DNA of 64,000 bases. It comes from Nonomuraea terrae (GTDB taxonomy: Bacteria > Actinomycetota > Actinomycetes > Streptosporangiales > Streptosporangiaceae). The position numbers were made by a program, and so were the translations under genes. Each line of letters starts with the position of its first letter. Positions within the stretch are counted from its first letter, which is position 1. The stretch lies in contig NZ_SMKQ01000008.1 of NCBI RefSeq assembly GCF_004348995.1, positions 1-64,000 of the forward strand. The letters run 5' to 3'. The notes beneath the pieces were generated by a model. The model saw nothing but the letters and a program-made list of their open reading frames with translations. It was not told the DNA's origin and searched no databases. Of the stretch, positions 1 to 64,000 are shown one piece after another.

Positions 1-214
1 CACCCGCCCGCCCTACCAGGAACCCGTCGGCGACCAGCCGGTCGTAGGCGAGCGCGACGGTGTTCCTGGAGATCTCCAGCCGGCGGGCCAGCTCCCTGGT
101 CGGCGGGAGCCGCTCGCCCGAGCGGAGGCGGCCGTCGAGGATGGCGTCGAGCAGCTGCCGGTAGACCTGTGCGGTCAGGTCGGCGCGGCCTTCGAGGCTG
201 ATGTGCACGTCCAT
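1..214 (-). CDS. MocR/GntR-type regulator, N-terminal part only
   Basis: The reverse strand encodes 71 residues from an ATG at 214 and runs off the window. It is a GntR-type winged helix: it opens with a QVYRQLLDAILDGRL helix, continues with SGERLPPTRELARRL and has the recognition segment ISRNTVALAYDRL. That spacing is typical of MocR/PdxR regulators, which carry an aminotransferase-like domain C-terminally; that part is not visible here. It is divergent from the AhpD/MFS pair, so it plausibly controls that pair. The family is clear; MocR rather than plain GntR is inference. Confidence 0.8.
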   Translation of the reverse strand, partial: MDVHISLEGRADLTAQVYRQLLDAILDGRLRSGERLPPTRELARRLEISRNTVALAYDRLVADGFLVGRAG

Positions 215-281
215 CTTGGCCCAATCGGATCGCTGGAAATTGGAGCTTATCGCGGGACAAGTAGCGGTCCACGATGGACTC

Positions 282-731
282 ATGACCGAACGAATGGACC
301 TGCACGCGCTGGCCGCCCCCGCGTACCGCGCGCTGGCCGGGGTGGACGCGTACATCAGGGGCACTCCGCTTCCTCCGTCCCTGCTCCACCTGGTGAATCT
401 GCGTGCCAGCCAGATCAACGGCTGCGTCTACTGCGTGGACCTGCACAGCTCGGACGCGAAGAAGGCGGGGGAGAGCGACGCCCGCCTGCACGCGGTCGTG
501 GTCTGGCGCGAGGCGCCGTTCTTCGACGAGCGCGAGCGTGCCGCGCTGGCCTTCACCGAAGCCGCGACCAGGCTCTCCATCGGTGACATCACCGACGAGG
601 TGTGGCAGGAGACGGCGGACCACTTCACGCAGGAGGAACTGGCCGCGCTCGTGATGGCCGTGGCCGCCATCAACGCCTGGAACCGGATCGGGGTTGCGAT
701 GCGGACGACGCCGGAGTCGTACAAATCATGA
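282..731 (+). CDS. AhpD-like carboxymuconolactone decarboxylase family protein
   Basis: The product is about 149 residues from the ATG at 282; an open frame continues upstream to 201, but it would overlap the divergent regulator. It carries the CxxC...H redox signature CVYCVDLH, followed by a helical region typical of the AhpD fold. Family members reduce peroxides or act as small thiol oxidoreductases in the cytoplasm. Its stop overlaps the start of the next gene (ATGA), so it is co-transcribed with the MFS transporter. The regulator next door is divergent, an arrangement common for MocR-controlled pairs. The substrate is unknown. Confidence 0.8.
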   Translation: MTERMDLHALAAPAYRALAGVDAYIRGTPLPPSLLHLVNLRASQINGCVYCVDLHSSDAKKAGESDARLHAVVVWREAPFFDERERAALAFTEAATRLSIGDITDEVWQETADHFTQEELAALVMAVAAINAWNRIGVAMRTTPESYKS

Positions 732-1897
732 AATTTCGGCGGATCCTGGTGCATGCGCAGCTTGCCGGGTCCATCGGTGACGGCGTCTTCCTCGTCACAT
801 CCGCGTTCTACTTCGCCAGGATCGTCGGGTTATCGGCCACCGAGATCGGGCTCGGTCTCACCGTGGGCTGGGCCGTCGGCTCGGTGGCCGGCGTGCCGCT
901 CGGGCACCTCGCCGACCGGCGCGGGCCGCGCGGCGTGGCCGTCATGCTCGCGCTGGCCACCGCCGCGGCGGTCGCCGCCTTCCTCGTCGTCCGCTCGTTC
1001 CCGCTGTTCGTCCTCGCGACCAGCCTGTACGGCACCGCGCAGACCGGTCTGTCGGCCGCGCGCCAGGCGCTGCTCGCCGCCCTGGTCGAGCCCGCGGAAC
1101 GCACGGTCGTCCGGGCCGCGCTGCAAGCCACGCTCAACGGCGGCCTGGCCGTCGGCGCCGCGCTGGGCGGGATCGCGCTCCACCTCGACACCCCGGCCGC
1201 GTACCTGACCCTCTTCGCCCTGGACGCCCTGACCTTCCTGCTCACCGCGGGGCTGCTGCTCGCTCTGCCCGCCGTGCCGCCCGGGCCCGTCTCGCCTGGG
1301 CCGCGCCTCGCGGTGCTCAGGGATCGGCCGTACGCGCTGGTCACGCTGATCAACGCGGTGATGCTGTTCTACATGCCGCTGCTCAGCCTGGTGGTGCCGC
1401 TGTGGATCGCCACCCGTACCAGCGCGCCGTCCTGGATGGTCTCCGTGCTGCTGCTCGTCAACACCGGCAGCGTGCTGCTCTTCCAGGTGCGCGTCGCCCG
1501 GCGGATCAAGGGGCTGCGGGACGCCTCGGCGGCGGTCCGGCTGGCGGGGCTGGTGATGTTCGCGGCCTGCGCGGTGTTCGCGCTCAGCCCGTACGGATGG
1601 ATGTTCCTGCTCGTCGGCGTGGTGCTGCAGGTCGCGGCGGAGATGCTGCTGGCCTCGGGGTCGTGGGAGATCAGCTTCACGCTCGCCCCCGACGACCGGC
1701 AGGGGCAGTACCAGGGATTCTTCGGCACCGGCGTGGCCGTGGCCCGGATGCTCGGGCCCGTCGTGCTGACCACGCTGGTGATCGGCGGCGGCCCCCTGGG
1801 GTGGCTGGTGACCGGCGCCGTGTTCGTGGCGGCCGGCGCCGCGATGGCGCCGGCCGTCAGATGGGCCCTGCTGCGGACGTCACCTGAACCCGCGTAG
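728..1897 (+). CDS. MFS transporter
   Basis: The 389-residue integral membrane protein has about twelve hydrophobic segments. The loop 2-3 signature [11 protein letters not shown] is present around residues 58-68, as in drug:proton antiporters of the major facilitator family. The ATG at 728 overlaps the stop of the AhpD-like gene, which fixes the start; a longer frame to 602 only reads through that gene. The last 18 bases overlap the 3' end of copA on the opposite strand. The cargo cannot be inferred; export of a small toxic compound linked to the AhpD-like protein is a guess. Confidence 0.85.
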
Positions 1898-4093
1898 CCG
1901 CAGGCTGTTGCTGACCACGAACACGCTGGAGAACGCCATCGCCGCCCCCGCGATCATCGGGTTGAGCAGGCCCAGCGCGGCCAGCGGCAGCGCGGCCACG
2001 TTGTAGGCGAACGCCCAGAACAGGTTGCCCTTGATGACCTTGAGCGTCCGGCGCGCGAGCCTGATCGCGTCGGGCGCCACCTTCAGGTCACCCCGCACGA
2101 GCGTGAGGTCGGAGGCCTCGATCGCCGCGTCGGTGCCGGTGCCCATCGCGAGGCCCAGGTCGGCCTGGGCCAGCGCGGCGGCGTCGTTGACGCCATCACC
2201 CACCATGGCCACGACCTTGCCCTCGGACTGCAGCCGCTTGACCACGTCGACCTTGTCGGCGGGCAGCACCTCGGCGATCACCTGGTCGATGCCCACCTCG
2301 GCCGCCACGCTCCTGGCCACGGCCTCGTTGTCACCGGTGAGCAGCACCGGGGTCAGACCCAGCGCCTTGAGCTGCTCGATCGCCTCCTTGCTGGTCGGCT
2401 TGACCACGTCGGCCACGACCAGCACCGCGCGGGCCCGGCCGTCCCAGCCGACCGCGACCGCCGTACGGCCCTCGGCCTGCTCGTCGGCGAGCTCGCGTTC
2501 CAGGTCGGCGGGCAGGTGCTGGGACCACTCCGCCAGCAGCCTGGGCCGGCCGACCAGGACCGCGTGGCCGTCCACGACGCCCTGCACGCCGAGGCCCTCG
2601 ACGTTCGCGAAGCTCTCCACCGTCGCGTCGGAGCGGGCCTCCCGCGCGATGGCGCGGGCGATCGGGTGCTCGGAGGCGTGCTCCAGCGCCCCCGCGAGCC
2701 GCAGCACCTCCTCGCGGCTCTCGCCCTCGGCCAGGTGGACGGCCGTGAGGGACATCGTGCCCGCCGTGACCGTGCCCGTCTTGTCCAGGACGACCGTGTC
2801 GATCCTGCGCGTCGACTCCAGCACCTCGGGGCCCTTGATCAGGATGCCCATCTGCGCGCCCCGGCCGGTGCCAACCAGCAACGCCGTCGGGGTGGCCAGG
2901 CCGAGCGCGCACGGGCAGGCGATGATCAGCACCGCCACCGCCGCGGTGAACGCCGCCGTCGCTCCCTCGCCCGTACCGAGCCAGTAGCCCAGTGTTCCCA
3001 CGGCGAGCGCGATCACGATGGGGACGAAGACGCCCGAGATGCGGTCGGCGAGCCGCTGCACCTGCGCCTTGCCCGTCTGGGCCTCCTCCACGAGCCGCGC
3101 CATCTGCGCGAGCTGCGTGTCGGCCCCCACCCGGGTCACCCGGACGACCAGCCGGCCGCCCGCGTTCACCGTCGCGCCGGTCACCCCGTCGCCCGGCTTG
3201 ACCTCGACCGGAACGGATTCGCCGGTCAGCATCGAGGCGTCCACCGCCGAGGAGCCCTCCTCGACCACGCCGTCAGTGGCGATCTTCTCCCCGGGGCGCA
3301 CCACGAACCGGTCGCCGACCTTCAACTGCTCGACCGGCACGCGCCGCCCGTCGGCGAGCTCGACGTCCTTGGCGCCCAGCTCCATCAGCGCCCGCAGCGC
3401 CGCCCCGGCCCGCCGCTTGGAGCGGGCCTCGAAGTAGCGCCCGGCCAGGATGAACGCCGTCACCGCCGCGGCCGTCTCCAGATAGATCGCGTCCGCCCCG
3501 GCCCCGCGCTCGATCGTGAACGCGAATGGGTGCGTCATGCCCGGCATGCCCGCCTCGCCGAAGAACAGCGCCCACACCGACCAGCCGAGCGCGGCGAGCG
3601 TGCCGAGCGAGATCAGCGTGTCCATGGTGGCGGCGCCGTGGCGCAGATTCGTCCACGCCGCCTTGTGGAACGGCCAGCCCGCGTACGCCACCACCGGCGC
3701 CGCCAGCGTCAGCGACAACCACTGCCAGTACGTGAACTGCAGCGGCGGGATCATCGCCATCGCCACCACCGGCACGGACAGCACCACCGAAGTGATCAGC
3801 CGCTGGCGCAGCGAGCGCAGCTCGTCGGGCGGCTCCTCGGCCTGCGGCGGCGCCGGCAGCGCGGCCGTGTAGCCGGCCTTCTCCACCTCGCTGATCAGGT
3901 CCTGCGGGTCGACGCCCGAGGGGAAGGTGACCTTCGCCTTCTCCGTCGCGTAGTTGACCGACGCGGTCACGCCGTCGAGCTTGTTGAGCTTGCGTTCGAT
4001 GCGGTTGGCGCAGGACGCGCAGGTCATGCCGCCGATGGTGAGCTCGACGGCCCTTTCCCCGGACTCGGTGCCGGTCTCGGTGAGGGAAGTCAT
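1880..4093 (-). CDS. copA: Copper-exporting P1B-type ATPase CopA
   Basis: The product is 737 residues from an ATG at 4093 with AAGGAGAGG just upstream. In order it has an N-terminal HMA domain with GMTCASC (22-28), membrane helices from about 98, the actuator TGES (289-292), the membrane metal site CPC (393-395), the phosphorylation motif DKTGT (437-441), an SEHPIA nucleotide-binding motif and [10 protein letters not shown]. These are the hallmarks of Cu(I)-pumping ATPases. It is the last gene of a copZ-HVHPE protein-copA operon behind CsoR-like boxes, so copper induction is expected. All catalytic motifs are intact. Confidence 0.96.
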
Positions 4094-4115
4094 GACCTCT
4101 CCTTTCTTCGCGTCC

Positions 4116-5015
4116 TCAGCTGTGGCCGTGGGTGGCCGCGGGGGAGTCGTCCTCGTCGGCGGTGGTGGCCGTGGCGGTGAAGGCCGCCGTACGGACCTCA
4201 CCCTCGTGCTGGAAGTCGAGGAACAGGCGGTAGTCGCCGCGGCTCGGCGCCTCGACGTAGAACACGATCTCCGGGCCCGCCGTGGCGCTCTCTTCAGGAT
4301 GTACGTGGAGATGGGCCAGGTCTCCGGCGCGCAGCGCGACCAGGTGACCGTACGCGCCGAGGTAGGGCTGCAGGTCGGTGACCGGCTCGCCGCCCTTGCT
4401 CACCGTCAGCGTGATCTTGCTGGAACGCCCGGCGACCAGGTCTCCGGCGAGGCTCACAGTGTAGTCGCCGACGCTCGTCGTGCGGCCGGCCTGGGGAAGC
4501 GGCTTGGGCCGGTAGTCGCCCGCGGCCTGCAGGTCGGCCCCGAGCGTGAGCCCCTCCGCGCCCTGCGGGACGAAGTCCGCGAACGCGCGGTACGGGCCCG
4601 CCTCCGGGACCGCCAGCCTGATCGACCACGTGCCGTCGGGGGCCATCTCGGGGTGCACGTGCTGGAAGCTCGTCAGGTCGCGGGAGGCGACGATGAGGTG
4701 CATCTTCTTGTCGTGCGCGACCTCGAAGCCGGTGACCGGCCCGCCGTCGGGGCCGATGATCCGGAACGTGAAGTCGGCGGGCGCGCCGGTCGCGATCGGT
4801 GTGATGGGGTCGAGGGTGTAGCCGTCCTGAGACACTTGGAGCCCCCCCGGGGGTATGGTCGCCCACGTCTTCTGCAGGCGTTGAGGCTTCTGTCTTTGTT
4901 GCCTTGTGGCCGCTGGGCTCGGGGTCACGGCTGTCACCTTGCCCACGCCCAGGGCACCCCCGAAGACGACGGTGAGCCCCAGGGCGTAGGAACCGAGCTC
5001 GGCGGCCGTGTTCAT
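4116..5015 (-). CDS. Membrane-anchored or secreted HVHPE protein of the copper operon
   Basis: The product is 299 residues. A hydrophobic stretch at about 9-30 can anchor it or serve as a signal. Two beta-rich halves follow, and each holds the motif HVHPE ([12 protein letters not shown] and [12 protein letters not shown]). The tail ends Asp-rich and then THGHS. Paired HxHPE motifs and a His tail suggest extracytoplasmic metal binding. Its start overlaps the copZ stop (ATGA), and copA begins 22 bases downstream, so the three genes form one operon. I do not recognise a named family. A role in periplasm-side copper handling is inferred from context. Confidence 0.75.
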
Positions 5016-5224
5016 GACCGCCCTGCCAATGCGTATCCGGCCTCTTCGACCGCGGCGGCGATCTTCGCCGGGTCGACGGGCCCGTCGCTGTCAACGGTCA
5101 GCAGGCCGCTGGCCAGGTCGACCTCGACCTTGGTCACGCCGGCCACCTCGCCGACCTCCTCCTTGACGGAGCTCACGCAGTGGCCGCAGGTCATGCCCTT
5201 CACGGTGTAAGTGGTCGTGCTCAC
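5012..5224 (-). CDS. copZ: CopZ-like copper chaperone (HMA domain)
   Basis: The product is 70 residues and consists of a single heavy-metal-associated domain with GMTCGHC near residue 10. The motif binds Cu(I) and hands it to CopA. I chose the GTG at 5224 because AAGGAG lies six bases upstream; the in-frame ATG at 5257 lacks such a site and would add a short tail with no HMA similarity. It is first in the copper operon. Confidence 0.93.
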   Translation of the reverse strand: MSTTTYTVKGMTCGHCVSSVKEEVGEVAGVTKVEVDLASGLLTVDSDGPVDPAKIAAAVEEAGYALAGRS

Positions 5225-5280
5225 GGCTCTCTCCTTAGATGTGGCGTCACTACTCATTCTTCGCCTAGAAGTCTAACACC

Positions 5281-5339
5281 GTACCCCCCTAGGGTATCGG
5301 CGGCCTGAAGCGGAACCTAATATACCTGTGGGGGGTATG
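5281..5339 (-). promoter_or_regulatory. Copper operon control region with two CsoR-like boxes
   Basis: Two G/C-tract pseudo-palindromes, GTACCCCCCTAGGGTATC (5281-5298) and ATACCTGTGGGGGGTATG (5322-5339), resemble CsoR operators, which pair TAC/CCCC with GGGG/GTA arms. They lie 57-115 bases upstream of copZ. The stretch TATATT between them, read leftwards, can serve as a -10. Cu(I) binding to CsoR would release repression. No csoR gene is in the window. Confidence 0.65.
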
Positions 5340-5638
5340 TCAACCCACGAGTGACATACCTCGGATGCGCGCGTCGGCGGGATATTTGGCATGATCAGGC
5401 TGTTGTCCATTGATGAGGTTGCCTGGAACGGGGTCTCGGATGTCGTCCACGGCGGGCCGGCCGGATTCGGTCAGGAGCGAAGGTGGGCCTCACCTGGGGG
5501 TGAAGGGCTACCCTTCGCGCATTCCACACATCTGGACAGCGCGCAACACAGGGAGCGCAGCCATCCCTTGCTAGGCTGCTTGTCAACCGTTGGGTCTCAC
5601 CCCGGCAGGTGAGGCCGTCGAAGAAGTGGGGTCACACC
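5340..5638. other. Intergenic region between the copper operon and DLW-39
   Basis: About 300 bases without a convincing gene. Short open frames on both strands (5391-5612 plus, 5395-5586 minus) show no recognisable protein character and no ribosome binding site. The region must hold the DLW-39 promoter, but I cannot place a -35/-10 pair with confidence. Confidence 0.4.
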
Positions 5639-5758
5639 GTGAAGAAGCTGCTCGTTCTGGCGCTGATCGCCCTCGGGGGTTTGCTGATCTGGCGCAAGGT
5701 GCAGGCCGACCGCGCAGAGCTCGATCTCTGGACCGAGGCGACCGGCACCGAGAACTAA
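5639..5758 (+). CDS. DLW-39 family small membrane protein
   Basis: Translation from the GTG at 5639 gives exactly 39 residues: KK, a hydrophobic helix (LLVLALIALGGLLIW), a basic RKVQADRAE stretch, then DLWTEAT. This matches the actinobacterial DLW-39 family in length and in its Asp-Leu-Trp signature. Its function is unknown. The family is usually found near gyrA and tRNA-Ile/tRNA-Ala genes close to the chromosomal origin, which agrees with the tRNA-Ala 760 bases downstream. Confidence 0.9.
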   Translation: MKKLLVLALIALGGLLIWRKVQADRAELDLWTEATGTEN

Positions 5759-5773
5759 CCGACCGGCGAGGCG

Positions 5774-6502
5774 ATGAGCGACGTCGTCCCCATCAAGCTG
5801 GTGTGCCTTGACCTGGCGGGCACCACGGTCGGTGACATCGCCATGGTCGAGCGCGCCTTCGCCGAGGCGATCGCGACCCAGGGCATAGTGCCCGGGACCG
5901 GAGCGTACGCGCGTGCCATGGTTCACGTGCACCGGTCCCGGGGCTGTCCCAAGATCGACGTCTTCCGCGGGATCTTCCCCGGAAACGAGGCCCAGGCCCA
6001 GGCGGCGAACCTGACGTTCGAACGCTCCTACGAGGGCGCCATCGAACGGGCGGGTCTCGTCCCCATGCCCGGCGTCCTGGAGGTTCTCGACAAGCTCCGC
6101 GGCACCGGCAGCAAGCTCGCCCTGATCACCGGCTTCAGTCGTACGACCCTCAGCCGCGTCCTCAGCGTGCTCGGCTGGCACGACAAGATCGACCTCGCCA
6201 TCTCCCCGGAGGACGCCGGCGGCCGTGGTCGCCCCTGGCCCGACATGGTCCTGCACGCGGTGCTGCGCCTGGGCGTGGAAGACGTCCGCCAGGTGGCCGT
6301 CGTGGGTGACTCGGAGAGCGACATGTTGTGCGGCAAGCGCGCCGGCGCCTCGATCGTGGCCGGCGTGATGACGGGCGTCCACAGCCGCGAACGCCTCCTG
6401 AAGGGCGGCGCCACCCACATCCTCGACTCGATCGCCGACTTCCCTGACCTGATCCTCAGCGACGACCTCGGCACGACGCAGGTGGCTTCCTCGTCCGGGT
6501 AA
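5774..6502 (+). CDS. HAD-superfamily phosphonatase-like hydrolase
   Basis: The product is 242 residues. Motif I is LDLAGTTV near residue 12 (nucleophile Asp, with Ala-Gly-Thr as in phosphonoacetaldehyde hydrolase-like enzymes), motif II is LITGFS, and motif IV is VGDSESDM. A helical cap lies between motifs I and II. It is probably a soluble phosphatase or phosphonatase. No PhnW or other phosphonate genes are nearby, so the substrate stays open. It starts 15 bases after DLW-39. Confidence 0.85.
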   Translation: MSDVVPIKLVCLDLAGTTVGDIAMVERAFAEAIATQGIVPGTGAYARAMVHVHRSRGCPKIDVFRGIFPGNEAQAQAANLTFERSYEGAIERAGLVPMPGVLEVLDKLRGTGSKLALITGFSRTTLSRVLSVLGWHDKIDLAISPEDAGGRGRPWPDMVLHAVLRLGVEDVRQVAVVGDSESDMLCGKRAGASIVAGVMTGVHSRERLLKGGATHILDSIADFPDLILSDDLGTTQVASSSG

Positions 6503-6518
6503 GCTATCTTCGACCCGA

Positions 6519-6591
6519 GGGGCCTTAGCTCAGTTGGCAGAGCGCCTGCTTTGCAAGCAGGAAGTCAGGAGTTCGAATCTCCTAGGCTCCA
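6519..6591 (+). tRNA. tRNA-Ala (anticodon TGC)
   Basis: The 73-base cloverleaf has acceptor arms GGGGCCT and AGGCTCC, anticodon stem CCTGC/GCAGG around loop TTTGCAA (anticodon TGC at 6552-6554), T-loop TTCGAAT and discriminator A. No CCA is encoded. The 3' end faces the prophage integrase, making it the probable integration target; the gene is intact after insertion. Confidence 0.97.
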
Positions 6592-6600
6592 CCCAGCTCA
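6572..6600. other. Probable left attachment site (attL) in the tRNA-Ala 3' end
   Basis: Inference from position. The tyrosine integrase gene ends 90 bases away and points at the tRNA 3' end, the usual geometry of tRNA-targeted phages. The core should include part of the T-arm and acceptor 3' strand. No second copy of this sequence was seen by eye elsewhere in the window, so the core cannot be delimited. Confidence 0.5.
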
Positions 6601-6609
6601 GGACACGTA

Positions 6610-6653
6610 AACGCCCCGCTCCGGAAGATCCGGAAGCGGGGCGTTGTCGTTTT
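6610..6653. terminator. Strong hairpin terminator after tRNA-Ala
   Basis: AACGCCCCGCT (6610-6620) pairs with AGCGGGGCGTT (6635-6645). CCGGA/TCCGG extends the stem inward, and GTCGTTTTT follows on the plus strand. It ends the tRNA transcript and may also stop the leftward integrase message. Confidence 0.85.
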
Positions 6654-6680
6654 TCGCGATGGTTTCGCGATTCCGGGCCA

Positions 6681-8372
6681 TTAACCCACTGTCGCGGCGG
6701 GGAATTCGAGGACCTCTCCGCGACGCTCGTACGGGGCGATCGGCTCCCGTCGTCCGTCACGGAATGGAGTCAGCAGCTCGTCGAGGACTTTCACCGGCGA
6801 GTGAAGATCGAACCAAGCTCGCCTTGCCAATGCGCCGTCCCACAACCGCTCCAGCTCTCCACGCAACCACACCCGAGACTCCGGCGTCACATGCGAGTAC
6901 CGTTCGCGCATCCCGCGCATGTCCGGCGAGGCGTGCCCCATCCGGTCGTCTCGAAGCTGCAGCGGACAACTCAGGTCCATCAGCCACGTCGAGTGCGTGT
7001 GCCGGCCGAGCTCGTGCAGAGTCAGCCCCTTCTCGACGGGCAGCCACGTGGCCACCGATGCGTCCGCAGGGACCGGCCGGATGAACCGGGCCAGTATCTG
7101 CTCGCGCGTCAACTGCCGCGCGTCCCTCTCCGTCATGCCCTGCCTGACAGCGAACGCGACCAAGTCGTTCTTGGATGACGCCGCGTTCACCCCGAGATGC
7201 AGTGGCCTCCGCTGATAGCCGCGGACAGGACGCGGCTCCCATGGCTCGCCCTTGACTGCCTTCGGCCACGACGGCACGGGAGCGCCTGGCCACGTCGAGT
7301 CGACCGCGACGAGGACGGGGTCTCCCGCCCTCCGCTTGCCTTTAGCGTCCGGGTACCAGCCGTCCACCGCAGGCTGGAACACCCGCCGGCTGAAGTTCGA
7401 ACGGCGCGGGTGGGCCCCTCGCTCACCCAGGAAGATGTAGGGCCCGCCCTGGCATGGCTGCTCTTCCTGGCCGGGGATTGTCCTCGGCTTGCAGGCGCAC
7501 TGCCGGTCCGGGTGGGCGGCGATCTGCCGGTTGAGCAGATCCTGCAGGAAAGGCGGGAGGTCGATGTCGCGGTTGCTGTCGTCCTTCGGCGGCAGGCGAT
7601 AGAACTCGCCGACTTCCTCCAGAAGCTGCCAGTCGAGGCGGATCTTCCCGAACTTCACGTCGGACCGCTGCAACCCGAACGCTTCCCCGTCTCGCAGCGC
7701 ACACCAGGCGACCGTCACCCCGAAGATGAACTCGTCGTCGCGGCCGGACATGACGCCCATGCGCTCTGCGGTGACGAGCGCATGGAACGGACTGATGGCC
7801 TTCTTCTCCTGGCCGCGGCCAGCGGTTCCGGCACCGGAGCGGCGCCCGCGGTGGCGTTGGCGCAGCGCCGGGTTGGAGCCGATCAGCCCTTCCGTGACGG
7901 CGTCGCCCAGGAGCGTGGTCAGGCGTGTGCGGGCGCTCTGAGCGACGCCGGTACGGCTGTACTCTGCCTGGATCATGCGCTGTTCCCACGCGTTCACATC
8001 GGACGCCTTGATGGCGCTCAGGGGCCAGTGCCCCCACTCGGGGAGCACGTGGGCCCTGAAGATGTAGGCGTAGTTGTTGCGGCCTTTCAAGCTCAGGTCG
8101 ATGCCCGGCCACCAGCGGGCGAACCACTGATCGACCGTGACCTCGTCCTCGTCTGCCGCCTCCGGCTCGGGCTGCTGCTTCCGCTTTCGGTAGTCCGGGG
8201 CGAGGCCTCGCTGTTCGAGGTCCTCCATCCAGTTGCCCCACGACTCCGCCTCCTCGGCGTCCGCCCAGTACTCCCCCGTGTCGGGATGGCGCGACTTGGT
8301 CCCGTAGCTGCCATCGGCCCGCTTCCAGCGGGCCACGATGACGCTGTCCTTGCGGACTTGGTGGAACGCCAT
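6681..8372 (-). CDS. int: Tyrosine-type phage integrase
   Basis: The product is 563 residues from an ATG at 8372 with AAGGAG six bases upstream. An Arg-rich arm-binding N-terminus and a core-binding domain (about 80-190) precede the catalytic domain. R227 lies in CALRDGEAFGL, HELGRHTH spans 453-460, RMGHASPDM is around 480, and the nucleophile is Y492 in RERYSHV. The protein is long for the family because about 150 residues, with a Cys-containing stretch near 291-307, lie between R227 and the His-Arg box. It recombines the phage with tRNA-Ala and is the last gene of a leftward three-gene operon. Confidence 0.93.
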   Translation of the reverse strand: MAFHQVRKDSVIVARWKRADGSYGTKSRHPDTGEYWADAEEAESWGNWMEDLEQRGLAPDYRKRKQQPEPEAADEDEVTVDQWFARWWPGIDLSLKGRNNYAYIFRAHVLPEWGHWPLSAIKASDVNAWEQRMIQAEYSRTGVAQSARTRLTTLLGDAVTEGLIGSNPALRQRHRGRRSGAGTAGRGQEKKAISPFHALVTAERMGVMSGRDDEFIFGVTVAWCALRDGEAFGLQRSDVKFGKIRLDWQLLEEVGEFYRLPPKDDSNRDIDLPPFLQDLLNRQIAAHPDRQCACKPRTIPGQEEQPCQGGPYIFLGERGAHPRRSNFSRRVFQPAVDGWYPDAKGKRRAGDPVLVAVDSTWPGAPVPSWPKAVKGEPWEPRPVRGYQRRPLHLGVNAASSKNDLVAFAVRQGMTERDARQLTREQILARFIRPVPADASVATWLPVEKGLTLHELGRHTHSTWLMDLSCPLQLRDDRMGHASPDMRGMRERYSHVTPESRVWLRGELERLWDGALARRAWFDLHSPVKVLDELLTPFRDGRREPIAPYERRGEVLEFPAATVG

Positions 8373-8410
8373 GGAGGGCTCCTTGAGGGTTGAGGGGGAT
8401 GGAACGCAGG

Positions 8411-9331
8411 CTAGCCGAGGACGCAGAGGTCGATGCCGCCGATCCCGATCCCTATGCCGTCGCATTCATCGTCTCCGGAGTCGGGCCCAGGATCCTCCGG
8501 CTCAGGTTCAGGCTCAGGTTCAGGCTCGGGTTCGGGTTCGGGTTCAGGCTCCGGTTCGCCCTCAGGCTCGGCCTCGGGGCGGGGTTCGTCCGGTCGCGGG
8601 TTGGGTTCCTGCTCAGGCGTCGGCTCCGGTCCCGACTCCGGCTCAGCCTCTGGGAGCGTGGCGGAGTCCGCGGCCCTCGGGCTGCTACTCGGCGGGTCGG
8701 CACGTTGAGACCGCTCAGGTGCGGCGGCATTCTCCTCGGCCTGCCGGGTTTGGCGCGCGGCCGGCGGGTCGCCGGCAGGTGAGGACGCGCGAGCAGGCGG
8801 GGGATCGCTGGATCGTTCCGGAGATGGATCACGCGGCGGCCTAGGAGCAGGGTCCTGAGGTCGGTCAGCACCGGGCTGGTCAGCCTGCTGATCGGCAGAG
8901 GGTTGGGCCTCTCGCGATGTCCGCGGCTGGTCCGGTGTCGCAGTGATCGTCACCGGCGGCCTGGGCGGAAGCGTGATAACGCGCGCGGCCGTAGGCGGCT
9001 GCTCAAGAGGTTGGGGCTCCACGGCTACCGAGACGAGGGCGTAAGCGCTCGTGGAGACCACCGCGGTGCCGGCGGCGACCGCGACCGCCATCTGACTGCG
9101 ACTGGACCGTTTCGCCCACTCGACGAGTGATCCCAGACCGCTGACGCCCCCAAGCCAGATGATCACTCTTTTGATCGCCGATTTCGCGGCGGGGTCGTCG
9201 CGATTAACGAGCAGCATTGTGTTTTCGTCACCGTCATCAAACGTGAGCGACATCGCGCCTATCTCACGCTCCAGGCTTTCCCGTCGGTAATGCCGGACGA
9301 CGTTGTCTGACTTATCCGATCGGCTACTCAT
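8411..9331 (-). CDS. Single-pass membrane protein with long Pro/Glu-rich tail
   Basis: The product is 306 residues. The N-terminal 75 are soluble and charged, and a transmembrane helix lies at about 80-103. Beyond it come some 180 residues dominated by Pro, Ala, Ser, Arg and Glu, ending in an uninterrupted (Glu-Pro)n run around 250-275 and a hydrophobic Gly-Ile C-terminus with two Cys. No family is recognised. It sits between the integrase and a small soluble protein (4-base overlap with the latter), so it is expressed from the prophage lysogeny operon. Such a stalk could span the actinobacterial wall; a role in superinfection control is speculation. Confidence 0.75.
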
Positions 9332-9696
9332 GCTGCCCGCGCCTCCAGTTCGCGGTCAACGCGTTCGCGCAGGCACTGCCATACCCGCGCCTCGCGAGCA
9401 GGGTCGCGCCGTCCGAGGGCATGCAGCAGGGACCTGATTCTGACGCCGCGGTGGTACACCTCCACGACGCTATCGACGCCCCTGGGGGCGCGCAGAGCCT
9501 TCGAGATCTCCACCGGGACGTCGGCTGCGTCAGCGGCGAGGCTGGCCTGGCGCCTTGCTTCGGACAGGGCGATCTCGGCGAACGCCACCTTCGTTACGAG
9601 AGCCTGCTCGCGCGCAGACGACCGGTCGAGGAGCCGCATGGCCCTATCGATTAATTTCCTGTAGGAGGGATCGGAATTTGCGTGAGGGGACGTCAA
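9328..9696 (-). CDS. Small soluble protein of the integrase operon
   Basis: The product is up to 122 residues, mostly helical, with a heptad-rich middle ([21 protein letters not shown]) and a basic C-terminus. The start is uncertain: the TTG at 9696 has no ribosome binding site, and the in-frame ATG at 9639 (103 residues) has only weak candidates. Its stop overlaps the start of the membrane protein by four bases. No family is recognised. Confidence 0.6.
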
Positions 9697-9874
9697 AACG
9701 TCCGCACCTCCCCTGGATGCGACGACTTTTGGCTATCCCTCGCCTATGAGCTGTCGGGACCACAATAAGACGCGTGGCCCCCGAACTGGGTCTATACCGC
9801 GCGCCGAATCGTGCCCATTCCGTAACAACGGTTGAAAATTTGATCTCGGGAACTCGCGAAAAGATTTGCTGGCT
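9697..9874. other. Intergenic region between the lysogeny operon and the repressor gene
   Basis: This AT-richer stretch of about 180 bases should hold the leftward promoter of the integrase operon. TATAGA read leftwards near 9790 is a possible -10, but no good -35 is spaced from it. No gene is seen. Confidence 0.35.
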
Positions 9875-10345
9875 TTACGCGCCGCGGCGATGGGCGTCGC
9901 CGCTCTCATCCCGTTCGTGGTCGGCCTCAAGCGTGTCGACCCGAGCCTTGAGCTGGCGCAACTCTTCGTTCATGGATTCGAAAAGCTGTTCCAGCGCCAC
10001 CTCTCTGGGTGACTTCGGCTCGTCGGGGAGCAGGCGTAGCGGTGCTGACGCCTCCTTGGCCTCGCGGATGGCGCGCAACTCTTCGGCGGCATCGCTACGG
10101 CCGGCCTTCTCCAGGTCCTCTGGTGTCAGGCCGACCACGTCTGCCATGCGGGCAACGGTGTCTTTGGGTCCGCGTACGGGGGCGTAGGTGCCTGCGCTCA
10201 CGATCTGGTAGCCGCTGACGATCTGCCGCCAGCGCCCTTCGCTGATGCCGGTCGCGGTGGCGGCAGCGCGCGCAGATAGGCCTTTTTTGGTGAGCGCGTC
10301 CTTGATGAGAGCGCCCTCTGGGGGTGGCTCTGGTCGCTGACTCAT
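9875..10345 (-). CDS. Phage repressor (HTH DNA-binding protein)
   Basis: The product is 156 residues from the ATG at 10345; the upstream frame extension crosses the operator and is not used. A helix-turn-helix spans about 15-45 (LSARAAATATGISEGRWRQI). The C-terminus (about 120-150) is a short coiled coil rich in Glu/Leu (ELRQLKARVDTLEADHE), probably for dimerisation; there is no peptidase domain of the LexA/CI type. It is divergent from a cro-like gene across an operator with phased repeats, the classical immunity layout. Confidence 0.75.
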   Translation of the reverse strand: MSQRPEPPPEGALIKDALTKKGLSARAAATATGISEGRWRQIVSGYQIVSAGTYAPVRGPKDTVARMADVVGLTPEDLEKAGRSDAAEELRAIREAKEASAPLRLLPDEPKSPREVALEQLFESMNEELRQLKARVDTLEADHERDESGDAHRRGA

Positions 10346-10353
10346 GTTGACCA

Positions 10354-10500
10354 CCTTCGCATCCCTTCGCACCGCTGTCCAGTCAGAACCCCACTGTCGG
10401 CATGTAAAGCGTCTTGACAGTGGTGCATGTGGTGCGAATGGGACAGAAACAACTTCGCGCGAAGGGTTGACCCTTCGCACCACTTCGCACTACCTTCGCA
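10354..10500. promoter_or_regulatory. Immunity operator region with phased TTCGCA repeats
   Basis: Between the divergent repressor and cro-like genes, TTCGCA recurs at about 10356, 10366, 10475, 10485 and 10495. Within each cluster the copies are exactly 10 bases apart, one helical turn. An inverted copy, GGTGCGAATG, lies at 10431-10440 and the palindrome CTTCGCGCGAAG at 10453-10464. This is the expected form of a binding platform for the repressor and/or the cro-like protein. Confidence 0.7.
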
Positions 10501-10502
10501 AC
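10467..10502 (+). promoter_or_regulatory. Rightward early promoter, probably leaderless
   Basis: TTGACC (10467-10472) and TACCTT (10491-10496) are 18 bases apart. The ATG of the cro-like gene begins seven bases after the -10, where transcription should start, and no Shine-Dalgarno fits. The three rightmost TTCGCA repeats overlap the promoter. Confidence 0.6.
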
Positions 10503-10757
10503 ATGACGAACGCAACCACCCGGCAGCGCAAGCGGCCCAAGGACCCGCTCAACCATGAGCCCGTAGCCGTCACCTACGCCCGTGAGATGGCCGGACTCAG
10601 CATGACCGCCCTCGCGCAGCGGCTCGGAAAGTCCGTCAGCTTGATCAGCGAGATCGAGTCCGGCACTCGCAACGCCACCCCCGAGATGCTTCGACTGCTA
10701 GCCACTGCCCTGAATTGCCCGCTCGTCGTTTTGCAGCGCAAGCGGGAGCCGGAGTGA
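10503..10757 (+). CDS. Cro-like XRE-family DNA-binding protein
   Basis: The product is 84 residues with an XRE helix-turn-helix at about 25-75 (LSMTALAQRLGKSVSLISEIESG) after a basic N-terminal arm. It is the first gene of the rightward early operon and is divergent from the repressor. The ATG at 10503 is chosen because the longer frame would run through the operator. By position it should counter the repressor. Its stop overlaps the next start (GTGA). Confidence 0.8.
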   Translation: MTNATTRQRKRPKDPLNHEPVAVTYAREMAGLSMTALAQRLGKSVSLISEIESGTRNATPEMLRLLATALNCPLVVLQRKREPE

Positions 10758-11095
10758 CACCGCCCGTCCGCTACAACGCCCGCGAAGCCGGAAAGCTCCT
10801 CGGCAAGAGCGCCGACTGGATGTACAAAAAGGGCGCCGCCGGCGAGATCCCGCGCAGCCAGCTCGGCCACCACGTGTTCTGGACCCCGCAGCAGATCGAG
10901 CAAATCCTGCGCTCCGCCGAGCAGCCGGCCAAGCAGACGAAGCCGGCCGAGAAGAGCGAGCGCGAGCAGCAGCGCAGCCCTCAGCCGCCCAAGCGCGAGG
11001 TGAAGCGCAGGCGGCCCCCCGCGACCACCAACGCGAACATCCCGGTTGCTGACCGGTCGGTGTCGCGCCTGTACCGACAGGAGAGTACGGCGTGA
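10754..11095 (+). CDS. Small HTH protein with basic tail (excisionase-like candidate)
   Basis: The product is 113 residues from a GTG that overlaps the previous stop. The N-terminus resembles a MerR/excisionase winged helix (YNAREAGKLLGKSADWMYKKG, then a WTPQQIEQIL helix). The second half is low-complexity Lys/Arg/Pro/Glu. It is either the directionality factor or an early regulator; the basic tail suggests tight non-specific DNA contact. Confidence 0.65.
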   Translation: MTPPVRYNAREAGKLLGKSADWMYKKGAAGEIPRSQLGHHVFWTPQQIEQILRSAEQPAKQTKPAEKSEREQQRSPQPPKREVKRRRPPATTNANIPVADRSVSRLYRQESTA

Positions 11096-11799
11096 ACGAC
11101 ATCCAGCTCTTCGACAACGGCGAGTTCGAACTCCGCGTCACTCCGGACGCCGACTCGTTCAAGGTTGCCGCTCCCGGCCTGGCTCGGGCGCTCTCCTTCC
11201 ATGCCGCGAAGGACATGCTCCGCACCATCCCGGACGAGGAGAAGGGGTGGGAGATAGCTCCCACCCTTGGCGGCGACCAGAAGGTGTCCTTCGTTACCGA
11301 GGCTGGCTTCTACCGCGCCATCGGGATGCGACAGGCGGCCCGCATCAAGGACGCCGACGTGCGGGACACGGTGATCAGGTTCCAGAACTGGGTGTACCGC
11401 GAGGTGCTCCCGGAGATCCGCAGGACTGGCGGGTACACGATCGCGCCTCGTACGCCGAGCGACCCGCTGGACCCTGCCACGTACACGTGGGACGAGACGA
11501 CGGCCGTCGTCCGGCAGCGATACGGCGTGAACGTCTCCGTCGTCCACTTCCGGCGGATCCTCCGCAGCGCCGGCGTCCTGCGCCAGTCGGGCGACCCGAA
11601 GTCGAAGTACCAGCCGTGGTTCTGGTTCACCGGCTCGTGCTGGGAGGTTCTCCCGCATTGGATCCCGGCCCTGTTCCACAAGTACATGGACACGTCGGCC
11701 AAGCTGCGCGGCTTCGCCCAGGACCAGCTCGGTGCCGACCACGAGCAGATGGCCATCGGCGACGTCATCGACTTTCCCAACGCGGGCGGCGCGTCGTGA
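11092..11799 (+). CDS. BRO-N domain antirepressor
   Basis: The product is 235 residues from a GTG preceded by AGGAG. The first 120 follow the BRO-N pattern: a FDNGEFELRV strand pair, then KVSFVTEAGFYRAI and FQNWVYREVLPEIRRTGGY. The C-terminal part does not look like KilA-C and may be a specific binding domain. Phage proteins of this type antagonise repressors. A second BRO-N protein with a different C-terminus lies at 31568. Confidence 0.85.
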   Translation: MNDIQLFDNGEFELRVTPDADSFKVAAPGLARALSFHAAKDMLRTIPDEEKGWEIAPTLGGDQKVSFVTEAGFYRAIGMRQAARIKDADVRDTVIRFQNWVYREVLPEIRRTGGYTIAPRTPSDPLDPATYTWDETTAVVRQRYGVNVSVVHFRRILRSAGVLRQSGDPKSKYQPWFWFTGSCWEVLPHWIPALFHKYMDTSAKLRGFAQDQLGADHEQMAIGDVIDFPNAGGAS

Positions 11800-11906
11800 C
11801 CCTCGCCGAGTACCGCGACCAGGTGATTGCTGGCTGGCACGTCCGGTGCGTGTTCCGCGAGCTGGACGACGCCGAAGAGACCGCGGCCGAGCAGCCCACC
11901 CCTTGA
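11796..11906 (+). CDS. Hypothetical 36-residue protein
   Basis: A GTG overlaps the stop of the antirepressor gene (GTGA), the same coupling used across this operon. The peptide (TLAEYRDQVIAGWHVRCVF, then an acidic tail) has good codon use and a predicted helix. No family is known. Confidence 0.5.
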   Translation: MTLAEYRDQVIAGWHVRCVFRELDDAEETAAEQPTP

Positions 11907-11993
11907 ACGGCTGCGGGCCCAGCAGATGTGACCTGCCGAGCCCGCGATCCCGCTCACACCCCAGTCGGACCACGACTTAAGGAGCTGGAACCA

Positions 11994-12395
11994 ATGACCA
12001 CTATCTCACCTGAGACGACCGGCGTGACGCCGGCGAGCATCCTGGCCGGCGCCAGCAGTGTTCTGGAGCAGCGCGGCAGGTGCACCGACCACTACGAGAT
12101 CCGCGACGGACAGGTCGACGCGTTCGGCGCGATGGCCCTCGCCGCCGGTGACGACCCTGGCGTGTGGACGGCGCTGTGCTGGGAGCGGACGCACGAGTGG
12201 GAGGAGCAGGACCGGGCGCTGGTCGCCGCCGGACACTTCCTCGCCGACGCCGCGACCCCGGGCCTGTGCCCGCCTGACATGCCCGTGGCTGACCTGGTGG
12301 AGACGCTGAGCATCCGGCTGGACGCCGCGTCCGACGCCGAGGTGTACGACGCGTTCACGAAGGCCGCGCACCTCGCTGAGCAGGAGGCGGCGTGA
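11994..12395 (+). CDS. DUF6197-like phage protein
   Basis: The product is 133 residues from an ATG with AAGGAG upstream. The pattern ASSVLEQRGRCTDHYEIRDGQVDAFGAMALAAG, together with a C-terminal AASDAEVYDAFTKAA helix, resembles the DUF6197 family of actinobacterial phage and chromosomal proteins. Its function is unknown. The gene after it starts inside its stop codon. Confidence 0.6.
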   Translation: MTTISPETTGVTPASILAGASSVLEQRGRCTDHYEIRDGQVDAFGAMALAAGDDPGVWTALCWERTHEWEEQDRALVAAGHFLADAATPGLCPPDMPVADLVETLSIRLDAASDAEVYDAFTKAAHLAEQEAA

Positions 12396-12625
12396 AGGGC
12401 ATCCCCATGACCGGCCCCTCCCTGGTGGTCGGCGACACGCTCGTCTTGGACGACCGCGAGCTGGTCATCACGAAGCTGGTGCCGGCGACTGCCGCTGACG
12501 CGATCCGGGCCGGAGCCCGCGAGGTGTTCTCCCTCGGCTGGTCGATCACGTTGGAGGGGCGCGACACCGTCAACGTGTTCCCCCGCCACGGCGCCTTCGT
12601 CGAGCAGGCGGGAGTCGCGTCATGA
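12392..12625 (+). CDS. Hypothetical small beta-rich protein
   Basis: The product is 77 residues starting at GTG 12392 in a GTGA overlap; an internal ATG at 12407 is an alternative. The sequence alternates short strands (LVVGDTLVLDDRELVITKLV, SITLEGRDTVNVF), suggesting a small beta barrel. No family is recognised. Confidence 0.6.
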   Translation: MKGIPMTGPSLVVGDTLVLDDRELVITKLVPATAADAIRAGAREVFSLGWSITLEGRDTVNVFPRHGAFVEQAGVAS

Positions 12626-12945
12626 CCCGCATCCGCGACGAGCTCTTCGACTGCGAGCAGGCCATCCACTACCTGGCAGCTCTGCACTTCAACGGGTTCA
12701 CGGTGACGATCCACTCGCCGAAGACGTCCCCCGACGGCCTGTACTGCGTGACCGCGTACGGCCACAAGGGCAAGCGCAACATGGTGTTTCGCGGCTCTCA
12801 CGCCCGCCTTCACATGGCGATCCGGCAGGCGGGACGCAAGCTCGGCAAGGACCGCCTGCAGGCGTACATGCTGCACTCACTGGACGCCGGCCTGCTGCTT
12901 CTCGCTGACCAGCCCGCCGAACAGGAAGCGGGAGCGACGCCATGA
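12622..12945 (+). CDS. Hypothetical phage protein
   Basis: The product is 107 residues from an ATGA overlap. A mixed alpha/beta first half (ALHFNGFTVTIHSPKTSPDG) is followed by a basic helix (ARLHMAIRQAGRKLGKDRLQ) and a hydrophobic helix. No family or motif is recognised. It lies in the early operon between two equally short genes. Confidence 0.6.
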   Translation: MTRIRDELFDCEQAIHYLAALHFNGFTVTIHSPKTSPDGLYCVTAYGHKGKRNMVFRGSHARLHMAIRQAGRKLGKDRLQAYMLHSLDAGLLLLADQPAEQEAGATP

Positions 12946-13208
12946 CGGGCCGCTGGTGGACGCGCACCGCCGCCGCGAAGCGCCTAGGCAAGACCCTCGA
13001 CGAGGTTGAGGCGCTGATCGCCTCGGGTGACCTGCACCTGGAGTCCATCGCGGGCGACCACGAGGTCATCTCTCAGGCGTCCGTCGAGCAGTACGAGCGG
13101 GAGCACCCGCGGCCGGCCTTCACCCCGTGGACCCGGGACGACGACCCCGAAGCCTTCCATGACCGCGCGGACTACACCCCCAACGACGAGGGAGAGCAGC
13201 TTCAGTGA
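12942..13208 (+). CDS. Small HTH-like phage protein
   Basis: The product is 88 residues from an ATGA overlap. WTRTAAAKRLGKTLDEVEALIASGDLH resembles a MerR/excisionase-type helix-turn-helix, followed by a beta hairpin and an acidic tail. It is probably DNA-binding. It immediately precedes the recombination ATPase, overlapping its start. Confidence 0.55.
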   Translation: MTGRWWTRTAAAKRLGKTLDEVEALIASGDLHLESIAGDHEVISQASVEQYEREHPRPAFTPWTRDDDPEAFHDRADYTPNDEGEQLQ

Positions 13209-14116
13209 ACTTCACGTTCGAGCCCGCGACCAAGGACGAGGCGAAGGCGCGCATCGCGCTCACCGGCCCGACCGGCTCCGGGAAGACCTACACGGCGCTG
13301 ACGATCGCCACGACGCTCGGGCAGACGGTCGCCGTCATCGACACCGAGCGCGGATCGGCCAGCAAGTACGCCGACGAGTTCCCCTTCTCGCGGCTCAACC
13401 TCCAGTCGTTCGAGCCGATCACCCTGTGCCAGGCCCTTGCCGCTGCCTCAGCGCAGGGTCATGACGTGGTCGTCGTCGACTCGCTGACGCACTTCTGGTC
13501 CGGGACCGGCGGCATGCTGGAGCAGGTCGACGCCGCGGCCAAGCGCGGCTACGGCGGCAACAGCTTCGGCGGGTGGAAGGAAGCCCGCCCGCAGGAACGC
13601 CAGATGATCGACGCGCTCGTGTCGTACCCGGGCCACGTCATCGTCACGATGCGGTCCAAGACGGACTACGTCATCGAGGAGGACCAGCGCGGCCGGAAGG
13701 TGCCGCGGAAGGTCGGCCTCAAGCCTGAGCAGCGCGAAGGCATCGAGTACGAGTTCGACATCGTCGGCGACCTCGACCACGAGAACACGCTGGTCATCTC
13801 CAAGTCGCGGGCCCGGACGATCGCCGGCCGGGTGGTCCCGAAGCCGGGAGCGGAGTTCGCGCAGGAGATCGCCGCGTGGCTCGGCGATGGCAAGCCCAAC
13901 CCGGACGCGTTGCACTTCCGGGACCTGCTGCTCGACCAGTACGCCACTCTCGACGACGTCGCCGCGGCTGGTGCGGAGATCCGCAAGCGCGGCCTGTTCG
14001 GGGCGCAGGTGGTCGACGAGCACGACGAGGCGATCCAGCTCGGGGAGTTGGCCCGTCGCCGCTGGTCGGAGCTGTCCAAGGCCAAGCCTGCCGTTGATGG
14101 CGGTGAGGCTGCGTGA
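13205..14116 (+). CDS. RecA-like AAA ATPase, Sak4-type recombinase candidate
   Basis: The product is 303 residues. Walker A is GPTGSGKT (21-28), Walker B is VVVVDSLTH (88-96) and an ATPase sensor-like VIVTMRSK follows. Residues 1-235 fit the AAA_24/Sak4 class of single-domain phage recombinases that promote single-strand annealing. The C-terminal 60 residues (DDVAAAGAEIRKRGLF) form a helical extension. The gene lies in a recombination/repair block with an HNH nuclease, and no exonuclease partner is evident beside it. Confidence 0.75.
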   Translation: MNFTFEPATKDEAKARIALTGPTGSGKTYTALTIATTLGQTVAVIDTERGSASKYADEFPFSRLNLQSFEPITLCQALAAASAQGHDVVVVDSLTHFWSGTGGMLEQVDAAAKRGYGGNSFGGWKEARPQERQMIDALVSYPGHVIVTMRSKTDYVIEEDQRGRKVPRKVGLKPEQREGIEYEFDIVGDLDHENTLVISKSRARTIAGRVVPKPGAEFAQEIAAWLGDGKPNPDALHFRDLLLDQYATLDDVAAAGAEIRKRGLFGAQVVDEHDEAIQLGELARRRWSELSKAKPAVDGGEAA

Positions 14117-14622
14117 TCGCCAACGATGTGGCGCTGGCCGAGGTCGTGCTGAAGGTCATGACCGAACGCCTCAAGCAGGCCAAAGCCAACGCCGACGCCG
14201 AGATCCGAACCACCGCCCTGCCTGGGGACCGCACCAACGCGGTGCTGCCGGACGGGACGGTCGCCGGGTCCGTCGGGCAGGCCAAGGGCCGCACCAGCGC
14301 CCGGGTGACTGATCGGGAAAAGTTCGCCGCCTGGGTGGAGGAGACCTACCCGAGCGAGGTGGAGACGGTCACCACCACCGCTGTTCGGCCGGCGTTCGAG
14401 AAGGCCGTCCTGGACGTGTGCAAGAAGGCGGGCCATCCGGTGGACGTCAACGGCTTCGAGGTGCCCGGCATCGAGGTCGGGCAGGGCGAGCCGTACACGA
14501 TGACGAAGGTCGCGGACGGCGCCGAGGATGCTATCGCGGCGGCTTACCAGTCCGGTCAGCTCACGCAGATGCTGGAGCGTTTCACCCGCTCTGCCATTGA
14601 GGCGGGTGAGCGTGGTGAGTGA
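14113..14622 (+). CDS. Hypothetical phage protein next to the Sak4-like ATPase
   Basis: The product is 169 residues starting GTGA inside the ATPase stop. An N-terminal helix rich in Lys/Ala (VMTERLKQAKANADAEIR) leads to a compact alpha/beta domain (REKFAAWVEETYPSEVETV, FEKAVLDVCKKAG). No family is recognised. The tight coupling suggests a partner of the ATPase, for example a nucleoid- or single-strand-binding accessory protein. Confidence 0.6.
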   Translation: MIANDVALAEVVLKVMTERLKQAKANADAEIRTTALPGDRTNAVLPDGTVAGSVGQAKGRTSARVTDREKFAAWVEETYPSEVETVTTTAVRPAFEKAVLDVCKKAGHPVDVNGFEVPGIEVGQGEPYTMTKVADGAEDAIAAAYQSGQLTQMLERFTRSAIEAGERGE

Positions 14623-14995
14623 CGACCTGACCACACCGGTCGGCATCGAGGCCAGACTGCGCCGCATCGTCACCGATCTGACCATGTCGCAGCAGACGCT
14701 GGCCAAGGTCCGCGACGAAGAGGTGAACGCCAAACACGGCTACGAGGCGGCCCGCCGGCGGGCGCTGTTCTCCGACCACTGCCCGAAGGTCGCCCGCGGC
14801 GGCTACACGACCGCTGACCGGGACGCCTGGGTGGACGAGCAGGTGAAGAACCAGCGCTACCAGTACGACCTGGCGGTCGCCAAGCGTGAGGCGGCGCAGG
14901 ACCTTCTGCGGGTCGTCCGCGACCAGGCGATGGTCGTGATGGCGTTGGCGAACTCGGTTCGGGCCGCCTACCAGGTGGCGGGGAGCGGGCGATGA
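14612..14995 (+). CDS. Hypothetical coiled-coil phage protein
   Basis: The product is about 127 residues. GTG codons at 14606, 14612 and 14615 are all possible; 14612 has GAGG nine bases upstream. The protein is almost entirely helical, with heptads in MSQQTLAKVRDEEVNAKHGYEAARR and a C-terminal helix. The central DHCPKVARGGYTTADRDAWVDEQ may mark a loop. No family is recognised. Confidence 0.6.
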   Translation: MVSDDLTTPVGIEARLRRIVTDLTMSQQTLAKVRDEEVNAKHGYEAARRRALFSDHCPKVARGGYTTADRDAWVDEQVKNQRYQYDLAVAKREAAQDLLRVVRDQAMVVMALANSVRAAYQVAGSGR

Positions 14996-15300
14996 AGCGC
15001 ACGCCGATCCGCCGCGTCAGCAAGAAGCGCGAGCAGGAGAACCGCAGGCGCCGGGCGATGGTCCGCAAGCTGTGGCCTGACATGCAGCCCGGCTGCGTCG
15101 TGGACGGTTGCCCGCGGCTGGCGGATGACGTGCACGAGCCGCTGTCGCGGGGGCGCGGCGGCTCCATCACAGACCCAGGCAACGCCGTCCCGATCTGCCG
15201 GCCGCACCACGACGAGGTCACGTTCGGCGAACCGGAGTGGGCGTACGAGCAGGGCTTGAAGGTCCATTCGTGGGACGCGCCCAAGCGGGAGGCGTCGTGA
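14992..15300 (+). CDS. HNH endonuclease
   Basis: The product is 102 residues. The Cys pair in CVVDGC leads into DDVHEPLSRGRGG (the first His of the HNH), an Asn in DPGNAV and ICRPHHDEV. This is a compact beta-beta-alpha-metal nuclease with a very basic N-terminus (KRTPIRRVSKKREQENRRRR). Within an early recombination block it probably processes replication or recombination intermediates, or acts as a homing-type nuclease. A second HNH protein sits next to the terminase at 37560. Confidence 0.85.
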   Translation: MKRTPIRRVSKKREQENRRRRAMVRKLWPDMQPGCVVDGCPRLADDVHEPLSRGRGGSITDPGNAVPICRPHHDEVTFGEPEWAYEQGLKVHSWDAPKREAS

Positions 15301-15419
15301 CGGAGCTCGAATGCCAGGCCCTGTACGAGACGGGCGAGCGCTGCGGAAAGTGCGCTGGCTGCCTGTGCCTTCAGGACCGATCCGAGTGGCCGAGCAGCGA
15401 CCTCGACAGTTCCGCCTGA
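15297..15419 (+). CDS. 40-residue Cys-rich protein
   Basis: A GTG overlaps the HNH stop. The peptide holds six Cys, in ECQALYETGERCGKCAGCLC, a pattern able to bind one zinc, and ends acidic. It is too short for most gene callers; the stop-start overlap and codon use support it. Confidence 0.55.
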   Translation: MTELECQALYETGERCGKCAGCLCLQDRSEWPSSDLDSSA

Positions 15420-15429
15420 CCCGATGACT

Positions 15430-15465
15430 TGCCGGTGGGTGACCTATCGGGGGCACCCGCCGGCA
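15430..15465 (+). promoter_or_regulatory. Intergenic hairpin
   Basis: TGCCGGTGGGTG (15430-15441) pairs with CACCCGCCGGCA (15454-15465), twelve pairs with one G-U. No T-run follows, so it is more likely an mRNA-processing or attenuation structure than a terminator. It lies in one of the few gaps of the early operon. Confidence 0.5.
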
Positions 15466-15496
15466 CTCCAAGACCCTTCTGACCCAGGAGCACCAA

Positions 15497-15985
15497 GTGA
15501 GTAACCCCTACGCGACCGATACGCCGGCCCTCCCCGCTCTCACCGAAGCAGGCATCGCCCACTTCCGGAAGCTCAACGAGCGCGACGAGAAGGAGCTGGA
15601 CATCCTCCGCTCCGAGCGCACCCGCCTCAAGGCGGAGATTGCCAGCATCGACAGCGTCGTGACGGACTTGCACGAGACGATCGGCCGGCGGCAGGCCAAG
15701 ATGCGCGGCGACGTCATCGCGCAGCTTCCCCTGGGTGCGGTTCCGCCGAGGAGCAACGGCTCCGACGTGATCGAGCCGACCACGGTTCAAGGGCCGGGCT
15801 CGTTCCCGGAGACGAAGCCGGACGGCCACTGCGTCCACTGCCTGGAGCCGGTGTGGCAGGTGTCGATCAGCCCGGCGAGCCCTAAGGGCTACCGCCACTC
15901 GTACGGGGCGACGTGCAACCCGGAGGACCCGCACAGCGGCGTCGCCGAGGTCGACGAGGCGGACACAAAGGCGATCCAGTCGTGA
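15497..15985 (+). CDS. Coiled-coil protein with C-terminal zinc-ribbon-like region
   Basis: The product is 162 residues from a GTG with AGGAG. Residues 25-75 form a coiled coil (RDEKELDILRSERTRLKAEI). Residues 105-145 hold HCVHCLEPVW and a later Cys in GATCNPEDPH, a possible zinc site. No family is recognised. Confidence 0.65.
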   Translation: MSNPYATDTPALPALTEAGIAHFRKLNERDEKELDILRSERTRLKAEIASIDSVVTDLHETIGRRQAKMRGDVIAQLPLGAVPPRSNGSDVIEPTTVQGPGSFPETKPDGHCVHCLEPVWQVSISPASPKGYRHSYGATCNPEDPHSGVAEVDEADTKAIQS

Positions 15986-16176
15986 GCCGCCTGTTCTCCC
16001 GCCGTCGTGGCCGCCACTGCCGTCACGGCTCCTACACCGGGTGGGCGGCGCTCTCCCAGATCCGCCCCGCGCAGGGCGACGACTTCTCGCGGCGCCGCAC
16101 GACCTCTCTCGCCGTCTTCCCGATGGCTGCCCCCGACTACCCCCACCCCTACGCCTCGAAGGAGAACGCGGCATGA
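15982..16176 (+). CDS. Hypothetical basic protein
   Basis: The product is 64 residues from a GTGA overlap. It has a very basic N-terminus (SRLFSRRRGRHCRHG) and a Pro/Tyr-rich C-terminus. No domain is recognised. The stop overlaps the start of the membrane protein that follows. Confidence 0.5.
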   Translation: MSRLFSRRRGRHCRHGSYTGWAALSQIRPAQGDDFSRRRTTSLAVFPMAAPDYPHPYASKENAA

Positions 16177-16343
16177 ACGTCGTGATGTTCACCTTCGGCC
16201 AGCTGTTCGTGCTCGCGGTGATCACCGGCGTCGTGGGGATCGGCCTGGGCGTACTCATGGCCGCCACCTACCGCAGCCGCCCGACCAGCCGTGTCCGTGC
16301 CGCTGACCTCCACGACGTGTTCGAGGAGAGCGATCGTGACTGA
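16173..16343 (+). CDS. Small single-pass membrane protein
   Basis: The product is 56 residues from an ATG with AAGGAG nearby. One transmembrane helix (FGQLFVLAVITGVVGIGLGV) is followed by a basic, cytoplasm-type tail (TYRSRPTSRVRA) and an acidic end. It is unknown among early genes; a membrane effector or an anchoring protein is possible. Confidence 0.6.
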   Translation: MNVVMFTFGQLFVLAVITGVVGIGLGVLMAATYRSRPTSRVRAADLHDVFEESDRD

Positions 16344-16500
16344 GCCGACGCCGCCTCCCGCCTACTGCTGCACCGTCGCCGCGTTCGAGGGCTACGCGGA
16401 AGCCCATCAGGCGGACTGCCCGTACGCCGCGGAGCGCCAGCCGCAGACGGACACCCTGTTCGACCTTCCCGAGCTCAAGAGAGGAGGGCAGCACCTGTGA
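16336..16500 (+). CDS. Small Cys-containing protein
   Basis: The product is 54 residues from a GTG at 16336, overlapping the previous gene by eight bases and the next by four. It contains YCCTVAAFEGYAEAHQADCPYAAE, a Cys-Cys...His...Cys arrangement that may bind zinc. No family is recognised. Confidence 0.5.
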   Translation: MTEPTPPPAYCCTVAAFEGYAEAHQADCPYAAERQPQTDTLFDLPELKRGGQHL

Positions 16501-17537
16501 GCGCTGCTATTCGGACGCTCAGCCTCGGGGCCGGCGTCCAATCGACCGCCCTGGTACTCCTCGCCTGCGAAGGCAGGATCAAGCCGTTCGACGCTGCGAT
16601 CTTCGCCGACACCGGCTGGGAGCCGCAGAGGGTCTACGACCACCTGGACCGGCTCACCGAGTACGCCGACGCCCACGGGCTGCCGATCGTGCGCGTGTCC
16701 ACGAGCAACATCCGCGACGACGCCCTCGACCCGGCGCACCGCTTCGTGTCGCTGCCGACCTTCACTCTCGGCCCGTGCCCGACCTGCATCCCGCACGGCC
16801 ACCTCGGCTACGTCTACGACCTGCCGCTGCCCGATTACGACGGCGAAGGCCCGTCCACCTACACGGGCACGTGCCCGAAGTGTCGCGGGACCGGCGAAGC
16901 GCAGGGCATGGGCCGGCGCCAGTGCACCAACGAGTACAAGCTGAAGGCGGTCAAGCGGGGCACTAGGGACCTGCTCGGATACCCGCACCCGCAACCGATC
17001 CCTCGCGACGTCTTCGCCGATCAGGCTGTCGGCATCTCCCGCGATGAGATTGGCCGCGCCAAAGACTCCGGCGTGAACTACCTGCGCAGCTACTTCCCCC
17101 TCCTGGACATGCCGGGAGCCGCGGACGGACGGACCGGGTGGACCCGTGCGGACTGCCGCCGCTACCTGAAGGCCCACGGCTGGGGAGCGACACCCCGCTC
17201 GGCCTGCGTCGGCTGCCCGTTCAAGGGAAACCGGGAGTGGCGCGAGATGCGCGACAACCACCCCGAAGAATGGGCTGACGCTGTCGCCTTTGATCACGCC
17301 TTACGCGCCGTCCCCCGCGAAGACGGGATCCGCGAGTACCTGCACGCCTCCCGCGTCCCGCTGGACGAGGCCCCCATCGACCGCGTGACTGGGCACGAGT
17401 GGCGGTCTCGACAGACGGACGTGTTCGGCCAGATCGCTGACGCCCGGCTGGAGAACGGCGACCCGGACGGCTGCTCCCCGTGGGCGTGCCGCTCTGGTGA
17501 GCCCGTGGTTGCGGCGGAGGTGCCTGATGGCGCCTGA
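16497..17537 (+). CDS. PAPS reductase-like nucleotide alpha-hydrolase with zinc insert
   Basis: The product is 346 residues. SLGAGVQSTAL (9-19) is the PP-loop of the adenine nucleotide alpha-hydrolase/PAPS reductase fold, and FADTG follows. RRQCTNEYK (140-148) is the conserved Cys motif seen in phage PAPS reductase-like proteins. Between them CPTC (94-97) and CPKCRGTGE (126-134), a DnaJ-style knuckle, form an inserted zinc-binding region. Another Cys pair is in ACVGCPFKG. It is probably an ATP-pyrophosphatase acting on sulfur transfer or nucleic acid rather than sulfate assimilation; no sulfate genes are near. Confidence 0.8.
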   Translation: MSAAIRTLSLGAGVQSTALVLLACEGRIKPFDAAIFADTGWEPQRVYDHLDRLTEYADAHGLPIVRVSTSNIRDDALDPAHRFVSLPTFTLGPCPTCIPHGHLGYVYDLPLPDYDGEGPSTYTGTCPKCRGTGEAQGMGRRQCTNEYKLKAVKRGTRDLLGYPHPQPIPRDVFADQAVGISRDEIGRAKDSGVNYLRSYFPLLDMPGAADGRTGWTRADCRRYLKAHGWGATPRSACVGCPFKGNREWREMRDNHPEEWADAVAFDHALRAVPREDGIREYLHASRVPLDEAPIDRVTGHEWRSRQTDVFGQIADARLENGDPDGCSPWACRSGEPVVAAEVPDGA

Positions 17538-17721
17538 CCTGACCGCCCTGGAGCGGCCGACGGACGCGGAACTGGACGCCCGAGTGGCCCGCGCTGTCGC
17601 CCACCACAACCGCCAGCACGCCCGCGTCGACCTCGCCGCCGAGCTTGTGGAGCTCGCCGCGCAACTCCTGGCCACCCCCACCCCCCACGTTGAGAAGGAG
17701 AAGACCAGTGGCGACGCCTAA
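17527..17721 (+). CDS. Hypothetical small helical protein
   Basis: The product is 64 residues, overlapping the previous gene by eleven bases. Two helices (DAELDARVARAVAHHNRQH and LAAELVELAAQLLA) could form a hairpin dimer. Its 3' end contains the ribosome binding site AAGGAGAAG of the WhiB gene. No family is recognised. Confidence 0.55.
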   Translation: MAPDLTALERPTDAELDARVARAVAHHNRQHARVDLAAELVELAAQLLATPTPHVEKEKTSGDA

Positions 17722-18172
17722 CTGGAACTGGACCGAGCGTGCCGCGTGCCGCGGCGCGGACCTGCTGCTGTTCTTCGGCCGGCCCGGCGAGCGGATCGAC
17801 GAGCGGCAGGCGCGTGAGGCGAGGGCGACCGCGATCTGCGGGCGCTGCCCCGTGCAGCAGACCTGCCTTCAGGGTGCGTTCGAGCGCAATGAGGGCGCGG
17901 GAGTTTGGGGTGGCCTCGGGGAGGACGAGAGGCGCTCCAGGCGCCGCGCGTGGCAGAGGAGAACCTCCTACGAGAGGCGTGCGGACACCGCAGAAACGGA
18001 GCCCGTCACGGCGAAGTGGTGCCCCGCCTGCACTGAGACGAAGCCTGCCGGCGACTTCCCGAAGGACCGCCGCCAGTCCGATGGCCTCAACCGGTACTGC
18101 AAGCCGTGCACCAACGAGGCCAACCGCGAGGTGCGGGCGCGTCAGCGGCAGCAGAAGGAGGCGGTGGCGTGA
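17708..18172 (+). CDS. WhiB-like regulator fused to a treble-clef zinc finger
   Basis: The product is 154 residues from GTG 17708. Residues 1-80 are a WhiB domain: Cys14, Cys44-x2-Cys47-x5-Cys53 for a 4Fe-4S cluster, and the GVWGG turn at 65-69, with a basic region after it. Residues 104-140 form a second metal module with CPAC (105-108) and CKPC (131-134) around KPAGDFPKDRRQSDG, like the N-terminal finger of phage recombination nucleases. WhiB proteins bind sigma factors and sense redox or NO. Phage WhiBs can act as dominant negatives, but this fusion is unusual. Confidence 0.85.
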   Translation: MATPNWNWTERAACRGADLLLFFGRPGERIDERQAREARATAICGRCPVQQTCLQGAFERNEGAGVWGGLGEDERRSRRRAWQRRTSYERRADTAETEPVTAKWCPACTETKPAGDFPKDRRQSDGLNRYCKPCTNEANREVRARQRQQKEAVA

Positions 18173-18618
18173 TGGCCACGGAAGCGATGATCGACCTGGC
18201 TGTCTATCAGCCGAGCCGATCGGTCGGCGGCTACAACGCGGACGCGACCCTGCACCGGGCGCGCGGCTCCGAGGACGTGGAGCAGGCGGAGCGCGCCGCG
18301 GCGGCGCGCGTGATCGTCCAGCTGGTGCTGGGCCGCCACGAGTGCGCCCTCCTCCCGGTCTGCCCGGAGCACGGCAGCGACGTGTGCGACTGCCGGCCCT
18401 GCACCCACCCCGACCATGCATCTGACATGGAGTTGGCGGGGGAGGCGCTGCGGGCATTCGGTCTGGTCGAGCACGAGCGGGTCGAGCGCAAGTCCTGCGT
18501 CACCTGCTTCAGATCGAAGCCGATCTCCCAGTTCTCCCGGATCAACGACACGTGCAAGGTGTGCCTGTCGGCGAAGAAGAAGGCCAAGGAGAGGGCGAAA
18601 GAGGCGGGGCGGGCGTGA
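18169..18618 (+). CDS. Phage protein with C-terminal treble-clef finger
   Basis: The product is 149 residues from a GTGA overlap (ATG 18172 is an alternative). The middle has a Cys/His-rich stretch (CPEHGSDVCDCRPCTHPDH). The C-terminus carries CVTCFRSKPISQFSR and CKVC followed by a Lys/Ala helix. This is the same finger type that is fused to WhiB in the gene before, so the two genes share a module. Confidence 0.7.
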   Translation: MMATEAMIDLAVYQPSRSVGGYNADATLHRARGSEDVEQAERAAAARVIVQLVLGRHECALLPVCPEHGSDVCDCRPCTHPDHASDMELAGEALRAFGLVEHERVERKSCVTCFRSKPISQFSRINDTCKVCLSAKKKAKERAKEAGRA

Positions 18619-19439
18619 TGACCGAGCACTCGCACGGGACCTTGTCCCGCTACCGGACCGGCCGTTGCCGCTGCCGGCCGTGCAAGGACGCGAAGTCCGC
18701 CTACGGCCGGCACCGGAGCCGCATGATCGCCTACGGCCAGTGGGAGACGTACGTCGACGCTGAGACGTCCCGCCAGCACGTCAAGGAACTGATGGCTGCC
18801 GGGATGACACGCGGCCGCATTTCCGTCCTGTCCGGGGTCACGCTGACCACGCTGGCCAAGCTGCTGACCGGCACCCCATCGAACGGCGGGAAGCCTGCAC
18901 GGCGGGTACTGGCCAGAACGGAGAAGGCTCTTCTCGCGGTCCGGGCCAACCTTGACGACCTGCCCGACACGGCTCTCGTGGACGCGGCCGGGACCCGCCG
19001 GCGCGTGCAGTCGTTGGCGGCGCTCGGATACACGCTGAAGGAGCAAGCCGAGGCGATCGGCAGATTCCCGACGAATTATCAGAGGATCGCCTCTCAGCCC
19101 TTCGTGTCCGCCAGGGTGGCCCGAGCGGTTCGAGACCTGTACGACGCCTGGTCGATGACGCCGCCTCCGCAGACGTGGACGTCGGAACGCACCCGCCGGC
19201 ACGCGGCTAAGCGTGGTTGGTTGCCGCCGCTCGCCTGGGATGACGACCTGATCGACCTCACCGACGAAGCGTTGGCTGCAGCTCTTCGTGAGCGGGTTGA
19301 GCAGATGTCGGATCGGGATCTGGTTCGCGCCCACACCGCCCGCTATCGGGACGGCGACACGACGCCCCTGACCCTCGAAGCGTCGAGGGAGTACAAGCGG
19401 CGTGTGAAGGCCCGGCAGAGGCTGGGGGAGGCGTCGTGA
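18618..19439 (+). CDS. HTH DNA-binding phage protein with N-terminal Cys cluster
   Basis: The product is 273 residues. The N-terminal CRCRPCKDAKSAYGRHR is a short Cys/basic motif found in a family of actinobacterial phage proteins. Residues 50-90 and 130-175 contain helix-turn-helix-like segments (MTRGRISVLSGVTLTTLAKL; YTLKEQAEAIGRFPTNYQRI). The C-terminal region contains EREERVEQM-like helices. It is probably an early or middle transcription regulator, and closes the WhiB cluster. Confidence 0.65.
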   Translation: MTEHSHGTLSRYRTGRCRCRPCKDAKSAYGRHRSRMIAYGQWETYVDAETSRQHVKELMAAGMTRGRISVLSGVTLTTLAKLLTGTPSNGGKPARRVLARTEKALLAVRANLDDLPDTALVDAAGTRRRVQSLAALGYTLKEQAEAIGRFPTNYQRIASQPFVSARVARAVRDLYDAWSMTPPPQTWTSERTRRHAAKRGWLPPLAWDDDLIDLTDEALAAALRERVEQMSDRDLVRAHTARYRDGDTTPLTLEASREYKRRVKARQRLGEAS

Positions 19440-19444
19440 CGACC

Positions 19445-19654
19445 TCAGCCGGCGGCGTCTTCGGTGATCCGCTTGACGATGGCCCGGATGGTCTCTCGGG
19501 ACCATCCGGTGACCTCGGCCACGTCGATGATCTGCCACTCGCCGGAAGTCACCGCACGGGCGATCTCCTGATCCAGCTCGCGTCGGGCCTGCTCAAGACG
19601 CTCTTGAGCTGTCTTGTGGGCTCGAATCTTCGCCACCAGGGTTCCCGTCGCCAT
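19445..19654 (-). CDS. Small HTH protein, opposite strand
   Basis: The product is 69 residues from ATG 19654; ATG 19681 in frame would add nine. A coiled-coil helix (AKIRAHKTAQERLEQARREL) is followed by an HTH (WQIIDVAEVTGWSRETIRAIVKRI). It is the only leftward gene in this stretch and lies directly upstream of the replication initiator, so it probably regulates it. Antitoxin-like HTH proteins look similar, but no toxin is adjacent. Confidence 0.7.
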   Translation of the reverse strand: MATGTLVAKIRAHKTAQERLEQARRELDQEIARAVTSGEWQIIDVAEVTGWSRETIRAIVKRITEDAAG

Positions 19655-19826
19655 ACGCACATCTTCGCATGTCAGTGTCATGCAATTCAGTTTGCCATAG
19701 AGAACGCAAAGCTGCTTGGCGTATAGTAGGGACAAGTTGCTTACCGGTACGGGGTGGGGGAGCGGCTATGCGTCAGCTCCGCCCCTCCATCTCCCACAAC
19801 TACGAGCACTAACCGGGGAACCACGA
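19655..19826. promoter_or_regulatory. Divergent control region before the replication initiator
   Basis: This AT-richer region of about 170 bases separates the leftward HTH gene and the rightward initiator. TATAGT at 19722-19727 is a good plus-strand -10 without a well-spaced -35, suggesting activator dependence. No repeats are obvious. Confidence 0.4.
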
Positions 19827-20636
19827 ATGACCTTGCGTCCGGTCGATCCGTTCGAGTGGCGTCGGATTGTGCGACGTTGCCGGCTCGGCGCGACGACCAA
19901 GCATGTGGCGTCAGTCCTGGCGGACTACGCGAGCCCGGACGGGTCGGATGTCCGGCCGGGCAACGATCGACTCGTCGCGGTGACGGAGCTCGGGGAGAAG
20001 ACGGTCCGGCGAGCTCTGGACAAGCTGCGGACGGTCGGCCTGATCCTTCGCGTGTTTGAGGGGTCGAAGCAGGGCCGGCGTGCGCTGGCAGACGAGTACC
20101 GGTTGACGGTCCCGGACGACCTCTCGGATCGGGTGGAGATGCTCGGCCCGGACGAGCGAGCACCGGTCAAGGTGACCGGTGATAAGCCGTCGAATCCTGT
20201 GGATAACCCAGTGGATAACGCCGAAACACCGGTCACTGAGACCGCTGATCCTGACCTGTACGACGTAGAACACCGGTCACTGGAGACCGGAACACCGGTC
20301 ACTGAGTCCAGGAACACCGGTCACGGTGACCGCCCACCTAACCAAGCACCTACCAACACACCTACCAACAACTCAAATGACCGTGATCACTTCGGTTCCG
20401 TGGAAGGGAACGACGAAGCGGCTGAGCCGAAAAGCGATCAAGGTTTGAGTTACTCCGAGGCGTTCAAGATCAACAGCTCGCTCGGGGCTGAGATCGAAAC
20501 CTTCGTCCTCGCAGTCAAGGCCGACGCCATCGAATACGGCCTCGAACCGCCGAGCGGGCAAGCCCTCGCGGTCGCCGTAGCCAAACTCGCCCTCCTCAAG
20601 TACCCCCAGTTGCTTCCCGAACGGAGAACCGCATGA
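19827..20636 (+). CDS. Phage replication initiator, lambda O-like (winged helix)
   Basis: The product is 269 residues from ATG 19827. The N-terminal 90 form a winged helix (HVASVLADYASPDGSDVRPG, then LGEKTVRRALDKLRTVGLI) like phage O/DnaD initiators. Residues 110-200 are low-complexity, Asn/Thr/Pro-rich and encoded by the iteron region. The C-terminal 70 (LGAEIETFVLAVKADAIEYGL) are helical and may recruit the helicase. The DnaB-like gene starts within its stop codon. This is lambda logic: the initiator binds an origin inside its own gene. Confidence 0.8.
   Translation: MTLRPVDPFEWRRIVRRCRLGATTKHVASVLADYASPDGSDVRPGNDRLVAVTELGEKTVRRALDKLRTVGLILRVFEGSKQGRRALADEYRLTVPDDLSDRVEMLGPDERAPVKVTGDKPSNPVDNPVDNAETPVTETADPDLYDVEHRSLETGTPVTESRNTGHGDRPPNQAPTNTPTNNSNDRDHFGSVEGNDEAAEPKSDQGLSYSEAFKINSSLGAEIETFVLAVKADAIEYGLEPPSGQALAVAVAKLALLKYPQLLPERRTA
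20161..20324. other. Candidate prophage replication origin (iterons and DnaA-like boxes)
   Basis: Four copies of AACACCGGTCAC start at 20225, 20269, 20291 and 20313, so spacings are 44, 22 and 22 bases, all multiples of two helical turns. They fall in three different reading frames of the initiator gene. Upstream lie the perfect palindrome arms ACCGGTCA/TGACCGGT (20161-20179) and two GTGGATAA boxes; TGTGGATAA at 20197-20205 is a perfect DnaA box and the second is at 20209-20217. An AT-richer CA-repeat stretch follows (20335-20375). Confidence 0.75.
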
Positions 20637-21556
20637 CCCCCAACGAAACTCCCGCCGCGGACCTGGCCAGCGCCCTCAGCTCCGCTCCCAATCGCGAGCG
20701 CATCTCCACCGGATTCGCTCACCTCGACGCCCTCACCTCAGGAGGGCTCCCGCCTGGCACCCTGACCGTCATCGCCTCCCGGCCCGGCATGGGCCGCACC
20801 ACACTGCTGTACGACATCTGCCGCCACAACGCCATCCGCCACCACCTGGCGACGGGGCTGTGGACCCTGGAGGAGACCACCGAGGACGTCGCCACCCGCT
20901 TCCTGAGCGCCGAGACAGGGGTACCCCGCCACGCAATCCAGGCCGGCACCCTGGACGAAGAGGGCTGGCAGCGGATCGGCAAGCGGATGCAGGCCATTCA
21001 GGACGCCCCGATGATCGTCGATGCGCCACCGTCCCTCACAGCCGCCGAGATCGCCAGCAAAGCCACCGAACTGGTCGCAGAGCACGGAGTCCGCCTCATC
21101 GCCATCGACGGCATCCAGGACATCCGCCCGGAGAAGCGCAACGACCTTCGTGAACGCGAAGTTGGCGACGTCGTTCGCGATCTGAAGACCCTCGCTCGCG
21201 AACTCCAGGTCCCGATCGTCGCCACCTCGCACCTGAACCGCAGCCCTGAGTACCGACTCGACAAGCGGCCCCGGTTGGACGACCTACGCGAGTCAGGGGC
21301 AATCACCTTCGCCGCCGACCTGATCGTCATGGTGCACCGCGAGGACTACTACGACCCCGAGTCGCACCGCGTTGGCGAGGCCGACCTCATCTTGGCCAAG
21401 CACCGGTACGGCCACACCGCCATGCTCACTGTCGGCTTCCAAGGTCACTACAGCCGCTTCCTGGACCTTGGGCCCGACTTCAACCCGCCTCGCCCGACTG
21501 GGCCCGGGTTTGGATTCGCAAACATCTTCAAGGCTGGGCCGAAGGAGCCGTCATGA
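20633..21556 (+). CDS. DnaB-like helicase ATPase domain protein
   Basis: The product is 307 residues and corresponds to the RecA-like C-terminal domain of DnaB without the primase-binding N-domain. STGFAHLDALTSGG leads to the Walker A region SRPGMGRTT (49-57), where Arg55 replaces the usual Lys. IAIDGIQDI is the Walker B-like motif, and VATSHLNRSPE and LRESGAITFAADLI match DnaB motifs H3/H4. It directly follows the initiator, as helicase or helicase loader genes do. It may be a helicase or a loader-like ATPase. Confidence 0.8.
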   Translation: MTPNETPAADLASALSSAPNRERISTGFAHLDALTSGGLPPGTLTVIASRPGMGRTTLLYDICRHNAIRHHLATGLWTLEETTEDVATRFLSAETGVPRHAIQAGTLDEEGWQRIGKRMQAIQDAPMIVDAPPSLTAAEIASKATELVAEHGVRLIAIDGIQDIRPEKRNDLREREVGDVVRDLKTLARELQVPIVATSHLNRSPEYRLDKRPRLDDLRESGAITFAADLIVMVHREDYYDPESHRVGEADLILAKHRYGHTAMLTVGFQGHYSRFLDLGPDFNPPRPTGPGFGFANIFKAGPKEPS

Positions 21557-21834
21557 CCAAGACGGACTTGCCAGACCTGAACGAGGCGACCCGTGCCGCT
21601 GTCGCTGCTCTCGCCCACCGTGTCCGGGAGCGTGACGCCCTCGACGACCGCCCCGACGCCGACCTGTTCGCCACCGAGTTCCTGACCGCGCTTCGCGGTC
21701 AGGGGTGGCGCCCTACTGCTGCCCGGCCGTCGCAGCCGTGGACTGAGCAGATCGGGCCACCGCCTCGCCCTGAGACGGCCCGCCGCGGCGCCGACCTGGC
21801 ACGAGCCGCTCTGCGTGGCGAGGAGGTGTCATGA
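21553..21834 (+). CDS. Hypothetical phage protein
   Basis: The product is 93 residues from an ATGA overlap. Helices at 10-35 (EATRAAVAALAHRVRERDAL) and 40-52 are followed by a Pro-rich linker and a short basic helix. No family is recognised. It sits between replication and methylation genes. Confidence 0.55.
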   Translation: MTKTDLPDLNEATRAAVAALAHRVRERDALDDRPDADLFATEFLTALRGQGWRPTAARPSQPWTEQIGPPPRPETARRGADLARAALRGEEVS

Positions 21835-22229
21835 GCGAGCCCTTCCCGGTGTCCGTGCGGCGCCGGAGGCGAGACCGCGGTCTGACGCAGCAGCAGCTGG
21901 CCGACCTCGCAGACGTCAGCCGGGGCACCATCCGCAACATCGAGGGCGGCATGGAGCCGTATGCGGGGACTGTCGCCCGGGTCGAGAACGCGTTCGCCCG
22001 CTTCGACGAGTCCGCGACGGCTGTTGCGGTGGCCAACGGGCCGGCGCTGGTGTTCGTGGCTCCCGATGGTGCCGCTCACGCAGTCGACAGCGACCAGTGG
22101 AACGCGTCGGTTCTGTCGCCGCGGGATCGGACGCTGCTTCAGGCGCTGCTCGGCCATGTGACCGCCCGCCTCTCCGATCCCGGTCCCCCTGACCGCCCCC
22201 CGACACCAGACCTGAAGGAGCCCGCGTGA
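21831..22229 (+). CDS. XRE-family HTH protein
   Basis: The product is 132 residues. An N-terminal XRE helix-turn-helix (VRRRRRDRGLTQQQLADLA, then SRGTIRNIEGG) is followed by a beta-rich middle and a Pro-rich tail. It is coupled by 4-base overlaps to both neighbours, so it could control the methyltransferase as a C-protein-like regulator, or be another early regulator. Confidence 0.75.
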   Translation: MSEPFPVSVRRRRRDRGLTQQQLADLADVSRGTIRNIEGGMEPYAGTVARVENAFARFDESATAVAVANGPALVFVAPDGAAHAVDSDQWNASVLSPRDRTLLQALLGHVTARLSDPGPPDRPPTPDLKEPA

Positions 22230-23425
22230 ACGGAAGAGCGATCGTTCTCCGGGGAGACGCCCGCAACCTGCCCTTACCGGACGAGAGCGTCGACCTGATC
22301 GTGACGTCACCGCCGTACTACGGGCTGCGCGACTACCGCGACGGCGACGAGAGCCTCGCCGGCCAGATCGGCAACGAGCCGCACCCACGCGAGTACATCG
22401 ACAACCTCCTCGACTGCACCCGTGAATGGATGCGCGTGCTCAAGCCCGAAGGCTCGATCTGGGTCAACCTGGGCGACTCCTACTACAGCGGCCGTGGCGC
22501 CCCGAAGGGGCAGGACGCGAAGTCGCCGGCCCGCCGCTTCGGTGTCCGCCCCCTCGATCGGTCGGGCCTCGGCTTCCCGCCGAAGTCGCTGATCGGGCTG
22601 CCTTGGCGATACGCCATTGGATGCGTTGATGACCTCGGGCTGACATTGCGGGCCGAGGTAATCTGGGACAAGCCCAACGGGCTCCCTGAAAGCGTGACCG
22701 ACCGCGTCCGCCGCAGCCACGAGCACTGGTTCCACTTCACTCTTCAGCGCCGCTACTACTCCGCGGTTGATGAAATCCGGCAACCGGCCAGCGACTACTC
22801 CCGCCGCCCCGGAGCCCAGCGGGCGACACCGCCCGGTCAGCGCCGCCGCGCCATGGCCGACACGGTCAACCCGCTCGGTGCGCTTCCGGGCAGCGTTTGG
22901 GAGGTCGCCAGCCAGCCGCTCAACGTGCCCGAACACCTCGGCACCGACCACTACGCCGCCTTCCCCATGGAGTGGCCGCGCCGCATCATCCGCGGATGGT
23001 CGCCACCCGGCATCTGCACCGCCTGCGGCGAGGGCCGGCGCCCGGTGTGTGAGCGCACCCCGATGGTGTGGCGAGAGTCTCCGACGATCGCTGGCCGTAC
23101 CGGGGACCGTAGCTACAAGCCCGCGTCGGGCACGATGCTGACTCCGCCTGAGACCCGCATCACCGGCTACGCCTGCGCCTGCCCCACACCAGTCGCGCCC
23201 ACGCGGCCTGGGGTCGTGCTCGACCCGTTCGGCGGCTCGGGCACCACCTCGCTTGTCGCGGCCACGCTCGGCCGCCACGGCGTCAGCGTGGATCGTTCCG
23301 CCGACTACTGCCGCATCGCCCAGTGGCGCACCACCGACCCGGGGGAGCGCGCCCGAGCTCTGGGCCTGCCGAAGCCTCAGCCAGTCCACCCGGGCCAGGA
23401 CAGCTTGTTCGAGGAGATCGCATGA
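22226..23425 (+). CDS. DNA (N4/N6) methyltransferase
   Basis: The product is 399 residues from a GTG. Motif IV SPPY (28-31) is N-terminal and motif I DPFGGSGTT (about 333) C-terminal: the beta-class order of N4-cytosine/N6-adenine enzymes. A middle Cys cluster (CTACGEG...CERTP, later CACPTP) around 265-315 looks like a zinc insert. No endonuclease is adjacent, so it is an orphan methylase, probably protecting phage DNA or modulating expression. The target site is unknown. Confidence 0.9.
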   Translation: MNGRAIVLRGDARNLPLPDESVDLIVTSPPYYGLRDYRDGDESLAGQIGNEPHPREYIDNLLDCTREWMRVLKPEGSIWVNLGDSYYSGRGAPKGQDAKSPARRFGVRPLDRSGLGFPPKSLIGLPWRYAIGCVDDLGLTLRAEVIWDKPNGLPESVTDRVRRSHEHWFHFTLQRRYYSAVDEIRQPASDYSRRPGAQRATPPGQRRRAMADTVNPLGALPGSVWEVASQPLNVPEHLGTDHYAAFPMEWPRRIIRGWSPPGICTACGEGRRPVCERTPMVWRESPTIAGRTGDRSYKPASGTMLTPPETRITGYACACPTPVAPTRPGVVLDPFGGSGTTSLVAATLGRHGVSVDRSADYCRIAQWRTTDPGERARALGLPKPQPVHPGQDSLFEEIA

Positions 23426-23468
23426 CCTCCCGCCCCCCCGACACTCCCCAACCTGAAGGAGCAGCCCC

Positions 23469-23681
23469 ATGGCTGACACCGCGAGAGACCACTCCCGTTG
23501 CGCCGCAAGCCTCAAGGGCGAGATGGCCGACATGGGCGTGGACATCGCCGTCTCGACGTCGCGCCCGCTCGTGGCGGGGCCGTACACGACGGATGGGTTT
23601 ACCTGCCCGCACGGAACCACGTACTGGATCGAGCCGACCGGCGAGCAGATCGCTGCGTGGGCCCGCGATGGCGTCGAGTGA
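23469..23681 (+). CDS. Hypothetical small protein
   Basis: The product is 70 residues from an ATG with AAGGAG. The N-terminus is MADTARDHSRCAAS; a beta-rich C-terminus (TTDGFTCPHGTTYWIEPTGEQ) holds a Cys and a His. No family is recognised. The opening MADT- recurs in two following genes, hinting at shared ancestry of their starts. Confidence 0.6.
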   Translation: MADTARDHSRCAASLKGEMADMGVDIAVSTSRPLVAGPYTTDGFTCPHGTTYWIEPTGEQIAAWARDGVE

Positions 23682-23723
23682 CGCGATCTTCCTGTTTTTC
23701 AAGATCGATAGAGGAGACCAACC

Positions 23724-24002
23724 ATGGGTGACACCAAGACCGAGGCCACGGTCATCGACCTGAACCGCCCGTACCTGGGCTGGTTCGACCACTACCAGGA
23801 GGGCTGGCAGGCCGTCGTCGTCTACCTGAAGGACGGGCAGAGGAAGGCGTACCGGCTCGGGAACGGACTGCCGTTCGCACGGGTCACCGAGATGTGCGAG
23901 GTGCTGTCCGAGACAACCGGGCTGCCGGTCGCTGGCGAGCTGAGCAAGCGAGAGTTCGCCCTGCCCGTCGCCGACACCACCGAGGAGACCCCCAATGGCT
24001 GA
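23724..24002 (+). CDS. Hypothetical small protein
   Basis: The product is 92 residues from an ATG with GAGGAG. It starts MGDTKTEA and continues as an alpha/beta domain (WQAVVVYLKDGQRKAYRL, FARVTEMCEVLSETTGLP). The next gene starts inside its end and opens almost identically (MADTKTEA). No function is recognised. Confidence 0.6.
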   Translation: MGDTKTEATVIDLNRPYLGWFDHYQEGWQAVVVYLKDGQRKAYRLGNGLPFARVTEMCEVLSETTGLPVAGELSKREFALPVADTTEETPNG

Positions 24003-24360
24003 CACCAAGACCGAGGCGCCTCGGGAGGCGTGCGTGTCCTGCGGCGCGACACCCGACGTCCTGCATCTGATCGGGGACCCGGCGAGAGGCCCGTTCTGCG
24101 CAGACTGCGTGGCCGCCGGCATCGTCGGCCCGGAGGAGACCAAGACCGAGACGACGATCGCCGCCGACGAACTTAAGGCTGCCGCAGCGAACCTTCTGGA
24201 GATAGCCAAGGGTGATGCCAGCTCCGCGATGGTCCATCCACACCTGGCCAAGCATCTCGCCGCCTGGATGGCGAGCGCTGCGTGGTGGGCTGAACGTCGC
24301 GGCGGCGCTGACAAGTACGCGCTGGCTGTGGCTCGGGTCCTGAACGGGACCGCCCCATGA
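23995..24360 (+). CDS. Zinc-ribbon protein
   Basis: The product is 121 residues. CVSCGATPDVLHLIG and FCADC (about 13-40) form a four-Cys zinc ribbon. A second domain of three helices (AADELKAAAANLLEIAKG, LAKHLAAWMASAAWW) follows. It is one of several zinc-ribbon proteins in the early region. Its role is unknown. Confidence 0.6.
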   Translation: MADTKTEAPREACVSCGATPDVLHLIGDPARGPFCADCVAAGIVGPEETKTETTIAADELKAAAANLLEIAKGDASSAMVHPHLAKHLAAWMASAAWWAERRGGADKYALAVARVLNGTAP

Positions 24361-24704
24361 TCGTCCTCGACGGGGTGTTCGCCCTCCTCGCCTCGCTGCG
24401 ATCCCGCCCGGTCCCGTTCGGTCGGCCTGCCGTGGAGGAGGGCTCCCTGTCGGAGGTGGCCAACGTGGAGATCCCTGGACCGCACTACGTTCCGCCTGGT
24501 TCGGAGTGGCGGTTCCGGGCGAACACGGGCACGGAGCGGGCGGTGCTGGAGCAGTTGGCGGCGCTGACTGGGGAGCACGGCTCGTGGGAGGCGGCTCGTC
24601 GCGTGTTCGGCGCGGGGGCGGGGGACGGCTCGGACGGTGATGGCCGTTCCCGCGTCTCAGAGGCCGACAGAGCGGGCGTAGACGGCGTTCCGGTCTCCCG
24701 CTAA
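24357..24704 (+). CDS. Hypothetical phage protein
   Basis: The product is 115 residues from an ATGA overlap. It has an N-terminal hydrophobic helix (VLDGVFALLASLRSRPVPF), a middle beta segment (GPHYVPPGSEWRFRANTG) and a helical C-terminus, ending Gly/Asp/Ser-rich. No family is recognised. It ends a run of overlapping genes. Confidence 0.5.
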   Translation: MIVLDGVFALLASLRSRPVPFGRPAVEEGSLSEVANVEIPGPHYVPPGSEWRFRANTGTERAVLEQLAALTGEHGSWEAARRVFGAGAGDGSDGDGRSRVSEADRAGVDGVPVSR

Positions 24705-24716
24705 GACCCACCCCCT

Positions 24717-24752
24717 CTCGCGGGGCTGTACGGGCATCTACGGCCCCGCGAG
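24717..24752 (+). promoter_or_regulatory. Intergenic hairpin
   Basis: CTCGCGGGGC (24717-24726) pairs with GCCCCGCGAG (24743-24752) 12 bases after the stop of the preceding gene. There is no T-run, so it is an attenuator or processing site rather than a clear terminator. Confidence 0.5.
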
Positions 24753-24824
24753 CCGAACTCAAGATCCAATACATCAGTCATTCACGGATCCCCTGATCCA
24801 TGTTCGAGAGAGGAATCGAACGAG

Positions 24825-25148
24825 ATGAGCACATACCTCGTCTGGTCGAACGAGCACCGCGCCTACTGGGGGCCGAACAAGAGCGGCTACACCACCGACT
24901 GGCTGAACGCCGGCCGCTATGGCGCCAAGGACGCGGCCGACTGCTTCGGCGCCCGCAGCTGGGAGCCCCGCAAGCCGCCGCCCGAGGTGATGGTCCTCGC
25001 TCCCGACAGCGAGCAGAGCAGCTTCACGATCGCCGAGCTCCGAGCCCTCCCGATGGTGCTGGAGGCGCGGATCGTGAAGGCGACGAAGGCGGCCATGGCG
25101 GAGCGTCGGCGCATCGCTGCTAAGCAGCGCGCGGAGGCGTCCCGGTGA
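24825..25148 (+). CDS. Hypothetical phage protein
   Basis: The product is 107 residues. The N-terminal half (YLVWSNEHRAYWGPNKSGYT, then AADCFGARSWEP) is a small alpha/beta fold seen in many actinophage early proteins. The C-terminal half is a basic helix (LEARIVKATKAAMAERRRIAA). Its function is unknown. Confidence 0.6.
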   Translation: MSTYLVWSNEHRAYWGPNKSGYTTDWLNAGRYGAKDAADCFGARSWEPRKPPPEVMVLAPDSEQSSFTIAELRALPMVLEARIVKATKAAMAERRRIAAKQRAEASR

Positions 25149-25324
25149 GCATCCGTGGAGTCGCCCTCAACTGCGACACCGAGGGCTGCTGGGCGTACTG
25201 CCAGATCACGGGACCCACTGTGGAGGCCGTGGTCGAGATCGCCGTGGAGCGCTACGAGTGGAGCGTGCGTGACGGGCAGCACTTTTGCAGCCCGTGCACG
25301 CGTAAGGCGTCGGGGGAGTCCTGA
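25145..25324 (+). CDS. 59-residue zinc-ribbon protein
   Basis: The GTG at 25145 overlaps the previous stop and the TGA overlaps the next ATG. The peptide has CDTEGCWAYC and, 40 residues on, FCSPC, a possible four-Cys zinc site around a beta sheet (VEAVVEIAVERYEW). It is too short for many callers, but the two-sided coupling is convincing. Confidence 0.65.
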   Translation: MSIRGVALNCDTEGCWAYCQITGPTVEAVVEIAVERYEWSVRDGQHFCSPCTRKASGES

Positions 25325-25593
25325 TGGCCGTAGACGTCCGCTCGCTGGCCTGCTCCTACGTCCGGAACGGCAACGTCGCAGTCGTGTCAGCCACCCCCGC
25401 CGACGACGCGGACAGGCAGGCCGGTCACGTCATCGCGTACGTGCACGGCCAGTCCAGGACGTACCAGGTGACGTTGGGCCGGCGGGGCTGGTCGTGCACG
25501 TGCGAGGAGGCCAACTCCTGCCCGCACGCTGCTGCTGTGCAGCTCGTGACCGGGCATGACGGGCTGGCGCGGAAGTCGGGGGAGTCCGGGTGA
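25324..25593 (+). CDS. SWIM zinc-finger protein
   Basis: The product is 89 residues. A beta-rich N-terminus leads to WSCTCEEANSCPHAAAVQ, the CxC...CxH pattern of a SWIM finger, which binds DNA or proteins. It shares the C-terminal string SGES with the preceding gene. It is the last gene of this transcription unit, facing a leftward regulator. Confidence 0.75.
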   Translation: MAVDVRSLACSYVRNGNVAVVSATPADDADRQAGHVIAYVHGQSRTYQVTLGRRGWSCTCEEANSCPHAAAVQLVTGHDGLARKSGESG

Positions 25594-25597
25594 ACGG

Positions 25598-25888
25598 CTA
25601 CTCCGGCTGCTCGCCGGCGGCTGGCGCTTCGACTCGGTGGCTGGCGATCAGCCACTCCCGGACCTTCCGCCAGGACCAGGCCGGAGTGCCGTTGACGGTG
25701 GTCTCCGGGGCAGGCATGGGCATCTCGCGTGGGCGGGTCTCGCTGCGAGTGGGTGAGCCTTTGGCGACCCAGGCGCGGCGGTACTTCTCCCAGTTGCGGA
25801 CGGTGCTGACCGGGAACTCGGCGCCGAAGTCTTCTTGGGCGCGTTCGATGATCTCGGCGTATCCGACGATGTCGTGTCTCCCTGTCAT
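25598..25888 (-). CDS. HTH regulator of the second early promoter
   Basis: The product is 96 residues from ATG 25888. It contains a MerR/AlpA-like segment (PVSTVRNWEKYRRAWVAKG) and a C-terminal WSWRKVREWLIASHR helix. It is divergent from the gene at 26045 across a palindromic operator, so it probably autoregulates and controls the following operon. Its 3' end nearly touches that of the SWIM gene. Confidence 0.7.
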   Translation of the reverse strand: MTGRHDIVGYAEIIERAQEDFGAEFPVSTVRNWEKYRRAWVAKGSPTRSETRPREMPMPAPETTVNGTPAWSWRKVREWLIASHRVEAPAAGEQPE

Positions 25889-25920
25889 GTGATCAGGGTA
25901 CCGCCCATGGCTGCAGGGTC

Positions 25921-26007
25921 AAGCCAGAAGCGGCTTAGTCACAGTCAGGTCACAGCTTCTTAGCTCAGCCATAAATGGCTTGATGGCTAAGCCAGATTTG
26001 GTAGTCT
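25921..26007. promoter_or_regulatory. Operator-promoter with TGGCTAAGCCA palindrome
   Basis: The perfect palindrome TGGCTAAGCCA is at 25984-25994. Half sites are at 25921-25926 (AAGCCA), 25932-25937 (GGCTTA), 25960-25970 (TTAGCTCAGCC) and 25976-25981 (TGGCTT). TTGATG (25980-25985) and TAGTCT (26002-26007), 16 bases apart, form a rightward promoter that the palindrome overlaps. This suits repression by the divergent HTH protein. Confidence 0.65.
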
Positions 26008-26044
26008 TGGGTTATCAGCAAGGGACACCGCCCAGGGAGACGAA

Positions 26045-26254
26045 ATGACCGCCACGCTCACCGCCCCCACCACCATCCGCGACCTGATCGCCCGCCGCGA
26101 CCAGGTGCAGCGTGAGATCGAAGCCGACCTCCGCTCCGAGGGCATCGACCCCGAGGCCGGCGACTGGGAGCACCCCCGCAACGAGGAGTGGCTGCAGCTT
26201 CACGAGGCGGTCGAGAACGCCGTCGCCCAGGCGGTCAGCAAGCTCCGCCGCTAG
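26045..26254 (+). CDS. Hypothetical small helical protein
   Basis: The product is 69 residues from an ATG preceded by a weak GGGAGA. It is almost wholly helical (IRDLIARRDQVQREIEADLR; WLQLHEAVENAVAQAVSKLR). It is the first gene behind the TGGCTAAGCCA operator. No family is recognised. Confidence 0.6.
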   Translation: MTATLTAPTTIRDLIARRDQVQREIEADLRSEGIDPEAGDWEHPRNEEWLQLHEAVENAVAQAVSKLRR

Positions 26255-26260
26255 ACCCCA

Positions 26261-26278
26261 GGGCCCCGGAAGGGGCCC
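26261..26278 (+). promoter_or_regulatory. GGGCCCC tetraloop hairpin
   Basis: GGGCCCC-GGAA-GGGGCCC is a perfect seven-pair stem with a GNRA-type loop, located just after the 69-residue gene. The following bases hold tandem CCCGA repeats (about 26296-26318). There is no T-run; attenuation or mRNA stabilisation is possible. Confidence 0.5.
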
Positions 26279-26338
26279 ACCCCCTCTCCCTGACCCGAAA
26301 CCCGACCCGACCCGACTCCGGAACGGAGCACTCAACCG

Positions 26339-26956
26339 ATGACCCTCGACACCCGCGTCTACGTCCACGACGAGATCGCCTACAAGGACGTTTGGCTGAA
26401 GTGCAACCAGCTCATCGGCACGAAGGAGAACACCCGGTTCCGCGACGAGCAAGACAAGACCTGGCGCAACGGCGAGAGCTTCGTGGAGCCGGGTAACGCC
26501 TGGTCGATCGGGAACCTCGCAGGGCAAGGGCTGTGTGCCCTGCTGGACATCTCCTACCGTCCTGGCGCTCCGCTGCGCACAGCCGAGCAGGCGGCGGCGC
26601 ACGATGAGGACATCTGCAACCTGCCGGAGTCCTCCTGGTACGACGCGGAGTCCGGCCCGTGTGACGGCTCGGACCACCGTCCGGCCTGCTGGCTGGAGGT
26701 CTCGTTCGACACCACCTACGGCTACAAGGGCGACAACGGCGAAGGCTGCGGCGACCTACACGCGCGCCTGGTCGCTGAACTCGGCCAATGGCTGGATGGG
26801 CGCGGCGTCCGCTGGACATGGGTCAACGAGTTCACGGGCGAGGTCCACTCCGGCTACGAGCGGCTGATCGACCTGTGCTCTGGCGGGTTCGAGGCTACGG
26901 CGTGGTTCCGGACGTCGGTCCTCCCTGCTATCGAGGCGCACGCCCGCCCGTCCTGA
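26339..26956 (+). CDS. Hypothetical phage protein
   Basis: The product is 205 residues of mixed alpha/beta type. It has several His/Cys/Asp positions (GPCDGSDHRPACWLEVSFDT, then GEGCGDLHARLVAELGQWL). No family is recognised, though the composition is typical of a globular cytoplasmic protein. It stands alone between two intergenic hairpins. Confidence 0.6.
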   Translation: MTLDTRVYVHDEIAYKDVWLKCNQLIGTKENTRFRDEQDKTWRNGESFVEPGNAWSIGNLAGQGLCALLDISYRPGAPLRTAEQAAAHDEDICNLPESSWYDAESGPCDGSDHRPACWLEVSFDTTYGYKGDNGEGCGDLHARLVAELGQWLDGRGVRWTWVNEFTGEVHSGYERLIDLCSGGFEATAWFRTSVLPAIEAHARPS

Positions 26957-27043
26957 CCTTCCCCGGCCCCGGTTCTCCACCACCGGGACCCTCTCCCTCT
27001 CCCCGTCCTCAGAGACGGGGAGACCCAACCCTTGGAGATCGAC

Positions 27044-27181
27044 ATGACGGAAACGCAGAAGCGCTGCCACACCTGCGGAGAGCTGCCCTTCGATAGGCCG
27101 CTCCCCGAAACCCACGAGTCTCTGCCCACCTGCCCCGACTGCCACGGCCCGCTCCTCAACCTGTGGCCCATCGACGCCTGA
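27044..27181 (+). CDS. 45-residue zinc-ribbon protein
   Basis: An ATG eight bases behind TTGGAG starts a peptide with CHTCGELPF and CPDCHGPLLN, two knuckles 22 residues apart, as in rubredoxin-like zinc ribbons. It is too short for many callers. A CTCCCCGTC/GACGGGGAG hairpin lies just upstream. Confidence 0.65.
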   Translation: MTETQKRCHTCGELPFDRPLPETHESLPTCPDCHGPLLNLWPIDA

Positions 27182-27319
27182 CCCCCGGCCCTCTGTCCCC
27201 GGGTACGCCGGGAGGCGTTACACCCCAAGACCATCAACGACTCTTTTTCGAGGTCGGGGGCAGAGTGTTTACGCTGGAGAGGGGAAGGGTGTCGGGCGGA
27301 AGGGTGACAGGAGGCCGCC

Positions 27320-27475
27320 GTGACCGTCCTCGCGATCTTTCTTCTCGTCATTGGGACGATTCTTGTTCTCCTGGGGACGATCCTGATCGGCATCGGTGCG
27401 ACCCTGGTCCTGCTGGGGATCGTGTTGATCGCTCTCGGGGCCTTCTTGCTGATCCGGAGAGCACTGAGACGCTGA
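27320..27475 (+). CDS. 51-residue highly hydrophobic membrane peptide
   Basis: A GTG with AGGAGG upstream opens a peptide made almost only of Leu, Ile, Val, Gly, Ala and Thr in a repetitive pattern (VIGTILVLLGTILIGIGATL), ending RRALRR. It can form one or two membrane helices with a positive C-terminus. It resembles small type I toxin-like or holin-like peptides in composition. A leftward frame overlaps it. Confidence 0.6.
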   Translation: MTVLAIFLLVIGTILVLLGTILIGIGATLVLLGIVLIALGAFLLIRRALRR

Positions 27476-27596
27476 GCTGCTTGCAGGCCGCCACGCGGAC
27501 CTGCTCGGCCATCTCCGCCGTCACGACGGGCGACCGCAGAGCGAGCATCGCCTCCCGGAGGGTCGCGCTCGGGTCAAGCATGACGGCCGCGATCAC
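27348..27596 (-). CDS. Uncertain leftward frame antisense to the hydrophobic peptide
   Basis: The frame encodes up to 82 residues. The first 45 look protein-like (AVMLDPSATLREAMLALRSP, then AEMAEQVRVAACKQL), but the rest is antisense to the 51-residue peptide and low quality. No ribosome binding site precedes the GTG. It may be a small gene, a decayed remnant or nothing. Confidence 0.3.
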   Translation of the reverse strand: MIAAVMLDPSATLREAMLALRSPVVTAEMAEQVRVAACKQLSVSVLSGSARRPRERSTRSPAGPGSHRCRSGSSPGEQESSQ

Positions 27597-27654
27597 TTCG
27601 TCGGCCTGGACGTACAGGCCGCGCGCAGCGGAAGGGGCGCGCGGCCCTGCCCGG

Positions 27655-27933
27655 CTACCTGCGGGTGTCGGCGTACTGCTGCCCCAGCCGCTCCCGCTGA
27701 GGCCCCACCTCCTCCTGCTGAGGCTCGTGGGTTTCCTCCATGCGGAGCGCCAGCCCGAGCACGAAGAACGTGGGCGCCCACTCGCCGACGAAGATCCCCC
27801 AACGGTCCGCGCGGGCGGTGTTCTCAGCGAAGTACGACGCCACCCACGAGGCGACGGTAAAACCGATGGATGCGATGCCGGCGGCGTACGCGTGTTCGGC
27901 TCGTATCCCCATCTTGTGAAGCGTGCGGATCAT
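27655..27933 (-). CDS. Small two-helix membrane protein, opposite strand
   Basis: The product is 92 residues from ATG 27933. Two membrane helices (AYAAGIASIGFTVASWVASY; WAPTFFVLGLALRM) are separated by a short loop and followed by a charged Gln/Glu-rich tail. It is divergent from the gene at 28044 within a rightward region, so it has its own promoter and may be expressed in the lysogen. Its function is unknown. Confidence 0.65.
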   Translation of the reverse strand: MIRTLHKMGIRAEHAYAAGIASIGFTVASWVASYFAENTARADRWGIFVGEWAPTFFVLGLALRMEETHEPQQEEVGPQRERLGQQYADTRR

Positions 27934-28043
27934 GATGCCCCCTGCTGTGGTCGATCCATCCCGCACCCCCGTACCCGACGACATGTCCGGTAACGAGCCG
28001 TTCCGAGCTTTTGGACTGCACCTATCCGAGAGGAAGCACACAC

Positions 28044-28316
28044 GTGTCCACACCTGATCCCATCCCGGCAGAGGCCGTACAGGCCGCCACGCAGGCGATC
28101 ATCGACCACTACGGGAGCCCAGAAACCAGCTCTTACCAGATCGCCACCATCGCTCTGGAGGCTGCTGCTCCTGTCCTCGCCGCCCAAGCCCGGAGAGCGA
28201 CCTCCGAGCAGATCGCCCGAGAGATCGAAGCGGGTGCGCCGTTCCACTGGTCGCGCTCTCAGGCTCGGGCCTGGGCAGCCCGTATCGCCCGCGAGATGGG
28301 AGAAGCCCGTGGCTGA
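28044..28316 (+). CDS. Hypothetical helical protein
   Basis: The product is 90 residues from a GTG with GAGGAAG. It is all helical (AEAVQAATQAIIDHYGS, ALEAAAPVLAAQARRATSEQ). The C-terminal WSRSQARAWAARIAREMG may contact nucleic acid. No family is recognised. It overlaps the next gene by eight bases. Confidence 0.6.
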   Translation: MSTPDPIPAEAVQAATQAIIDHYGSPETSSYQIATIALEAAAPVLAAQARRATSEQIAREIEAGAPFHWSRSQARAWAARIAREMGEARG

Positions 28317-28920
28317 CGACCTCCGCCAGCGCATCGCCGAGGCCATCGCCAACGCCGAGTGCGAGAAGCAGCCCCGCTGCGCCGACTGCATGGCCGACGC
28401 CGTGATGTCCGTCGTCGAAGACGAGGCGCTCGACCGCATGACGGAGCACTTCGTCAACGAGACGAAGGTCCGCTCCATGGACTTCCGCAACGGCATGTCC
28501 ATGGATCTGGAGCCCGCCCGCGAACTGGCAGCAGTCTGGGTCGGATGCGCTCGCGGGATGCTCGGCGACGCCCCCAACTACACCGAAACCAAGGTCACGT
28601 ACACCGTCAGCCTGGCAGGAGAGGTGGAGGAGTACGCCTTCACCTTGCAGCGGGTCGGGAAGCTGACGCCGCACGAGGCGCGGCAGCGGGCTGAGCGGGA
28701 AAGGGACGAGTGGCGGGAACGCGCTGAGAGGGCCGGGACGGAGCGCGACGAGCTACGGAGCCTGATCCGTCCCCTCACTTACGCGACGCCCTGCGAGTAT
28801 GACCACGACGACCACTGCCAGGCCCACAGCCTGCACTCTAGGCCATGCCCGCACGCGCGAGCTCAGGAGCTGCTCGCCGCTCTCGACGCCCTACCTGAGG
28901 AGACCACCGATGGCCAGTGA
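28309..28920 (+). CDS. Hypothetical coiled-coil phage protein
   Basis: The product is 203 residues from GTG 28309. An N-terminal helical domain with Cys (CEKQPRCADCMADAVMSVVE) precedes a middle beta part (TKVTYTVSLAGEVEEYAFTL), a coiled coil (ARQRAERERDEWRERAERAG) and a C-terminal Cys/His cluster (CEYDHDDHCQAHSLHSRPC). It is probably an assembled zinc-binding protein. No family is recognised. Confidence 0.65.
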   Translation: MADDLRQRIAEAIANAECEKQPRCADCMADAVMSVVEDEALDRMTEHFVNETKVRSMDFRNGMSMDLEPARELAAVWVGCARGMLGDAPNYTETKVTYTVSLAGEVEEYAFTLQRVGKLTPHEARQRAERERDEWRERAERAGTERDELRSLIRPLTYATPCEYDHDDHCQAHSLHSRPCPHARAQELLAALDALPEETTDGQ

Positions 28921-29053
28921 ACTCCGCTGCTCCGAATGCGGCAGGCCGTGCACGGCCGAGCCGTGCGGCTTCATGCACGCCGTCATGCGGATGCAGGTCG
29001 CCCTGATCCGGCAGATGATGGAGTCGATCCTGCGGGGTGGCGGCCGTGGCTGA
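28910..29053 (+). CDS. 47-residue Cys-containing protein
   Basis: An ATG with GAGGAG starts a peptide with CSECGRPCTAEPCG, a zinc knuckle, then one amphipathic helix (AVMRMQVALIRQMMESIL). It overlaps the previous gene by eleven bases. It is short but well formed. Confidence 0.6.
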   Translation: MASELRCSECGRPCTAEPCGFMHAVMRMQVALIRQMMESILRGGGRG

Positions 29054-29072
29054 CGACCTCCGCCACCGCTAG
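29046..29072 (+). repeat. Partial duplicate of the 28309 gene start
   Basis: GTGGCTGACGACCTCCGCCA occurs here and at the start of the gene at 28309, then the copy hits TAG after nine codons. It is either a remnant of a duplicated gene start or a short translated peptide. The identical 20 bases are 737 bases apart. Confidence 0.6.
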
Positions 29073-29081
29073 CGTCGGCCT

Positions 29082-29312
29082 GTGGATGAACCCCTCCTGC
29101 TCGACCTCGGCGAGCCCTCCACCCGCGACCACGTTTCCCGGTGCGCGGCCTGCAAACACCGGCTGCGCACCGACGCGTCCCGAGCTCTCGGGTTGGGTCC
29201 GGACTGCGCGTCCAAGCTCGGCATCACCCCCCGCCGGCCCGTTCGGATCACAGGCGTGGAGAAGTGGCGAGACTGTGAAGGACAGATCGACCTGCTGGAA
29301 GAGGAGACATGA
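29082..29312 (+). CDS. DUF6011-like protein
   Basis: The product is 76 residues from GTG 29082. RCAACKHRLRTDASRALGLG followed by PDCASKLG matches the pattern of DUF6011, small Cys-containing proteins common in actinophages. Its function is unknown. It overlaps the next gene by four bases. Confidence 0.65.
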   Translation: MDEPLLLDLGEPSTRDHVSRCAACKHRLRTDASRALGLGPDCASKLGITPRRPVRITGVEKWRDCEGQIDLLEEET

Positions 29313-29746
29313 CCGACGACATGCTGTCCTGGCTGAGGGAGCAGATCGAGCACCGCGTTGCCGTTGCTCGCGCTGCGACCCAGGGCTCCTGGAAGATCGG
29401 CGAGCCCCTGCCATACTCCGACCCAGGCGGCGGGATCAGCATCGACGGAGATGACGATGAGGTCGCCGGTCCAGGACATTCGGGTGGCGGAGTCTGGAAG
29501 CAGGAAGACGCGGCGCACATCACGTTCAACGACCCCCGCCAGGTCATCGCCGACTGCGAGGCCGCCTTGTCGCTGATCAAGCTCCACGACGACCTTCACG
29601 ACTGCGTGACACCGACCTCATCGCAGGTATTCCCCGCAGGGGACAAGGACGAGATTCCCTGCCCCGTGCTGCAGCGGCTCGCGTTCAGCTACCGCCACCG
29701 CCCCGGTTACCGCCCCGAGTGGGCTCCCGAAGGGGCGACGTCTTGA
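29309..29746 (+). CDS. DUF6221-like protein
   Basis: The product is 145 residues. SWLREQIEHRVAVARAA at the start, DPRQVIADCEAALSLIKLHD in the middle and CPVLQRLAFSYRHRPGYRPE at the end follow the DUF6221 pattern found throughout actinomycete prophages and plasmids. Its function is unknown. It is coupled to both neighbours. Confidence 0.7.
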   Translation: MTDDMLSWLREQIEHRVAVARAATQGSWKIGEPLPYSDPGGGISIDGDDDEVAGPGHSGGGVWKQEDAAHITFNDPRQVIADCEAALSLIKLHDDLHDCVTPTSSQVFPAGDKDEIPCPVLQRLAFSYRHRPGYRPEWAPEGATS

Positions 29747-30048
29747 GCACCGCCCACGACTGCGTCCGCCCCGACACGGCCAGCGACACCGAGTCGTGGC
29801 GCTGCCCTGACTGCGGCATGCTGTGGGAACCACTACCGCCAGAGCCGGCCGCGAAGCCGAAGAAGGAACCGTCAACAGGCAGAGACGTCATCCTGCCCAC
29901 CGTAGGAATGGTCACAGTCGCGATCGCATGGGGTGCGGTCGTCAACTGGGCGGTGCGAACGCTACCGCCAGTCGTGACACTCATCGGCTTAGTCGCAACC
30001 GTGGCGATCATCGTAGTGGTTGCGCGCTGGCGGGATGCCCGATCGTGA
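29743..30048 (+). CDS. Zinc-ribbon membrane protein
   Basis: The product is 101 residues from TTG 29743 in a TTGA overlap. A cytoplasmic zinc knuckle (CPDCGMLWEP) is followed by a basic linker and two membrane helices (GMVTVAIAWGAVVNWAV; VVTLIGLVATVAIIVVVA). Its function is unknown; a membrane-bound effector is possible. Confidence 0.65.
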   Translation: MSTAHDCVRPDTASDTESWRCPDCGMLWEPLPPEPAAKPKKEPSTGRDVILPTVGMVTVAIAWGAVVNWAVRTLPPVVTLIGLVATVAIIVVVARWRDARS

Positions 30049-30064
30049 GACGATAGCTGTCGAT

Positions 30065-30086
30065 CTGCCGCCCTGGCATGCGGCAG
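30065..30086 (+). promoter_or_regulatory. Hairpin after the zinc-ribbon membrane gene
   Basis: CTGCCGC (30065-30071) pairs with GCGGCAG (30080-30086) around an eight-base loop. There is no T-run. It is the main feature of the 157-base gap before 30206, which otherwise shows nothing distinct beyond a possible -10 (TACTGA near 30186). Confidence 0.45.
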
Positions 30087-30205
30087 ACTCTCACTAGACG
30101 CGAAAGCGACCCTCCGCCGTCACTCGGAGAGCCGCCCTCAACCCGACACTTCAACCCCAACCGCCTCAGGTCTCCCGTACAGCGTACTGATCGGGGGAAG
30201 CCTGC

Positions 30206-30880
30206 ATGTCTCAGCACACGTACGACCACTTCGCCGCCTTGCGCGACGCCCTCCAGCATTTCGACACCGCGCTCCTTCCTGGCACCCCTCGCCGATGGGC
30301 CGAACGGGACCTGACACCGCAGCAGCGCGACCGCATGAACCAGCGCGCCATCGAGGAACGCGAAGACAAGGTGCACAACCTGGCCCGCGGCCTGAAAGCT
30401 CTCGGCGACGGCAAAGCGCCGCTCAGGCTGGAAGTCCTGGACGCCGCCGCCGACATCACCGCCTCCGTCGCGGAGCTTGAAGACGCCGTCTGTGACGCCC
30501 TCGGCCTCACCCAGCTGCAGAAGGCGACCACCGTGGACCGGATCCGCCGCATCGTCGACCTCCTCGACCGGATCGACCTCCACGAAGACCTCGCCGACCA
30601 CGTCCACCACGAAGCCCAACGGCTGCGCCGGCTCGCCTCCTCCGCCATAGGAGACGCCGAGACGGTGCGCAAGCTGAAGTTCCGCTGCCACATCTGCGAC
30701 GCCACCAGCATGCGCGCCTTCCCCGAACGCGAGCTCATCATCTGCGTCAACAGCGAATGCCGCTGCGACGACGCCGAGTGCCCGTGCGGTTGGGAGCGCC
30801 CGCAACGCCACAAGTGGACGTTCGACCAGTGGCCTTGGCTCGCATCCCTCCTGGACGAAGGCATCGGAGTGGACGCATGA
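30206..30880 (+). CDS. Hypothetical phage protein with C-terminal zinc finger
   Basis: The product is 224 residues. The first 150 are helical, with paired HD-type repeats (TTVDRIRRIVDLLDRIDLHE). The last 70 hold CHICDATSMRAFPERELIIC, then CRCDDAECPCGW, enough Cys for two zinc sites. No family is recognised. The layout suggests a nucleic-acid-binding protein. Confidence 0.65.
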   Translation: MSQHTYDHFAALRDALQHFDTALLPGTPRRWAERDLTPQQRDRMNQRAIEEREDKVHNLARGLKALGDGKAPLRLEVLDAAADITASVAELEDAVCDALGLTQLQKATTVDRIRRIVDLLDRIDLHEDLADHVHHEAQRLRRLASSAIGDAETVRKLKFRCHICDATSMRAFPERELIICVNSECRCDDAECPCGWERPQRHKWTFDQWPWLASLLDEGIGVDA

Positions 30881-31092
30881 CCGGCGACATCCTCGACGAC
30901 CCGCTGTTCACCGCCGAGGAAGCCGCCGAGGAGGTGGGCGTGAAGGTGGCCACCATCTACGTGTGGGTCCACCGCGGCCATCTCACGCCGGCGGGCACAC
31001 GCGGCAAGCACAAGCTGTTCCGCCTCGGGGACGTGTTCGCCGCGGAGTCGACACGCGACCGAAAGAGGCGCAAACGTCCCGTTGCGTGCTAG
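30877..31092 (+). CDS. MerR/excisionase-like HTH protein
   Basis: The product is 71 residues from an ATGA overlap. FTAEEAAEEVGVKVATIYVW and RGHLTPAGTRGKHKLFRLGD form a typical helix_turn_helix_17 winged helix. The C-terminus is basic. It is an excisionase or late-gene activator candidate, closing the early operon just before a strong terminator. Confidence 0.75.
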   Translation: MTGDILDDPLFTAEEAAEEVGVKVATIYVWVHRGHLTPAGTRGKHKLFRLGDVFAAESTRDRKRRKRPVAC

Positions 31093-31138
31093 CCTGCTCA
31101 CTGAAAGATCAAACGGCGTGCGTGAGCCATGCCCAAAG

Positions 31139-31161
31139 AGCCCCACTTCGGTGGGGCTTTT
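31139..31161 (+). terminator. Intrinsic terminator of the early operon
   Basis: AGCCCCAC-TTCG-GTGGGGCT followed by TTT: an eight-pair stem with a UUCG tetraloop and T-run, 47 bases after the HTH gene stop. Confidence 0.92.
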
Positions 31162-31162
31162 C

Positions 31163-31567
31163 GCATGTCAGGGCTCCTATACGCAGCTAGAGATCCCCAT
31201 ATGCGCGCACTCTGGCGAGGAGTGCGCAGCTCCACGGACAGCTTCCCCCAGGTGGCCCACCGTGTAGAGCGACGTGTCGGCCCGGTCCCGTTCTGAGGGG
31301 GTCGGGATCGGGATCGACACCAACCAGGGGTGCATTGAAGCGGTCGATCCCCGGGTTTCGAGCAGGTTCACGCATGTCAAGTGTGGCGTTGGTCACCTGA
31401 TCGTTAACGACCTGCGGATATGTCCCGCAAGGCCCGTGTAGCACGGGGTTTGCCCAGATCAGCCCGATAGAATCGAAACATCGTTCGACCCCAATCCGGG
31501 GATGCCCTGACGGTCGCGGTAACGATCCGCCAGGGCTGCCGATCAACCTCTGCAACAGGAGATCGAC
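31163..31567. other. Long intergenic region before the second antirepressor
   Basis: About 400 bases. A leftward frame (31177-31380, 67 residues) has no ribosome binding site and no known family. TAGAAT at 31468-31473 may be a -10. A GCCCTGACGG/CCGCCAGGGC hairpin lies between 31503 and 31538. This is the likely control region of the antirepressor; no clear operator repeats are seen. Confidence 0.45.
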
Positions 31568-32551
31568 ATGGAGAACAGTAGCTTGCCGCCAGGATGGCCA
31601 GCCGGCCAGGGGCAGCCTTCGAGCGACGTAGCCCTCTTCGGCAACATCGAGTGGGGCATCCGCGAATTCAACGAGACTGCCATCCTGACCGCGACCATCG
31701 ACGGCACCCCGTACTACGAGGCAGCGGGGCTGACCGCCCTCACCGGACACACCAACGCGGCCAAGGCCGTGCGTGATCTGGTCGCGCCCGAGCACATCGA
31801 ACGACTCGACATCACCCCAGCTCAGAGCATCATAACTTCGGTTCGCGTGGGCCGACCTGCGGTAACGCTGGGCCCCAATCCGATCCGCCTCTTCGTCACC
31901 CGTGAGGGCGCCAACCGGCTGGTCCTCGACTCCCGCCTGCCCGGCGCCCGCCGACTCAAGGCGTGGCTCGCCGACGAGGTGATGCCCGCGATCGAGGACA
32001 ACGGTTCCTACATCGCCCCCGGCACCGAGACGATCGACCTCGACCTCAACGACCTCGGCGAGCTGGAGAAGCTCAACCTCGCCTTCGGCCATGCCATCGC
32101 CGCCGCCAAACAGGAGCGTGTGGGCCGCCTCAAGGCTGAGGCGCGCGTGGCCGAACTGGAACCCGCCGCCGCCCAAGCTGAGGTGTACGCCTCCGCTGAT
32201 GGGCTGACCACGAAGCGCGCGTTCGCTCGTGACGTGCAGCAGTGGTACAGCCCTCGCGGCGTGAAGGTGACGCAGCAGCAGGTGTTCGACTTCCTCGGCC
32301 ACATCGGGCTCATCATCCGCGCCGCCGGCAGCGAGCACGACCAGGCGACGGCGCAGGCCATCAAAGATGACCGGGCCAAGAACGCGACCAAGAACGTGGA
32401 GATGCCCGACGGCACCATCCTCAAGGTCAAGTACGGCAAGCTCACGTCCAAGGGCGAGAAGTACGCCTGGCGGCGCATCTACGCCGCGATCGGCGAGTAC
32501 GGCACGCTCGACCTCAACGTAATCCGCAAGGCCGTCGTCCCTGTCGCCTGA
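31568..32551 (+). CDS. Antirepressor, BRO-N plus KilA-C type
   Basis: The product is 327 residues from an ATG with AGGAG. BRO-N lies at about 25-150 (YYEAAGLTALTGHTNAAKAV; RLFVTREGANRLVLDSRLPG; LADEVMPAIEDNGSYI). A coiled linker follows at 165-205. The C-terminal domain (TTKRAFARDVQQWYSPRGVK, then QQQVFDFLGHIGLI) fits the KilA-C/ANT fold. Such proteins bind and inactivate phage repressors. It is monocistronic, after its own long leader and upstream of late genes. Confidence 0.9.
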   Translation: MENSSLPPGWPAGQGQPSSDVALFGNIEWGIREFNETAILTATIDGTPYYEAAGLTALTGHTNAAKAVRDLVAPEHIERLDITPAQSIITSVRVGRPAVTLGPNPIRLFVTREGANRLVLDSRLPGARRLKAWLADEVMPAIEDNGSYIAPGTETIDLDLNDLGELEKLNLAFGHAIAAAKQERVGRLKAEARVAELEPAAAQAEVYASADGLTTKRAFARDVQQWYSPRGVKVTQQQVFDFLGHIGLIIRAAGSEHDQATAQAIKDDRAKNATKNVEMPDGTILKVKYGKLTSKGEKYAWRRIYAAIGEYGTLDLNVIRKAVVPVA

Positions 32552-32562
32552 CCTCATAGACC

Positions 32563-32639
32563 TCCGGGCGGGTAAGCATTCGAGGGCGACAAAATCCACT
32601 TCTAGCTGCCGCCTTCGCGCTTGGGTTAGCCCGCCCGGA
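32563..32639. repeat. Long inverted repeat after the antirepressor
   Basis: TCCGGGCGGGTAA (32563-32575) and TTAGCCCGCCCGGA (32626-32639) pair over 13 bases with one bulge around a 50-base loop. It could be a terminator-like cruciform or a protein-binding site. No T-run follows. Confidence 0.55.
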
Positions 32640-32682
32640 CCCTTCTCGAATACCCGTTCGATCGCTGGGTACTCTGACCCTC

Positions 32683-32925
32683 GTGCAGCAAGACCCTCCC
32701 GTCGTAAAACTCCCAGGCCACCCAGCCCGCGCCGGGTACCTGTTGGAGTGGAGGCAGAAGCCGGACCGCACGTGGGAAGCGCTGGTCGAGTACATGGTCG
32801 ACGTGCCCGGCGGCTACCGGGCCCACCTCGAATCCCACACGGACTGGTTCCCCGCCCACCAGGTAGAGCCCCTCGCTGGCGTCGACTACAGCCGCGTACC
32901 CCGCATCCGAGCTCAACCAGAGTAG
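32683..32925 (+). CDS. Hypothetical small protein, probably leaderless
   Basis: The product is 80 residues from GTG 32683. No ribosome binding site exists, but TACTCT (32670-32675) lies seven bases upstream and can be a -10 placing transcription start at the GTG. The sequence (AGYLLEWRQKPDRTWEALVE) is a compact beta/alpha fold. No family is recognised. It ends at a terminator. Confidence 0.6.
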   Translation: MQQDPPVVKLPGHPARAGYLLEWRQKPDRTWEALVEYMVDVPGGYRAHLESHTDWFPAHQVEPLAGVDYSRVPRIRAQPE

Positions 32926-32942
32926 TAACCCGACCCGCCACG

Positions 32943-32966
32943 AAGCCCGCCGATTGTGCGGGCTTT
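32943..32966 (+). terminator. Intrinsic terminator
   Basis: AAGCCCGC (32943-32950) pairs with GCGGGCTT (32958-32965), followed by TCT. It isolates the 80-residue gene from the late block. Confidence 0.85.
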
Positions 32967-32989
32967 CTGCATGTTCGAGGGAGTTTCAC

Positions 32990-33223
32990 ATGTCCAGCGC
33001 TGAACGCGCCGCAGACCTTCGAGCGCAGGCCGACGCCCTCGATGCGCTGGCCAGCCTCGAAGCCGAACTGACCGCCGCGAAGGCGGCCTACACTGCCAAC
33101 CCGAATCCGGAGACGCTCGCCGCGAAGCGGGCGGCGATGGACAACATCCGCGAAGCCCGCTCCCTCACCCGCACTGAGGGTGTGTCCGTAGGCGGCGACG
33201 CCTACGTGGATAAGGAGGTCTGA
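32990..33223 (+). CDS. Small coiled-coil protein before the tail-fibre block
   Basis: The product is 77 residues from an ATG with GAGGGAG. It is strongly helical with heptads (AERAADLRAQADALDALASLE, LAAKRAAMDNIREARSL). It is followed after three bases by the structural gene at 33226, so it belongs to the late transcript. It could be a small structural or chaperone protein. Confidence 0.6.
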   Translation: MSSAERAADLRAQADALDALASLEAELTAAKAAYTANPNPETLAAKRAAMDNIREARSLTRTEGVSVGGDAYVDKEV

Positions 33224-33225
33224 CA

Positions 33226-33681
33226 GTGGCTCTCAACGGAAGCGGCCTCTTCGTCGCCACGTTCGTGGACATGCTGGACGACACCGCCCTGGACATCGAC
33301 TGGACCAGCGACACCGATCTCAAAGCCGCGCTGTACACGAACTCGATCACGACGCCCGACCTGACCACAGCTGTTGGCTACGGTGCTGCCCCGTTCAACG
33401 TCAACGAGGTGTCTGGAGCGGGCTACACGGCCGGCGGCGCGGTCCTCACGGGCACGACTCTGACTGGCGCGGCTGGCGTGATGACGTTCGACGCGACTGA
33501 TGCCCAGTGGGCCGCGTCTACGATCACAGCCGCCGAGGGCGTGCTCATCTACGACAACAGCCAGACGGGCAAGAACGGCCTCGTCCTGGTCGACCTCGGA
33601 AGCCCCTACTCGACCTCGAACGGAACGCTCCTAATTTCCTGGAGCGCGTCGGGCATTGCGGCTGTCGATCTTGTGCCCTGA
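33226..33681 (+). CDS. Structural tail protein, paralogue of the 54920 product
   Basis: The product is 151 residues from GTG with AAGGAGG. It is beta-rich. Its central LKAALYTNSITTP and GAGYTAGGAVL, and the C-terminal SWSASGIAAVDLV, align with KLALYDNTITPG, GTGYTAGGAAI and SFNASGIGRINVV in the product at 54920. A tail or fibre component is likely. The two copies flank the terminase-to-tail module. Confidence 0.7.
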   Translation: MALNGSGLFVATFVDMLDDTALDIDWTSDTDLKAALYTNSITTPDLTTAVGYGAAPFNVNEVSGAGYTAGGAVLTGTTLTGAAGVMTFDATDAQWAASTITAAEGVLIYDNSQTGKNGLVLVDLGSPYSTSNGTLLISWSASGIAAVDLVP

Positions 33682-33709
33682 CCTGCGCTAACCATGTTCG
33701 GAGGCTGGC

Positions 33710-36421
33710 GTGGCGGTCCGGTTCGAGCCGAACGAGAACTACACCCGAGCCATGTCGCTCGGCACTCAGACGACGTGGACGGTCGCGTGCTGGGTGAAGA
33801 TCGTCGTCGATACGGGGACGTTCACCACCGCCTGGGTGATCGACAACGGCGCGGCCGACTACCTCAGCCTCAAAGCCGACGGTACCGGCACCCTGATGCG
33901 CGCCTTGACCAACGAGGGCGGCACCCTCGCGAGCCGCGAGTTCACGGTCGGTACCTGGTACTTCACCGCCATCGCGATCAACGCGACGGCCGGCCGTATG
34001 GTGACCCGGGCGATCGGTGATGGCTCGTTCACCACGGCCACCTGGTCGTCTGCGCACACGCTGAACGCAGCGAACCTGCGGATCGGTATCTGGCCGTCCA
34101 ACATGGACGGCCTGAACGGGTCCATCGCCGGGCTGAAGATCTGGCAGGCTGCCTTGTCGCAGTCGGAGATCGAAGCGGAGTACGCCCAGTTCGCGCCCGT
34201 CCGGACGTCGAACTTGTACGCCTACTACCGGTTCGCGTCACCCAGCACCACGGACGACTCCGGTCAGGGGCGCAACCTGTCCGGCGGCACAGGCGTCACC
34301 ACGGACACGGACCCGGCGATCGGCGGAAACGCCACCGCCGCACCGGCGACCGTCCAAGCGGTCGCGTCCATCCCCGCGCCCAGCGCCACAGACGGGCAGG
34401 TCAAACTCCGGTCACACGCCTCCGCCGCCACCCTTGGAACGTCGTCCACATGTACGGTCAACCGGCCGGCCGGGACCGCCGAGGGTGACCTGCTCCTGGC
34501 GTTCCACTCCACCAGCAACGGTCACTCCTCCGGCATGACCGCCCCGGTCGGGTGGACGCTCGTCGACACGATCGGGTCGAACTCGGCCGCCTATACCAAA
34601 GTGTGGAAGCGGACCGCGACCTCGTCCGAGCCGGGCTCGTACGCGTTCGGGCAGCTGTCCAGCTCCGAAGGCGTCGCGATCGTCGCAGCGATCACCGGCG
34701 CAGACCACGACACCCTGGTCACCGCCCAGGGCGGCTACTCAGGCGCGACGGTCACCTGCCCCAGCATCTCCCCGGACGCGAAAAGCCTCGACCTGCGGTA
34801 CGCGGCTGGCACCCTGTTCACGCCGGGCGGCATGTCGTGGTCCGCCCCAGCCGGCTACACCCAGATCGCCGACCTGCAGTCCGGGCTCTACATTTGTGGC
34901 AGCCTCGCCGTCCGTGAGTGGACCGGCGGCGCGACCGGCGCGAAAACGTTCACCGCCGGCACTTTGGGCGGCGGCACCGGCTCGTCGGTAGGCGTGAACC
35001 CGGCACCGCCTCCATCGAACGTTGACGCCACCGCCACCCCCAGCGTGGTGTCCGGCGCCACCACGACTCCGGGTCCGACCACATCGTCCGGCTCTCGCAC
35101 TGCTGCGTCTACGGTCTCGGTCGCAGCTGGTATCCCTGCGCCTACGGTCAGGGTCAACGGCACGGCCAGCGCATCAACGGTGCAGGCGAGTGCGAGCCTC
35201 CCGGCCCCGACTGTGGCTGCTGGGGTGACCGCCCAGGCCGCCACGGTGCAGGCGCCCGCGACGCTGCCCGCTCCCGCAGTTGCGGCGGTTACTACGGCGT
35301 CCCCGATCACGGTCACGGCTACCGCGTCGATTCCGGCTACTGCTACAGCCATCGGCTCTACAGCCGCCCTGAACGTCGTCGAGGCCACGGCCAGCGTGCC
35401 TGCGCCCACCACGTCTGCCGGGGCGACCTCGGCTGCTGGTGTGGTCTCGGCGACCGCCATCGTCCCTGCGGTGTCGGCTGCGTCGGGCTCAACGGCCCGC
35501 CCCTCCGTGGTGCTGGCCACCACGCAGGCTCCGACTCCGGTCATCTCCGCAGGCGCTTCGGTCGAGGCGGGTCTGGTCCAGGCCGTAGCGTCCGTCCCCG
35601 AGCCCACCGTGGCCACCGGCCAGGTCGCTCAGATTGCGACCGTCACCACGACGGTCGCAATCCCCGCACCCGAGATCGCGTACGGGCAGACCACCACAGC
35701 GGACACGGTCGCCGCGGTTGCGTTCATCCCGTCGCCGGCAGTCCAGTCGGGCAGCTCGACCACAGCCACCCCCGACACGGTCACAACTGCGACAGCGATC
35801 ACGACTCCGGGCGTCTCGACAGGATCCACTGCCAGCGCGCCCGTGGTCGCCGCTGAAGCCTCGATCGCTGCTTCCACGGTCTCCGCTGCGGCGACAGCGT
35901 CTCCGGGAGCTGTAGCCGCTTCTACGACGATCCCGACACCCATCCTGGCCGAGGGATCAACGGCAACCCCGGACACCATCCAGGCGAGCACCAGCATCCC
36001 CACGCCGACCGTCGAGGCCGGCGGGAACGCCACTGTCCACCCGCCTACGATCCCTGCGGCGGCGAGCATCCCAGCGCCGGGCACGACCAGCAGCTCCACA
36101 GCGGCGCCCACGCTCGTGCTCGCCACAGCCGCGGTCCCGACACCGACCACGACGGTTCTGGTCGCTGCTACGCCGGCAGCCGTTCAGGCGTACGCCACGA
36201 TCCCCGCGGCGTTGATCGCGTCCACGGCGCGGCCTCCCACGGTGGCTGCGGTGGCATCCATCGCAACGCCGGCCGTGTCGAGCGGAGACCTGCCCCAAGA
36301 GATCGACATCGCCATAGGTTCGCCGCGCCGGCACTGGACAGCCGCGGAACCTCACAGAACATGGCGAGCCGAAACACCAACACGAGCCTGGTCTTCCGCC
36401 CCGCCACGACGAACGCCATGA
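33710..36421 (+). CDS. Large tail-fibre-like protein: LamG domain and repeat stalk
   Basis: The product is 903 residues from GTG 33710 behind GGAGG. A LamG/concanavalin-like domain spans about 5-205. A beta module at about 228-430 (HASAATLGTSSTC, AEGDLLLAFHSTSNG) resembles the N-terminal module of the protein at 57321. Beyond 440 come over twenty 15-20-residue repeats of the form VxAxASIPAPTVxAG. The C-terminus is basic (RTWRAETPTRAWSS). It is probably a receptor- or wall-binding fibre with an extended stalk. Its position upstream of the terminase is unusual for a fibre gene. Confidence 0.75.
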   Translation: MAVRFEPNENYTRAMSLGTQTTWTVACWVKIVVDTGTFTTAWVIDNGAADYLSLKADGTGTLMRALTNEGGTLASREFTVGTWYFTAIAINATAGRMVTRAIGDGSFTTATWSSAHTLNAANLRIGIWPSNMDGLNGSIAGLKIWQAALSQSEIEAEYAQFAPVRTSNLYAYYRFASPSTTDDSGQGRNLSGGTGVTTDTDPAIGGNATAAPATVQAVASIPAPSATDGQVKLRSHASAATLGTSSTCTVNRPAGTAEGDLLLAFHSTSNGHSSGMTAPVGWTLVDTIGSNSAAYTKVWKRTATSSEPGSYAFGQLSSSEGVAIVAAITGADHDTLVTAQGGYSGATVTCPSISPDAKSLDLRYAAGTLFTPGGMSWSAPAGYTQIADLQSGLYICGSLAVREWTGGATGAKTFTAGTLGGGTGSSVGVNPAPPPSNVDATATPSVVSGATTTPGPTTSSGSRTAASTVSVAAGIPAPTVRVNGTASASTVQASASLPAPTVAAGVTAQAATVQAPATLPAPAVAAVTTASPITVTATASIPATATAIGSTAALNVVEATASVPAPTTSAGATSAAGVVSATAIVPAVSAASGSTARPSVVLATTQAPTPVISAGASVEAGLVQAVASVPEPTVATGQVAQIATVTTTVAIPAPEIAYGQTTTADTVAAVAFIPSPAVQSGSSTTATPDTVTTATAITTPGVSTGSTASAPVVAAEASIAASTVSAAATASPGAVAASTTIPTPILAEGSTATPDTIQASTSIPTPTVEAGGNATVHPPTIPAAASIPAPGTTSSSTAAPTLVLATAAVPTPTTTVLVAATPAAVQAYATIPAALIASTARPPTVAAVASIATPAVSSGDLPQEIDIAIGSPRRHWTAAEPHRTWRAETPTRAWSSAPPRRTP

Positions 36422-36430
36422 GAGGGGTGG

Positions 36431-36745
36431 ATGGTGCTCTGCGCTGACGGCATCCCGGAATTCCCTTCGGGGACACTGGAGTACATCCACTCCGGCACCA
36501 TCACCGGCACCTACGACCCCGCCTCCACCCCCGTCTTCATGGCGGTCGTCGCCTACAGCAACGAACCAGGAACCGACGACTGGTACCCCGCCGCATGGGA
36601 CACCGAACACGGCACAGCGAAAGTCCTGTACGGGGCCGGCAGCGCCCTCGGCACGCTCGACGAAGGCATGTACGACGTGTGGGTGAAACCCGTCACCGCC
36701 AACGAGGCACCCCTCATCAAATCCGGGCCGATCAGGATCACGTGA
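36431..36745 (+). CDS. Small structural-type protein
   Basis: The product is 104 residues of all-beta type (GTLEYIHSGTITGTYDPAST, MYDVWVKPVTANEAPLIKSG). It follows the fibre gene by nine bases. It is probably a tail or fibre-associated protein. No family is recognised. Confidence 0.6.
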   Translation: MVLCADGIPEFPSGTLEYIHSGTITGTYDPASTPVFMAVVAYSNEPGTDDWYPAAWDTEHGTAKVLYGAGSALGTLDEGMYDVWVKPVTANEAPLIKSGPIRIT

Positions 36746-36749
36746 CCGC

Positions 36750-37274
36750 ATGCCCTTCTCCGACAGTCAAGGCAAGGACTGGGCACTCGACGCCTACCTC
36801 AAGGTGCGGCCCGACCACGTCATCGACATCGGCCCCGGCGCTGGCACCTACGCCAAACTGATGCGACCTCACCACAAGGCGCGCTGGGTCGGCATCGAAG
36901 CGTGGGGCCCGTACATCGCCGACTACCAGCTAGACCAGCTGTACGACGTCGCCCACGTGGCGGACGCCCGCCTCGTCGACTGGACCTGGTTCGCAGGCCG
37001 CGCCGACCTCGTCATCATCGGCGACGTGCTGGAGCACATGACGTCCGTCCACGCCGCCGTCCTCCTCGACCGGCTCAAGCGCGTGGCGACCAACCTGCTG
37101 GTGTCCATTCCGGTGCTACACATGGACCAGGGCGCCGTGTTCGGCAACCCGTTCGAACGCCACGTCGACCACTGGACATACGAGGCCATGCTGGACGAAC
37201 TCAACCCCGGCGTGGCCGACACCTGGCACGGGGGCGTCCTCGCCTACTACTGGTGGCGCAACCCCACCGCCTGA
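36750..37274 (+). CDS. SAM-dependent methyltransferase-like protein
   Basis: The product is 174 residues. VIDIGPGAGTYAKLM is the SAM-binding motif I, VGIEAWGPYI the acidic loop after strand two, and LVIIGDVLEHM motif IV-like. It is a small class I methyltransferase. It lies within the fibre block, so a role in modifying glycan or virion components is suggested by context, together with the glycosyltransferase at 46291. The substrate is unknown. Confidence 0.7.
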   Translation: MPFSDSQGKDWALDAYLKVRPDHVIDIGPGAGTYAKLMRPHHKARWVGIEAWGPYIADYQLDQLYDVAHVADARLVDWTWFAGRADLVIIGDVLEHMTSVHAAVLLDRLKRVATNLLVSIPVLHMDQGAVFGNPFERHVDHWTYEAMLDELNPGVADTWHGGVLAYYWWRNPTA

Positions 37275-37311
37275 GACCGCCGGGCTCTCGCCACACACGA
37301 GGAGAAACCCC

Positions 37312-37470
37312 ATGCCCGATCCCGAGGACCCCATCACCCAGCTCGCTGCCGCAGCCGTGGGACTTCACGAGCTGTATGTCAGCCTCGTAGCGGCTGGATT
37401 CACCGAGAGCCAGGCCCTGCACCTTGTAGGTCAGGCGCTCAGTGCAGCAGCCCAGGGACAGTCGGGCTGA
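37312..37470 (+). CDS. Hypothetical 52-residue helical protein
   Basis: An ATG seven bases behind GAGGAGA starts a helical peptide (QLAAAAVGLHELYVSLVAAG, then SQALHLVGQALSAAAQG). It resembles the small UBA-like or tail-chaperone-type peptides next to fibre genes. It is too short for many callers. Confidence 0.6.
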   Translation: MPDPEDPITQLAAAAVGLHELYVSLVAAGFTESQALHLVGQALSAAAQGQSG

Positions 37471-37559
37471 ACCAGCCACGCCCGTCACGCTCTGTACAAC
37501 TCGTCACATGCGGGAAGACCGAGGATCAGCTACACAGCGTGAGAACAGCAGGAGGGCCG

Positions 37560-37865
37560 ATGTCCGGCAAGTGGGCAGACTCCAACCGCCGAGCATCCCT
37601 TCCCCGCAACTGGCCTGAGATCCGCGAGCAGGTCAAACGCAGGGACGGCTACCGCTGCACAGCCACCCTCAGAGACGACACCCGCTGCCCCGACCCCGGC
37701 ACCGACGTCGACCACATAGGCGACCCCCACGTGCATGAGTTGAAGAACCTCAGACTCCTCTGCTCCTGGCACCACAACAAGAAGAGCTCAGCCCAAGGCA
37801 ACAGCGCACGCAACAAGCCACCACCACTACGCCGGCCCGCAGAGAAGCACCCAGGCATGCGGTGA
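37560..37865 (+). CDS. HNH endonuclease next to the terminase
   Basis: The product is 101 residues from ATG 37560 with AGGAGG. CTATLRDDTRC, then TDVDHIGDPHVHELKNLRLLC and SWHHNKK, make a complete HNH with two Cys pairs. In cos-type long-tailed phages, HNH proteins beside the terminase help the packaging cut at cos. A basic, Pro-rich tail follows. Confidence 0.88.
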   Translation: MSGKWADSNRRASLPRNWPEIREQVKRRDGYRCTATLRDDTRCPDPGTDVDHIGDPHVHELKNLRLLCSWHHNKKSSAQGNSARNKPPPLRRPAEKHPGMR

Positions 37866-38111
37866 CCTCGCAAGCCAGAGCAGAGGGTGGCGGGTACCCC
37901 CGCCCCCAGGGGTATCCCGCATCGGGAAGGTGCTGTGGCCGCCCTCGCGTACGGGCCTGGGGCATTTCAGCTCTCGCTTGAGGTGCGGGCCTGTGCGTCC
38001 GTCAGTGCGGCTCTCAGGGCCGTCTAGATACTTCTCCGTCATCTGGCGGAGCTCACGTGGTGCCAGCCCGTCAGGGGCGGCGCTGCTGTCCCGACATGGG
38101 AGGTAGAAGTC
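37866..38111. other. Terminase-proximal intergenic region, candidate cos
   Basis: A 246-base gene-free stretch between HNH and small terminase. It contains the inverted pair GGGTACCCC...GGGGTATCCC (about 37892-37921). This is the usual place for cos in HNH-associated packaging systems. The actual cut site cannot be read from the integrated form. Confidence 0.45.
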
Positions 38112-38588
38112 ATGGCCGGTATGGGCCCCGCTCCGAAGGATCCGTCGAAGCGAGCTCGGCGTAACAAGGACCCTCAGCCGCAGACGATCCTGCGGTTCGA
38201 GCAGGCTGAAGCGCCAGAGCTGCCGACGTTCGAGCTCCTGCAAGAGGGCGAACTGGTCGAGTGGCGTTGGCCGGCCCGGACGGAGGACTGGTGGCAGACG
38301 TGGCGTGACTCGCCGCAGGCTGAGCACTTCTCCTCGACGGACTGGCAGTTCCTCCTGGACACCGCTCTCATTCATGCCCGGTTCTGGATGGGCGATCTTT
38401 CGGCGGCGGGAGAACTGCGACTTCGGGTGGCGAAGTTCGGGGCGACGATGGAGGACCGGGCGAGGCTGCGTATGCAGTTCGCGCAGGCCGATGAGGCGGA
38501 TGGCCGCCGGCCTGAAGGCGTTCCGTCGTCGAGGGAGCGCCGCGGGGTGCTGCGCGCTCTGCCGGATCCCAAGGCGTCGAACGAGTAG
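38112..38588 (+). CDS. Terminase small subunit (probable)
   Basis: The product is 158 residues. The opening MGPAPKDPSKRARRNKDPQ is typical of small terminase subunits of actinophages. A helical middle (WWQTWRDSPQAEHFSSTDWQ, LRLRVAKFGATMEDRARLRM) would form the oligomerisation domain. The large subunit follows after two bases. Confidence 0.8.
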   Translation: MAGMGPAPKDPSKRARRNKDPQPQTILRFEQAEAPELPTFELLQEGELVEWRWPARTEDWWQTWRDSPQAEHFSSTDWQFLLDTALIHARFWMGDLSAAGELRLRVAKFGATMEDRARLRMQFAQADEADGRRPEGVPSSRERRGVLRALPDPKASNE

Positions 38589-38590
38589 CC

Positions 38591-40246
38591 ATGCCGTGGA
38601 TTCCCCCCGAGCCTGGGGCGGTTCCTACGCTCGGCTATGACGTCATCGACTGGATCGCAGAGCATCTCGCGGCGCCGGATCGCGGCGAGTACGAGCCGTT
38701 CGTGCTGTATCCGGAGCAGGAAGACTTCGTTCTCCGCTTCTACGAGATTAACCCGCGTACCGGTAAACGCCGGTTCCGTCGTGGCGTCATCTCTCGGCCG
38801 CGAGGATGGGGCAAGAGCCCGTTTCTCGCTGCGCTGGCGATCGTGGAGGCGCTCGGCCCGGTGGTGCCGGACGGATGGGACGCGGCCGGCCAGCCGGTGG
38901 GCAAACCGTGGTCTGAGGTGCGGACGCCGCTGGTGCAGATCGCCGCGGTGTCTGAGACGCAGACGAAGAACACGTGGGCGCCACTGCTGGAGATGCTGCA
39001 AGGCCCAGTGTTGGACGCCTACCCCGGCCTGGAGCCGCTGGAGTCGTTCGTCAATCTGCCGCGCGGCAAGATCGAACCGATCACGTCGTCAGCGCGGACG
39101 GTGAAGGGTAACCGGGCCGTGTTCGCGGTGCTGGACCAGACCGAGGAGTGGGTGAAGGGCAATGGCGGCCTGAACCTGTTCCAGAAGATGAAGAACAACG
39201 CCGCCAAGATCGGCGGGTCGTTCGTCGAGTCGCCGAACGCCTACATCCCGGGGCACGGCAGTGTCGCGGAGGAGTCGGCGGCGTTCTTCAAGGCGATCCG
39301 CGAGGGCCGCGCCAAGGACGACGGCTTGTACTACGACCATCGTGAGGCGCCGCCAGAGACGGACATGGCCGACCGGGAGTCCCTCACGGTGGGGCTGCGG
39401 CTGGCGTACGGGGACTCTGCCGGGCATCCCGAGGGGTGTGTGTTGCACACGCCGGCGTGCCCGCCTGGGCACGTGGACTTGGATATCCTGGTGGCGACTA
39501 TCTGGGATCCTTCGTCGGATCCGCAGGAGTCACGCTCGGACTTCCTCAACCAGGTGACGCATGCGTCCGATGCGTGGCTGTCGCAGCCGGAATGGGCGGC
39601 GTGCGCCGATTCGGCGAAGGTGGTTGCGGACGGCGAGACCATCACACTTGGGTTCGACGGCTCACGCAAGCGGAACCGGGGCGTCACCGACGCGACCGCG
39701 TTGATCGGCTGCCGCATCTCGGACGGGCATGTGTTCCCGATCGGGATCTGGGAGGAGCCGGAAGGTCCCGCTGCGGACGGATGGCAGGTTCCGGTGATCG
39801 AGGTGCTGGCCGCGGTGCGCAGCGCGTTCGACCGGTATGACGTGGTCGCCTTCTACGCCGACCCTGCCAAGTGGGAAGGGCACGTCGCCGACTGGGAAGC
39901 CGACTACGGCTCCCGGTTGAAAGTGAAGGCCGCACGGGATCATCCGGTCGAGTGGTGGATGTCCGGAGGGCGGGCGGTGCAGATCGTCCGAGCCACGGAG
40001 CGGCTGCACAACGCGATCGTCGACAGGGAGATGACGCACGACGGGTCGCATGTCCTGACCCGGCACATGCTGAACGCGCGCCGCCGCACCTCGCGGACGG
40101 GACTGCAGATAGCCAAGGAGCACCCGGACTCTCCGCGGAAGATTGACGCCGCAGTGGCGTCCATCCTGGCGTGGGAAGCACGGGCGGATGCGATCGCCAA
40201 GGGCGTGCTGGAGCAGGCCGAAGAGATGCAGGGTTACACCTTCTGA
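38591..40246 (+). CDS. terL: Terminase large subunit
   Basis: The product is 551 residues. Walker A is SRPRGWGKS (69-76), and the Walker B region VLDQTEEW is near 180. The nuclease domain has the acidic positions LGFDGSR (about 350), FYADPAKWEGHV and DAAVASILAWEA. It pumps DNA into the prohead and cuts concatemers. It sits between small terminase and portal as expected. Confidence 0.95.
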   Translation: MPWIPPEPGAVPTLGYDVIDWIAEHLAAPDRGEYEPFVLYPEQEDFVLRFYEINPRTGKRRFRRGVISRPRGWGKSPFLAALAIVEALGPVVPDGWDAAGQPVGKPWSEVRTPLVQIAAVSETQTKNTWAPLLEMLQGPVLDAYPGLEPLESFVNLPRGKIEPITSSARTVKGNRAVFAVLDQTEEWVKGNGGLNLFQKMKNNAAKIGGSFVESPNAYIPGHGSVAEESAAFFKAIREGRAKDDGLYYDHREAPPETDMADRESLTVGLRLAYGDSAGHPEGCVLHTPACPPGHVDLDILVATIWDPSSDPQESRSDFLNQVTHASDAWLSQPEWAACADSAKVVADGETITLGFDGSRKRNRGVTDATALIGCRISDGHVFPIGIWEEPEGPAADGWQVPVIEVLAAVRSAFDRYDVVAFYADPAKWEGHVADWEADYGSRLKVKAARDHPVEWWMSGGRAVQIVRATERLHNAIVDREMTHDGSHVLTRHMLNARRRTSRTGLQIAKEHPDSPRKIDAAVASILAWEARADAIAKGVLEQAEEMQGYTF

Positions 40247-40252
40247 CTAGGG

Positions 40253-41734
40253 ATGCGGGGTGCGCTCGTGCTGGATACCACCCCGCTAACGCCGGACTGG
40301 TGGCTGCTGCGGCTCGGCCGGAAGCTTCGGGACCGGCAGATGCAGCTGAATTGCTGGTGGGACTACTACTCGGGTAATCCGCCGCTGCCGCAGGGTCCAA
40401 AGGGGCCCGCGTCGGTGTACCTGGACTTTCAGCGGAAGGCGCGCACGAACTTCCTGCAGATGGTGGTCGACGCGAGTGTTCACCGACTGCTGGCGATCGG
40501 CGTCACCGACGCCGCCGGCAAGTCGGATGACGAAGCGTGGCGGTGGTGGCAGCAGAACCGGATGGACTCCCGCCAGAAGCAGATCTTCAGGACCGCGCTC
40601 AGTCAGTCCGAGTCGTACGCGATCGTTGGCCCGCATCCGAAAGACCCGAAGCGGCCTCTGATCACCCCGGAGCATCCGCGCGAAGTGATCGTCGAGTATG
40701 ACCCGGCGACAGGGGAGCGGATCGCGGCACTGAAGGCTTGGTATGACGACGTTGAGCAGGTGGGGAAGGCTACCGTCTACCTGCCTGATGTGATCGTCAA
40801 GTATCAGACGGGTCGGCGCTCCGGAGGCCGGGCGTTGCCGTGGGGGGCCGAGAACTGGGGTCCGCGGTTGGACTTCGACGGCAGCTATGTCGAAGCCCAG
40901 TCGAACCCGCTGAACGAAGTCCCGGTGGTGCCGTTCACGTGTGCTCCCGAGCTCGGCGAACTGCCGCAGCCGGACTTCGCGCAGGGCATCGACATCCAGG
41001 ATCGGATCAACCTGTCGATGCTGAACCGGATGACGGCCGAGCGGTATTCGGCTTTCCGGCAGAAGTACGTGACGGGTCACCGATTCCGGGAGATCAAGGA
41101 CGAAGAGACTGGGCTGCCGATCCTGGACCCGATCTCGGGTCAGCCGCAGATCGAGCAGCCGTTCCGGCCTGACCCGGGCAGCTTGTGGGCGTCGACGGGG
41201 GAGAACGTCAAGTTCGGCGAGTTCTCTCAGACGGACCTGATCGGCTACCTGAAAACTCACCAGGCCGACATCCTGGATCTGTTGATTCTGACGCACACGC
41301 CGGCGTACTACTACGCGGGCGACCTGATCAATGTGTCGGCTGACACGGTGATCGCGCTGGACACGAACCATGTGGCGAAGATCGGCGAGTATCAGACCGG
41401 GTTCGGCGAGTCCCTGGAGGACTTGTTCGGCCTGGCGGCGAAGATCGCCGGTTCGGAGCGGGATTTCGTTTCTTCAGAGGTCCGCTGGAAGGATCCGCGC
41501 CAGCTCAATCCGAGCGTCATGGCCGACATGGCGACGAAAATCAAGAGCATCGGCTATCCGCTCGGCGTCGTCGCGGAGCGGATGGGCGAATCGCCGCAGC
41601 AGGTCAAGCGGATCACCACCGGGCAGGCGCAGGACGCATTCCTCGCCGCGAGTCTCAACCCGGCCGTCGCCCAGCAGCAGGCCCCGCAGCAGCCGCGGCA
41701 GGCTGAACGGCCACCGCCGGACAACCTGGACTAG
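40253..41734 (+). CDS. Portal protein (SPP1 Gp6-like)
   Basis: The product is 493 residues. It opens DTTPLTPDWWLLRLGRKLRD, has the wing/stem region LNEVPVVPFTC, then DIQDRINLSMLNRMTAERYS and LKTHQADILDLLILTHTPAYYYAG, all portal features. The Gln-rich C-terminus is disordered. It forms the dodecameric ring for DNA packaging. An in-frame GTG at 40268 is an alternative start. Confidence 0.92.
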   Translation: MRGALVLDTTPLTPDWWLLRLGRKLRDRQMQLNCWWDYYSGNPPLPQGPKGPASVYLDFQRKARTNFLQMVVDASVHRLLAIGVTDAAGKSDDEAWRWWQQNRMDSRQKQIFRTALSQSESYAIVGPHPKDPKRPLITPEHPREVIVEYDPATGERIAALKAWYDDVEQVGKATVYLPDVIVKYQTGRRSGGRALPWGAENWGPRLDFDGSYVEAQSNPLNEVPVVPFTCAPELGELPQPDFAQGIDIQDRINLSMLNRMTAERYSAFRQKYVTGHRFREIKDEETGLPILDPISGQPQIEQPFRPDPGSLWASTGENVKFGEFSQTDLIGYLKTHQADILDLLILTHTPAYYYAGDLINVSADTVIALDTNHVAKIGEYQTGFGESLEDLFGLAAKIAGSERDFVSSEVRWKDPRQLNPSVMADMATKIKSIGYPLGVVAERMGESPQQVKRITTGQAQDAFLAASLNPAVAQQQAPQQPRQAERPPPDNLD

Positions 41735-41742
41735 GAGGCCTG

Positions 41743-42642
41743 GTGGCGTACGAGCAGCAGGCCGCGATCGCCGCCGCCTACATCGCCTCCACCGTCGAAC
41801 TCCGTCTGTCACTCCTGGACGCGATCGTGGCGTTCTTCCAGCGGCTCACCTCCTGGCGCGACGCCGACGCCGACACTTTTGTGGCCGGCACGGTGCCGAT
41901 GGTGCGCGGCGCCCAGCAGGCGATGGTCACGATGACCGACGCCTACATCGCGGCGATGCTGGCGGACCTGCTCGGCGAGGACATCCAACCGCTCGGCCTG
42001 CAAGCCGAGGACAACCTCCGCGGTGTTGACGCGGAGGCGGTGTACCGGCGGCCGTTCACTCAGATCTGGACTGACCTGTCGCAGGGATCGCTTCTGCGAG
42101 ACGCCATCCAGGCCGGGGAGCGGCGATCGGAAGGCCTCGCAGCGACCGATCTGGAGTTGGCCAAGACGCACGCCTCACGGCAGGCGCTCGAAGGCCACGA
42201 CGATGAGCGGATCGTCGGATACCGGAGGGTGCTGACGGGGGCGGAGAACTGCGCCATGTGCGTGCTCGCCTCCACACAGCGCTACCACATCGGGGATCTG
42301 CTGCCGATCCATCCCGCGTGCGACTGCGCCGTGGCGCCCATCATCGGCGACGCAGACCCGGGGCAGATCATCAACTCCGTCGTCGTCACCGAAGGCGCCC
42401 AGGCGCTGACGACGAACAGCCAGGGAGTGAACGTGTTCTCCGGCGACCAGCTCACAGACCTCGGGGAGCTCTTGGAGCCCCTGCACGAGGAGATCGAGAA
42501 GCGTTTCGGCAAGTCCGACAGGGGCGGCCGGGCTCTCGATTACCGCAAGGTCCTCACCGTGCACCAGCACGGCGAGATCGGCCCCGTTTTGGCGGTCAAA
42601 GGCCAGCACTTCACGGGACCTGCAGAAATTCCGACCCACTGA
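41743..42642 (+). CDS. MuF-like minor head protein
   Basis: The product is 299 residues from GTG behind AGGAGG. It is mostly helical, with the MuF signature GAENCAMCVLASTQRYHIGD and LPIHPACDCAVAPI around 165-200. It is injected or head-bound, and in related phages is sometimes fused to toxins or proteases; no such fusion is evident. It follows the portal as usual. Confidence 0.85.
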   Translation: MAYEQQAAIAAAYIASTVELRLSLLDAIVAFFQRLTSWRDADADTFVAGTVPMVRGAQQAMVTMTDAYIAAMLADLLGEDIQPLGLQAEDNLRGVDAEAVYRRPFTQIWTDLSQGSLLRDAIQAGERRSEGLAATDLELAKTHASRQALEGHDDERIVGYRRVLTGAENCAMCVLASTQRYHIGDLLPIHPACDCAVAPIIGDADPGQIINSVVVTEGAQALTTNSQGVNVFSGDQLTDLGELLEPLHEEIEKRFGKSDRGGRALDYRKVLTVHQHGEIGPVLAVKGQHFTGPAEIPTH

Positions 42643-42685
42643 CCGCCCGTCATGGGCGCGTGTCCCGACATGGGAGATCACCCGC

Positions 42686-43438
42686 ATGAACACTGCCGTG
42701 CTGCCCGTACACCCGTACACCGGCCTCCGCGCCATTGCCGTTCTGCCCTCGGGCAGGGTGGTGTGGCCGATCATGGGAGGGTCCGGCGACGGGGGACAGC
42801 CGCAGGGGACGCAAGAGCCCGCCACGGGCCAGCCCGCCCCTGTCGCACCGGCCACAGCGCCTGCCCAGCAGACGCAGCCGGGCCAGCAGCCCCAGCCGAC
42901 CACGCAGCAGCCCGCCAACGACCGCGGTTACCCGGACAACACTCCGGTCGCCGACATGACGGTCGATCAGCAGGCCGCCTACTGGAAGTCGCACGCGCGT
43001 AAGCACGAGGACCGGCTGAAGGCGATCGACGTCACCCCCGAGGAGCTCACGCGGCTCCGCGAGGCCGACGCCGAGATGCAGAAGCTCGCCGACGCTTCCC
43101 GCACCGACATGGAGAGGGTTGAGGCGCGAGCGACCGCCGCCGAGCAGAAGGCCGCGGCGATGGAGCCCGAACTGCTTCGGCTGCAGGCAGCCATCAAGGC
43201 CGCTCTGCCTGCCGAGGTGTCGGCGAAGCTGATCGCCGGTTCCCGCCGGATCGTCGGCAGCACAGCCGAGGAGTACGAGGCCGACGCCGCCGACTACTTC
43301 GGGTCCGCGCCGATCCAGATCGCCCCTCCCGCGCCTCCGGTGCTGGACCAGGGCGCCCGGCAGACCGGCAAGCAGGCCCCCTCCGTGGCCGCAGGACGCG
43401 ACCTGTGGGCTGAACGGCACGGCAACAAGACCACCTGA
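42686..43438 (+). CDS. Capsid scaffolding protein
   Basis: The product is 250 residues. A Gln/Pro/Ala-rich N-terminus is followed by a long coiled coil (TPEELTRLREADAEMQKLAD, RVEARATAAEQKAAAMEPEL) and a C-terminal capsid-interaction segment. Position between MuF and the decoration/capsid genes supports a scaffold role. No protease domain is seen. Confidence 0.82.
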   Translation: MNTAVLPVHPYTGLRAIAVLPSGRVVWPIMGGSGDGGQPQGTQEPATGQPAPVAPATAPAQQTQPGQQPQPTTQQPANDRGYPDNTPVADMTVDQQAAYWKSHARKHEDRLKAIDVTPEELTRLREADAEMQKLADASRTDMERVEARATAAEQKAAAMEPELLRLQAAIKAALPAEVSAKLIAGSRRIVGSTAEEYEADAADYFGSAPIQIAPPAPPVLDQGARQTGKQAPSVAAGRDLWAERHGNKTT

Positions 43439-43457
43439 ACTCCCTGAGGAGACACCT

Positions 43458-44171
43458 ATGGACCTCAGCATGAGGACCGAGAACTTCAGCTTCGACGACC
43501 AGTCGTGGCTCGGCTCCGCTCACGGGACCGACGCCGCCCGAACCATCACCCTGGACGTGTCCGCTTTCACTGCGGGCGTCCACTACCCGAACGGCTACTT
43601 CCCGTCCGGTCTCCCGCTCGCGAAGATCACCGCGTCGGGCAAGTACGGCCCCTACGCCGCCAACCCTGGCGAGGTGCAGACGGTCACCATCACCGGCGGC
43701 CCGACCGGCGGCACCTACACGCTCACCTTCGACGGCGAGACCACCGCGGCGATCGCCTACAACGCGACCGCGTCGGCCGTGCAGACCGCGCTGGAGGCGC
43801 TGTCCAACATCGAGCCCGGCGACGTGACCGCCGCCGGCGGCCCGCACCCCGGCACCGCGGTCACGGTCACCTTCGCGGGCGGCTACCTGGGCGAGAACGT
43901 GCCGCAGATGAGCGCCGCTTCGGGCTCACTGACCGGCGGCACCACGCCGACTGTCACCGTGACGACCACGACCGGGGGCGGCTCCGGCTCCGCGGACGGT
44001 ACGGAGATGCTGGCCGGGTTCCTGTTCTGCGCCGTGGACGCCCCCGCCCTGACCACGACGGACGTCGGTGCTGCCCTGCTGGAGCACGGCCGTGTCATCG
44101 CTTCCAAGCTGCCCATCGCCGTCGACGCCGCCGGGCAGGCGGACGTCGCCGGCCGGATCATCTTCGCCTGA
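43458..44171 (+). CDS. Head decoration protein with inserted Ig-like domain
   Basis: The product is 237 residues. The ends (MDLSMRTENFSFDDQSWLGS... and ALLEHGRVIASKLPIAVDAA) match a lambda gpD-like decoration protein. Residues about 70-170 are an inserted beta module (VQTVTITGGPTGGTYTLTFD; YNATASAVQTALEALSNI) found in many actinophage virion proteins. It precedes the capsid gene by 12 bases. Confidence 0.8.
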   Translation: MDLSMRTENFSFDDQSWLGSAHGTDAARTITLDVSAFTAGVHYPNGYFPSGLPLAKITASGKYGPYAANPGEVQTVTITGGPTGGTYTLTFDGETTAAIAYNATASAVQTALEALSNIEPGDVTAAGGPHPGTAVTVTFAGGYLGENVPQMSAASGSLTGGTTPTVTVTTTTGGGSGSADGTEMLAGFLFCAVDAPALTTTDVGAALLEHGRVIASKLPIAVDAAGQADVAGRIIFA

Positions 44172-44183
44172 TAGGGGCTCCTG

Positions 44184-45218
44184 ATGCTGATCAACACTGA
44201 CTACATCACCCCGGCGGAGCTCACCGGCTACGTGCGGGCGGGCGCCGCTGACTGGGCGCGCAACCAGTTCTCGCTCGCGAGGTGGCTGCCGAACAACCCG
44301 ATCGACGACCTGGACTTCCGCTTCACGCGCGGCGGCGAAGGTCTCATCGAGGCCGCGACCTTCCGCGCCTACGACGCCGAGTCGCCGATCGGTTCCCGGC
44401 CTGGCGCGGTCCGTATCTCGGGCGAGCTCCCGCCGATCAGCCGCAAGATCCGGCTGGGCGAGTACGACCGGCTCAAGCAGCGCAAGCTGGATGACCGGAT
44501 CCGCGGCGCGCTCATGTCGGACGCCGAGCGCATGGTCAAGAGCATCATGGCGCGGATGGAGCTGGCCCGCGGCGACGCGCTCGTCAACGGCAAGGTCACC
44601 ATCTCGGAGAACGGTCTCATGGTCGAGGCTGACTTCGGCCGGTCCGGGTCCATGTCTGTGGCGCCTGGCACGCTGTGGTCGGACCTGGCGACCGCCACTC
44701 CGCTGACGGACCTGCTCGCGTGGCGGGAGACCTACATCTCCACCAATGGCGAACTGCCCGGCGCGATCGTCACCAGCACGCGGGTGCTGAACTATCTGCT
44801 GCGCAACGCGGAGATCCGGGCGCTGGCCGCGACCGCGATCGGTACGCCGACGCTGGTGGCGCCGGGCATGCTGACGCAGGTGTTCGAGGCGCACGGCCTG
44901 CCGCCGGTGTACGCCTACGACGCCCAGGTCAAGGTCAACGGCTCCGCCACCCGCGTGGTGGCTGACGACAAGCTGGTGCTGCTGCCCGCTCCGGGCGACG
45001 CCAACAGCCCCGAGTCCTCCGACCTGGGCGCCACTCTGTGGGGCACCACGGTGGAGGCCACCTCGCCGAAGTACGCGATCGAGATGGGCGAGGAGCCCGG
45101 CATCGTCGCCGGATCGTACGAGGACGAGGACCCGATCGCGCTGTGGACGAAGGCGTCCGCGATCGGCCTGCCGATCCTGGCCAACCCCGACCTCGCCATG
45201 GTCGCTGACGTCGCCTAG
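44184..45218 (+). CDS. Major capsid protein (HK97-fold, lambda E-type)
   Basis: The product is 344 residues. NTDYITPAELTGYVRAGA opens the family pattern; IRLGEYDRLKQRKLDDRIRG forms the spine helix region; and DDKLVLLPAPGDANSPE and GTTVEATSPKYAIEMGEEPG match the A-domain. Position after decoration and before connector genes confirms the call. Confidence 0.92.
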   Translation: MLINTDYITPAELTGYVRAGAADWARNQFSLARWLPNNPIDDLDFRFTRGGEGLIEAATFRAYDAESPIGSRPGAVRISGELPPISRKIRLGEYDRLKQRKLDDRIRGALMSDAERMVKSIMARMELARGDALVNGKVTISENGLMVEADFGRSGSMSVAPGTLWSDLATATPLTDLLAWRETYISTNGELPGAIVTSTRVLNYLLRNAEIRALAATAIGTPTLVAPGMLTQVFEAHGLPPVYAYDAQVKVNGSATRVVADDKLVLLPAPGDANSPESSDLGATLWGTTVEATSPKYAIEMGEEPGIVAGSYEDEDPIALWTKASAIGLPILANPDLAMVADVA

Positions 45219-45227
45219 GAGGAGATC

Positions 45228-45578
45228 GTGGCTCGACTGACGACCACGGTCTACGTCGTCGACCCGGACGGGCGTCAGCGCCCGTTCGGGCCCGGCGTGG
45301 ACCTACCGGAGTGGGCGGTCACCCAGATCAGCAATCCTGATGTGTGGGACGGCGACCTCCCCGAGCATCTGAACGCCTCCGACGAGAAGGACGAGGACCA
45401 GGGGCCAGACAACGGCCAGCAGCCCGAACCCGAGCTTCAGGAACCGCCCAGAGGCGGCTCCGGATCCGGCAAGGAGGCGTGGGCCGCCTACGCCGCCGCC
45501 CGCGGTGTCGAGGTGGACGCCGACGCCTCGCGGGACGACATCATCGACCTGCTCGCCGAGCGAGGGCTGATCGACTGA
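45228..45578 (+). CDS. Head-associated protein with C-terminal HeH/LEM-like motif
   Basis: The product is 116 residues from GTG behind AGGAGA. An N-terminal beta part (TTVYVVDPDGRQRPFGPG) is followed by an acidic linker. The C-terminal 35 (KEAWAAYAAARGVEVDADAS, then RDDIIDLLAERG) form a two-helix SAP/LEM-type motif. It is common directly after capsid genes in actinophages; its role is unknown. Confidence 0.75.
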   Translation: MARLTTTVYVVDPDGRQRPFGPGVDLPEWAVTQISNPDVWDGDLPEHLNASDEKDEDQGPDNGQQPEPELQEPPRGGSGSGKEAWAAYAAARGVEVDADASRDDIIDLLAERGLID

Positions 45579-45964
45579 TGGCCTACGCCACGCTCGCCGA
45601 CTACGAGGCCCGGCATGGCAGCGTCTGCTCCGCCGAGCAGATCAACAAGATCACCGCCCTGCTGGATGACGCTTCGGCGCTGATCCAGTCGATCCTGCCC
45701 GTCGGATACACGCCGGCGCAGGAGCTGACACGGGCGGTCACGGTGGCGATGGTGGCGCGCGGCTCGACGAACACGGGCGGCCTTCGGTCCAAAACCGTAG
45801 GCAACGTGTCGGAGGCGTACGCCGAGCAGGCCGGCCTGTACCTCACCGAAGGGGAGGAGCGGATGCTGCTGGCCGCCTACGACGCCGACCATTCCTCTGC
45901 CTACACGGTGGACGCCCGCGACGACGGACTTCCGCTGCGCCGCCGCTCATCCTGCAGGCGGTGA
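45578..45964 (+). CDS. Head-tail connector (adaptor, Gp6/Gp19-like)
   Basis: The product is 128 residues from an ATG sharing one base with the previous stop. It is helical (YATLADYEARHGSVCSAEQI, ITALLDDASALIQSIL), as in HK97 Gp6-type adaptors, with a tail that inserts into the capsid vertex. It is coupled to the neck gene that follows. Confidence 0.8.
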   Translation: MAYATLADYEARHGSVCSAEQINKITALLDDASALIQSILPVGYTPAQELTRAVTVAMVARGSTNTGGLRSKTVGNVSEAYAEQAGLYLTEGEERMLLAAYDADHSSAYTVDARDDGLPLRRRSSCRR

Positions 45965-45967
45965 CGC

Positions 45968-46294
45968 GTGCAGACCGGAGGGCAGACGGTCACGTTGGTG
46001 CGTCGCGTCGAATCCGGCCGGGACGCGCACGGAAACCCCGTCTACACGCAGACCCGGACAGCGGTGAGCGGCTGCTCGGTGCAGCCGCTCACCACCAACG
46101 AGCAACTCGCGGCCGGCGCCCAAGTTCAGGGCCGGTGGAGGTTGTTCGGCCCCGCGGGCCTGAACCTGGACGGCATTGACGCCATCGAGGTGAACGGCCG
46201 CACATACGAGATCGACGGCGAGGCGCAGGAGTGGCCGGACCTGTCCGGGCGGGCCGACCACGTCGAGGCTTTCCTGAGGAGAGTGACCGGGTGA
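45968..46294 (+). CDS. Head-tail stopper-like protein
   Basis: The product is 108 residues from GTG 45968 of all-beta type (QTVTLVRRVESGRDAHGNPV, IDAIEVNGRTYEIDGEAQEW), the typical fold of head-closure or stopper proteins. Its stop overlaps the start of the glycosyltransferase. Confidence 0.75.
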   Translation: MQTGGQTVTLVRRVESGRDAHGNPVYTQTRTAVSGCSVQPLTTNEQLAAGAQVQGRWRLFGPAGLNLDGIDAIEVNGRTYEIDGEAQEWPDLSGRADHVEAFLRRVTG

Positions 46295-47298
46295 GGATCC
46301 TCGCCAGATTTCACGCATACCCGCCACTGCACAACGCGGGCGCCGAATGGGCGGCGCACACGCTGCTGCGCGCGCTCGCCGAGCGGGGCCACCAGGTGCA
46401 GGTGTGGCTGTCGGAAGTAGCTGGGCGGGAGCCGTACGAGCTGGACGACGTCCAGGTGCTGCCGGCCCGCACGCAGAAAGACTTCGTCGAAGCCGTTCGG
46501 AAGGGCGCAGTTGTCGTCTCCCATCTGGAGAACGTCCGCTCTGCCGCGTCGGCGGCTCGCGGGTGGGGCAGGCCGCTGGTCGTGCTGGCCCACAACACCT
46601 TCCCTGGGACGTTCAAGGCGATCGGATCGGGCACGACAGCGCTGGCTGTCTACAACAGCCAGTGGATGGCCCAGGAGGCGACCAAGTTTTGGGCCAAGCA
46701 CCCCGAGGCCGTCAAACCCGAGCGGGAGATCGTGGTCCGGCCGCCGGTGCACGCCGGCGACTACCGCGCCACACCGGGCGAGCTGGTGACGCTGGTCAAC
46801 TTGTTCCCCAACAAGGGCGCTGATCTGTTCTGGAAGCTCGCCGCGGCCATGCCTGAGCGGAAGTTCCTCGCGGTGAAGGGCTCCTATGGGGATCAGGACG
46901 TGCGTGACCTGCCGAACGTGGACGTGGTCGAGAACGTGCCTGGCACTGACATGGCCAAGAGCGTGTACGGGCGTACCCGCGTACTGCTGATGCCCAGCGA
47001 ATATGAGTCGTGGGGACGGGTTGGGGTGGAAGCGTACGCGTCCGGCATCCCCGTCGTCGCCGCGCCCACCCCGGGTTTGAAGGAGTCACTCGGCGACGCC
47101 GGCATCTTCGTTGAACGCGACGACCTGGACGGCTGGCGGGCCGCCGTCGAAGCGCTGGACGACCCGGACGCCTACAAAAGCGCCTCCGCTGCGGCGAAGA
47201 AGCGATCCAAGCATCTGGACCCCGCTACGGATCTGGCGCGATGGTGCGAGGCGATCGAGGCGCTTAGTGGAAGTTCGGCTCGGCGGGCGCGCGGCTAG
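46291..47298 (+). CDS. GT-B glycosyltransferase (GT4-like) inside the neck gene block
   Basis: The product is 335 residues from a GTGA overlap. The N-terminal HAYPPLHNAGAEWAAHTLLR is the acceptor-domain glycine loop. The C-terminal MPSEYESWGRVGVEAYASGI holds the EX7E-type nucleotide-sugar motif. It is soluble. Translational coupling to a stopper gene means it is made with virion proteins, pointing to glycosylation of virion proteins or of host wall polymers during lytic growth. Sugar and acceptor are unknown. Confidence 0.88.
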   Translation: MRILARFHAYPPLHNAGAEWAAHTLLRALAERGHQVQVWLSEVAGREPYELDDVQVLPARTQKDFVEAVRKGAVVVSHLENVRSAASAARGWGRPLVVLAHNTFPGTFKAIGSGTTALAVYNSQWMAQEATKFWAKHPEAVKPEREIVVRPPVHAGDYRATPGELVTLVNLFPNKGADLFWKLAAAMPERKFLAVKGSYGDQDVRDLPNVDVVENVPGTDMAKSVYGRTRVLLMPSEYESWGRVGVEAYASGIPVVAAPTPGLKESLGDAGIFVERDDLDGWRAAVEALDDPDAYKSASAAAKKRSKHLDPATDLARWCEAIEALSGSSARRARG

Positions 47299-47840
47299 AT
47301 ACGCCGCAGGATCTGCGCCTTCTTCGCCTCGAATTCGGCCTCGGTCACGACGCCCATGTCTCGGAGCTCACCCAGGCGGCGCAGCGTCTCCAATGGGTCC
47401 TCTGATGGTGCGGCCGGCGGGGGCGGCGGTGTTGGCGCACTGCTGGGGTTGTCCACTGGGGCAAGCCGGTTTCGGATTGCGTCAGCGATGGACTTGCCGT
47501 CCGGGTTGAGGAGCTGCTTGATCTCCGCCTTGTTGCCGGATGCGAAGACAGTCAATACCCCTTGGGTCAGCCCGGACCGCCACTGCACGGACGAGATCTT
47601 CTCCAGGGGAAAGTCCTCGGTGGCCTTGTTGACCCAACCGTCGCGAAGAAACAGCAGTCTGTGGCCGGTGAGGGCCACCAGTCCAAGCCCGCCACCGTAG
47701 GTCCCGCCGGCGAGATGGTGAACAACTTCTCCTTCCCACAGGTAGTCGACCAGCCGCCTGATCTCGCGTTTGGCGCCGAACTTGGATCCCATTCGGTCGG
47801 CCGCGGCCTGGATGTCTTGCCGTAGCGCCTCATCTGTCAC
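47295..47840 (-). CDS. Opposite-strand PH-like plus SHOCT protein (moron candidate)
   Basis: The product is 181 residues from GTG 47840 with AAGGGA. Residues 25-120 are a bacterial PH-like domain (YLWEGEVVHHLAGGTYGGGL, then VALTGHRLLFLRDGW and FPLEKISSVQWRSG). A Pro-rich linker leads to a C-terminal SHOCT helix pair (LRRLGELRDMGVVTEAEFEA). It interrupts the rightward late genes on the other strand, so it is expressed independently, perhaps in the lysogen. Its stop and that of the glycosyltransferase share CTAG. Confidence 0.85.
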   Translation of the reverse strand: MTDEALRQDIQAAADRMGSKFGAKREIRRLVDYLWEGEVVHHLAGGTYGGGLGLVALTGHRLLFLRDGWVNKATEDFPLEKISSVQWRSGLTQGVLTVFASGNKAEIKQLLNPDGKSIADAIRNRLAPVDNPSSAPTPPPPPAAPSEDPLETLRRLGELRDMGVVTEAEFEAKKAQILRRI

Positions 47841-47911
47841 GCCGTTATCCCTTCTTCGTAGCCACCCGTACGACGCGCACCACGGGTGCTTAGTTGTCGC
47901 AGGAGGTCACC

Positions 47912-48217
47912 GTGGCAGTGCGCGCCCGCTTTCGTGGCAACTACAAGGGCGTCGGACGCCTTCTGGCCTCAAAGCAGATGCAGGACGAGATGGAATCCCG
48001 CGCGAAGCGGCTCCAATCCGCGTGCGAGGCGGATGCGCCTCGGGACACCGGCGCCTACAGCCAGAGCTTCCGCGTGGAGACGGGTGTCCGGCAGGGCCGC
48101 ACACCACGCGCCGAATCCAAGGTCATCAACGATGACCCTGCCGCTCCCTACGTGGAATGGGGCACCTCCCGGACACCGCGTCATCGTGTGATGGGCAGAG
48201 CGGCAGGCGCCGAATGA
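47912..48217 (+). CDS. HK97 Gp10-like neck/tail completion protein
   Basis: The product is 101 residues from GTG 47912, five bases after GGAGG. The pattern EMESRAKRLQSACEADAPRD followed by TGAYSQSFRV and APYVEWGTSRTP is typical of the HK97 gp10-like family. It resumes the head-tail joining genes after the inserted moron. Confidence 0.8.
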   Translation: MAVRARFRGNYKGVGRLLASKQMQDEMESRAKRLQSACEADAPRDTGAYSQSFRVETGVRQGRTPRAESKVINDDPAAPYVEWGTSRTPRHRVMGRAAGAE

Positions 48218-48591
48218 TCGACATTGAGGCGGCGCTCACCGTCTGGCTGCAGGACGCCTTCGAAGGCGTTCATGCCTCCACCGAAACTCCTCCGGACCTG
48301 GAGCGGCGTCTGCCCTGGTTGCAGGTTGAGCGCCTCGGTGGCCCGTATGACGGGTTCCGCCGCGATCAGCCGATCGTGGACATCACCAGCTTCGCCGCTA
48401 CCGGTACCGCAGCATCCGACCTCGCGCTACTCGTGCAGCAGGCGCTACACGACCAGCTTCAAGGGGCCACCGCCGGCGGTGCAGTTTTCGCCCGAGTGCA
48501 GACCCGCACGGGCCCTCACAAAGTGCCTTACGACAACCCCAACCTGCGCCGCTACGAGGCGACCTACGCCTTCGTAGTCCACCCCGCCTAG
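48214..48591 (+). CDS. Tail terminator protein
   Basis: The product is 125 residues from an ATGA overlap. An N-terminal helix (IEAALTVWLQDAFEGV), a sheet (LPWLQVERLGG; PIVDITSFAATG) and a C-terminal RRYEATYAFVVHPA strand match tail terminator folds. It directly precedes the terminator and the major tail gene. Confidence 0.75.
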   Translation: MIDIEAALTVWLQDAFEGVHASTETPPDLERRLPWLQVERLGGPYDGFRRDQPIVDITSFAATGTAASDLALLVQQALHDQLQGATAGGAVFARVQTRTGPHKVPYDNPNLRRYEATYAFVVHPA

Positions 48592-48606
48592 CGGCGCACC
48601 TCTGCG

Positions 48607-48635
48607 AGCCCCCGAGCCGACGGCCGGGGGCTTTT
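48607..48635 (+). terminator. Intrinsic terminator within the structural operon
   Basis: AGCCCCCG (48607-48614) pairs with CCGGGGGCT (48624-48632) and is followed by TTTT. It lies between tail terminator and major tail protein genes, so it should either be read through partly or separate head and tail transcripts. Confidence 0.88.
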
Positions 48636-48669
48636 GCACGCCCACGACCACGAGATCTAGGAGCTCACC

Positions 48670-49254
48670 ATGGTCAACATCATTCGCGCTGCCGATCTCG
48701 CGCTCGTCGGGAGCAACGGCGGCGCATGGGTCGCCCCGCTCGGCACCGCGCAGCCGACGGACCCTGCCGGGGCTCCCACGGGCGCGTGGCTGGCGATCGG
48801 CGCCATCTCCGAGGATGGCCTCACCAACGGAGTCGACGAGGACTCGGAGCAGTTCACCCCGTGGGGCCTGAACAGCCCGTTCCGTACGGTCGTCACCTCC
48901 AGCGTCAGGACCTTCAGTTTCACCGCGTGGGAAACCAACAGGCCCATCGTGAAGTCGCTTCAGTACCGCATCCCGGTGGAAGACCTCGCCCCTGACGAGG
49001 ACGGCATCATCACCTTCGCTGAGACGGCGACTGCGGCACCCGACCGGCGAGCGTGGCTGTTCGATGTGTACGACGGCACCGTCTGGGAGCGCTTCTTCAT
49101 CCCGGAGGGCGAGATCACCGAACGCTCCGAGGTGACCTACGCGCAGGGCGAGATGGTCGGATACGAGTGGACCATCAGCACCTACCCGGACAGCTCGAAC
49201 AACCTCGTCTACCACTCGTACCTGGCCCCCGAGGTTGAGGAGCACATGTCCTGA
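48670..49254 (+). CDS. Major tail tube protein
   Basis: The product is 194 residues, all beta (TVVTSSVRTFSFTAWETNRP; GYEWTISTYPDSSNNLVYHS). Size, position after the tail terminator and before the frameshifted chaperones fit the tail tube subunit. Confidence 0.85.
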   Translation: MVNIIRAADLALVGSNGGAWVAPLGTAQPTDPAGAPTGAWLAIGAISEDGLTNGVDEDSEQFTPWGLNSPFRTVVTSSVRTFSFTAWETNRPIVKSLQYRIPVEDLAPDEDGIITFAETATAAPDRRAWLFDVYDGTVWERFFIPEGEITERSEVTYAQGEMVGYEWTISTYPDSSNNLVYHSYLAPEVEEHMS

Positions 49255-49580
49255 TGGCAACCCCGAAGAAGGTCATCACCCAGGCCGGCAAGCCCGTTTC
49301 CATGTTCTCGCTGCGGCAGCGCACGCGGGAGGCGACGCAGGAGCCGTTCACTTTCGACGTGGACGGCGAGTACTTCACCATGGCGTCGCCGGCGGAAGCG
49401 GACTGGCAGGTGACCGCCGGCCTGTCCACGGGCGACAGCAACCTGCGCGACTTCGTGCGGGAGCTGCTCGGCGACGACTACGAACGGTTCTGCAAGATCG
49501 AGGGCGTCTCCTCCGATGACATCAGTGCCCTCATCGAGGCCGCCAGCCAGCACTATCAGGGGGTTGGCCGGGGGGAATAG
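49254..49580 (+). CDS. Tail assembly chaperone, G-type short product
   Basis: The product is 108 residues. A basic N-terminus, beta hairpin (FTFDVDGEYFTMASPAEADW) and helices form a gpG-like chaperone. The frame ends TAG at 49578 just after six G residues (49570-49575), where a -1 slip leads into the downstream frame. The start shares one base with the previous stop. Confidence 0.85.
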   Translation: MATPKKVITQAGKPVSMFSLRQRTREATQEPFTFDVDGEYFTMASPAEADWQVTAGLSTGDSNLRDFVRELLGDDYERFCKIEGVSSDDISALIEAASQHYQGVGRGE

Positions 49581-50098
49581 CGGGCCTCGTCGCGCTGCTC
49601 GCCGAGCACTACGACGAGGTCGAGGCCGATCTGTGGTTTCACGCCAACAAGACGGATGTGCGGGATGTGCTGAGGCCGGGCGGCGGCGAATCACGTATGA
49701 CCTGGCGGTTGCTAGGCAATTTGATTCGCCACCTTCCGCCCGAGTCGGCCACCAAGACGGCCCTGCGCAACAAGATGAGCGACGCCGAGATCGCGCAGGC
49801 AGCCAAGCACGGCGACCCGTCGCAGGGGCAGTGGTCGCAGTTGGAGATGCTGATGGCCACGATCAGCGACAAGCTCTCCTGGCTGCTGCACGCCACGCTC
49901 GTCGCCAATGGGGGCAAATCCAAGAAGCCTGAGCCGACGCCGCGTCCCGGCGTGAAGGCGAAGAGTGCGAAGCGGCACCGTGCTCTGACCGCCGAACAGT
50001 CTGAAGCGGTGCTTCGCCGTATCCACGGCGCTGACCTGCACGGCACATGGCAGCACACCAAACCCGGGCGCGTTGCTCACCTGCCGCGCTCTAACTGA
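49574..50098 (+). CDS. Tail assembly chaperone, T part, by -1 frameshift
   Basis: After a -1 slip on GGG at 49572-49574, reading continues GIAGLVALLAEHYDEVEADL to 50098. The G-T fusion would be about 281 residues. The T part has no good start of its own and ends with a basic His-rich tail. Such a frameshift is conserved across long-tailed phages; the tape measure gene follows. Confidence 0.8.
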   Translation, partial: GIAGLVALLAEHYDEVEADLWFHANKTDVRDVLRPGGGESRMTWRLLGNLIRHLPPESATKTALRNKMSDAEIAQAAKHGDPSQGQWSQLEMLMATISDKLSWLLHATLVANGGKSKKPEPTPRPGVKAKSAKRHRALTAEQSEAVLRRIHGADLHGTWQHTKPGRVAHLPRSN

Positions 50099-50139
50099 AC
50101 CAGCTCGACCGCAACCCGCAGACCGCAAGGAGGTGGGTT

Positions 50140-53100
50140 GTGGCCGAGTTCCAGGCTGGCGAAGTCGTCGTACCGGTCGTCCCATCGGCGCAGTCCTTCA
50201 TCAAGGACCTGCAGAAGCAGGTTCTGAAGGGCGCCTACCCGCTGGGGCAGGAGATCGGCAAGGAGATCCAGCGCGGCATCTCCGACCAGCTCAAGGGCGT
50301 CTACGAGCCGCTGAAAGAGGAGACCCGCAAGCAGCGGCAGCAGGCGCCGAAGGACGGCGACCAGATCGGCGGCTCATTCGCGCAGGCGTTCCGCCGCCGG
50401 CTGGAAGCAGGCCTGAAGGCGCTGCCGAAGGCCGAACTGGACGCCGACGCGACCGCCGCGGACCAGCAGGTTCAGGCGCTGCGGGCGCGGCTGGCGACAC
50501 TCGCCGACCAGACCATCGGCATCGACATCGACGCGGGCGCCGCCGAAACCGAGTTGGCGGCGATCCAGCGGGAACTCGCCGCCATCGACGGCGACGCGGT
50601 GACGATCGACGTCCGGACCGATATCGCAACCGCGCTGGCGGAACTGGCTGCCGTCGAGTCCGGAATGAACCGCGTGGGCGGGATTGTCGCCCGCCCACGC
50701 GTAGACGTCGACATCTCCGGTGCGCTCGCCAGTATCGGCACGATCTCCGCTGCTCTGGCAGGGCTGGCGGCCATCCCGGTGGCAGCGACCGTGGGAGCCG
50801 GTGTCGCCAGCCTCGCCGCCCCATTGGCGGCGGCGGGTATCGGCTTCGCCGGCCTGGCCGCGGTAGCGGTGCCGAGCGTTTCCCGGATCGGAGAGGCTCT
50901 CCAGCAGCAGGAGCAGGCGCAGAAGGCGGCCACGACCGCGACTGCGGGCGCTGCCGGTGCCGCCCAGCAGGCGCAGATCCAAGCCCTAAACCTGGCCGCG
51001 GCGGAGGATCGTGTCGCCGACGCCAAACGGGACGCCAAGACCGCAGAAGACGACCTCACCCGGGCCCGCCAAGAAGCCAAGCGGGCAGCCGAGGACCTCG
51101 CGCGGGCTGTCGCGAACGCCGCCCTGGACGAGGAGTCCGCGGCGCTCGCCGTTGAGGAAGCCCGGCAGCGGCTAGCCGAGGTGCAGGCCGACCCGAAGGC
51201 CGGCGAACTGGAGCGTAAGCGGGCCGAACTCGACGTCCGGCAGGCGGAGCAGCGCGCCAAGGACACTCAAGCACGCAACAAGCAGCTGCAGCAGGACCAG
51301 AAGACCGCCGACAAGGCAGGCATTGAGGGATCCGACCAGGTCGTTGCGGCGAAGAAGCGGATCGAGGACGCCAACAATCGGGTTGAGGACGCCGAACGGC
51401 AGCTGCGGCTCATGCAGTTGCAGCAGGCGGCGGCTGCTCAGCAGTCGGCGGCGGCGAACCGGCAGGTGGCGGGCGAGGTCATCAAGCTGTCGCCGGCGGC
51501 ACAGAAGCTGGCCAAGCAGTGGAAGTCCTTCAGCGACGTCTACGAGACCTGGCAGAAGAAGCTGGAGCCGGACGTCCTGCCCGCACTCGGCAGTGGTCTC
51601 CAGTTCGTGGAGAAGCTACTGCCGAAGCTGTCTCCGCTGGTCAAGGGCGTCTCAGGCGCTCTGGATGGCCTGATCGATTCGGCGACGAAGGCGCTCGGCG
51701 GCAAATTCTGGACCGACTTCTTCGCCATGCTGTCTCGGGAAGCGCCCGGGATCGTGACCGGTCTGGGCAAGAGCTTCGGCAACGTGATCACGGGCGTGGC
51801 GGGAATCGTCAAGGCTTTCCTGCCTTTCTCGGGGACGGTGGTCGGCGGGATCGAGTCTGCGACGAAGGCTTTCTCCGACTGGGGGAAGAGCCTCGGCGAG
51901 TCGCAGGGCTTCAAGGACTTCATCGCGTACGTGCAGGAGAACGCACCCAAGGTGATCGAGGTCGTCTCGAACATCGCGACGACCATCGGCAATCTGCTGT
52001 CCGGCCTGTCCGGGCCGGGGGCCGGCGCGCTCGATGTGATCGTGTCGATCTCGGAGACACTCGCCAGCCTCACCCCGGGACAACTGCAGGCCATCGCGTT
52101 GGCTGCGGCTGGGGTGTTCGCGGCGTTCAAGGCGTGGCAGGCGATCACTGGCATCGTCAACGGTGTCCGGTCCGCCATTCAGACCGCGAGCTCCATCGTT
52201 GGTGGCGCCAGGGCTGTCTGGAGTGGGCTCGGCTCTGCCGCCAAGGGGGCCGCCGGGGTTGCTCGTACTGCCGGGTCCGGTATCGCTACGGCCGCCCGTA
52301 CAGCCGGGTCCGTCGCTTCGAAGGGCGCTACGGCGGCGTGGACGGGCATCCAGACCGCGGCAAGTCGGGCTGGGGCGGCGGCTCGTACCGCGGGTACCGT
52401 AATCGCGTCAGCGGCTCGTACAGCCGGTACCGCGGCGGTTGCTCTCCTTAGGGTGGCGGCCGGCTACACGCGGATCGCTGCACAAGCCCTGCTGGCGCGG
52501 ACGCGGATTCTGCTCGCGACGGCCGCCCAGGTCGCTGTGCGGGCGGCGACGGCGGCGTGGACAGCGATCCAGTGGGCCCTGAATGCGGCTTTGAATGCGA
52601 ATCCGATCGGTCTGATCGTCATCGCCATCGCCGCTCTGGTGGCCGGGCTGATCTACGCCTACCAGAACTCCGAGACGTTCCGGAACATCGTCGATGCCGC
52701 GTTCAAGGCCATCGGCGAGGCCGCGACGTGGGTGTGGGAGACCGTGCTCAAGCCGGTCTTCGACGCGCTGGTGGCGCTGTGGCAGAACGTGATCGCACCT
52801 GCAGCGACGTGGCTGTGGCAGACCATCATCAAGCCGGCGTTCGACGGCATTGGGGCCGCGGTCCAGTGGGCGTGGACGAACCTGATCCAGCCGGCGGTGC
52901 AGGCGCTCGTCGCGTTCTGGCAGTCCACCCTGGGGCCCGTCTTCACGTGGCTGTGGAACAACATCGTCAAGCCCGCCTGGGATGGGATCGGTAAGGGAAT
53001 CAAGATCGCCTGGGAGACGATCATCAAGCCCGCCGTGGCTGCCCTGGTCGCCTTCTGGCGGGAGACCCTTGCCCCGGTTTTCACCTGGTTGTGGAACACG

Positions 53101-54363
53101 ATCATCAAGCCCGCTTGGGACGGCATCTCGGGGGCGATCAAAACCGCGTGGGAGAAGGTCATCCAGCCCGCCGTCCAGGCGTTCTGGAAGTTCATCTCCG
53201 AAACACTCCCGGATGGGTTCAAAAAGGGCGTCGACATGATCGGCCGCTTCTGGGACGGCCTCAAGGAGATCGCTAAGAAGCCCGTCAACTTCATCATCGA
53301 GACCGTCTACAACAACGGCATCGTGAGCTTGTGGAACACCGTCGCGGATGCGCTCGGTCTGGACGCGAAGCTGTCGAAGATCCCCGCGCTGGCGACCGGT
53401 GGAGTTGTGCCGGGGTACACGCCAGGGCGGGACACGATGATCGCGGCCGTTGGCGGCGGCGAGGCGGTCATGCGACCGGAGTGGACGCGCGCCGTTGGCA
53501 CTGACTTCGTCAGCCAGGCGAACGCCGCAGCTCGTAAGGGCGGCATCTCCGGCGCGGCCTCGTTCATGCAGCAACGGTTCATGGGCGCCTACGCCGGCGG
53601 CGGCATCATCGGAGACGTTCTCGCCCAGGGCGTCAGGTGGGGCGCAGAGAAGCTGCTCAACCCGATCCTGGACAGCGCCGCTTCGGCGATGGGCAGTGGC
53701 CAGTGGGCGAAGATGCTCGTCTCATGGCCGCGCAAGATGGTCGACGACGTCATCACGTTCCTGGAGGGCAAGGAGGCCGCGGCCGGCGGTCCGGGCGCAC
53801 AGAAGGCGTTGGAGTTCGCGCGTCAGCAGCTCGGCAAGCCGTACCAGTGGGGCGGCGCAGGGCCGAGCTCGTTCGACTGCTCCGGTCTGACGATGCGGGC
53901 ATGGCAGGCCGGCGGCAGGTCGGACATTCCGCGCACGTCACAGCAGCAGATGGGGTGGGTGCAGCAGGTCGCCAAGCCCGTTCCTGGCGCGCTCGGTTTC
54001 CCTCACCCAGGCCATGTGTGGATGTACGTCAACCCGAACACCATCATCGAGGCCCCACAAACCGGGCTGAACGTCCGGCAGGTATCTGCCCGCGCAGCTC
54101 AAATGGTCGGTGTGCCCCCGTCGAAGGACGCCGCCACCTACGACAACGGCGGCTACCTGCCGACCGGCCACAGCCTCGTCTACAACGGCACCGGACAGCC
54201 GGAGCCGGTGCTGACGGACCGGCAGTGGCAAGCCATGCAGGGCGGCACCCGCGGCGGCGACGGGGCGCTGATTCGCATCGATGAGTTCAACGCCACCCCG
54301 CAGCAGGACCCTTACGCGATCGCTAAGGACCTGAACTTCATTCTGGGCCGTCGCAGGCGATAG
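50140..54363 (+). CDS. Tape measure protein with NlpC/P60 domain
   Basis: The product is 1,407 residues from GTG behind AAGGAGG. An N-terminal alpha/beta region leads to a coiled coil at about 265-440, hydrophobic Ala/Gly helices (about 625-860, IGLIVIAIAALVAGLIY) and several W-rich repeats of 50-55 residues at 860-1030 (WLWNTIIKPAWDGI, then PAVxALVAFW). A C-terminal NlpC/P60 hydrolase has Cys1247 in SSFDCSGLT and His1292 in GHVWMYV. It sets tail length and can cut peptidoglycan during entry. Confidence 0.93.
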   Translation: MAEFQAGEVVVPVVPSAQSFIKDLQKQVLKGAYPLGQEIGKEIQRGISDQLKGVYEPLKEETRKQRQQAPKDGDQIGGSFAQAFRRRLEAGLKALPKAELDADATAADQQVQALRARLATLADQTIGIDIDAGAAETELAAIQRELAAIDGDAVTIDVRTDIATALAELAAVESGMNRVGGIVARPRVDVDISGALASIGTISAALAGLAAIPVAATVGAGVASLAAPLAAAGIGFAGLAAVAVPSVSRIGEALQQQEQAQKAATTATAGAAGAAQQAQIQALNLAAAEDRVADAKRDAKTAEDDLTRARQEAKRAAEDLARAVANAALDEESAALAVEEARQRLAEVQADPKAGELERKRAELDVRQAEQRAKDTQARNKQLQQDQKTADKAGIEGSDQVVAAKKRIEDANNRVEDAERQLRLMQLQQAAAAQQSAAANRQVAGEVIKLSPAAQKLAKQWKSFSDVYETWQKKLEPDVLPALGSGLQFVEKLLPKLSPLVKGVSGALDGLIDSATKALGGKFWTDFFAMLSREAPGIVTGLGKSFGNVITGVAGIVKAFLPFSGTVVGGIESATKAFSDWGKSLGESQGFKDFIAYVQENAPKVIEVVSNIATTIGNLLSGLSGPGAGALDVIVSISETLASLTPGQLQAIALAAAGVFAAFKAWQAITGIVNGVRSAIQTASSIVGGARAVWSGLGSAAKGAAGVARTAGSGIATAARTAGSVASKGATAAWTGIQTAASRAGAAARTAGTVIASAARTAGTAAVALLRVAAGYTRIAAQALLARTRILLATAAQVAVRAATAAWTAIQWALNAALNANPIGLIVIAIAALVAGLIYAYQNSETFRNIVDAAFKAIGEAATWVWETVLKPVFDALVALWQNVIAPAATWLWQTIIKPAFDGIGAAVQWAWTNLIQPAVQALVAFWQSTLGPVFTWLWNNIVKPAWDGIGKGIKIAWETIIKPAVAALVAFWRETLAPVFTWLWNTIIKPAWDGISGAIKTAWEKVIQPAVQAFWKFISETLPDGFKKGVDMIGRFWDGLKEIAKKPVNFIIETVYNNGIVSLWNTVADALGLDAKLSKIPALATGGVVPGYTPGRDTMIAAVGGGEAVMRPEWTRAVGTDFVSQANAAARKGGISGAASFMQQRFMGAYAGGGIIGDVLAQGVRWGAEKLLNPILDSAASAMGSGQWAKMLVSWPRKMVDDVITFLEGKEAAAGGPGAQKALEFARQQLGKPYQWGGAGPSSFDCSGLTMRAWQAGGRSDIPRTSQQQMGWVQQVAKPVPGALGFPHPGHVWMYVNPNTIIEAPQTGLNVRQVSARAAQMVGVPPSKDAATYDNGGYLPTGHSLVYNGTGQPEPVLTDRQWQAMQGGTRGGDGALIRIDEFNATPQQDPYAIAKDLNFILGRRRR

Positions 54364-54406
54364 CCGGGCGGCCCGCCCCGCATTTCAGCGAGAGGCGGTT
54401 TTTGGC

Positions 54407-54670
54407 ATGTCCACGATTCAGCCGTACACGACGGCTGACCTGGCGCGTCTGAGGTCGATCCAGGCCCGCCCTCAGGGGTGGTCGCACAGGGTCAAGCCGA
54501 GAGTCACCGACGGTCGCCGCTCGTCCACGGGAGAGCGGATCAAGGTGATCCTCGACGAGCTCGGCAACAAGACGCGCATGAGACAGCACGGGCAGGACGT
54601 CAAGATTCTCAACGTGCAGACCGTGGTCGGGCAGATCCCCGCCCACCTGGTGGATTGGAGGCGGCAGTGA
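54407..54670 (+). CDS. Small tail-region protein
   Basis: The product is 87 residues. The sequence (ARLRSIQARPQGWSHRVKPR; GERIKVILDELGNKTRMRQH) is basic and alpha/beta. It lies between tape measure and distal-tail genes; no family is recognised. Its stop overlaps the next start. Confidence 0.6.
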   Translation: MSTIQPYTTADLARLRSIQARPQGWSHRVKPRVTDGRRSSTGERIKVILDELGNKTRMRQHGQDVKILNVQTVVGQIPAHLVDWRRQ

Positions 54671-54936
54671 CCAGCGCACGAGTGGTTGCGATCAGGCTGC
54701 GGCGCGAGCAGGAGTTCCTCGACGTGTGCGCCGGCCTCGAAGAGCGGTTGGAGACCGCCAAGCAGGCGGCCCGCGGTGACGCTCCGGAGTCTGCTGTGGC
54801 CGAACTGGGGGCAGCCAAGCAGGAGATGCGGTCGTTCCGCGAGTGGGCCCGTACGGTCGGCAGCCCGAGAGAGGGCATCCCGGGCAGGGATGCGACGGTC
54901 AGGATGGGGGGTGCTGTCAGTGGCGTGGGCAGGTAG
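54667..54936 (+). CDS. Small coiled-coil tail-region protein
   Basis: The product is 89 residues from a GTGA overlap. It is mostly one helical hairpin (IRLRREQEFLDVCAGLEERL; VAELGAAKQEMRSFREWART). It overlaps the start of the structural paralogue that follows. Its function is unknown. Confidence 0.55.
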   Translation: MTSARVVAIRLRREQEFLDVCAGLEERLETAKQAARGDAPESAVAELGAAKQEMRSFREWARTVGSPREGIPGRDATVRMGGAVSGVGR

Positions 54937-55369
54937 CGGCTGGTATGCCCAAACGCTGGTGGCGTCGCTGGGCGGGACTGAGTACCCGCTTAACTTGGAC
55001 GACGACACTCACAAGCTCGCCCTGTACGACAACACGATCACCCCCGGTTTCGGGACTGACGAGTCGTATTCGACGTCAGGCGAGATCTCCGGAACCGGCT
55101 ACACGGCTGGTGGTGCGGCGATTGCCTCGGCAACGTTCACGGTCGTTACCTCGGGCGGCGTGTACGCGGTGTGGGACGGCAACAACGTGCAGTGGGAGGC
55201 GTCCACGCTCACCGGAGTGCGGGGCGCAATTGCGCATGCCGACGCTGAAACACCCAAGCGGCTGATACTCGGGATCGACTTCGGCCAGGCGTACCAGACC
55301 AACGACGGGGTCCTCCTCGTGTCGTTCAACGCGTCCGGCATCGGCCGGATCAACGTCGTAAGCCCGTAG
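54920..55369 (+). CDS. Structural tail protein, paralogue of the 33226 product
   Basis: The product is 149 residues. GTG 54920 is chosen because it aligns with the start of the paralogue and has GGGGGTG upstream; GTG 54911 is an alternative. KLALYDNTITPG, GTGYTAGGAAIAS and VSFNASGIGRINVV match the 33226 product. It is a beta-rich tail or fibre protein. A strong terminator follows. Confidence 0.75.
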   Translation: MAWAGSGWYAQTLVASLGGTEYPLNLDDDTHKLALYDNTITPGFGTDESYSTSGEISGTGYTAGGAAIASATFTVVTSGGVYAVWDGNNVQWEASTLTGVRGAIAHADAETPKRLILGIDFGQAYQTNDGVLLVSFNASGIGRINVVSP

Positions 55370-55390
55370 TCCCATACCTTCTCCGTTCAC

Positions 55391-55412
55391 GCCGCCTCGT
55401 GCGGCTTTTTTT
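55391..55412 (+). terminator. Intrinsic terminator before the distal-tail gene
   Basis: GCCGC-CTCGT-GCGGC followed by seven T: a short stem with an excellent T-run, 22 bases after the stop of the 149-residue structural gene. Confidence 0.85.
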
Positions 55413-55450
55413 AATGCCCGCCCTACCTGACCTGACGAGAGGGGGCGGGC

Positions 55451-57280
55451 ATGCCGATTGAGATTCACTCCTCCAGCCCGGCACCAGCCACCGGGTCCGG
55501 CACCATCACCACCGCGGCCTTCAGTCCTCCCGCAAACAGTCTGCTCGTGGCTGTGGTCGGTGCGAGCGTCAGCAGCCCTGTCATCTCCAACAGCGGGACG
55601 GCGCGCACGTGGACGCTGCGCCGCCAGCATGCTTCGGCTGCGGGTGTGGCGATCTACACGGCGCCGAACCCCACTGCGCTGAGCAACATCACGGTGTCCA
55701 TTGGGACCGCTACGGGCGGCCTGAAGGTCTACGTCCTCACTGGCCAGGACCCCACCAATCCGATCGGTGTCAACGGGTCCGGGTCCAGCACCCAGAACAA
55801 CGCCACCGTCAACGGGTACGTGTCGACCGCAGTCGGGTCACGCGGGTTCGCCGTCGCCTGGGATTTGTCCGGCAACGGGCTGCCGACTTCCACGGACGAA
55901 GAGGCCGCGTGGGAGCTGTTCGGCCTAGGCGGTATGGGTCTCGCCAAGGCCTCGGGCGTTGCCACCGCGGGCGAAACCGTCACGTTCAACATGGACGCGG
56001 GCGGCACGGCGGCAGCCGACTGGGCATGGGTGGCGCTGGAAATTATCTCTGCGTCGCTGGATGCGACGATCGACGCGGTCGAAGTGGAAGCTTCGGCCGA
56101 AGTGCCTGCGGTAGCGATTGAGTCTGGTCAGACCGTCCATTCCGCAGCGGTGGAAGCGTCGGCCGAGGTCCCCGCTGTGGAACTCCACGCCGGCCAAACC
56201 GCCGATCCCGACCCCGTTGACGCTTGGGCGCAGGTCCTCGAACCGGACGTGGTCGCGGGCTCGGCGGAGCTGGTGGAGCCGACCGTGGTCGACGGCGCAG
56301 GCGACGTGCCCGCTCCGGCGATCACAGCGGAGCAGCATAGGACCCTGACGCCGGACGCTGTTGACGCTTCAGCGGACGTGCCTGACCCGGACATCACGGC
56401 CATCCGGGCGTGGACGCTCACTCCTTCCACCGTCGAAGCGCAAGGGCTCATCCCGTCCCCGGATGTGAACGTCCCGGTTCTGCCCGGCGATCTCATCACT
56501 GGGGACTGGCAGATCGAATGGGCCGGCCAGATATATGGCGGCCACGGCAACGTCTACCGTGTCCTCGCTGACAGCGTCGAAGGATGGGACAACCTGCCCG
56601 GCCTCGACAGCGACAGCGCGTTACGGCCCTCGCGGCATGGGGCATGGCCGGGCAAGCAACTCGCCCAGCAGCGGGAAGTGTCGGCGATCATCGCTATTGA
56701 CGATCCGCAAACGTTCGCTGCGTCCCTGCGAGCCCTACGCCGAGCGACTCGCGTGCAAGACGGTGACGGTGAGCAGAACCTCGTTATCCGCACTTACGGC
56801 GAAGCGCTGGTGACCACCGGAGTCGTCTCAGCCCGGGAGATCCCCACCCAGCACTACGGGCAAGGCTGGGCGCAGGTCAGCGTACGTTGGACGTGCTCCG
56901 ATCCGCGCCGTTACAGCTTGGCACAGTACTCGCAGGTCATCCCGGCCGGCGGGACGCAGTCGATCGCCAACGCAGGGGACGTGGCGACGTCGCCGAGGTT
57001 CCGCATCTTGGGACCGGCGGTGAATCCGGTCCTCGTCAACGTCACCCTCGATCGCATCCTCGGGTTCGATCTCACGCTGACATCGGGCCAACTGCTCGAA
57101 GTCAATACGCAGCTCGGCACTGTGAAGATCGGCGAGACGTCCTACATGTCCACCCTGTCGGCGGAGTCTGTCCCCGTCGAGGACTTCATCGTCGATCTGG
57201 ATGACAACGAGCTGGCTTACGAAGTCGACTCCGGAGGCGCTGCAGGCGCTGAATGCCTGTGGTCTGACGCCTACCTCTGA
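55451..57280 (+). CDS. Distal tail (Dit-like) protein with repeat insertion
   Basis: The product is 609 residues. A beta module (about 1-200; NSLLVAVVGASVSSPV, YVLTGQDPTNPIGV) is followed by about seven repeats at 206-345 of the type VEASAEVPAVxxxSGQT. The C-terminal 260 (LITGDWQIEWAGQIYGGHGN; WAQVSVRWTCSDPRRYSLAQ) match siphovirus distal-tail proteins. It joins the tube to the tip. The repeats are like those in the 33710 protein. Confidence 0.8.
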   Translation: MPIEIHSSSPAPATGSGTITTAAFSPPANSLLVAVVGASVSSPVISNSGTARTWTLRRQHASAAGVAIYTAPNPTALSNITVSIGTATGGLKVYVLTGQDPTNPIGVNGSGSSTQNNATVNGYVSTAVGSRGFAVAWDLSGNGLPTSTDEEAAWELFGLGGMGLAKASGVATAGETVTFNMDAGGTAAADWAWVALEIISASLDATIDAVEVEASAEVPAVAIESGQTVHSAAVEASAEVPAVELHAGQTADPDPVDAWAQVLEPDVVAGSAELVEPTVVDGAGDVPAPAITAEQHRTLTPDAVDASADVPDPDITAIRAWTLTPSTVEAQGLIPSPDVNVPVLPGDLITGDWQIEWAGQIYGGHGNVYRVLADSVEGWDNLPGLDSDSALRPSRHGAWPGKQLAQQREVSAIIAIDDPQTFAASLRALRRATRVQDGDGEQNLVIRTYGEALVTTGVVSAREIPTQHYGQGWAQVSVRWTCSDPRRYSLAQYSQVIPAGGTQSIANAGDVATSPRFRILGPAVNPVLVNVTLDRILGFDLTLTSGQLLEVNTQLGTVKIGETSYMSTLSAESVPVEDFIVDLDDNELAYEVDSGGAAGAECLWSDAYL

Positions 57281-57320
57281 TCGCTGTATCGGCCCTTCTA
57301 CCCGGACTGGGAGGTGGGCT

Positions 57321-59135
57321 GTGGCGGTCCTGCGATCCACCTCATCGGCAACCAGCGCCAGCGCCTCATTCTCATGCCCCAAACCGTCGGGAACGCAGCA
57401 AGGCGACATCCTGATCGCCTTCCAAACCTGTTCCGACTTCGGCAACGGCAACATGACCACCCCCACGGGTGGTTCGCCCTGGCAACTGCTCGGACAGCGG
57501 GACGACACCGAGTGGGCCGGAACCCGAGTCTGGTGGAAACGAGTAGGGGCGAGCGAACCAGCCGCGTACACATTCCGCCAGTCCGGAAACAACGACTCGA
57601 TCGCCGCCATCGCGGCCGTCGCAGACGCCGGCACAGCAACGCCGCTTATCGCCTCCACCGAAAACGGCGCCGACGCCAGCGTGTCCTGCCCGTCAGTGTC
57701 ATCATCGCTATCCCCAGGCGTGACCCTCCGCTGGGCTGCTGGTCTGCGCTTCTCCTTCGTCGGATGGTCTGCGCCGTCGGGATACTCGGAGCATCTCGAC
57801 CGATGGCTGTCTGCTGGTGCGACGGCTTCGCTGGCGTCCCGCCCACGAACCGCGACCGGGGCGACAGGCGCTGTAGCGTTCACCGCTTCCAGCGCGCCGA
57901 TTTTCAGTCACGGCTTCACCGTGGACGTCGGGGGAACTGCGGTTCCTCCCGCGCCGCCGCCGCCGGCGATCCCGCCTAGCAAGGACATTCATTACCGGTA
58001 TGTCTTCTGCGATCTGCTGACGGATGACTACATCACCGACCTTGATCTGTCGGACGTCTCCTACGACCGGCGGATCGGGGAGCCGGGCAGCTTTTCTGGG
58101 TCGATCAGTATTCCGTCCAACGATCCAAATCTTGCTGAGAAGGTCGCTGCGGTCGTCCCGCGCTACCCGGGTGACCTGTCTACGGGTCCTGGTAGGTGCG
58201 TGGTGCACGTCTACAGGAACGGCCTGATCTGGGGAAGCTACCTGATTTGGCAGGCGTCGCTCGGCATGTCCGACCGGGGCAACCTCCAAGCGCGCCTGTC
58301 GGGCGCCACCCTGGAGTCGTACCTCGATCGGGTGGAGGTCCGGGAGGACCTCGACTTCTCCGACACCGACCAGGTGGACATCGCGCGGGCGTTGATCGAG
58401 TCCATGCAGGGGCAGGCGGGCGCCGACCTCGGGATCACCCTGGCTGCGGGCGGCAGCGGCGTCACCCGCACCGTGTCGTACTTGGCGGGGGAGTCCACCA
58501 GCTACGGGCAGCGCTTGAACGAGCTGTCGCAGCTCAACGACGGCTTCGAGTGGATGATCCAGACCAGCGACCCCGGAGCCGGTACACGGATTCGTGAATG
58601 GGTTTTCGGCTATCCGAAGATCGGCGAAACCGACACCGAGCACCTGTTCACCCAGCCGGGGAACGTCGTGTCGTGGCAGGAAGACATCGACGCCACGCGA
58701 GGCGCCACGAGCTTCGTAGCGCGTGGTGAGTCCGTCAACGAGGACGCGTCCAGCTCGGGTGGCCCCACCCTGTCCGTACCGCACGACGCCGCGGCGCACT
58801 TCGCCGCCGGATGGCCCCGCCTCGACTCGACCATCACCGCGCACTTCCAGCGCGACACCGACACGCTCGACGACTACGCGGCCCGCTACGCGGCACAAAA
58901 CGCCGGCGCCGTCCGCGTCCACCAAGTCTCCATCCGCCTCGACGGCGACGACTTCACCCCCGCCCACCTCGGCGACCGAGCCCGGGTCGTGCTCGTCAAC
59001 CAGTGGTGGCCCCGACTCAACGGCGCCGCGTCCTTCGACCAGTCATGGCGGGTCATCGGCATCTCCGTCCAAGCAACCACACGAGGCCAGCGCGAGACCG
59101 CGCAACTGGTCTTCGAGGAGGTCATCGACTCATGA
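57321..59135 (+). CDS. Tail tip protein, ReqiPepy6 Gp37-like
   Basis: The product is 604 residues from GTG 57321 behind GGGAGG; the frame upstream overlaps the Dit gene. Residues 1-210 are the module shared with 33710 (TQQGDILIAFQTC; VRFSFVGWSAPSGYSE-like). Residues 225-604 match Gp37-like tail proteins (DRRIGEPGSFSGSISIP; TVSYLAGESTSYGQRLNELS; RARVVLVNQWWPRL), a hub-type component at the tail tip. Confidence 0.82.
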   Translation: MAVLRSTSSATSASASFSCPKPSGTQQGDILIAFQTCSDFGNGNMTTPTGGSPWQLLGQRDDTEWAGTRVWWKRVGASEPAAYTFRQSGNNDSIAAIAAVADAGTATPLIASTENGADASVSCPSVSSSLSPGVTLRWAAGLRFSFVGWSAPSGYSEHLDRWLSAGATASLASRPRTATGATGAVAFTASSAPIFSHGFTVDVGGTAVPPAPPPPAIPPSKDIHYRYVFCDLLTDDYITDLDLSDVSYDRRIGEPGSFSGSISIPSNDPNLAEKVAAVVPRYPGDLSTGPGRCVVHVYRNGLIWGSYLIWQASLGMSDRGNLQARLSGATLESYLDRVEVREDLDFSDTDQVDIARALIESMQGQAGADLGITLAAGGSGVTRTVSYLAGESTSYGQRLNELSQLNDGFEWMIQTSDPGAGTRIREWVFGYPKIGETDTEHLFTQPGNVVSWQEDIDATRGATSFVARGESVNEDASSSGGPTLSVPHDAAAHFAAGWPRLDSTITAHFQRDTDTLDDYAARYAAQNAGAVRVHQVSIRLDGDDFTPAHLGDRARVVLVNQWWPRLNGAASFDQSWRVIGISVQATTRGQRETAQLVFEEVIDS

Positions 59136-59545
59136 CAATGCCCTACCCTCGCGGGCTGGAAGACCGGCTCGAAGCGCTCGAACGCCGCGTCGAGCAGCTG
59201 TTCGCGTCAATCCAGAACCGGCAGCCCATCACCACCGCCTCGGCCGGGTGGAAGATCCCCAACCAGGGCCTGCCATCCAGCCCATCTTCTGGAGGCCACC
59301 TGACGGCGTCCGGCGCTGAGCCGATGTGGACGGGTTCTGACGGGTCAACCTACTCGCTGAAGCCGCCCCCGCCGTTCACGCCAGCCTCTGATCCGGGCGG
59401 CATGTCCGGCCTGTCCACACCCGACGACTGGCCAAGCACCTACGACCCCACGTACGGGGAGCGGGTGCAGGACGACCTGCAGATGATCCGCCTGTGGGTG
59501 CTGCAGCTGCGTTCCAACATGCTCTCGGGCGGCCTTCTCATCTGA
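59132..59545 (+). CDS. Minor tail protein
   Basis: The product is 137 residues from an ATGA overlap. A coiled-coil N-terminus (GLEDRLEALERRVEQLFASI) is followed by a Pro/Ser/Gly-rich region and a C-terminal helix (RVQDDLQMIRLWVLQLRSNM). It is probably a short tail-tip or collar-like trimer. No family is recognised. Confidence 0.65.
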   Translation: MTMPYPRGLEDRLEALERRVEQLFASIQNRQPITTASAGWKIPNQGLPSSPSSGGHLTASGAEPMWTGSDGSTYSLKPPPPFTPASDPGGMSGLSTPDDWPSTYDPTYGERVQDDLQMIRLWVLQLRSNMLSGGLLI

Positions 59546-59673
59546 TCGCCGCCCCTTCTGATTGTGGCCGCCCGCGTATCGACCCCAGCCCTGTGAGGGT
59601 GTGCTGGACGCGTCGGTAAAGGGAGCGCGGGCGGTCCACCCCATCTCACCTACCGACCCTTGGAGGCCGCTCT
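59546..59673. other. Gap between tail and lysis genes
   Basis: In 128 bases the only structure is a long-range pair GGCCGCCCGCG (59566-59576) with CGCGGGCGGTC (59626-59636), ten of eleven matching. It may fold as an attenuator. No gene is seen. Confidence 0.4.
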
Positions 59674-60018
59674 GTGGAGTGGACGCAAATCCCCGTCGTA
59701 CAGCTGGGGGCATTGGGCGTCCTGCTTGCCGTTCTCTGGCTGGTGTTCCGCGGGCACCTCGTGCCGTCGACGCTCGTGCCGCGCTCAACGCTCGACGACG
59801 TCAGATCCGACAGGGACACCCGCCTCGCCGAGGCGAACCAGGACGCGGCCGACTGGCGGGACCTGTACGTACGGGAGTGCGAGGCACACGACCTCACCCG
59901 GCGGGCGCACGCCGAAGAGATCCGGGCGGCGCTCCTGGCCAGCACCGAAGGCGCCCAGGTGGCTGCTGTGCTGCTGGCTGAGATCCGATCCAGGCAGATC
60001 GAGGCAGGCTCATCATGA
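59674..60018 (+). CDS. Membrane-anchored coiled-coil protein of the lysis region
   Basis: The product is 114 residues from GTG with GGAGG. One N-terminal membrane helix (LGALGVLLAVLWLVF) is followed by a long acidic/basic coiled coil (DRDTRLAEANQDAADWRDLY). It is spanin-like or a small virion protein. It is coupled to the next gene. Confidence 0.65.
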   Translation: MEWTQIPVVQLGALGVLLAVLWLVFRGHLVPSTLVPRSTLDDVRSDRDTRLAEANQDAADWRDLYVRECEAHDLTRRAHAEEIRAALLASTEGAQVAAVLLAEIRSRQIEAGSS

Positions 60019-60227
60019 CCGACCGCGATGACGAGAATCTGCCTGACATTGACGAAGCCCGCCATGCCGCCGACGAGTCGCTGCAGCGAGCCGAGCAGGA
60101 ACTGCGCCTCGCGCGAGAGCGCGCCAGATGCACGTTGAGCCTCGCCGACCGTCTGCGCCGGCTGAGGGAGGAGAACGGATTCCACGAGATTCTCAGCGAC
60201 GCGTTCGGAGGTGCCGGCCATGGCTGA
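60015..60227 (+). CDS. Small helical protein of the lysis region
   Basis: The product is 70 residues from an ATGA overlap. It is a single charged coiled coil (EARHAADESLQRAEQELRLA) ending LRRLREENGFHEILSDAFGG, a pattern typical of small proteins beside actinophage lysis genes. Its function is unknown. Confidence 0.65.
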   Translation: MTDRDDENLPDIDEARHAADESLQRAEQELRLARERARCTLSLADRLRRLREENGFHEILSDAFGGAGHG

Positions 60228-60546
60228 CCAGCTCTACCTGATCGGTAGCGGACTCCTGGTCGTGTCGGCTCTGCTGGCGCTCGCGTGTGTGGCGTCTCAG
60301 GCTTTGCTGGCCCGCTGGTGGGAGACCGCTGGCGGACGTCACGTGATGGGTTTCCAGGCTGTCCTGGCGGCGGTTCTGACGTTGTGGGCGCTGCGGGTGT
60401 GGATCCCCGACAGCGGTGTGATCCTCGCCCTGCGGTCTATCGCTTTCGCCGGCGTGCCCGCAGTCCTGGCGTGGCGGCTGGCCATCATCCTGCGCACCTG
60501 GCAAGCCAAGCGGCGCGAACATGCACAGAAGGGGCAGGATCGATGA
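60220..60546 (+). CDS. Three-helix membrane protein, holin-type candidate
   Basis: The product is 108 residues from ATG 60220 with GGAGG. It has three membrane helices (LIGSGLLVVSALLALACVAS; MGFQAVLAAVLTLWALRVW; AFAGVPAVLAWRLAIIL) and a basic tail. It overlaps the endolysin start. It is a holin or holin-antagonist candidate. Confidence 0.65.
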   Translation: MADQLYLIGSGLLVVSALLALACVASQALLARWWETAGGRHVMGFQAVLAAVLTLWALRVWIPDSGVILALRSIAFAGVPAVLAWRLAIILRTWQAKRREHAQKGQDR

Positions 60547-61238
60547 AGCTTGTGAAGCGTTCCGAGTTCGGGTGGGGCTCCTCGGGGGCGTCCTACGCGA
60601 AGCCGGCTCGCGGCTTGGTCATCCACTATGACGGCTCGGACCAGGGGTTGGCGGGTAAGCCGCACAGCGCCTGCGTGACGTATTGGAAGAACACGCGCCG
60701 CTTTCACGTGGGCTCCGCCCGCCAGTGGGTGGATATCGGGTACAGCTTCGGCGCCTGCCCGCACGGCTACGTGCTGGAGGGCCGCGGCTTGAATCGCGCG
60801 CAGGCCGCCCAGCCGACCGGCAACACGACTTTCTACAGCGTGACGCTCATGGGTGGCCCCGGCGAGGAGCCGACCTTGGAGCAGATCAACGCTGTCCGTG
60901 AGCTGCGGGCGTGGCTGATGGACAAGGGCGTCGGCCCGCTGGTGAAGGGCCACCGGGACTTTTTCCCCACCTCGTGCCCGGGAGACCGCCTGTACCAGCT
61001 GGTCAAGGACGGCACGTTCGGCAAGGCACCGACTGAGGAGGACGACGTGGACGTCAACGATGTCTGGCACAAGGCCCAGATCAAGATGAACAAGGGCGAA
61101 GAGACGGAGTCGGAGCGGTCGCCGGCCGCGGTGCTGCAGGAGCTGGAGACCGAGCAGGACCGGATGAAGGTCCGGCTGGACAACCTGAACGGCAAGCTCG
61201 ACGCGATCCTCGACAAGCTCGACGCGCTGACTCGCTGA
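60543..61238 (+). CDS. Endolysin, N-acetylmuramoyl-L-alanine amidase
   Basis: The product is 231 residues. The amidase_2/PGRP domain spans 1-165: zinc ligand His in LVIHYDG, active-site region TGNTTFYSVTLMGG, and GHRDFFPTSCPGDRLY near 140. A C-terminal coiled coil (VLQELETEQDRMKVRLDNLN) replaces a wall-binding domain. It cuts the peptide from the glycan for host lysis. It shares four bases with the holin candidate. Confidence 0.88.
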   Translation: MKLVKRSEFGWGSSGASYAKPARGLVIHYDGSDQGLAGKPHSACVTYWKNTRRFHVGSARQWVDIGYSFGACPHGYVLEGRGLNRAQAAQPTGNTTFYSVTLMGGPGEEPTLEQINAVRELRAWLMDKGVGPLVKGHRDFFPTSCPGDRLYQLVKDGTFGKAPTEEDDVDVNDVWHKAQIKMNKGEETESERSPAAVLQELETEQDRMKVRLDNLNGKLDAILDKLDALTR

Positions 61239-61242
61239 TCAA

Positions 61243-61296
61243 GGTGTTAGGAATCGGCTGATTTTATCAGCGCTTCCCTAACACCCTCCTTTTACC
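61243..61296 (+). terminator. Terminator after the endolysin
   Basis: GGTGTTAGGAA (61243-61253) pairs with TTCCCTAACACC (61274-61285), and the inner stem is GCTGAT/ATCAGC around TTT. CTCCTTTT follows. It separates endolysin from the downstream holin pair. Confidence 0.8.
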
Positions 61297-61354
61297 TGCG
61301 GCAACGCGGCAGGGTGCATGATTTTCCAACCTCAGATGAGAGGGCATTCACGCC

Positions 61355-61543
61355 ATGATCAAGGTAGGTAGTGCCGCGAAGTCCATCGTCGCCGCGGCGT
61401 CCGCTGGTACGGCTTCGCTCTTCACCGCGATGGGCGACAACGTCATCGTGACCGGCGAGTGGGTGACCATCGCCCTGGCCGTCCTCGGCGCGCTCGGGAT
61501 CACGTACGCGGTGCCGAATGCCGCGAAGTCGGATCAGAGGTGA
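61355..61543 (+). CDS. Holin-type membrane protein
   Basis: The product is 62 residues. Two membrane segments (SIVAAASAGTASLFTAM; WVTIALAVLGALGITYAV) are separated by a short polar turn, with a charged C-terminus. Size and layout match small actinophage holins. The ribosome binding site is weak. Confidence 0.75.
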   Translation: MIKVGSAAKSIVAAASAGTASLFTAMGDNVIVTGEWVTIALAVLGALGITYAVPNAAKSDQR

Positions 61544-61725
61544 GCAGCGGGACCTTCCTTGCGCTGCTCGGGCCGTTCGTCCTGGCGTGCTGTGCGCTCG
61601 CCGGTCTGGTCTGTCTTGCACTGTACCGCTGGGAAAAGGGTTGGCTTGCTCTTGCGTTGGCGCTCGGAGGATGGGCGCTGATCACCGTGGTGATGGGCCT
61701 GCTCTCGTACAACCTGAGCGCATAG
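61540..61725 (+). CDS. Second small membrane protein of the lysis cassette
   Basis: The product is 61 residues from a GTGA overlap. Two membrane helices (FLALLGPFVLACCALAGLVC; LALALALGGWALITVVMGLL) flank YRWEKGW. It is probably a co-holin or lysis regulator, coupled to the holin. Confidence 0.65.
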   Translation: MSSGTFLALLGPFVLACCALAGLVCLALYRWEKGWLALALALGGWALITVVMGLLSYNLSA

Positions 61726-61730
61726 ATGAC

Positions 61731-61779
61731 GACGCCCGCCTCTTCGTTGCCTTAGGGCAGCGGGGAGGCGGGCGTCTTT
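61731..61779. terminator. Bidirectional terminator at the end of the late operon
   Basis: GACGCCCGCCTC (61731-61742) pairs perfectly with GAGGCGGGCGTC (61765-61776) over twelve bases; TTT follows. It lies between the convergent lysis genes and leftward genes. Confidence 0.88.
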
Positions 61780-61791
61780 CGCGTTGTACGG

Positions 61792-62358
61792 CTACGCGGC
61801 AGCAGGATCCCTCAATCGTGGGGCTACCAGCTTGTCGAGGTTGTCGATGATGAACGCTTCGATCCGATCCCGCTCCTGAGGGTCGGTCGTGGTGACGCCT
61901 TGCATGAGGAGGTCCAACAGGAAGGCGTCCACGTGCTCTCGCCGGTCGATGATGTTCTCTCGCATGGCGACCTCGGCGCCCTGCTCGCGGCACAGTCCAC
62001 ACCAGGCGGTGCCTTGCCTCAGGCTCACCCTTAGGTGGGTGTCGCACATGGGTGCGGTGACGAGGTGCTCGTGGACGCATCCCATCACGCTGATGCGGGC
62101 CGCGTTGTTCGGGCACGGGCCCGGCGTTACCCAGGGGTGGTCGGGGTCTTCGTCGATGACGCTGGCACAGGAGATCTCGATGTGGAGCGGGCCGACCATC
62201 TCGTGCATGTCGGGAACGGAGTCGATGTGGATGCCGAGACGGTCGGAGATCTGCTGCCTGGTGGTGATGCCCAGTTCGGCGAGGGCCTTGGATGTGTCGC
62301 GGAACGAGATGAAACGGAACGCGTCCAGGCTTGTTAGAGGGATGTTCAGGACTGGCAT
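61792..62358 (-). CDS. Cys/His-rich protein upstream of the window's sortase pair
   Basis: The product is 188 residues. An N-terminal helical part (TSKALAELGITTRQQISDRL) resembles an HTH. The centre holds CPNNAARISVMGCVHEHLVT, then MCDTHLRV and WCGLCREQG, a multi-Cys/His zinc region. A helical acidic C-terminus (DAFLLDLLMQG) follows. No family is recognised. It lies 16 bases downstream of the sortase gene and is probably co-transcribed with it. Confidence 0.65.
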   Translation of the reverse strand: MPVLNIPLTSLDAFRFISFRDTSKALAELGITTRQQISDRLGIHIDSVPDMHEMVGPLHIEISCASVIDEDPDHPWVTPGPCPNNAARISVMGCVHEHLVTAPMCDTHLRVSLRQGTAWCGLCREQGAEVAMRENIIDRREHVDAFLLDLLMQGVTTTDPQERDRIEAFIIDNLDKLVAPRLRDPAAA

Positions 62359-62374
62359 GGCTCCTCCATCCGAG

Positions 62375-62953
62375 TCAGGCGGCGTCTGCCCACACGATGA
62401 TGTTCGCGACGTAGTGCGAGGTCGTCTTGTCGAACGCTCCTCCGCAGGTGATGAGCCGCAGCGCTGGCCCGTCCGTCTCTCCCCAGATCTGCTTGACGGG
62501 CAGGGCGGTCTTGGCGGTCTGCTGCTTGCGCCCGGCGACGAACTCGTGCGTCTTGCCCTGCTTGTCGGTGACGAGGATCTTCGCGCCCTTGCTGAGGGTC
62601 TTGAGGCGGGCGAACACGTCGGGTCCGCTCTTGCTGTCCACGTGGGCGGCGATCACAGCGGGACCGTCCTCGCCGGGCTTGGGCCCTTCCTCGTACCAGC
62701 CAGCGCGCCCGAATGCCGGCGTCTCCATGCTGCCGTCCTTGGCGAGCCCGAGCGGCACCAGGCGGGCGTCCACGCCGATGGAAGGGATACGGATCCGTGC
62801 GGGCTCTGAGACTGTGCGGGCGGGCGTGCTGGGTGTGGCGACGGTGGACGGCTGATCCGCAACGCGAAATGGCTGAGACGGTCCAGGAGAGGCTTCCGCG
62901 CCGCAGGCGGACGTGAGGACCAGACAGGCGGCTACGACGGCGAGACGACGCAT
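62375..62953 (-). CDS. Class E/F-like sortase (lipoprotein candidate)
   Basis: The product is 192 residues. A signal segment with LTSAC (Cys17) suggests a lipoprotein; a Pro/Thr linker follows. The sortase domain runs from RIRIPSIGVDARLVPLG; catalytic His104 is in IAAHVDS and Cys170 in LITCGG, and it ends NIIVWADAA. No Arg follows Cys170, where the family places its third catalytic residue. It would act outside the membrane to join a sorting signal to the wall or another protein. Its neighbour upstream is a probable substrate. Confidence 0.85.
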   Translation of the reverse strand: MRRLAVVAACLVLTSACGAEASPGPSQPFRVADQPSTVATPSTPARTVSEPARIRIPSIGVDARLVPLGLAKDGSMETPAFGRAGWYEEGPKPGEDGPAVIAAHVDSKSGPDVFARLKTLSKGAKILVTDKQGKTHEFVAGRKQQTAKTALPVKQIWGETDGPALRLITCGGAFDKTTSHYVANIIVWADAA

Positions 62954-63016
62954 GAGGGCTCCAGAGGTAAAGAGAAGGCTGGACGGCCCACACGGGACCG
63001 CCCAGCCGAAGGGGGA

Positions 63017-64000
63017 CTAGCGGGTCAGGCCGCCGAGACCGGTGTCCACGCGGGCGGGAACCGGGATGTTGTTCACGACCACGACCGGAGTGGTCGGGGT
63101 GGCGCTCGGCGTCTGGCAGTCCGGGGTCTCGGAGACGACGAACATCCACTCCGCCGCGGCGCCGTCCTTCAGCGTGTAGCCGTCGGCCGCCTCAGCGGTG
63201 AGGGAGACGTTGCCCGCCTCCACCGTGTACCGCTTGCCCTGCTCCACCGTCTTGCCGCTGGCGGTCTTGTAGACGACGCCGGCGACCTCGGGGATGGCGA
63301 TCGAGGCAGTCTTGTCGTCGCAGGTGGCCTGCGTCAGCACCGGCGCCGCCGGCGTGGCCTCCCGCACCTCGGGGGTGTCGGTGGGGCTCGTCGTCGGCGA
63401 CGGGCTCACGGGAGGCTCGGTCGGCGTGGGGCTCGGGCTGGGGCACGCCGCGGCCTTGTCGACGGTCAGGCGCCACCGCTCATCGCCCACCAGCCGGTAG
63501 CCGTCACGAGCCTCCGCGGCCACCCGGTAGACGCCCGGCCGCACCTTGTACTCGCCGGGCCGCCACGCCTCGCCGTTCACCTGGTAGGTGACGCCGTGCT
63601 TCGCCGGCACGGTCAGGGTGCCGCGGCTGGTGCCGCACTCGGGCTGGACCACCTTCGGAGCGTCGGGCGTCACCCGGGCCAGCGGACGGTTCAGGAACGA
63701 CACCGGGCGGCCATCGACCCGCAGGTCCGACACGACCACCTGGCCGGGCTTGCCGTTGTCGTACACGACGCCGGCGGCGCCGATGCGGCCGTTCGCCGGC
63801 ACCTTGAAGGTGACGACGCCGTTGCTGCCGCACTGGGTGCCCGCAGCGAGATTCTGGTCCCACGAGTTCGTGACGACGCCCTGCGCCTCCACGTAGACGC
63901 GGGGAGCTCCACCGTCGCACTTGGCGTCGCCCTGCAGGACGTAACGGAACGAGACCACGTCGCCAGCCTGGACGAACATGTCGAGGTTGGCGGTCTCGAC
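63017..64000 (-). CDS. Large secreted repeat protein, partial; probable sortase substrate
   Basis: At least 327 residues, cut at the window end. After a beta region come two related domains of about 60 residues (TLTVPAKHGVTYQVNGEAW, AEARDGYRLVGDERW; TASIAIPEVAGVVYK, AEAADGYTLKDGAA), joined by a Ser/Pro/Thr linker. The C-terminus is IPVPARVDTGLGGLTR with no membrane helix after it. The TGLGG tail beside a sortase gene suggests a sorting motif. It lies 63 bases upstream of the sortase. Confidence 0.75.
   Translation of the reverse strand, partial: VETANLDMFVQAGDVVSFRYVLQGDAKCDGGAPRVYVEAQGVVTNSWDQNLAAGTQCGSNGVVTFKVPANGRIGAAGVVYDNGKPGQVVVSDLRVDGRPVSFLNRPLARVTPDAPKVVQPECGTSRGTLTVPAKHGVTYQVNGEAWRPGEYKVRPGVYRVAAEARDGYRLVGDERWRLTVDKAAACPSPSPTPTEPPVSPSPTTSPTDTPEVREATPAAPVLTQATCDDKTASIAIPEVAGVVYKTASGKTVEQGKRYTVEAGNVSLTAEAADGYTLKDGAAAEWMFVVSETPDCQTPSATPTTPVVVVNNIPVPARVDTGLGGLTR

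Follow-up and report, generated by a model that had tools for sequence, protein, structure and literature searches.

In phage lambda, dimers of the O protein bind 19-bp inverted repeats that lie inside the O gene itself, beside a weak A+T-rich stretch (PMC5043065). The RepA_N initiator of plasmid pSK41 is described as an N-terminal domain, a dispensable linker whose DNA holds the origin, and a C-terminal domain; its four Rep boxes lie midway along rep (PMC5703833). The same review describes the hybrid pPR9, whose N-terminal domain is of the pfam13730 type and resembles a putative phage replication protein, and says that staphylococcal plasmids had so far yielded no DnaA boxes (PMC5703833). The Rep_3 iteron plasmids P1, F, pSC101, R6K and RK2 have helically phased iterons, one or more DnaA sites and a weak stretch (PMC5043065). 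Extrachromosomal mycobacterial prophages carry HTH RepA-like initiators, and the authors suspected that, by analogy with lambda, the origin lies inside repA or directly ahead of it (PMC7157519, mBio 2020). No repeated motifs are identified in the regions described there, and "DnaA" occurs 0 times in the main text (PMC7157519). Intragenic iteron origins are already known, then, from lambda and pSK41, and what is new here is the presence of DnaA boxes within one. We found no report of intragenic iterons combined with a DnaA box in the open-access literature (subscription papers unchecked). To our knowledge the origins of most actinophages have not been mapped.

The DNA considered here, called the window, is a stretch of 64,000 nucleotides at the start of a 106-kb contig, from the 9.69-Mb genome of Nonomuraea terrae. 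Repeat comparison finds a 45-bp direct repeat with one copy at the 3' end of tRNA-Ala(tgc) (6549-6593, + strand), the attL core, and a second beyond the window at contig position 78749-78793. The initiator gene discussed below is also found in a 68.6-kb viral contig in IMG/VR. Together the repeat and the viral contig imply an integrated prophage of ~72 kb at the tRNA-Ala gene, and the gene at 19827-20636 is inside it. The prophage also codes for a WhiB-family regulator (17708-18172, Pfam E 8.5e-20) and an N6_N4 DNA methylase (22226-23425, Pfam E 7.8e-36). A 594-aa ORF on the - strand (6681-8465) adjoins attL, the place expected for an integrase; it has no Pfam match at E 0.001 and may not be the true frame.

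The gene at 19827-20636 (+ strand) encodes 269 aa and is assigned as the initiator from PHROG matches and structure prediction. It matches PHROG replication initiation and O-like families with a best E of 2.9e-12, the O-like families falling between 8.2e-9 and 1.4e-7. Three Pfam families are listed at E <= 0.1, and the best match of this protein is PF13730 (HTH_36), a near miss at 22.5 bits against a cut-off of 25 (E 9.7e-5). AlphaFold2 predicts a winged helix at aa 1-110 (block pLDDT 69-95 up to residue 110), a disordered linker at aa 115-216 (pLDDT mostly <50), and two C-terminal helices at 217-258 of moderate confidence (pLDDT about 64-70 over 221-260). By its coordinates the linker coincides with the stretch that codes for the candidate origin. 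A structure search with the N-domain ranks "4pt7 Structure of initiator" at the top and places "5kbj Structure of Rep-DNA complex" in fifth position, at E values of only 0.010-0.017; we take both to be staphylococcal RepA structures. Another structure search gives a mix of many winged helices. The likeness is to winged helices and to no decisive family.

We argue that 20159-20407, in the linker DNA of the initiator gene, is the origin of this prophage, where the winged-helix initiator and host DnaA would open a CCACCTA tandem. Judging from sequence, we give this reading a probability of roughly 0.8. The locus resembles ori-lambda in having its putative binding repeats within the initiator's own gene and a weak stretch adjoining them. 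It differs in its 22-bp phasing, in having a DnaA box in the array, and in that lambda-O is not among the three Pfam families listed at E <= 0.1. A DnaB-type helicase domain comes next in the window rather than a lambda-P-type helicase-loader gene. As in pSK41, predicted structure and position put the candidate origin in the linker between N- and C-terminal domains. The N-terminal domain of pPR9 is pfam13730, the same family as the sub-threshold best match here, but unlike the RepA_N plasmids the window protein has no RepA_N match at E <= 0.1. Phased iterons, a DnaA box and a weak stretch are all shared with the Rep_3 iteron plasmids. Those initiators bind mostly direct repeats as monomers, however, and the window protein lacks a Rep_3 match at the same threshold. 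The origin of iteron plasmids lies outside the rep gene. HTH RepA-like initiators are common to the mycobacterial extrachromosomal prophages and the window. The element very probably joins intragenic iterons of the lambda-O type to host DnaA boxes.

The initial annotation had claimed four phased repeats here, and they are exact: the 12-mer AACACCGGTCAC starts at 20225, 20269, 20291 and 20313, with spacings of 44, 22 and 22, all multiples of 22. These four are its only occurrences in the whole 9.69-Mb host assembly. The 9-mer CACCGGTCA has six copies in the linker DNA, in 22-bp phase and mostly as imperfect dyads. The extra copies at 20161(+) and 20173(-) stand head-to-head and make up the palindrome that the annotation had reported. 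This pair is iteron 1 (20159-20183), with a dyad of 8/9. Iterons 2 (20225-20236) and 3 (20269-20280) are copies of AACACCGGTCAC on the + strand with dyads of 7/9, and iteron 4 (20291-20302, +), also AACACCGGTCAC, has a weak second half-site of 5/9. The last, iteron 5 (20313-20332, +), is a CGGTCAC-G-GTGACCG dyad adjoining the weak stretch. Four of the five iterons have an imperfect dyad and one is weak, a count for which no null was computed. Symmetry elsewhere is suggestive only: across 15 regions, 0.006 to 0.54 of the 24-mers in the same gene are at least as symmetric as the last-iteron dyad (for L010, L011 and L013 an earlier motif copy was scored). The iteron examined in the relatives is often unexceptional in this respect for its gene.

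The four AACACCGGTCAC copies fall in codon phases 2, 1, 2 and 0 from the gene start at 19827, so they occupy three phases, as had been said; this is automatic from the spacing, because 22 mod 3 = 1. One can imagine a scenario where selection acts on the linker as a repetitive peptide in which PVDN is a functional motif, and the DNA repeats only follow. PVDN is invariant in the alignment, and some relatives do have in-frame repeats such as PGAAP. Repeats read in three codon phases argue against this, as does their excess over permutations that preserve the protein. The top count of any single 9-mer in the gene is 6, and 400 synonymous-codon permutations never give more than 3. The three-unit array at 22 bp agrees at 12/12 columns, a score that 0/200 permutations reach. 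The predicted disorder of the linker also speaks against a peptide function.

A DnaA box is found among these iterons at 20196-20207 on the - strand. It is CCTGTGGATAAC on the + strand and TTATCCACA on the - strand, and the gene reads it as Pro-Val-Asp-Asn. This is the perfect box of the initial annotation, and it is the sole TTATCCACA in the 64-kb window; GTGGATAAC occurs twice, and all of these are in this element. The form TGTGGATAA occupies 20198-20206, and at 20210-20218 stands a copy with one mismatch. The latter belongs to a second DnaA-box-like site, CCAGTGGATAAC (20208-20219, - strand), with one mismatch in the 9-mer. The 12-bp form of the box has three occurrences in the 9.69-Mb genome. 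The analysis also looked at host DnaA boxes near dnaA, with no host consensus drawn from them.

Past the last iteron is a C/A-rich, G-poor tandem of 11-12-bp units (CCACCTA..., 20334-20388, + strand), a probable DNA-unwinding element. The least stable 50-mer of the gene starts at 20338, which bears out the AT-richer stretch that had been claimed; just 0.12% of the 50-mers in the window have a stability this low. The 50-nt stretches at 20329 and 20333 have 2 G each, and no such stretch on either strand of the window has fewer. Further on, GTGGAAGG (20400-20407, +) is the retained part of an element GCTGANGTGGAAGG. In most homologues (L007, L008, L009, L011, L013) GCTGANGTGGAAGG is a second codon-rigid DNA element after the weak stretch. 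Its peptide is AEVEG or ADVEG, and copies with AGGTGG match CCACCT in reverse complement.

Searching 297 genomes of the order with the protein gave relatives in 26, and a profile search of 345 genomes gave relatives in 25 at E <= 1e-8. Their alignment offered no stretch conserved enough to look for related loci directly, and DNA patterns served in its place. From these and from a DNA pattern we assembled 12 genes, the window included, picked for the linker tetrapeptide PVDN. Eight of them, with the window, come from the protein search, L093 and L098 from both profile and DNA pattern, L109 from the profile only and L061 from the DNA pattern only. All 12 contain CCTGTGGATAAC, and 14 of 16 PVDN tetrapeptides are written with it. 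The pooled synonymous chance of CCTGTGGATAAC is 0.012 per gene (about 1 in 80), a nominal figure since the genes are related; homologues share ancestry and binomial figures overstate their independence. A selection-free check gives CCTGTGGATAAC in 11 of the 12 best-scoring genomes of the profile search, G113 being the one without it. The Asp codon in PVDN is GAT in 12/12, an uncommon choice, where four conserved Asp columns in the N-domain have GAC in 10/10, 9/10, 7/10 and 9/10. Codons are also rigid at CCA-CCT (11/12 and 10/11) and then at GCT, GTG and GAA (10/10, 11/11 and 12/12), and conserved N-domain columns mostly mix synonymous codons. In the M. smegmatis phage IdentityCrisis (L141) the box variant CCTGTGAATAAC translates, in our own reading, as PVNN, which is a further point against the peptide. 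The proposal of an actinophage origin that combines initiator iterons with host DnaA boxes gains support here, as close relatives keep the very codons of its DnaA-box part.

The iterons behave differently from the box. There are at least seven iteron sequences among the 12 genes: CACCGGTCAC in the window and L061, CACCGGACA in L007 and L098, CAGGTGTCA in L008, CCACCGGCA in L009, CACCGGGTGC or CGCCGGGTGC in L010, L013 and L016, ACACCCGGTGC in L011 and L093, and another in L109. Their place and layout are kept. When homologous genes are searched for iterons at the matching position, the close relatives come out positive: place, phase and neighbours are conserved, but the iteron sequence itself varies. 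A three-unit array at lag 22 is present in 9/12 genes with 11-12 of 12 columns agreeing, and 0/200 permutations reach it in each. The exact array is missing in L061 (21/22 spacing), L016 and L109. In the 9-mer test 0/400 permutations reach the observed count in L006, L061, L008, L009, L010, L013 and L109. It is reached in 9 of 400 for L016, 17 for L093, 19 for L011, 185 for L098 and 241 for L007; the last four of these pass the 22-bp test and L016 fails it. This leaves 11/12 genes that beat every synonymous permutation in at least one of the two repeat tests, with L016 marginal (9/400). The initiator genes of G318 (L093) and Nonomuraea sediminis (L087) are identical.

Box and CCACCTA are separated by 138 or 126 bp in 9/12 genes. 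CCACCTA is present in the aligned homologues, as CCACCGA in L016, and in L098 it was placed at 1978. The weakest 50-mer starts within 7 nt of CCACCTA in 9/12, of CCACCGA in L016 and of another tract in L109; L007 is the exception, with its weakest 50-mer not at CCACCTA. Searching for box-N(104-134)-CCACCTA hits 10 of 345 genomes of the order, eight of them (window included) in the initiator family, and the reversed control pattern hits 0/345. The other two, L075 and L079, match the pattern but are not members of this gene family and were rejected. Among 39 viral stretches that match the two-part pattern only L039, L047 and L061 resemble the window initiator, judged from the listed peptides. 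L039 is this prophage, and L047 shares its listed peptide with L088 of Spongiactinospora rosea. L073 may have a different initiator-like protein.

This arrangement bears on what the box does. The origin could stand as we describe it while DnaA acts through transcription or titration and not in the opening complex: DnaA might regulate the replication operon, or the phage might soak up DnaA to slow host initiation. A box alone is silent on the role of DnaA, and boxes vary in number and orientation, with L117 and L145 having one of each orientation. We nevertheless consider this unlikely. The box is among the iterons, at 126 or 138 bp from CCACCTA in 9/12 relatives, it is about 0.37 kb into the gene and not at its promoter, and for titration one or two boxes would be a small number. 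A further box past the weak stretch is seen in L008 (2142), L117 (2101) and L145 (2115), and in relaxed form in L007 (2070), so that these loci have boxes to either side of the weak stretch.

The module is not always inside the frame. In L117 (G445) and in L145, a Micromonospora record deposited as a plasmid (CP108834.1), the initiator ORF is short and has only the winged-helix part. One iteron overlaps the end of the ORF, and the other iterons, two DnaA boxes and the CCACC stretch come after it. In L099 the initiator frame ends just ahead of two boxes and repeats, and this gene may be broken. Box and repeats that persist untranslated in these three loci imply that the DNA is what is kept. With the codon phases, the permutations, the CCTGTGGATAAC codon use and the disordered linker on the same side, we reject the peptide reading as very improbable, and argue that it is the DNA and not the peptide that is conserved in the linker.

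The same loci matter for the idea that the array is an operator, bound by the initiator to limit transcription of its own gene while replication starts elsewhere. Initiators that bind iterons often autoregulate, and the array does stand between the initiator start and the helicase gene. It is about 330-505 bp past the start codon, however, where it adjoins both a DnaA box and the weakest DNA, and in L145 and L117 most of it comes after the initiator ORF. It is improbable that autoregulation accounts for this layout.

An origin at 20159-20407 suggests the following mechanism. Once the prophage is induced, the initiator, probably dimeric, would bind the phased ~20-bp iterons through its winged-helix domain, and host DnaA would bind the adjoining box or boxes within the same complex. 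This complex would open the adjoining G-poor CCACCTA tandem, where a helicase would be loaded. We infer all four events at this element, namely binding, melting, helicase loading and replication start. Such an origin would work like ori-lambda and that of pSK41, with a DnaA contribution familiar from iteron plasmids. The helicase here may be the phage's own DnaB-type protein, as the next gene (20633-21556, +), whose start overlaps the initiator stop, has a DnaB-type C-terminal domain (PF03796, E 2.8e-70). The initial annotation expected a DnaB partner to follow, and this is true of this prophage but not conserved. Among 37 loci, most with ~1.5 kb of flank, a DnaB match is found only in the window and in one Pseudomonas phage, where it is 1.3 kb downstream.

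Away from the close relatives the picture is more mixed. The 9-mer test was applied to 34 N-domain relatives, window included. Permutations never reach the observed count in 12, reach it in 4-9 of 400 in L022, L017, L016 and L027, and reach it more often in the other 18. L024 and L026, also N-domain relatives, have no repeat excess in this test; their C-terminus seems nuclease-like in our own reading of the peptide. A related group of initiators (RWNTFIR...; L015, L018, L020, L023) has its repeats, 3-4 copies of a 9-mer, immediately past the gene and not inside it. Outside the PVDN clade the weakest 50-mer starts 14-27 nt past the beginning of the last iteron in 6/12 loci and elsewhere in six. 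A plasmid search with the window protein gave two records, L145 with the module and the Rhodococcus plasmid L146, an N-domain relative, with no clear repeats and no box. Homologues lacking repeats had been named beforehand as evidence against an origin here. The close relatives all have iterons, and some distant ones lack a strict box or clear repeats.

Of 30 hand-chosen initiator-like regions that were scanned, 17 have a strict DnaA box and 20 have a relaxed one, where shuffling gives a strict box in 0-2 of 200 for each. The 13 regions with no strict box include 10 with not even a relaxed one, and several of these have clear iterons, which implies that DnaA is not needed for such origins in general. 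DnaA boxes are common, then, but not universal in these candidate origins. The module is coding in Nonomuraea and in Mycobacterium phages, and most of it is non-coding in G445 and in the record from Micromonospora. We lean towards a widespread class of actinobacterial phage and plasmid origins, in which DnaA and a winged-helix initiator would assemble inside the initiator's coding sequence. In this class the box would be kept through codon choice, the iterons would change with the initiator, and the module would move in and out of frame. The signature of iterons, CCTGTGGATAAC and a G-poor CCACC tandem marks a probable origin to within about 250 bp and suggests a DnaA-assisted phage origin of the lambda type. 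It is a clean case of an overlapping DNA function shaping a coding sequence, and it could yield replicons for genera with few vectors.

In the named-phage collection no relative of the window protein or of L010 was found, and remote relatives of L009 and L019 were. One is gp53 of Mycobacterium phage phiGD34-2 (tblastn from L009, E 8e-4), linked through G445. The remote initiators of phages Farewell and Rem711 have neither clear repeats nor a box, and a Pseudomonas phage (L133) and JSGardenL2 (L134) have repeats without a box. IdentityCrisis, WST1 and phiGD21-1 have iterons and relaxed DnaA boxes only. In phiGD34-2 and its close relatives prophi62-1 and prophiGD08-2 one or two TTGTCCACA boxes lie between iterons in a distantly related gene. 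In gene 53 of phiGD34-2 (L132, 2792-2942) iteron and DnaA box form a joint 33-bp repeat unit, and the last iteron is followed by CCCACCTA, just as it is in the window.
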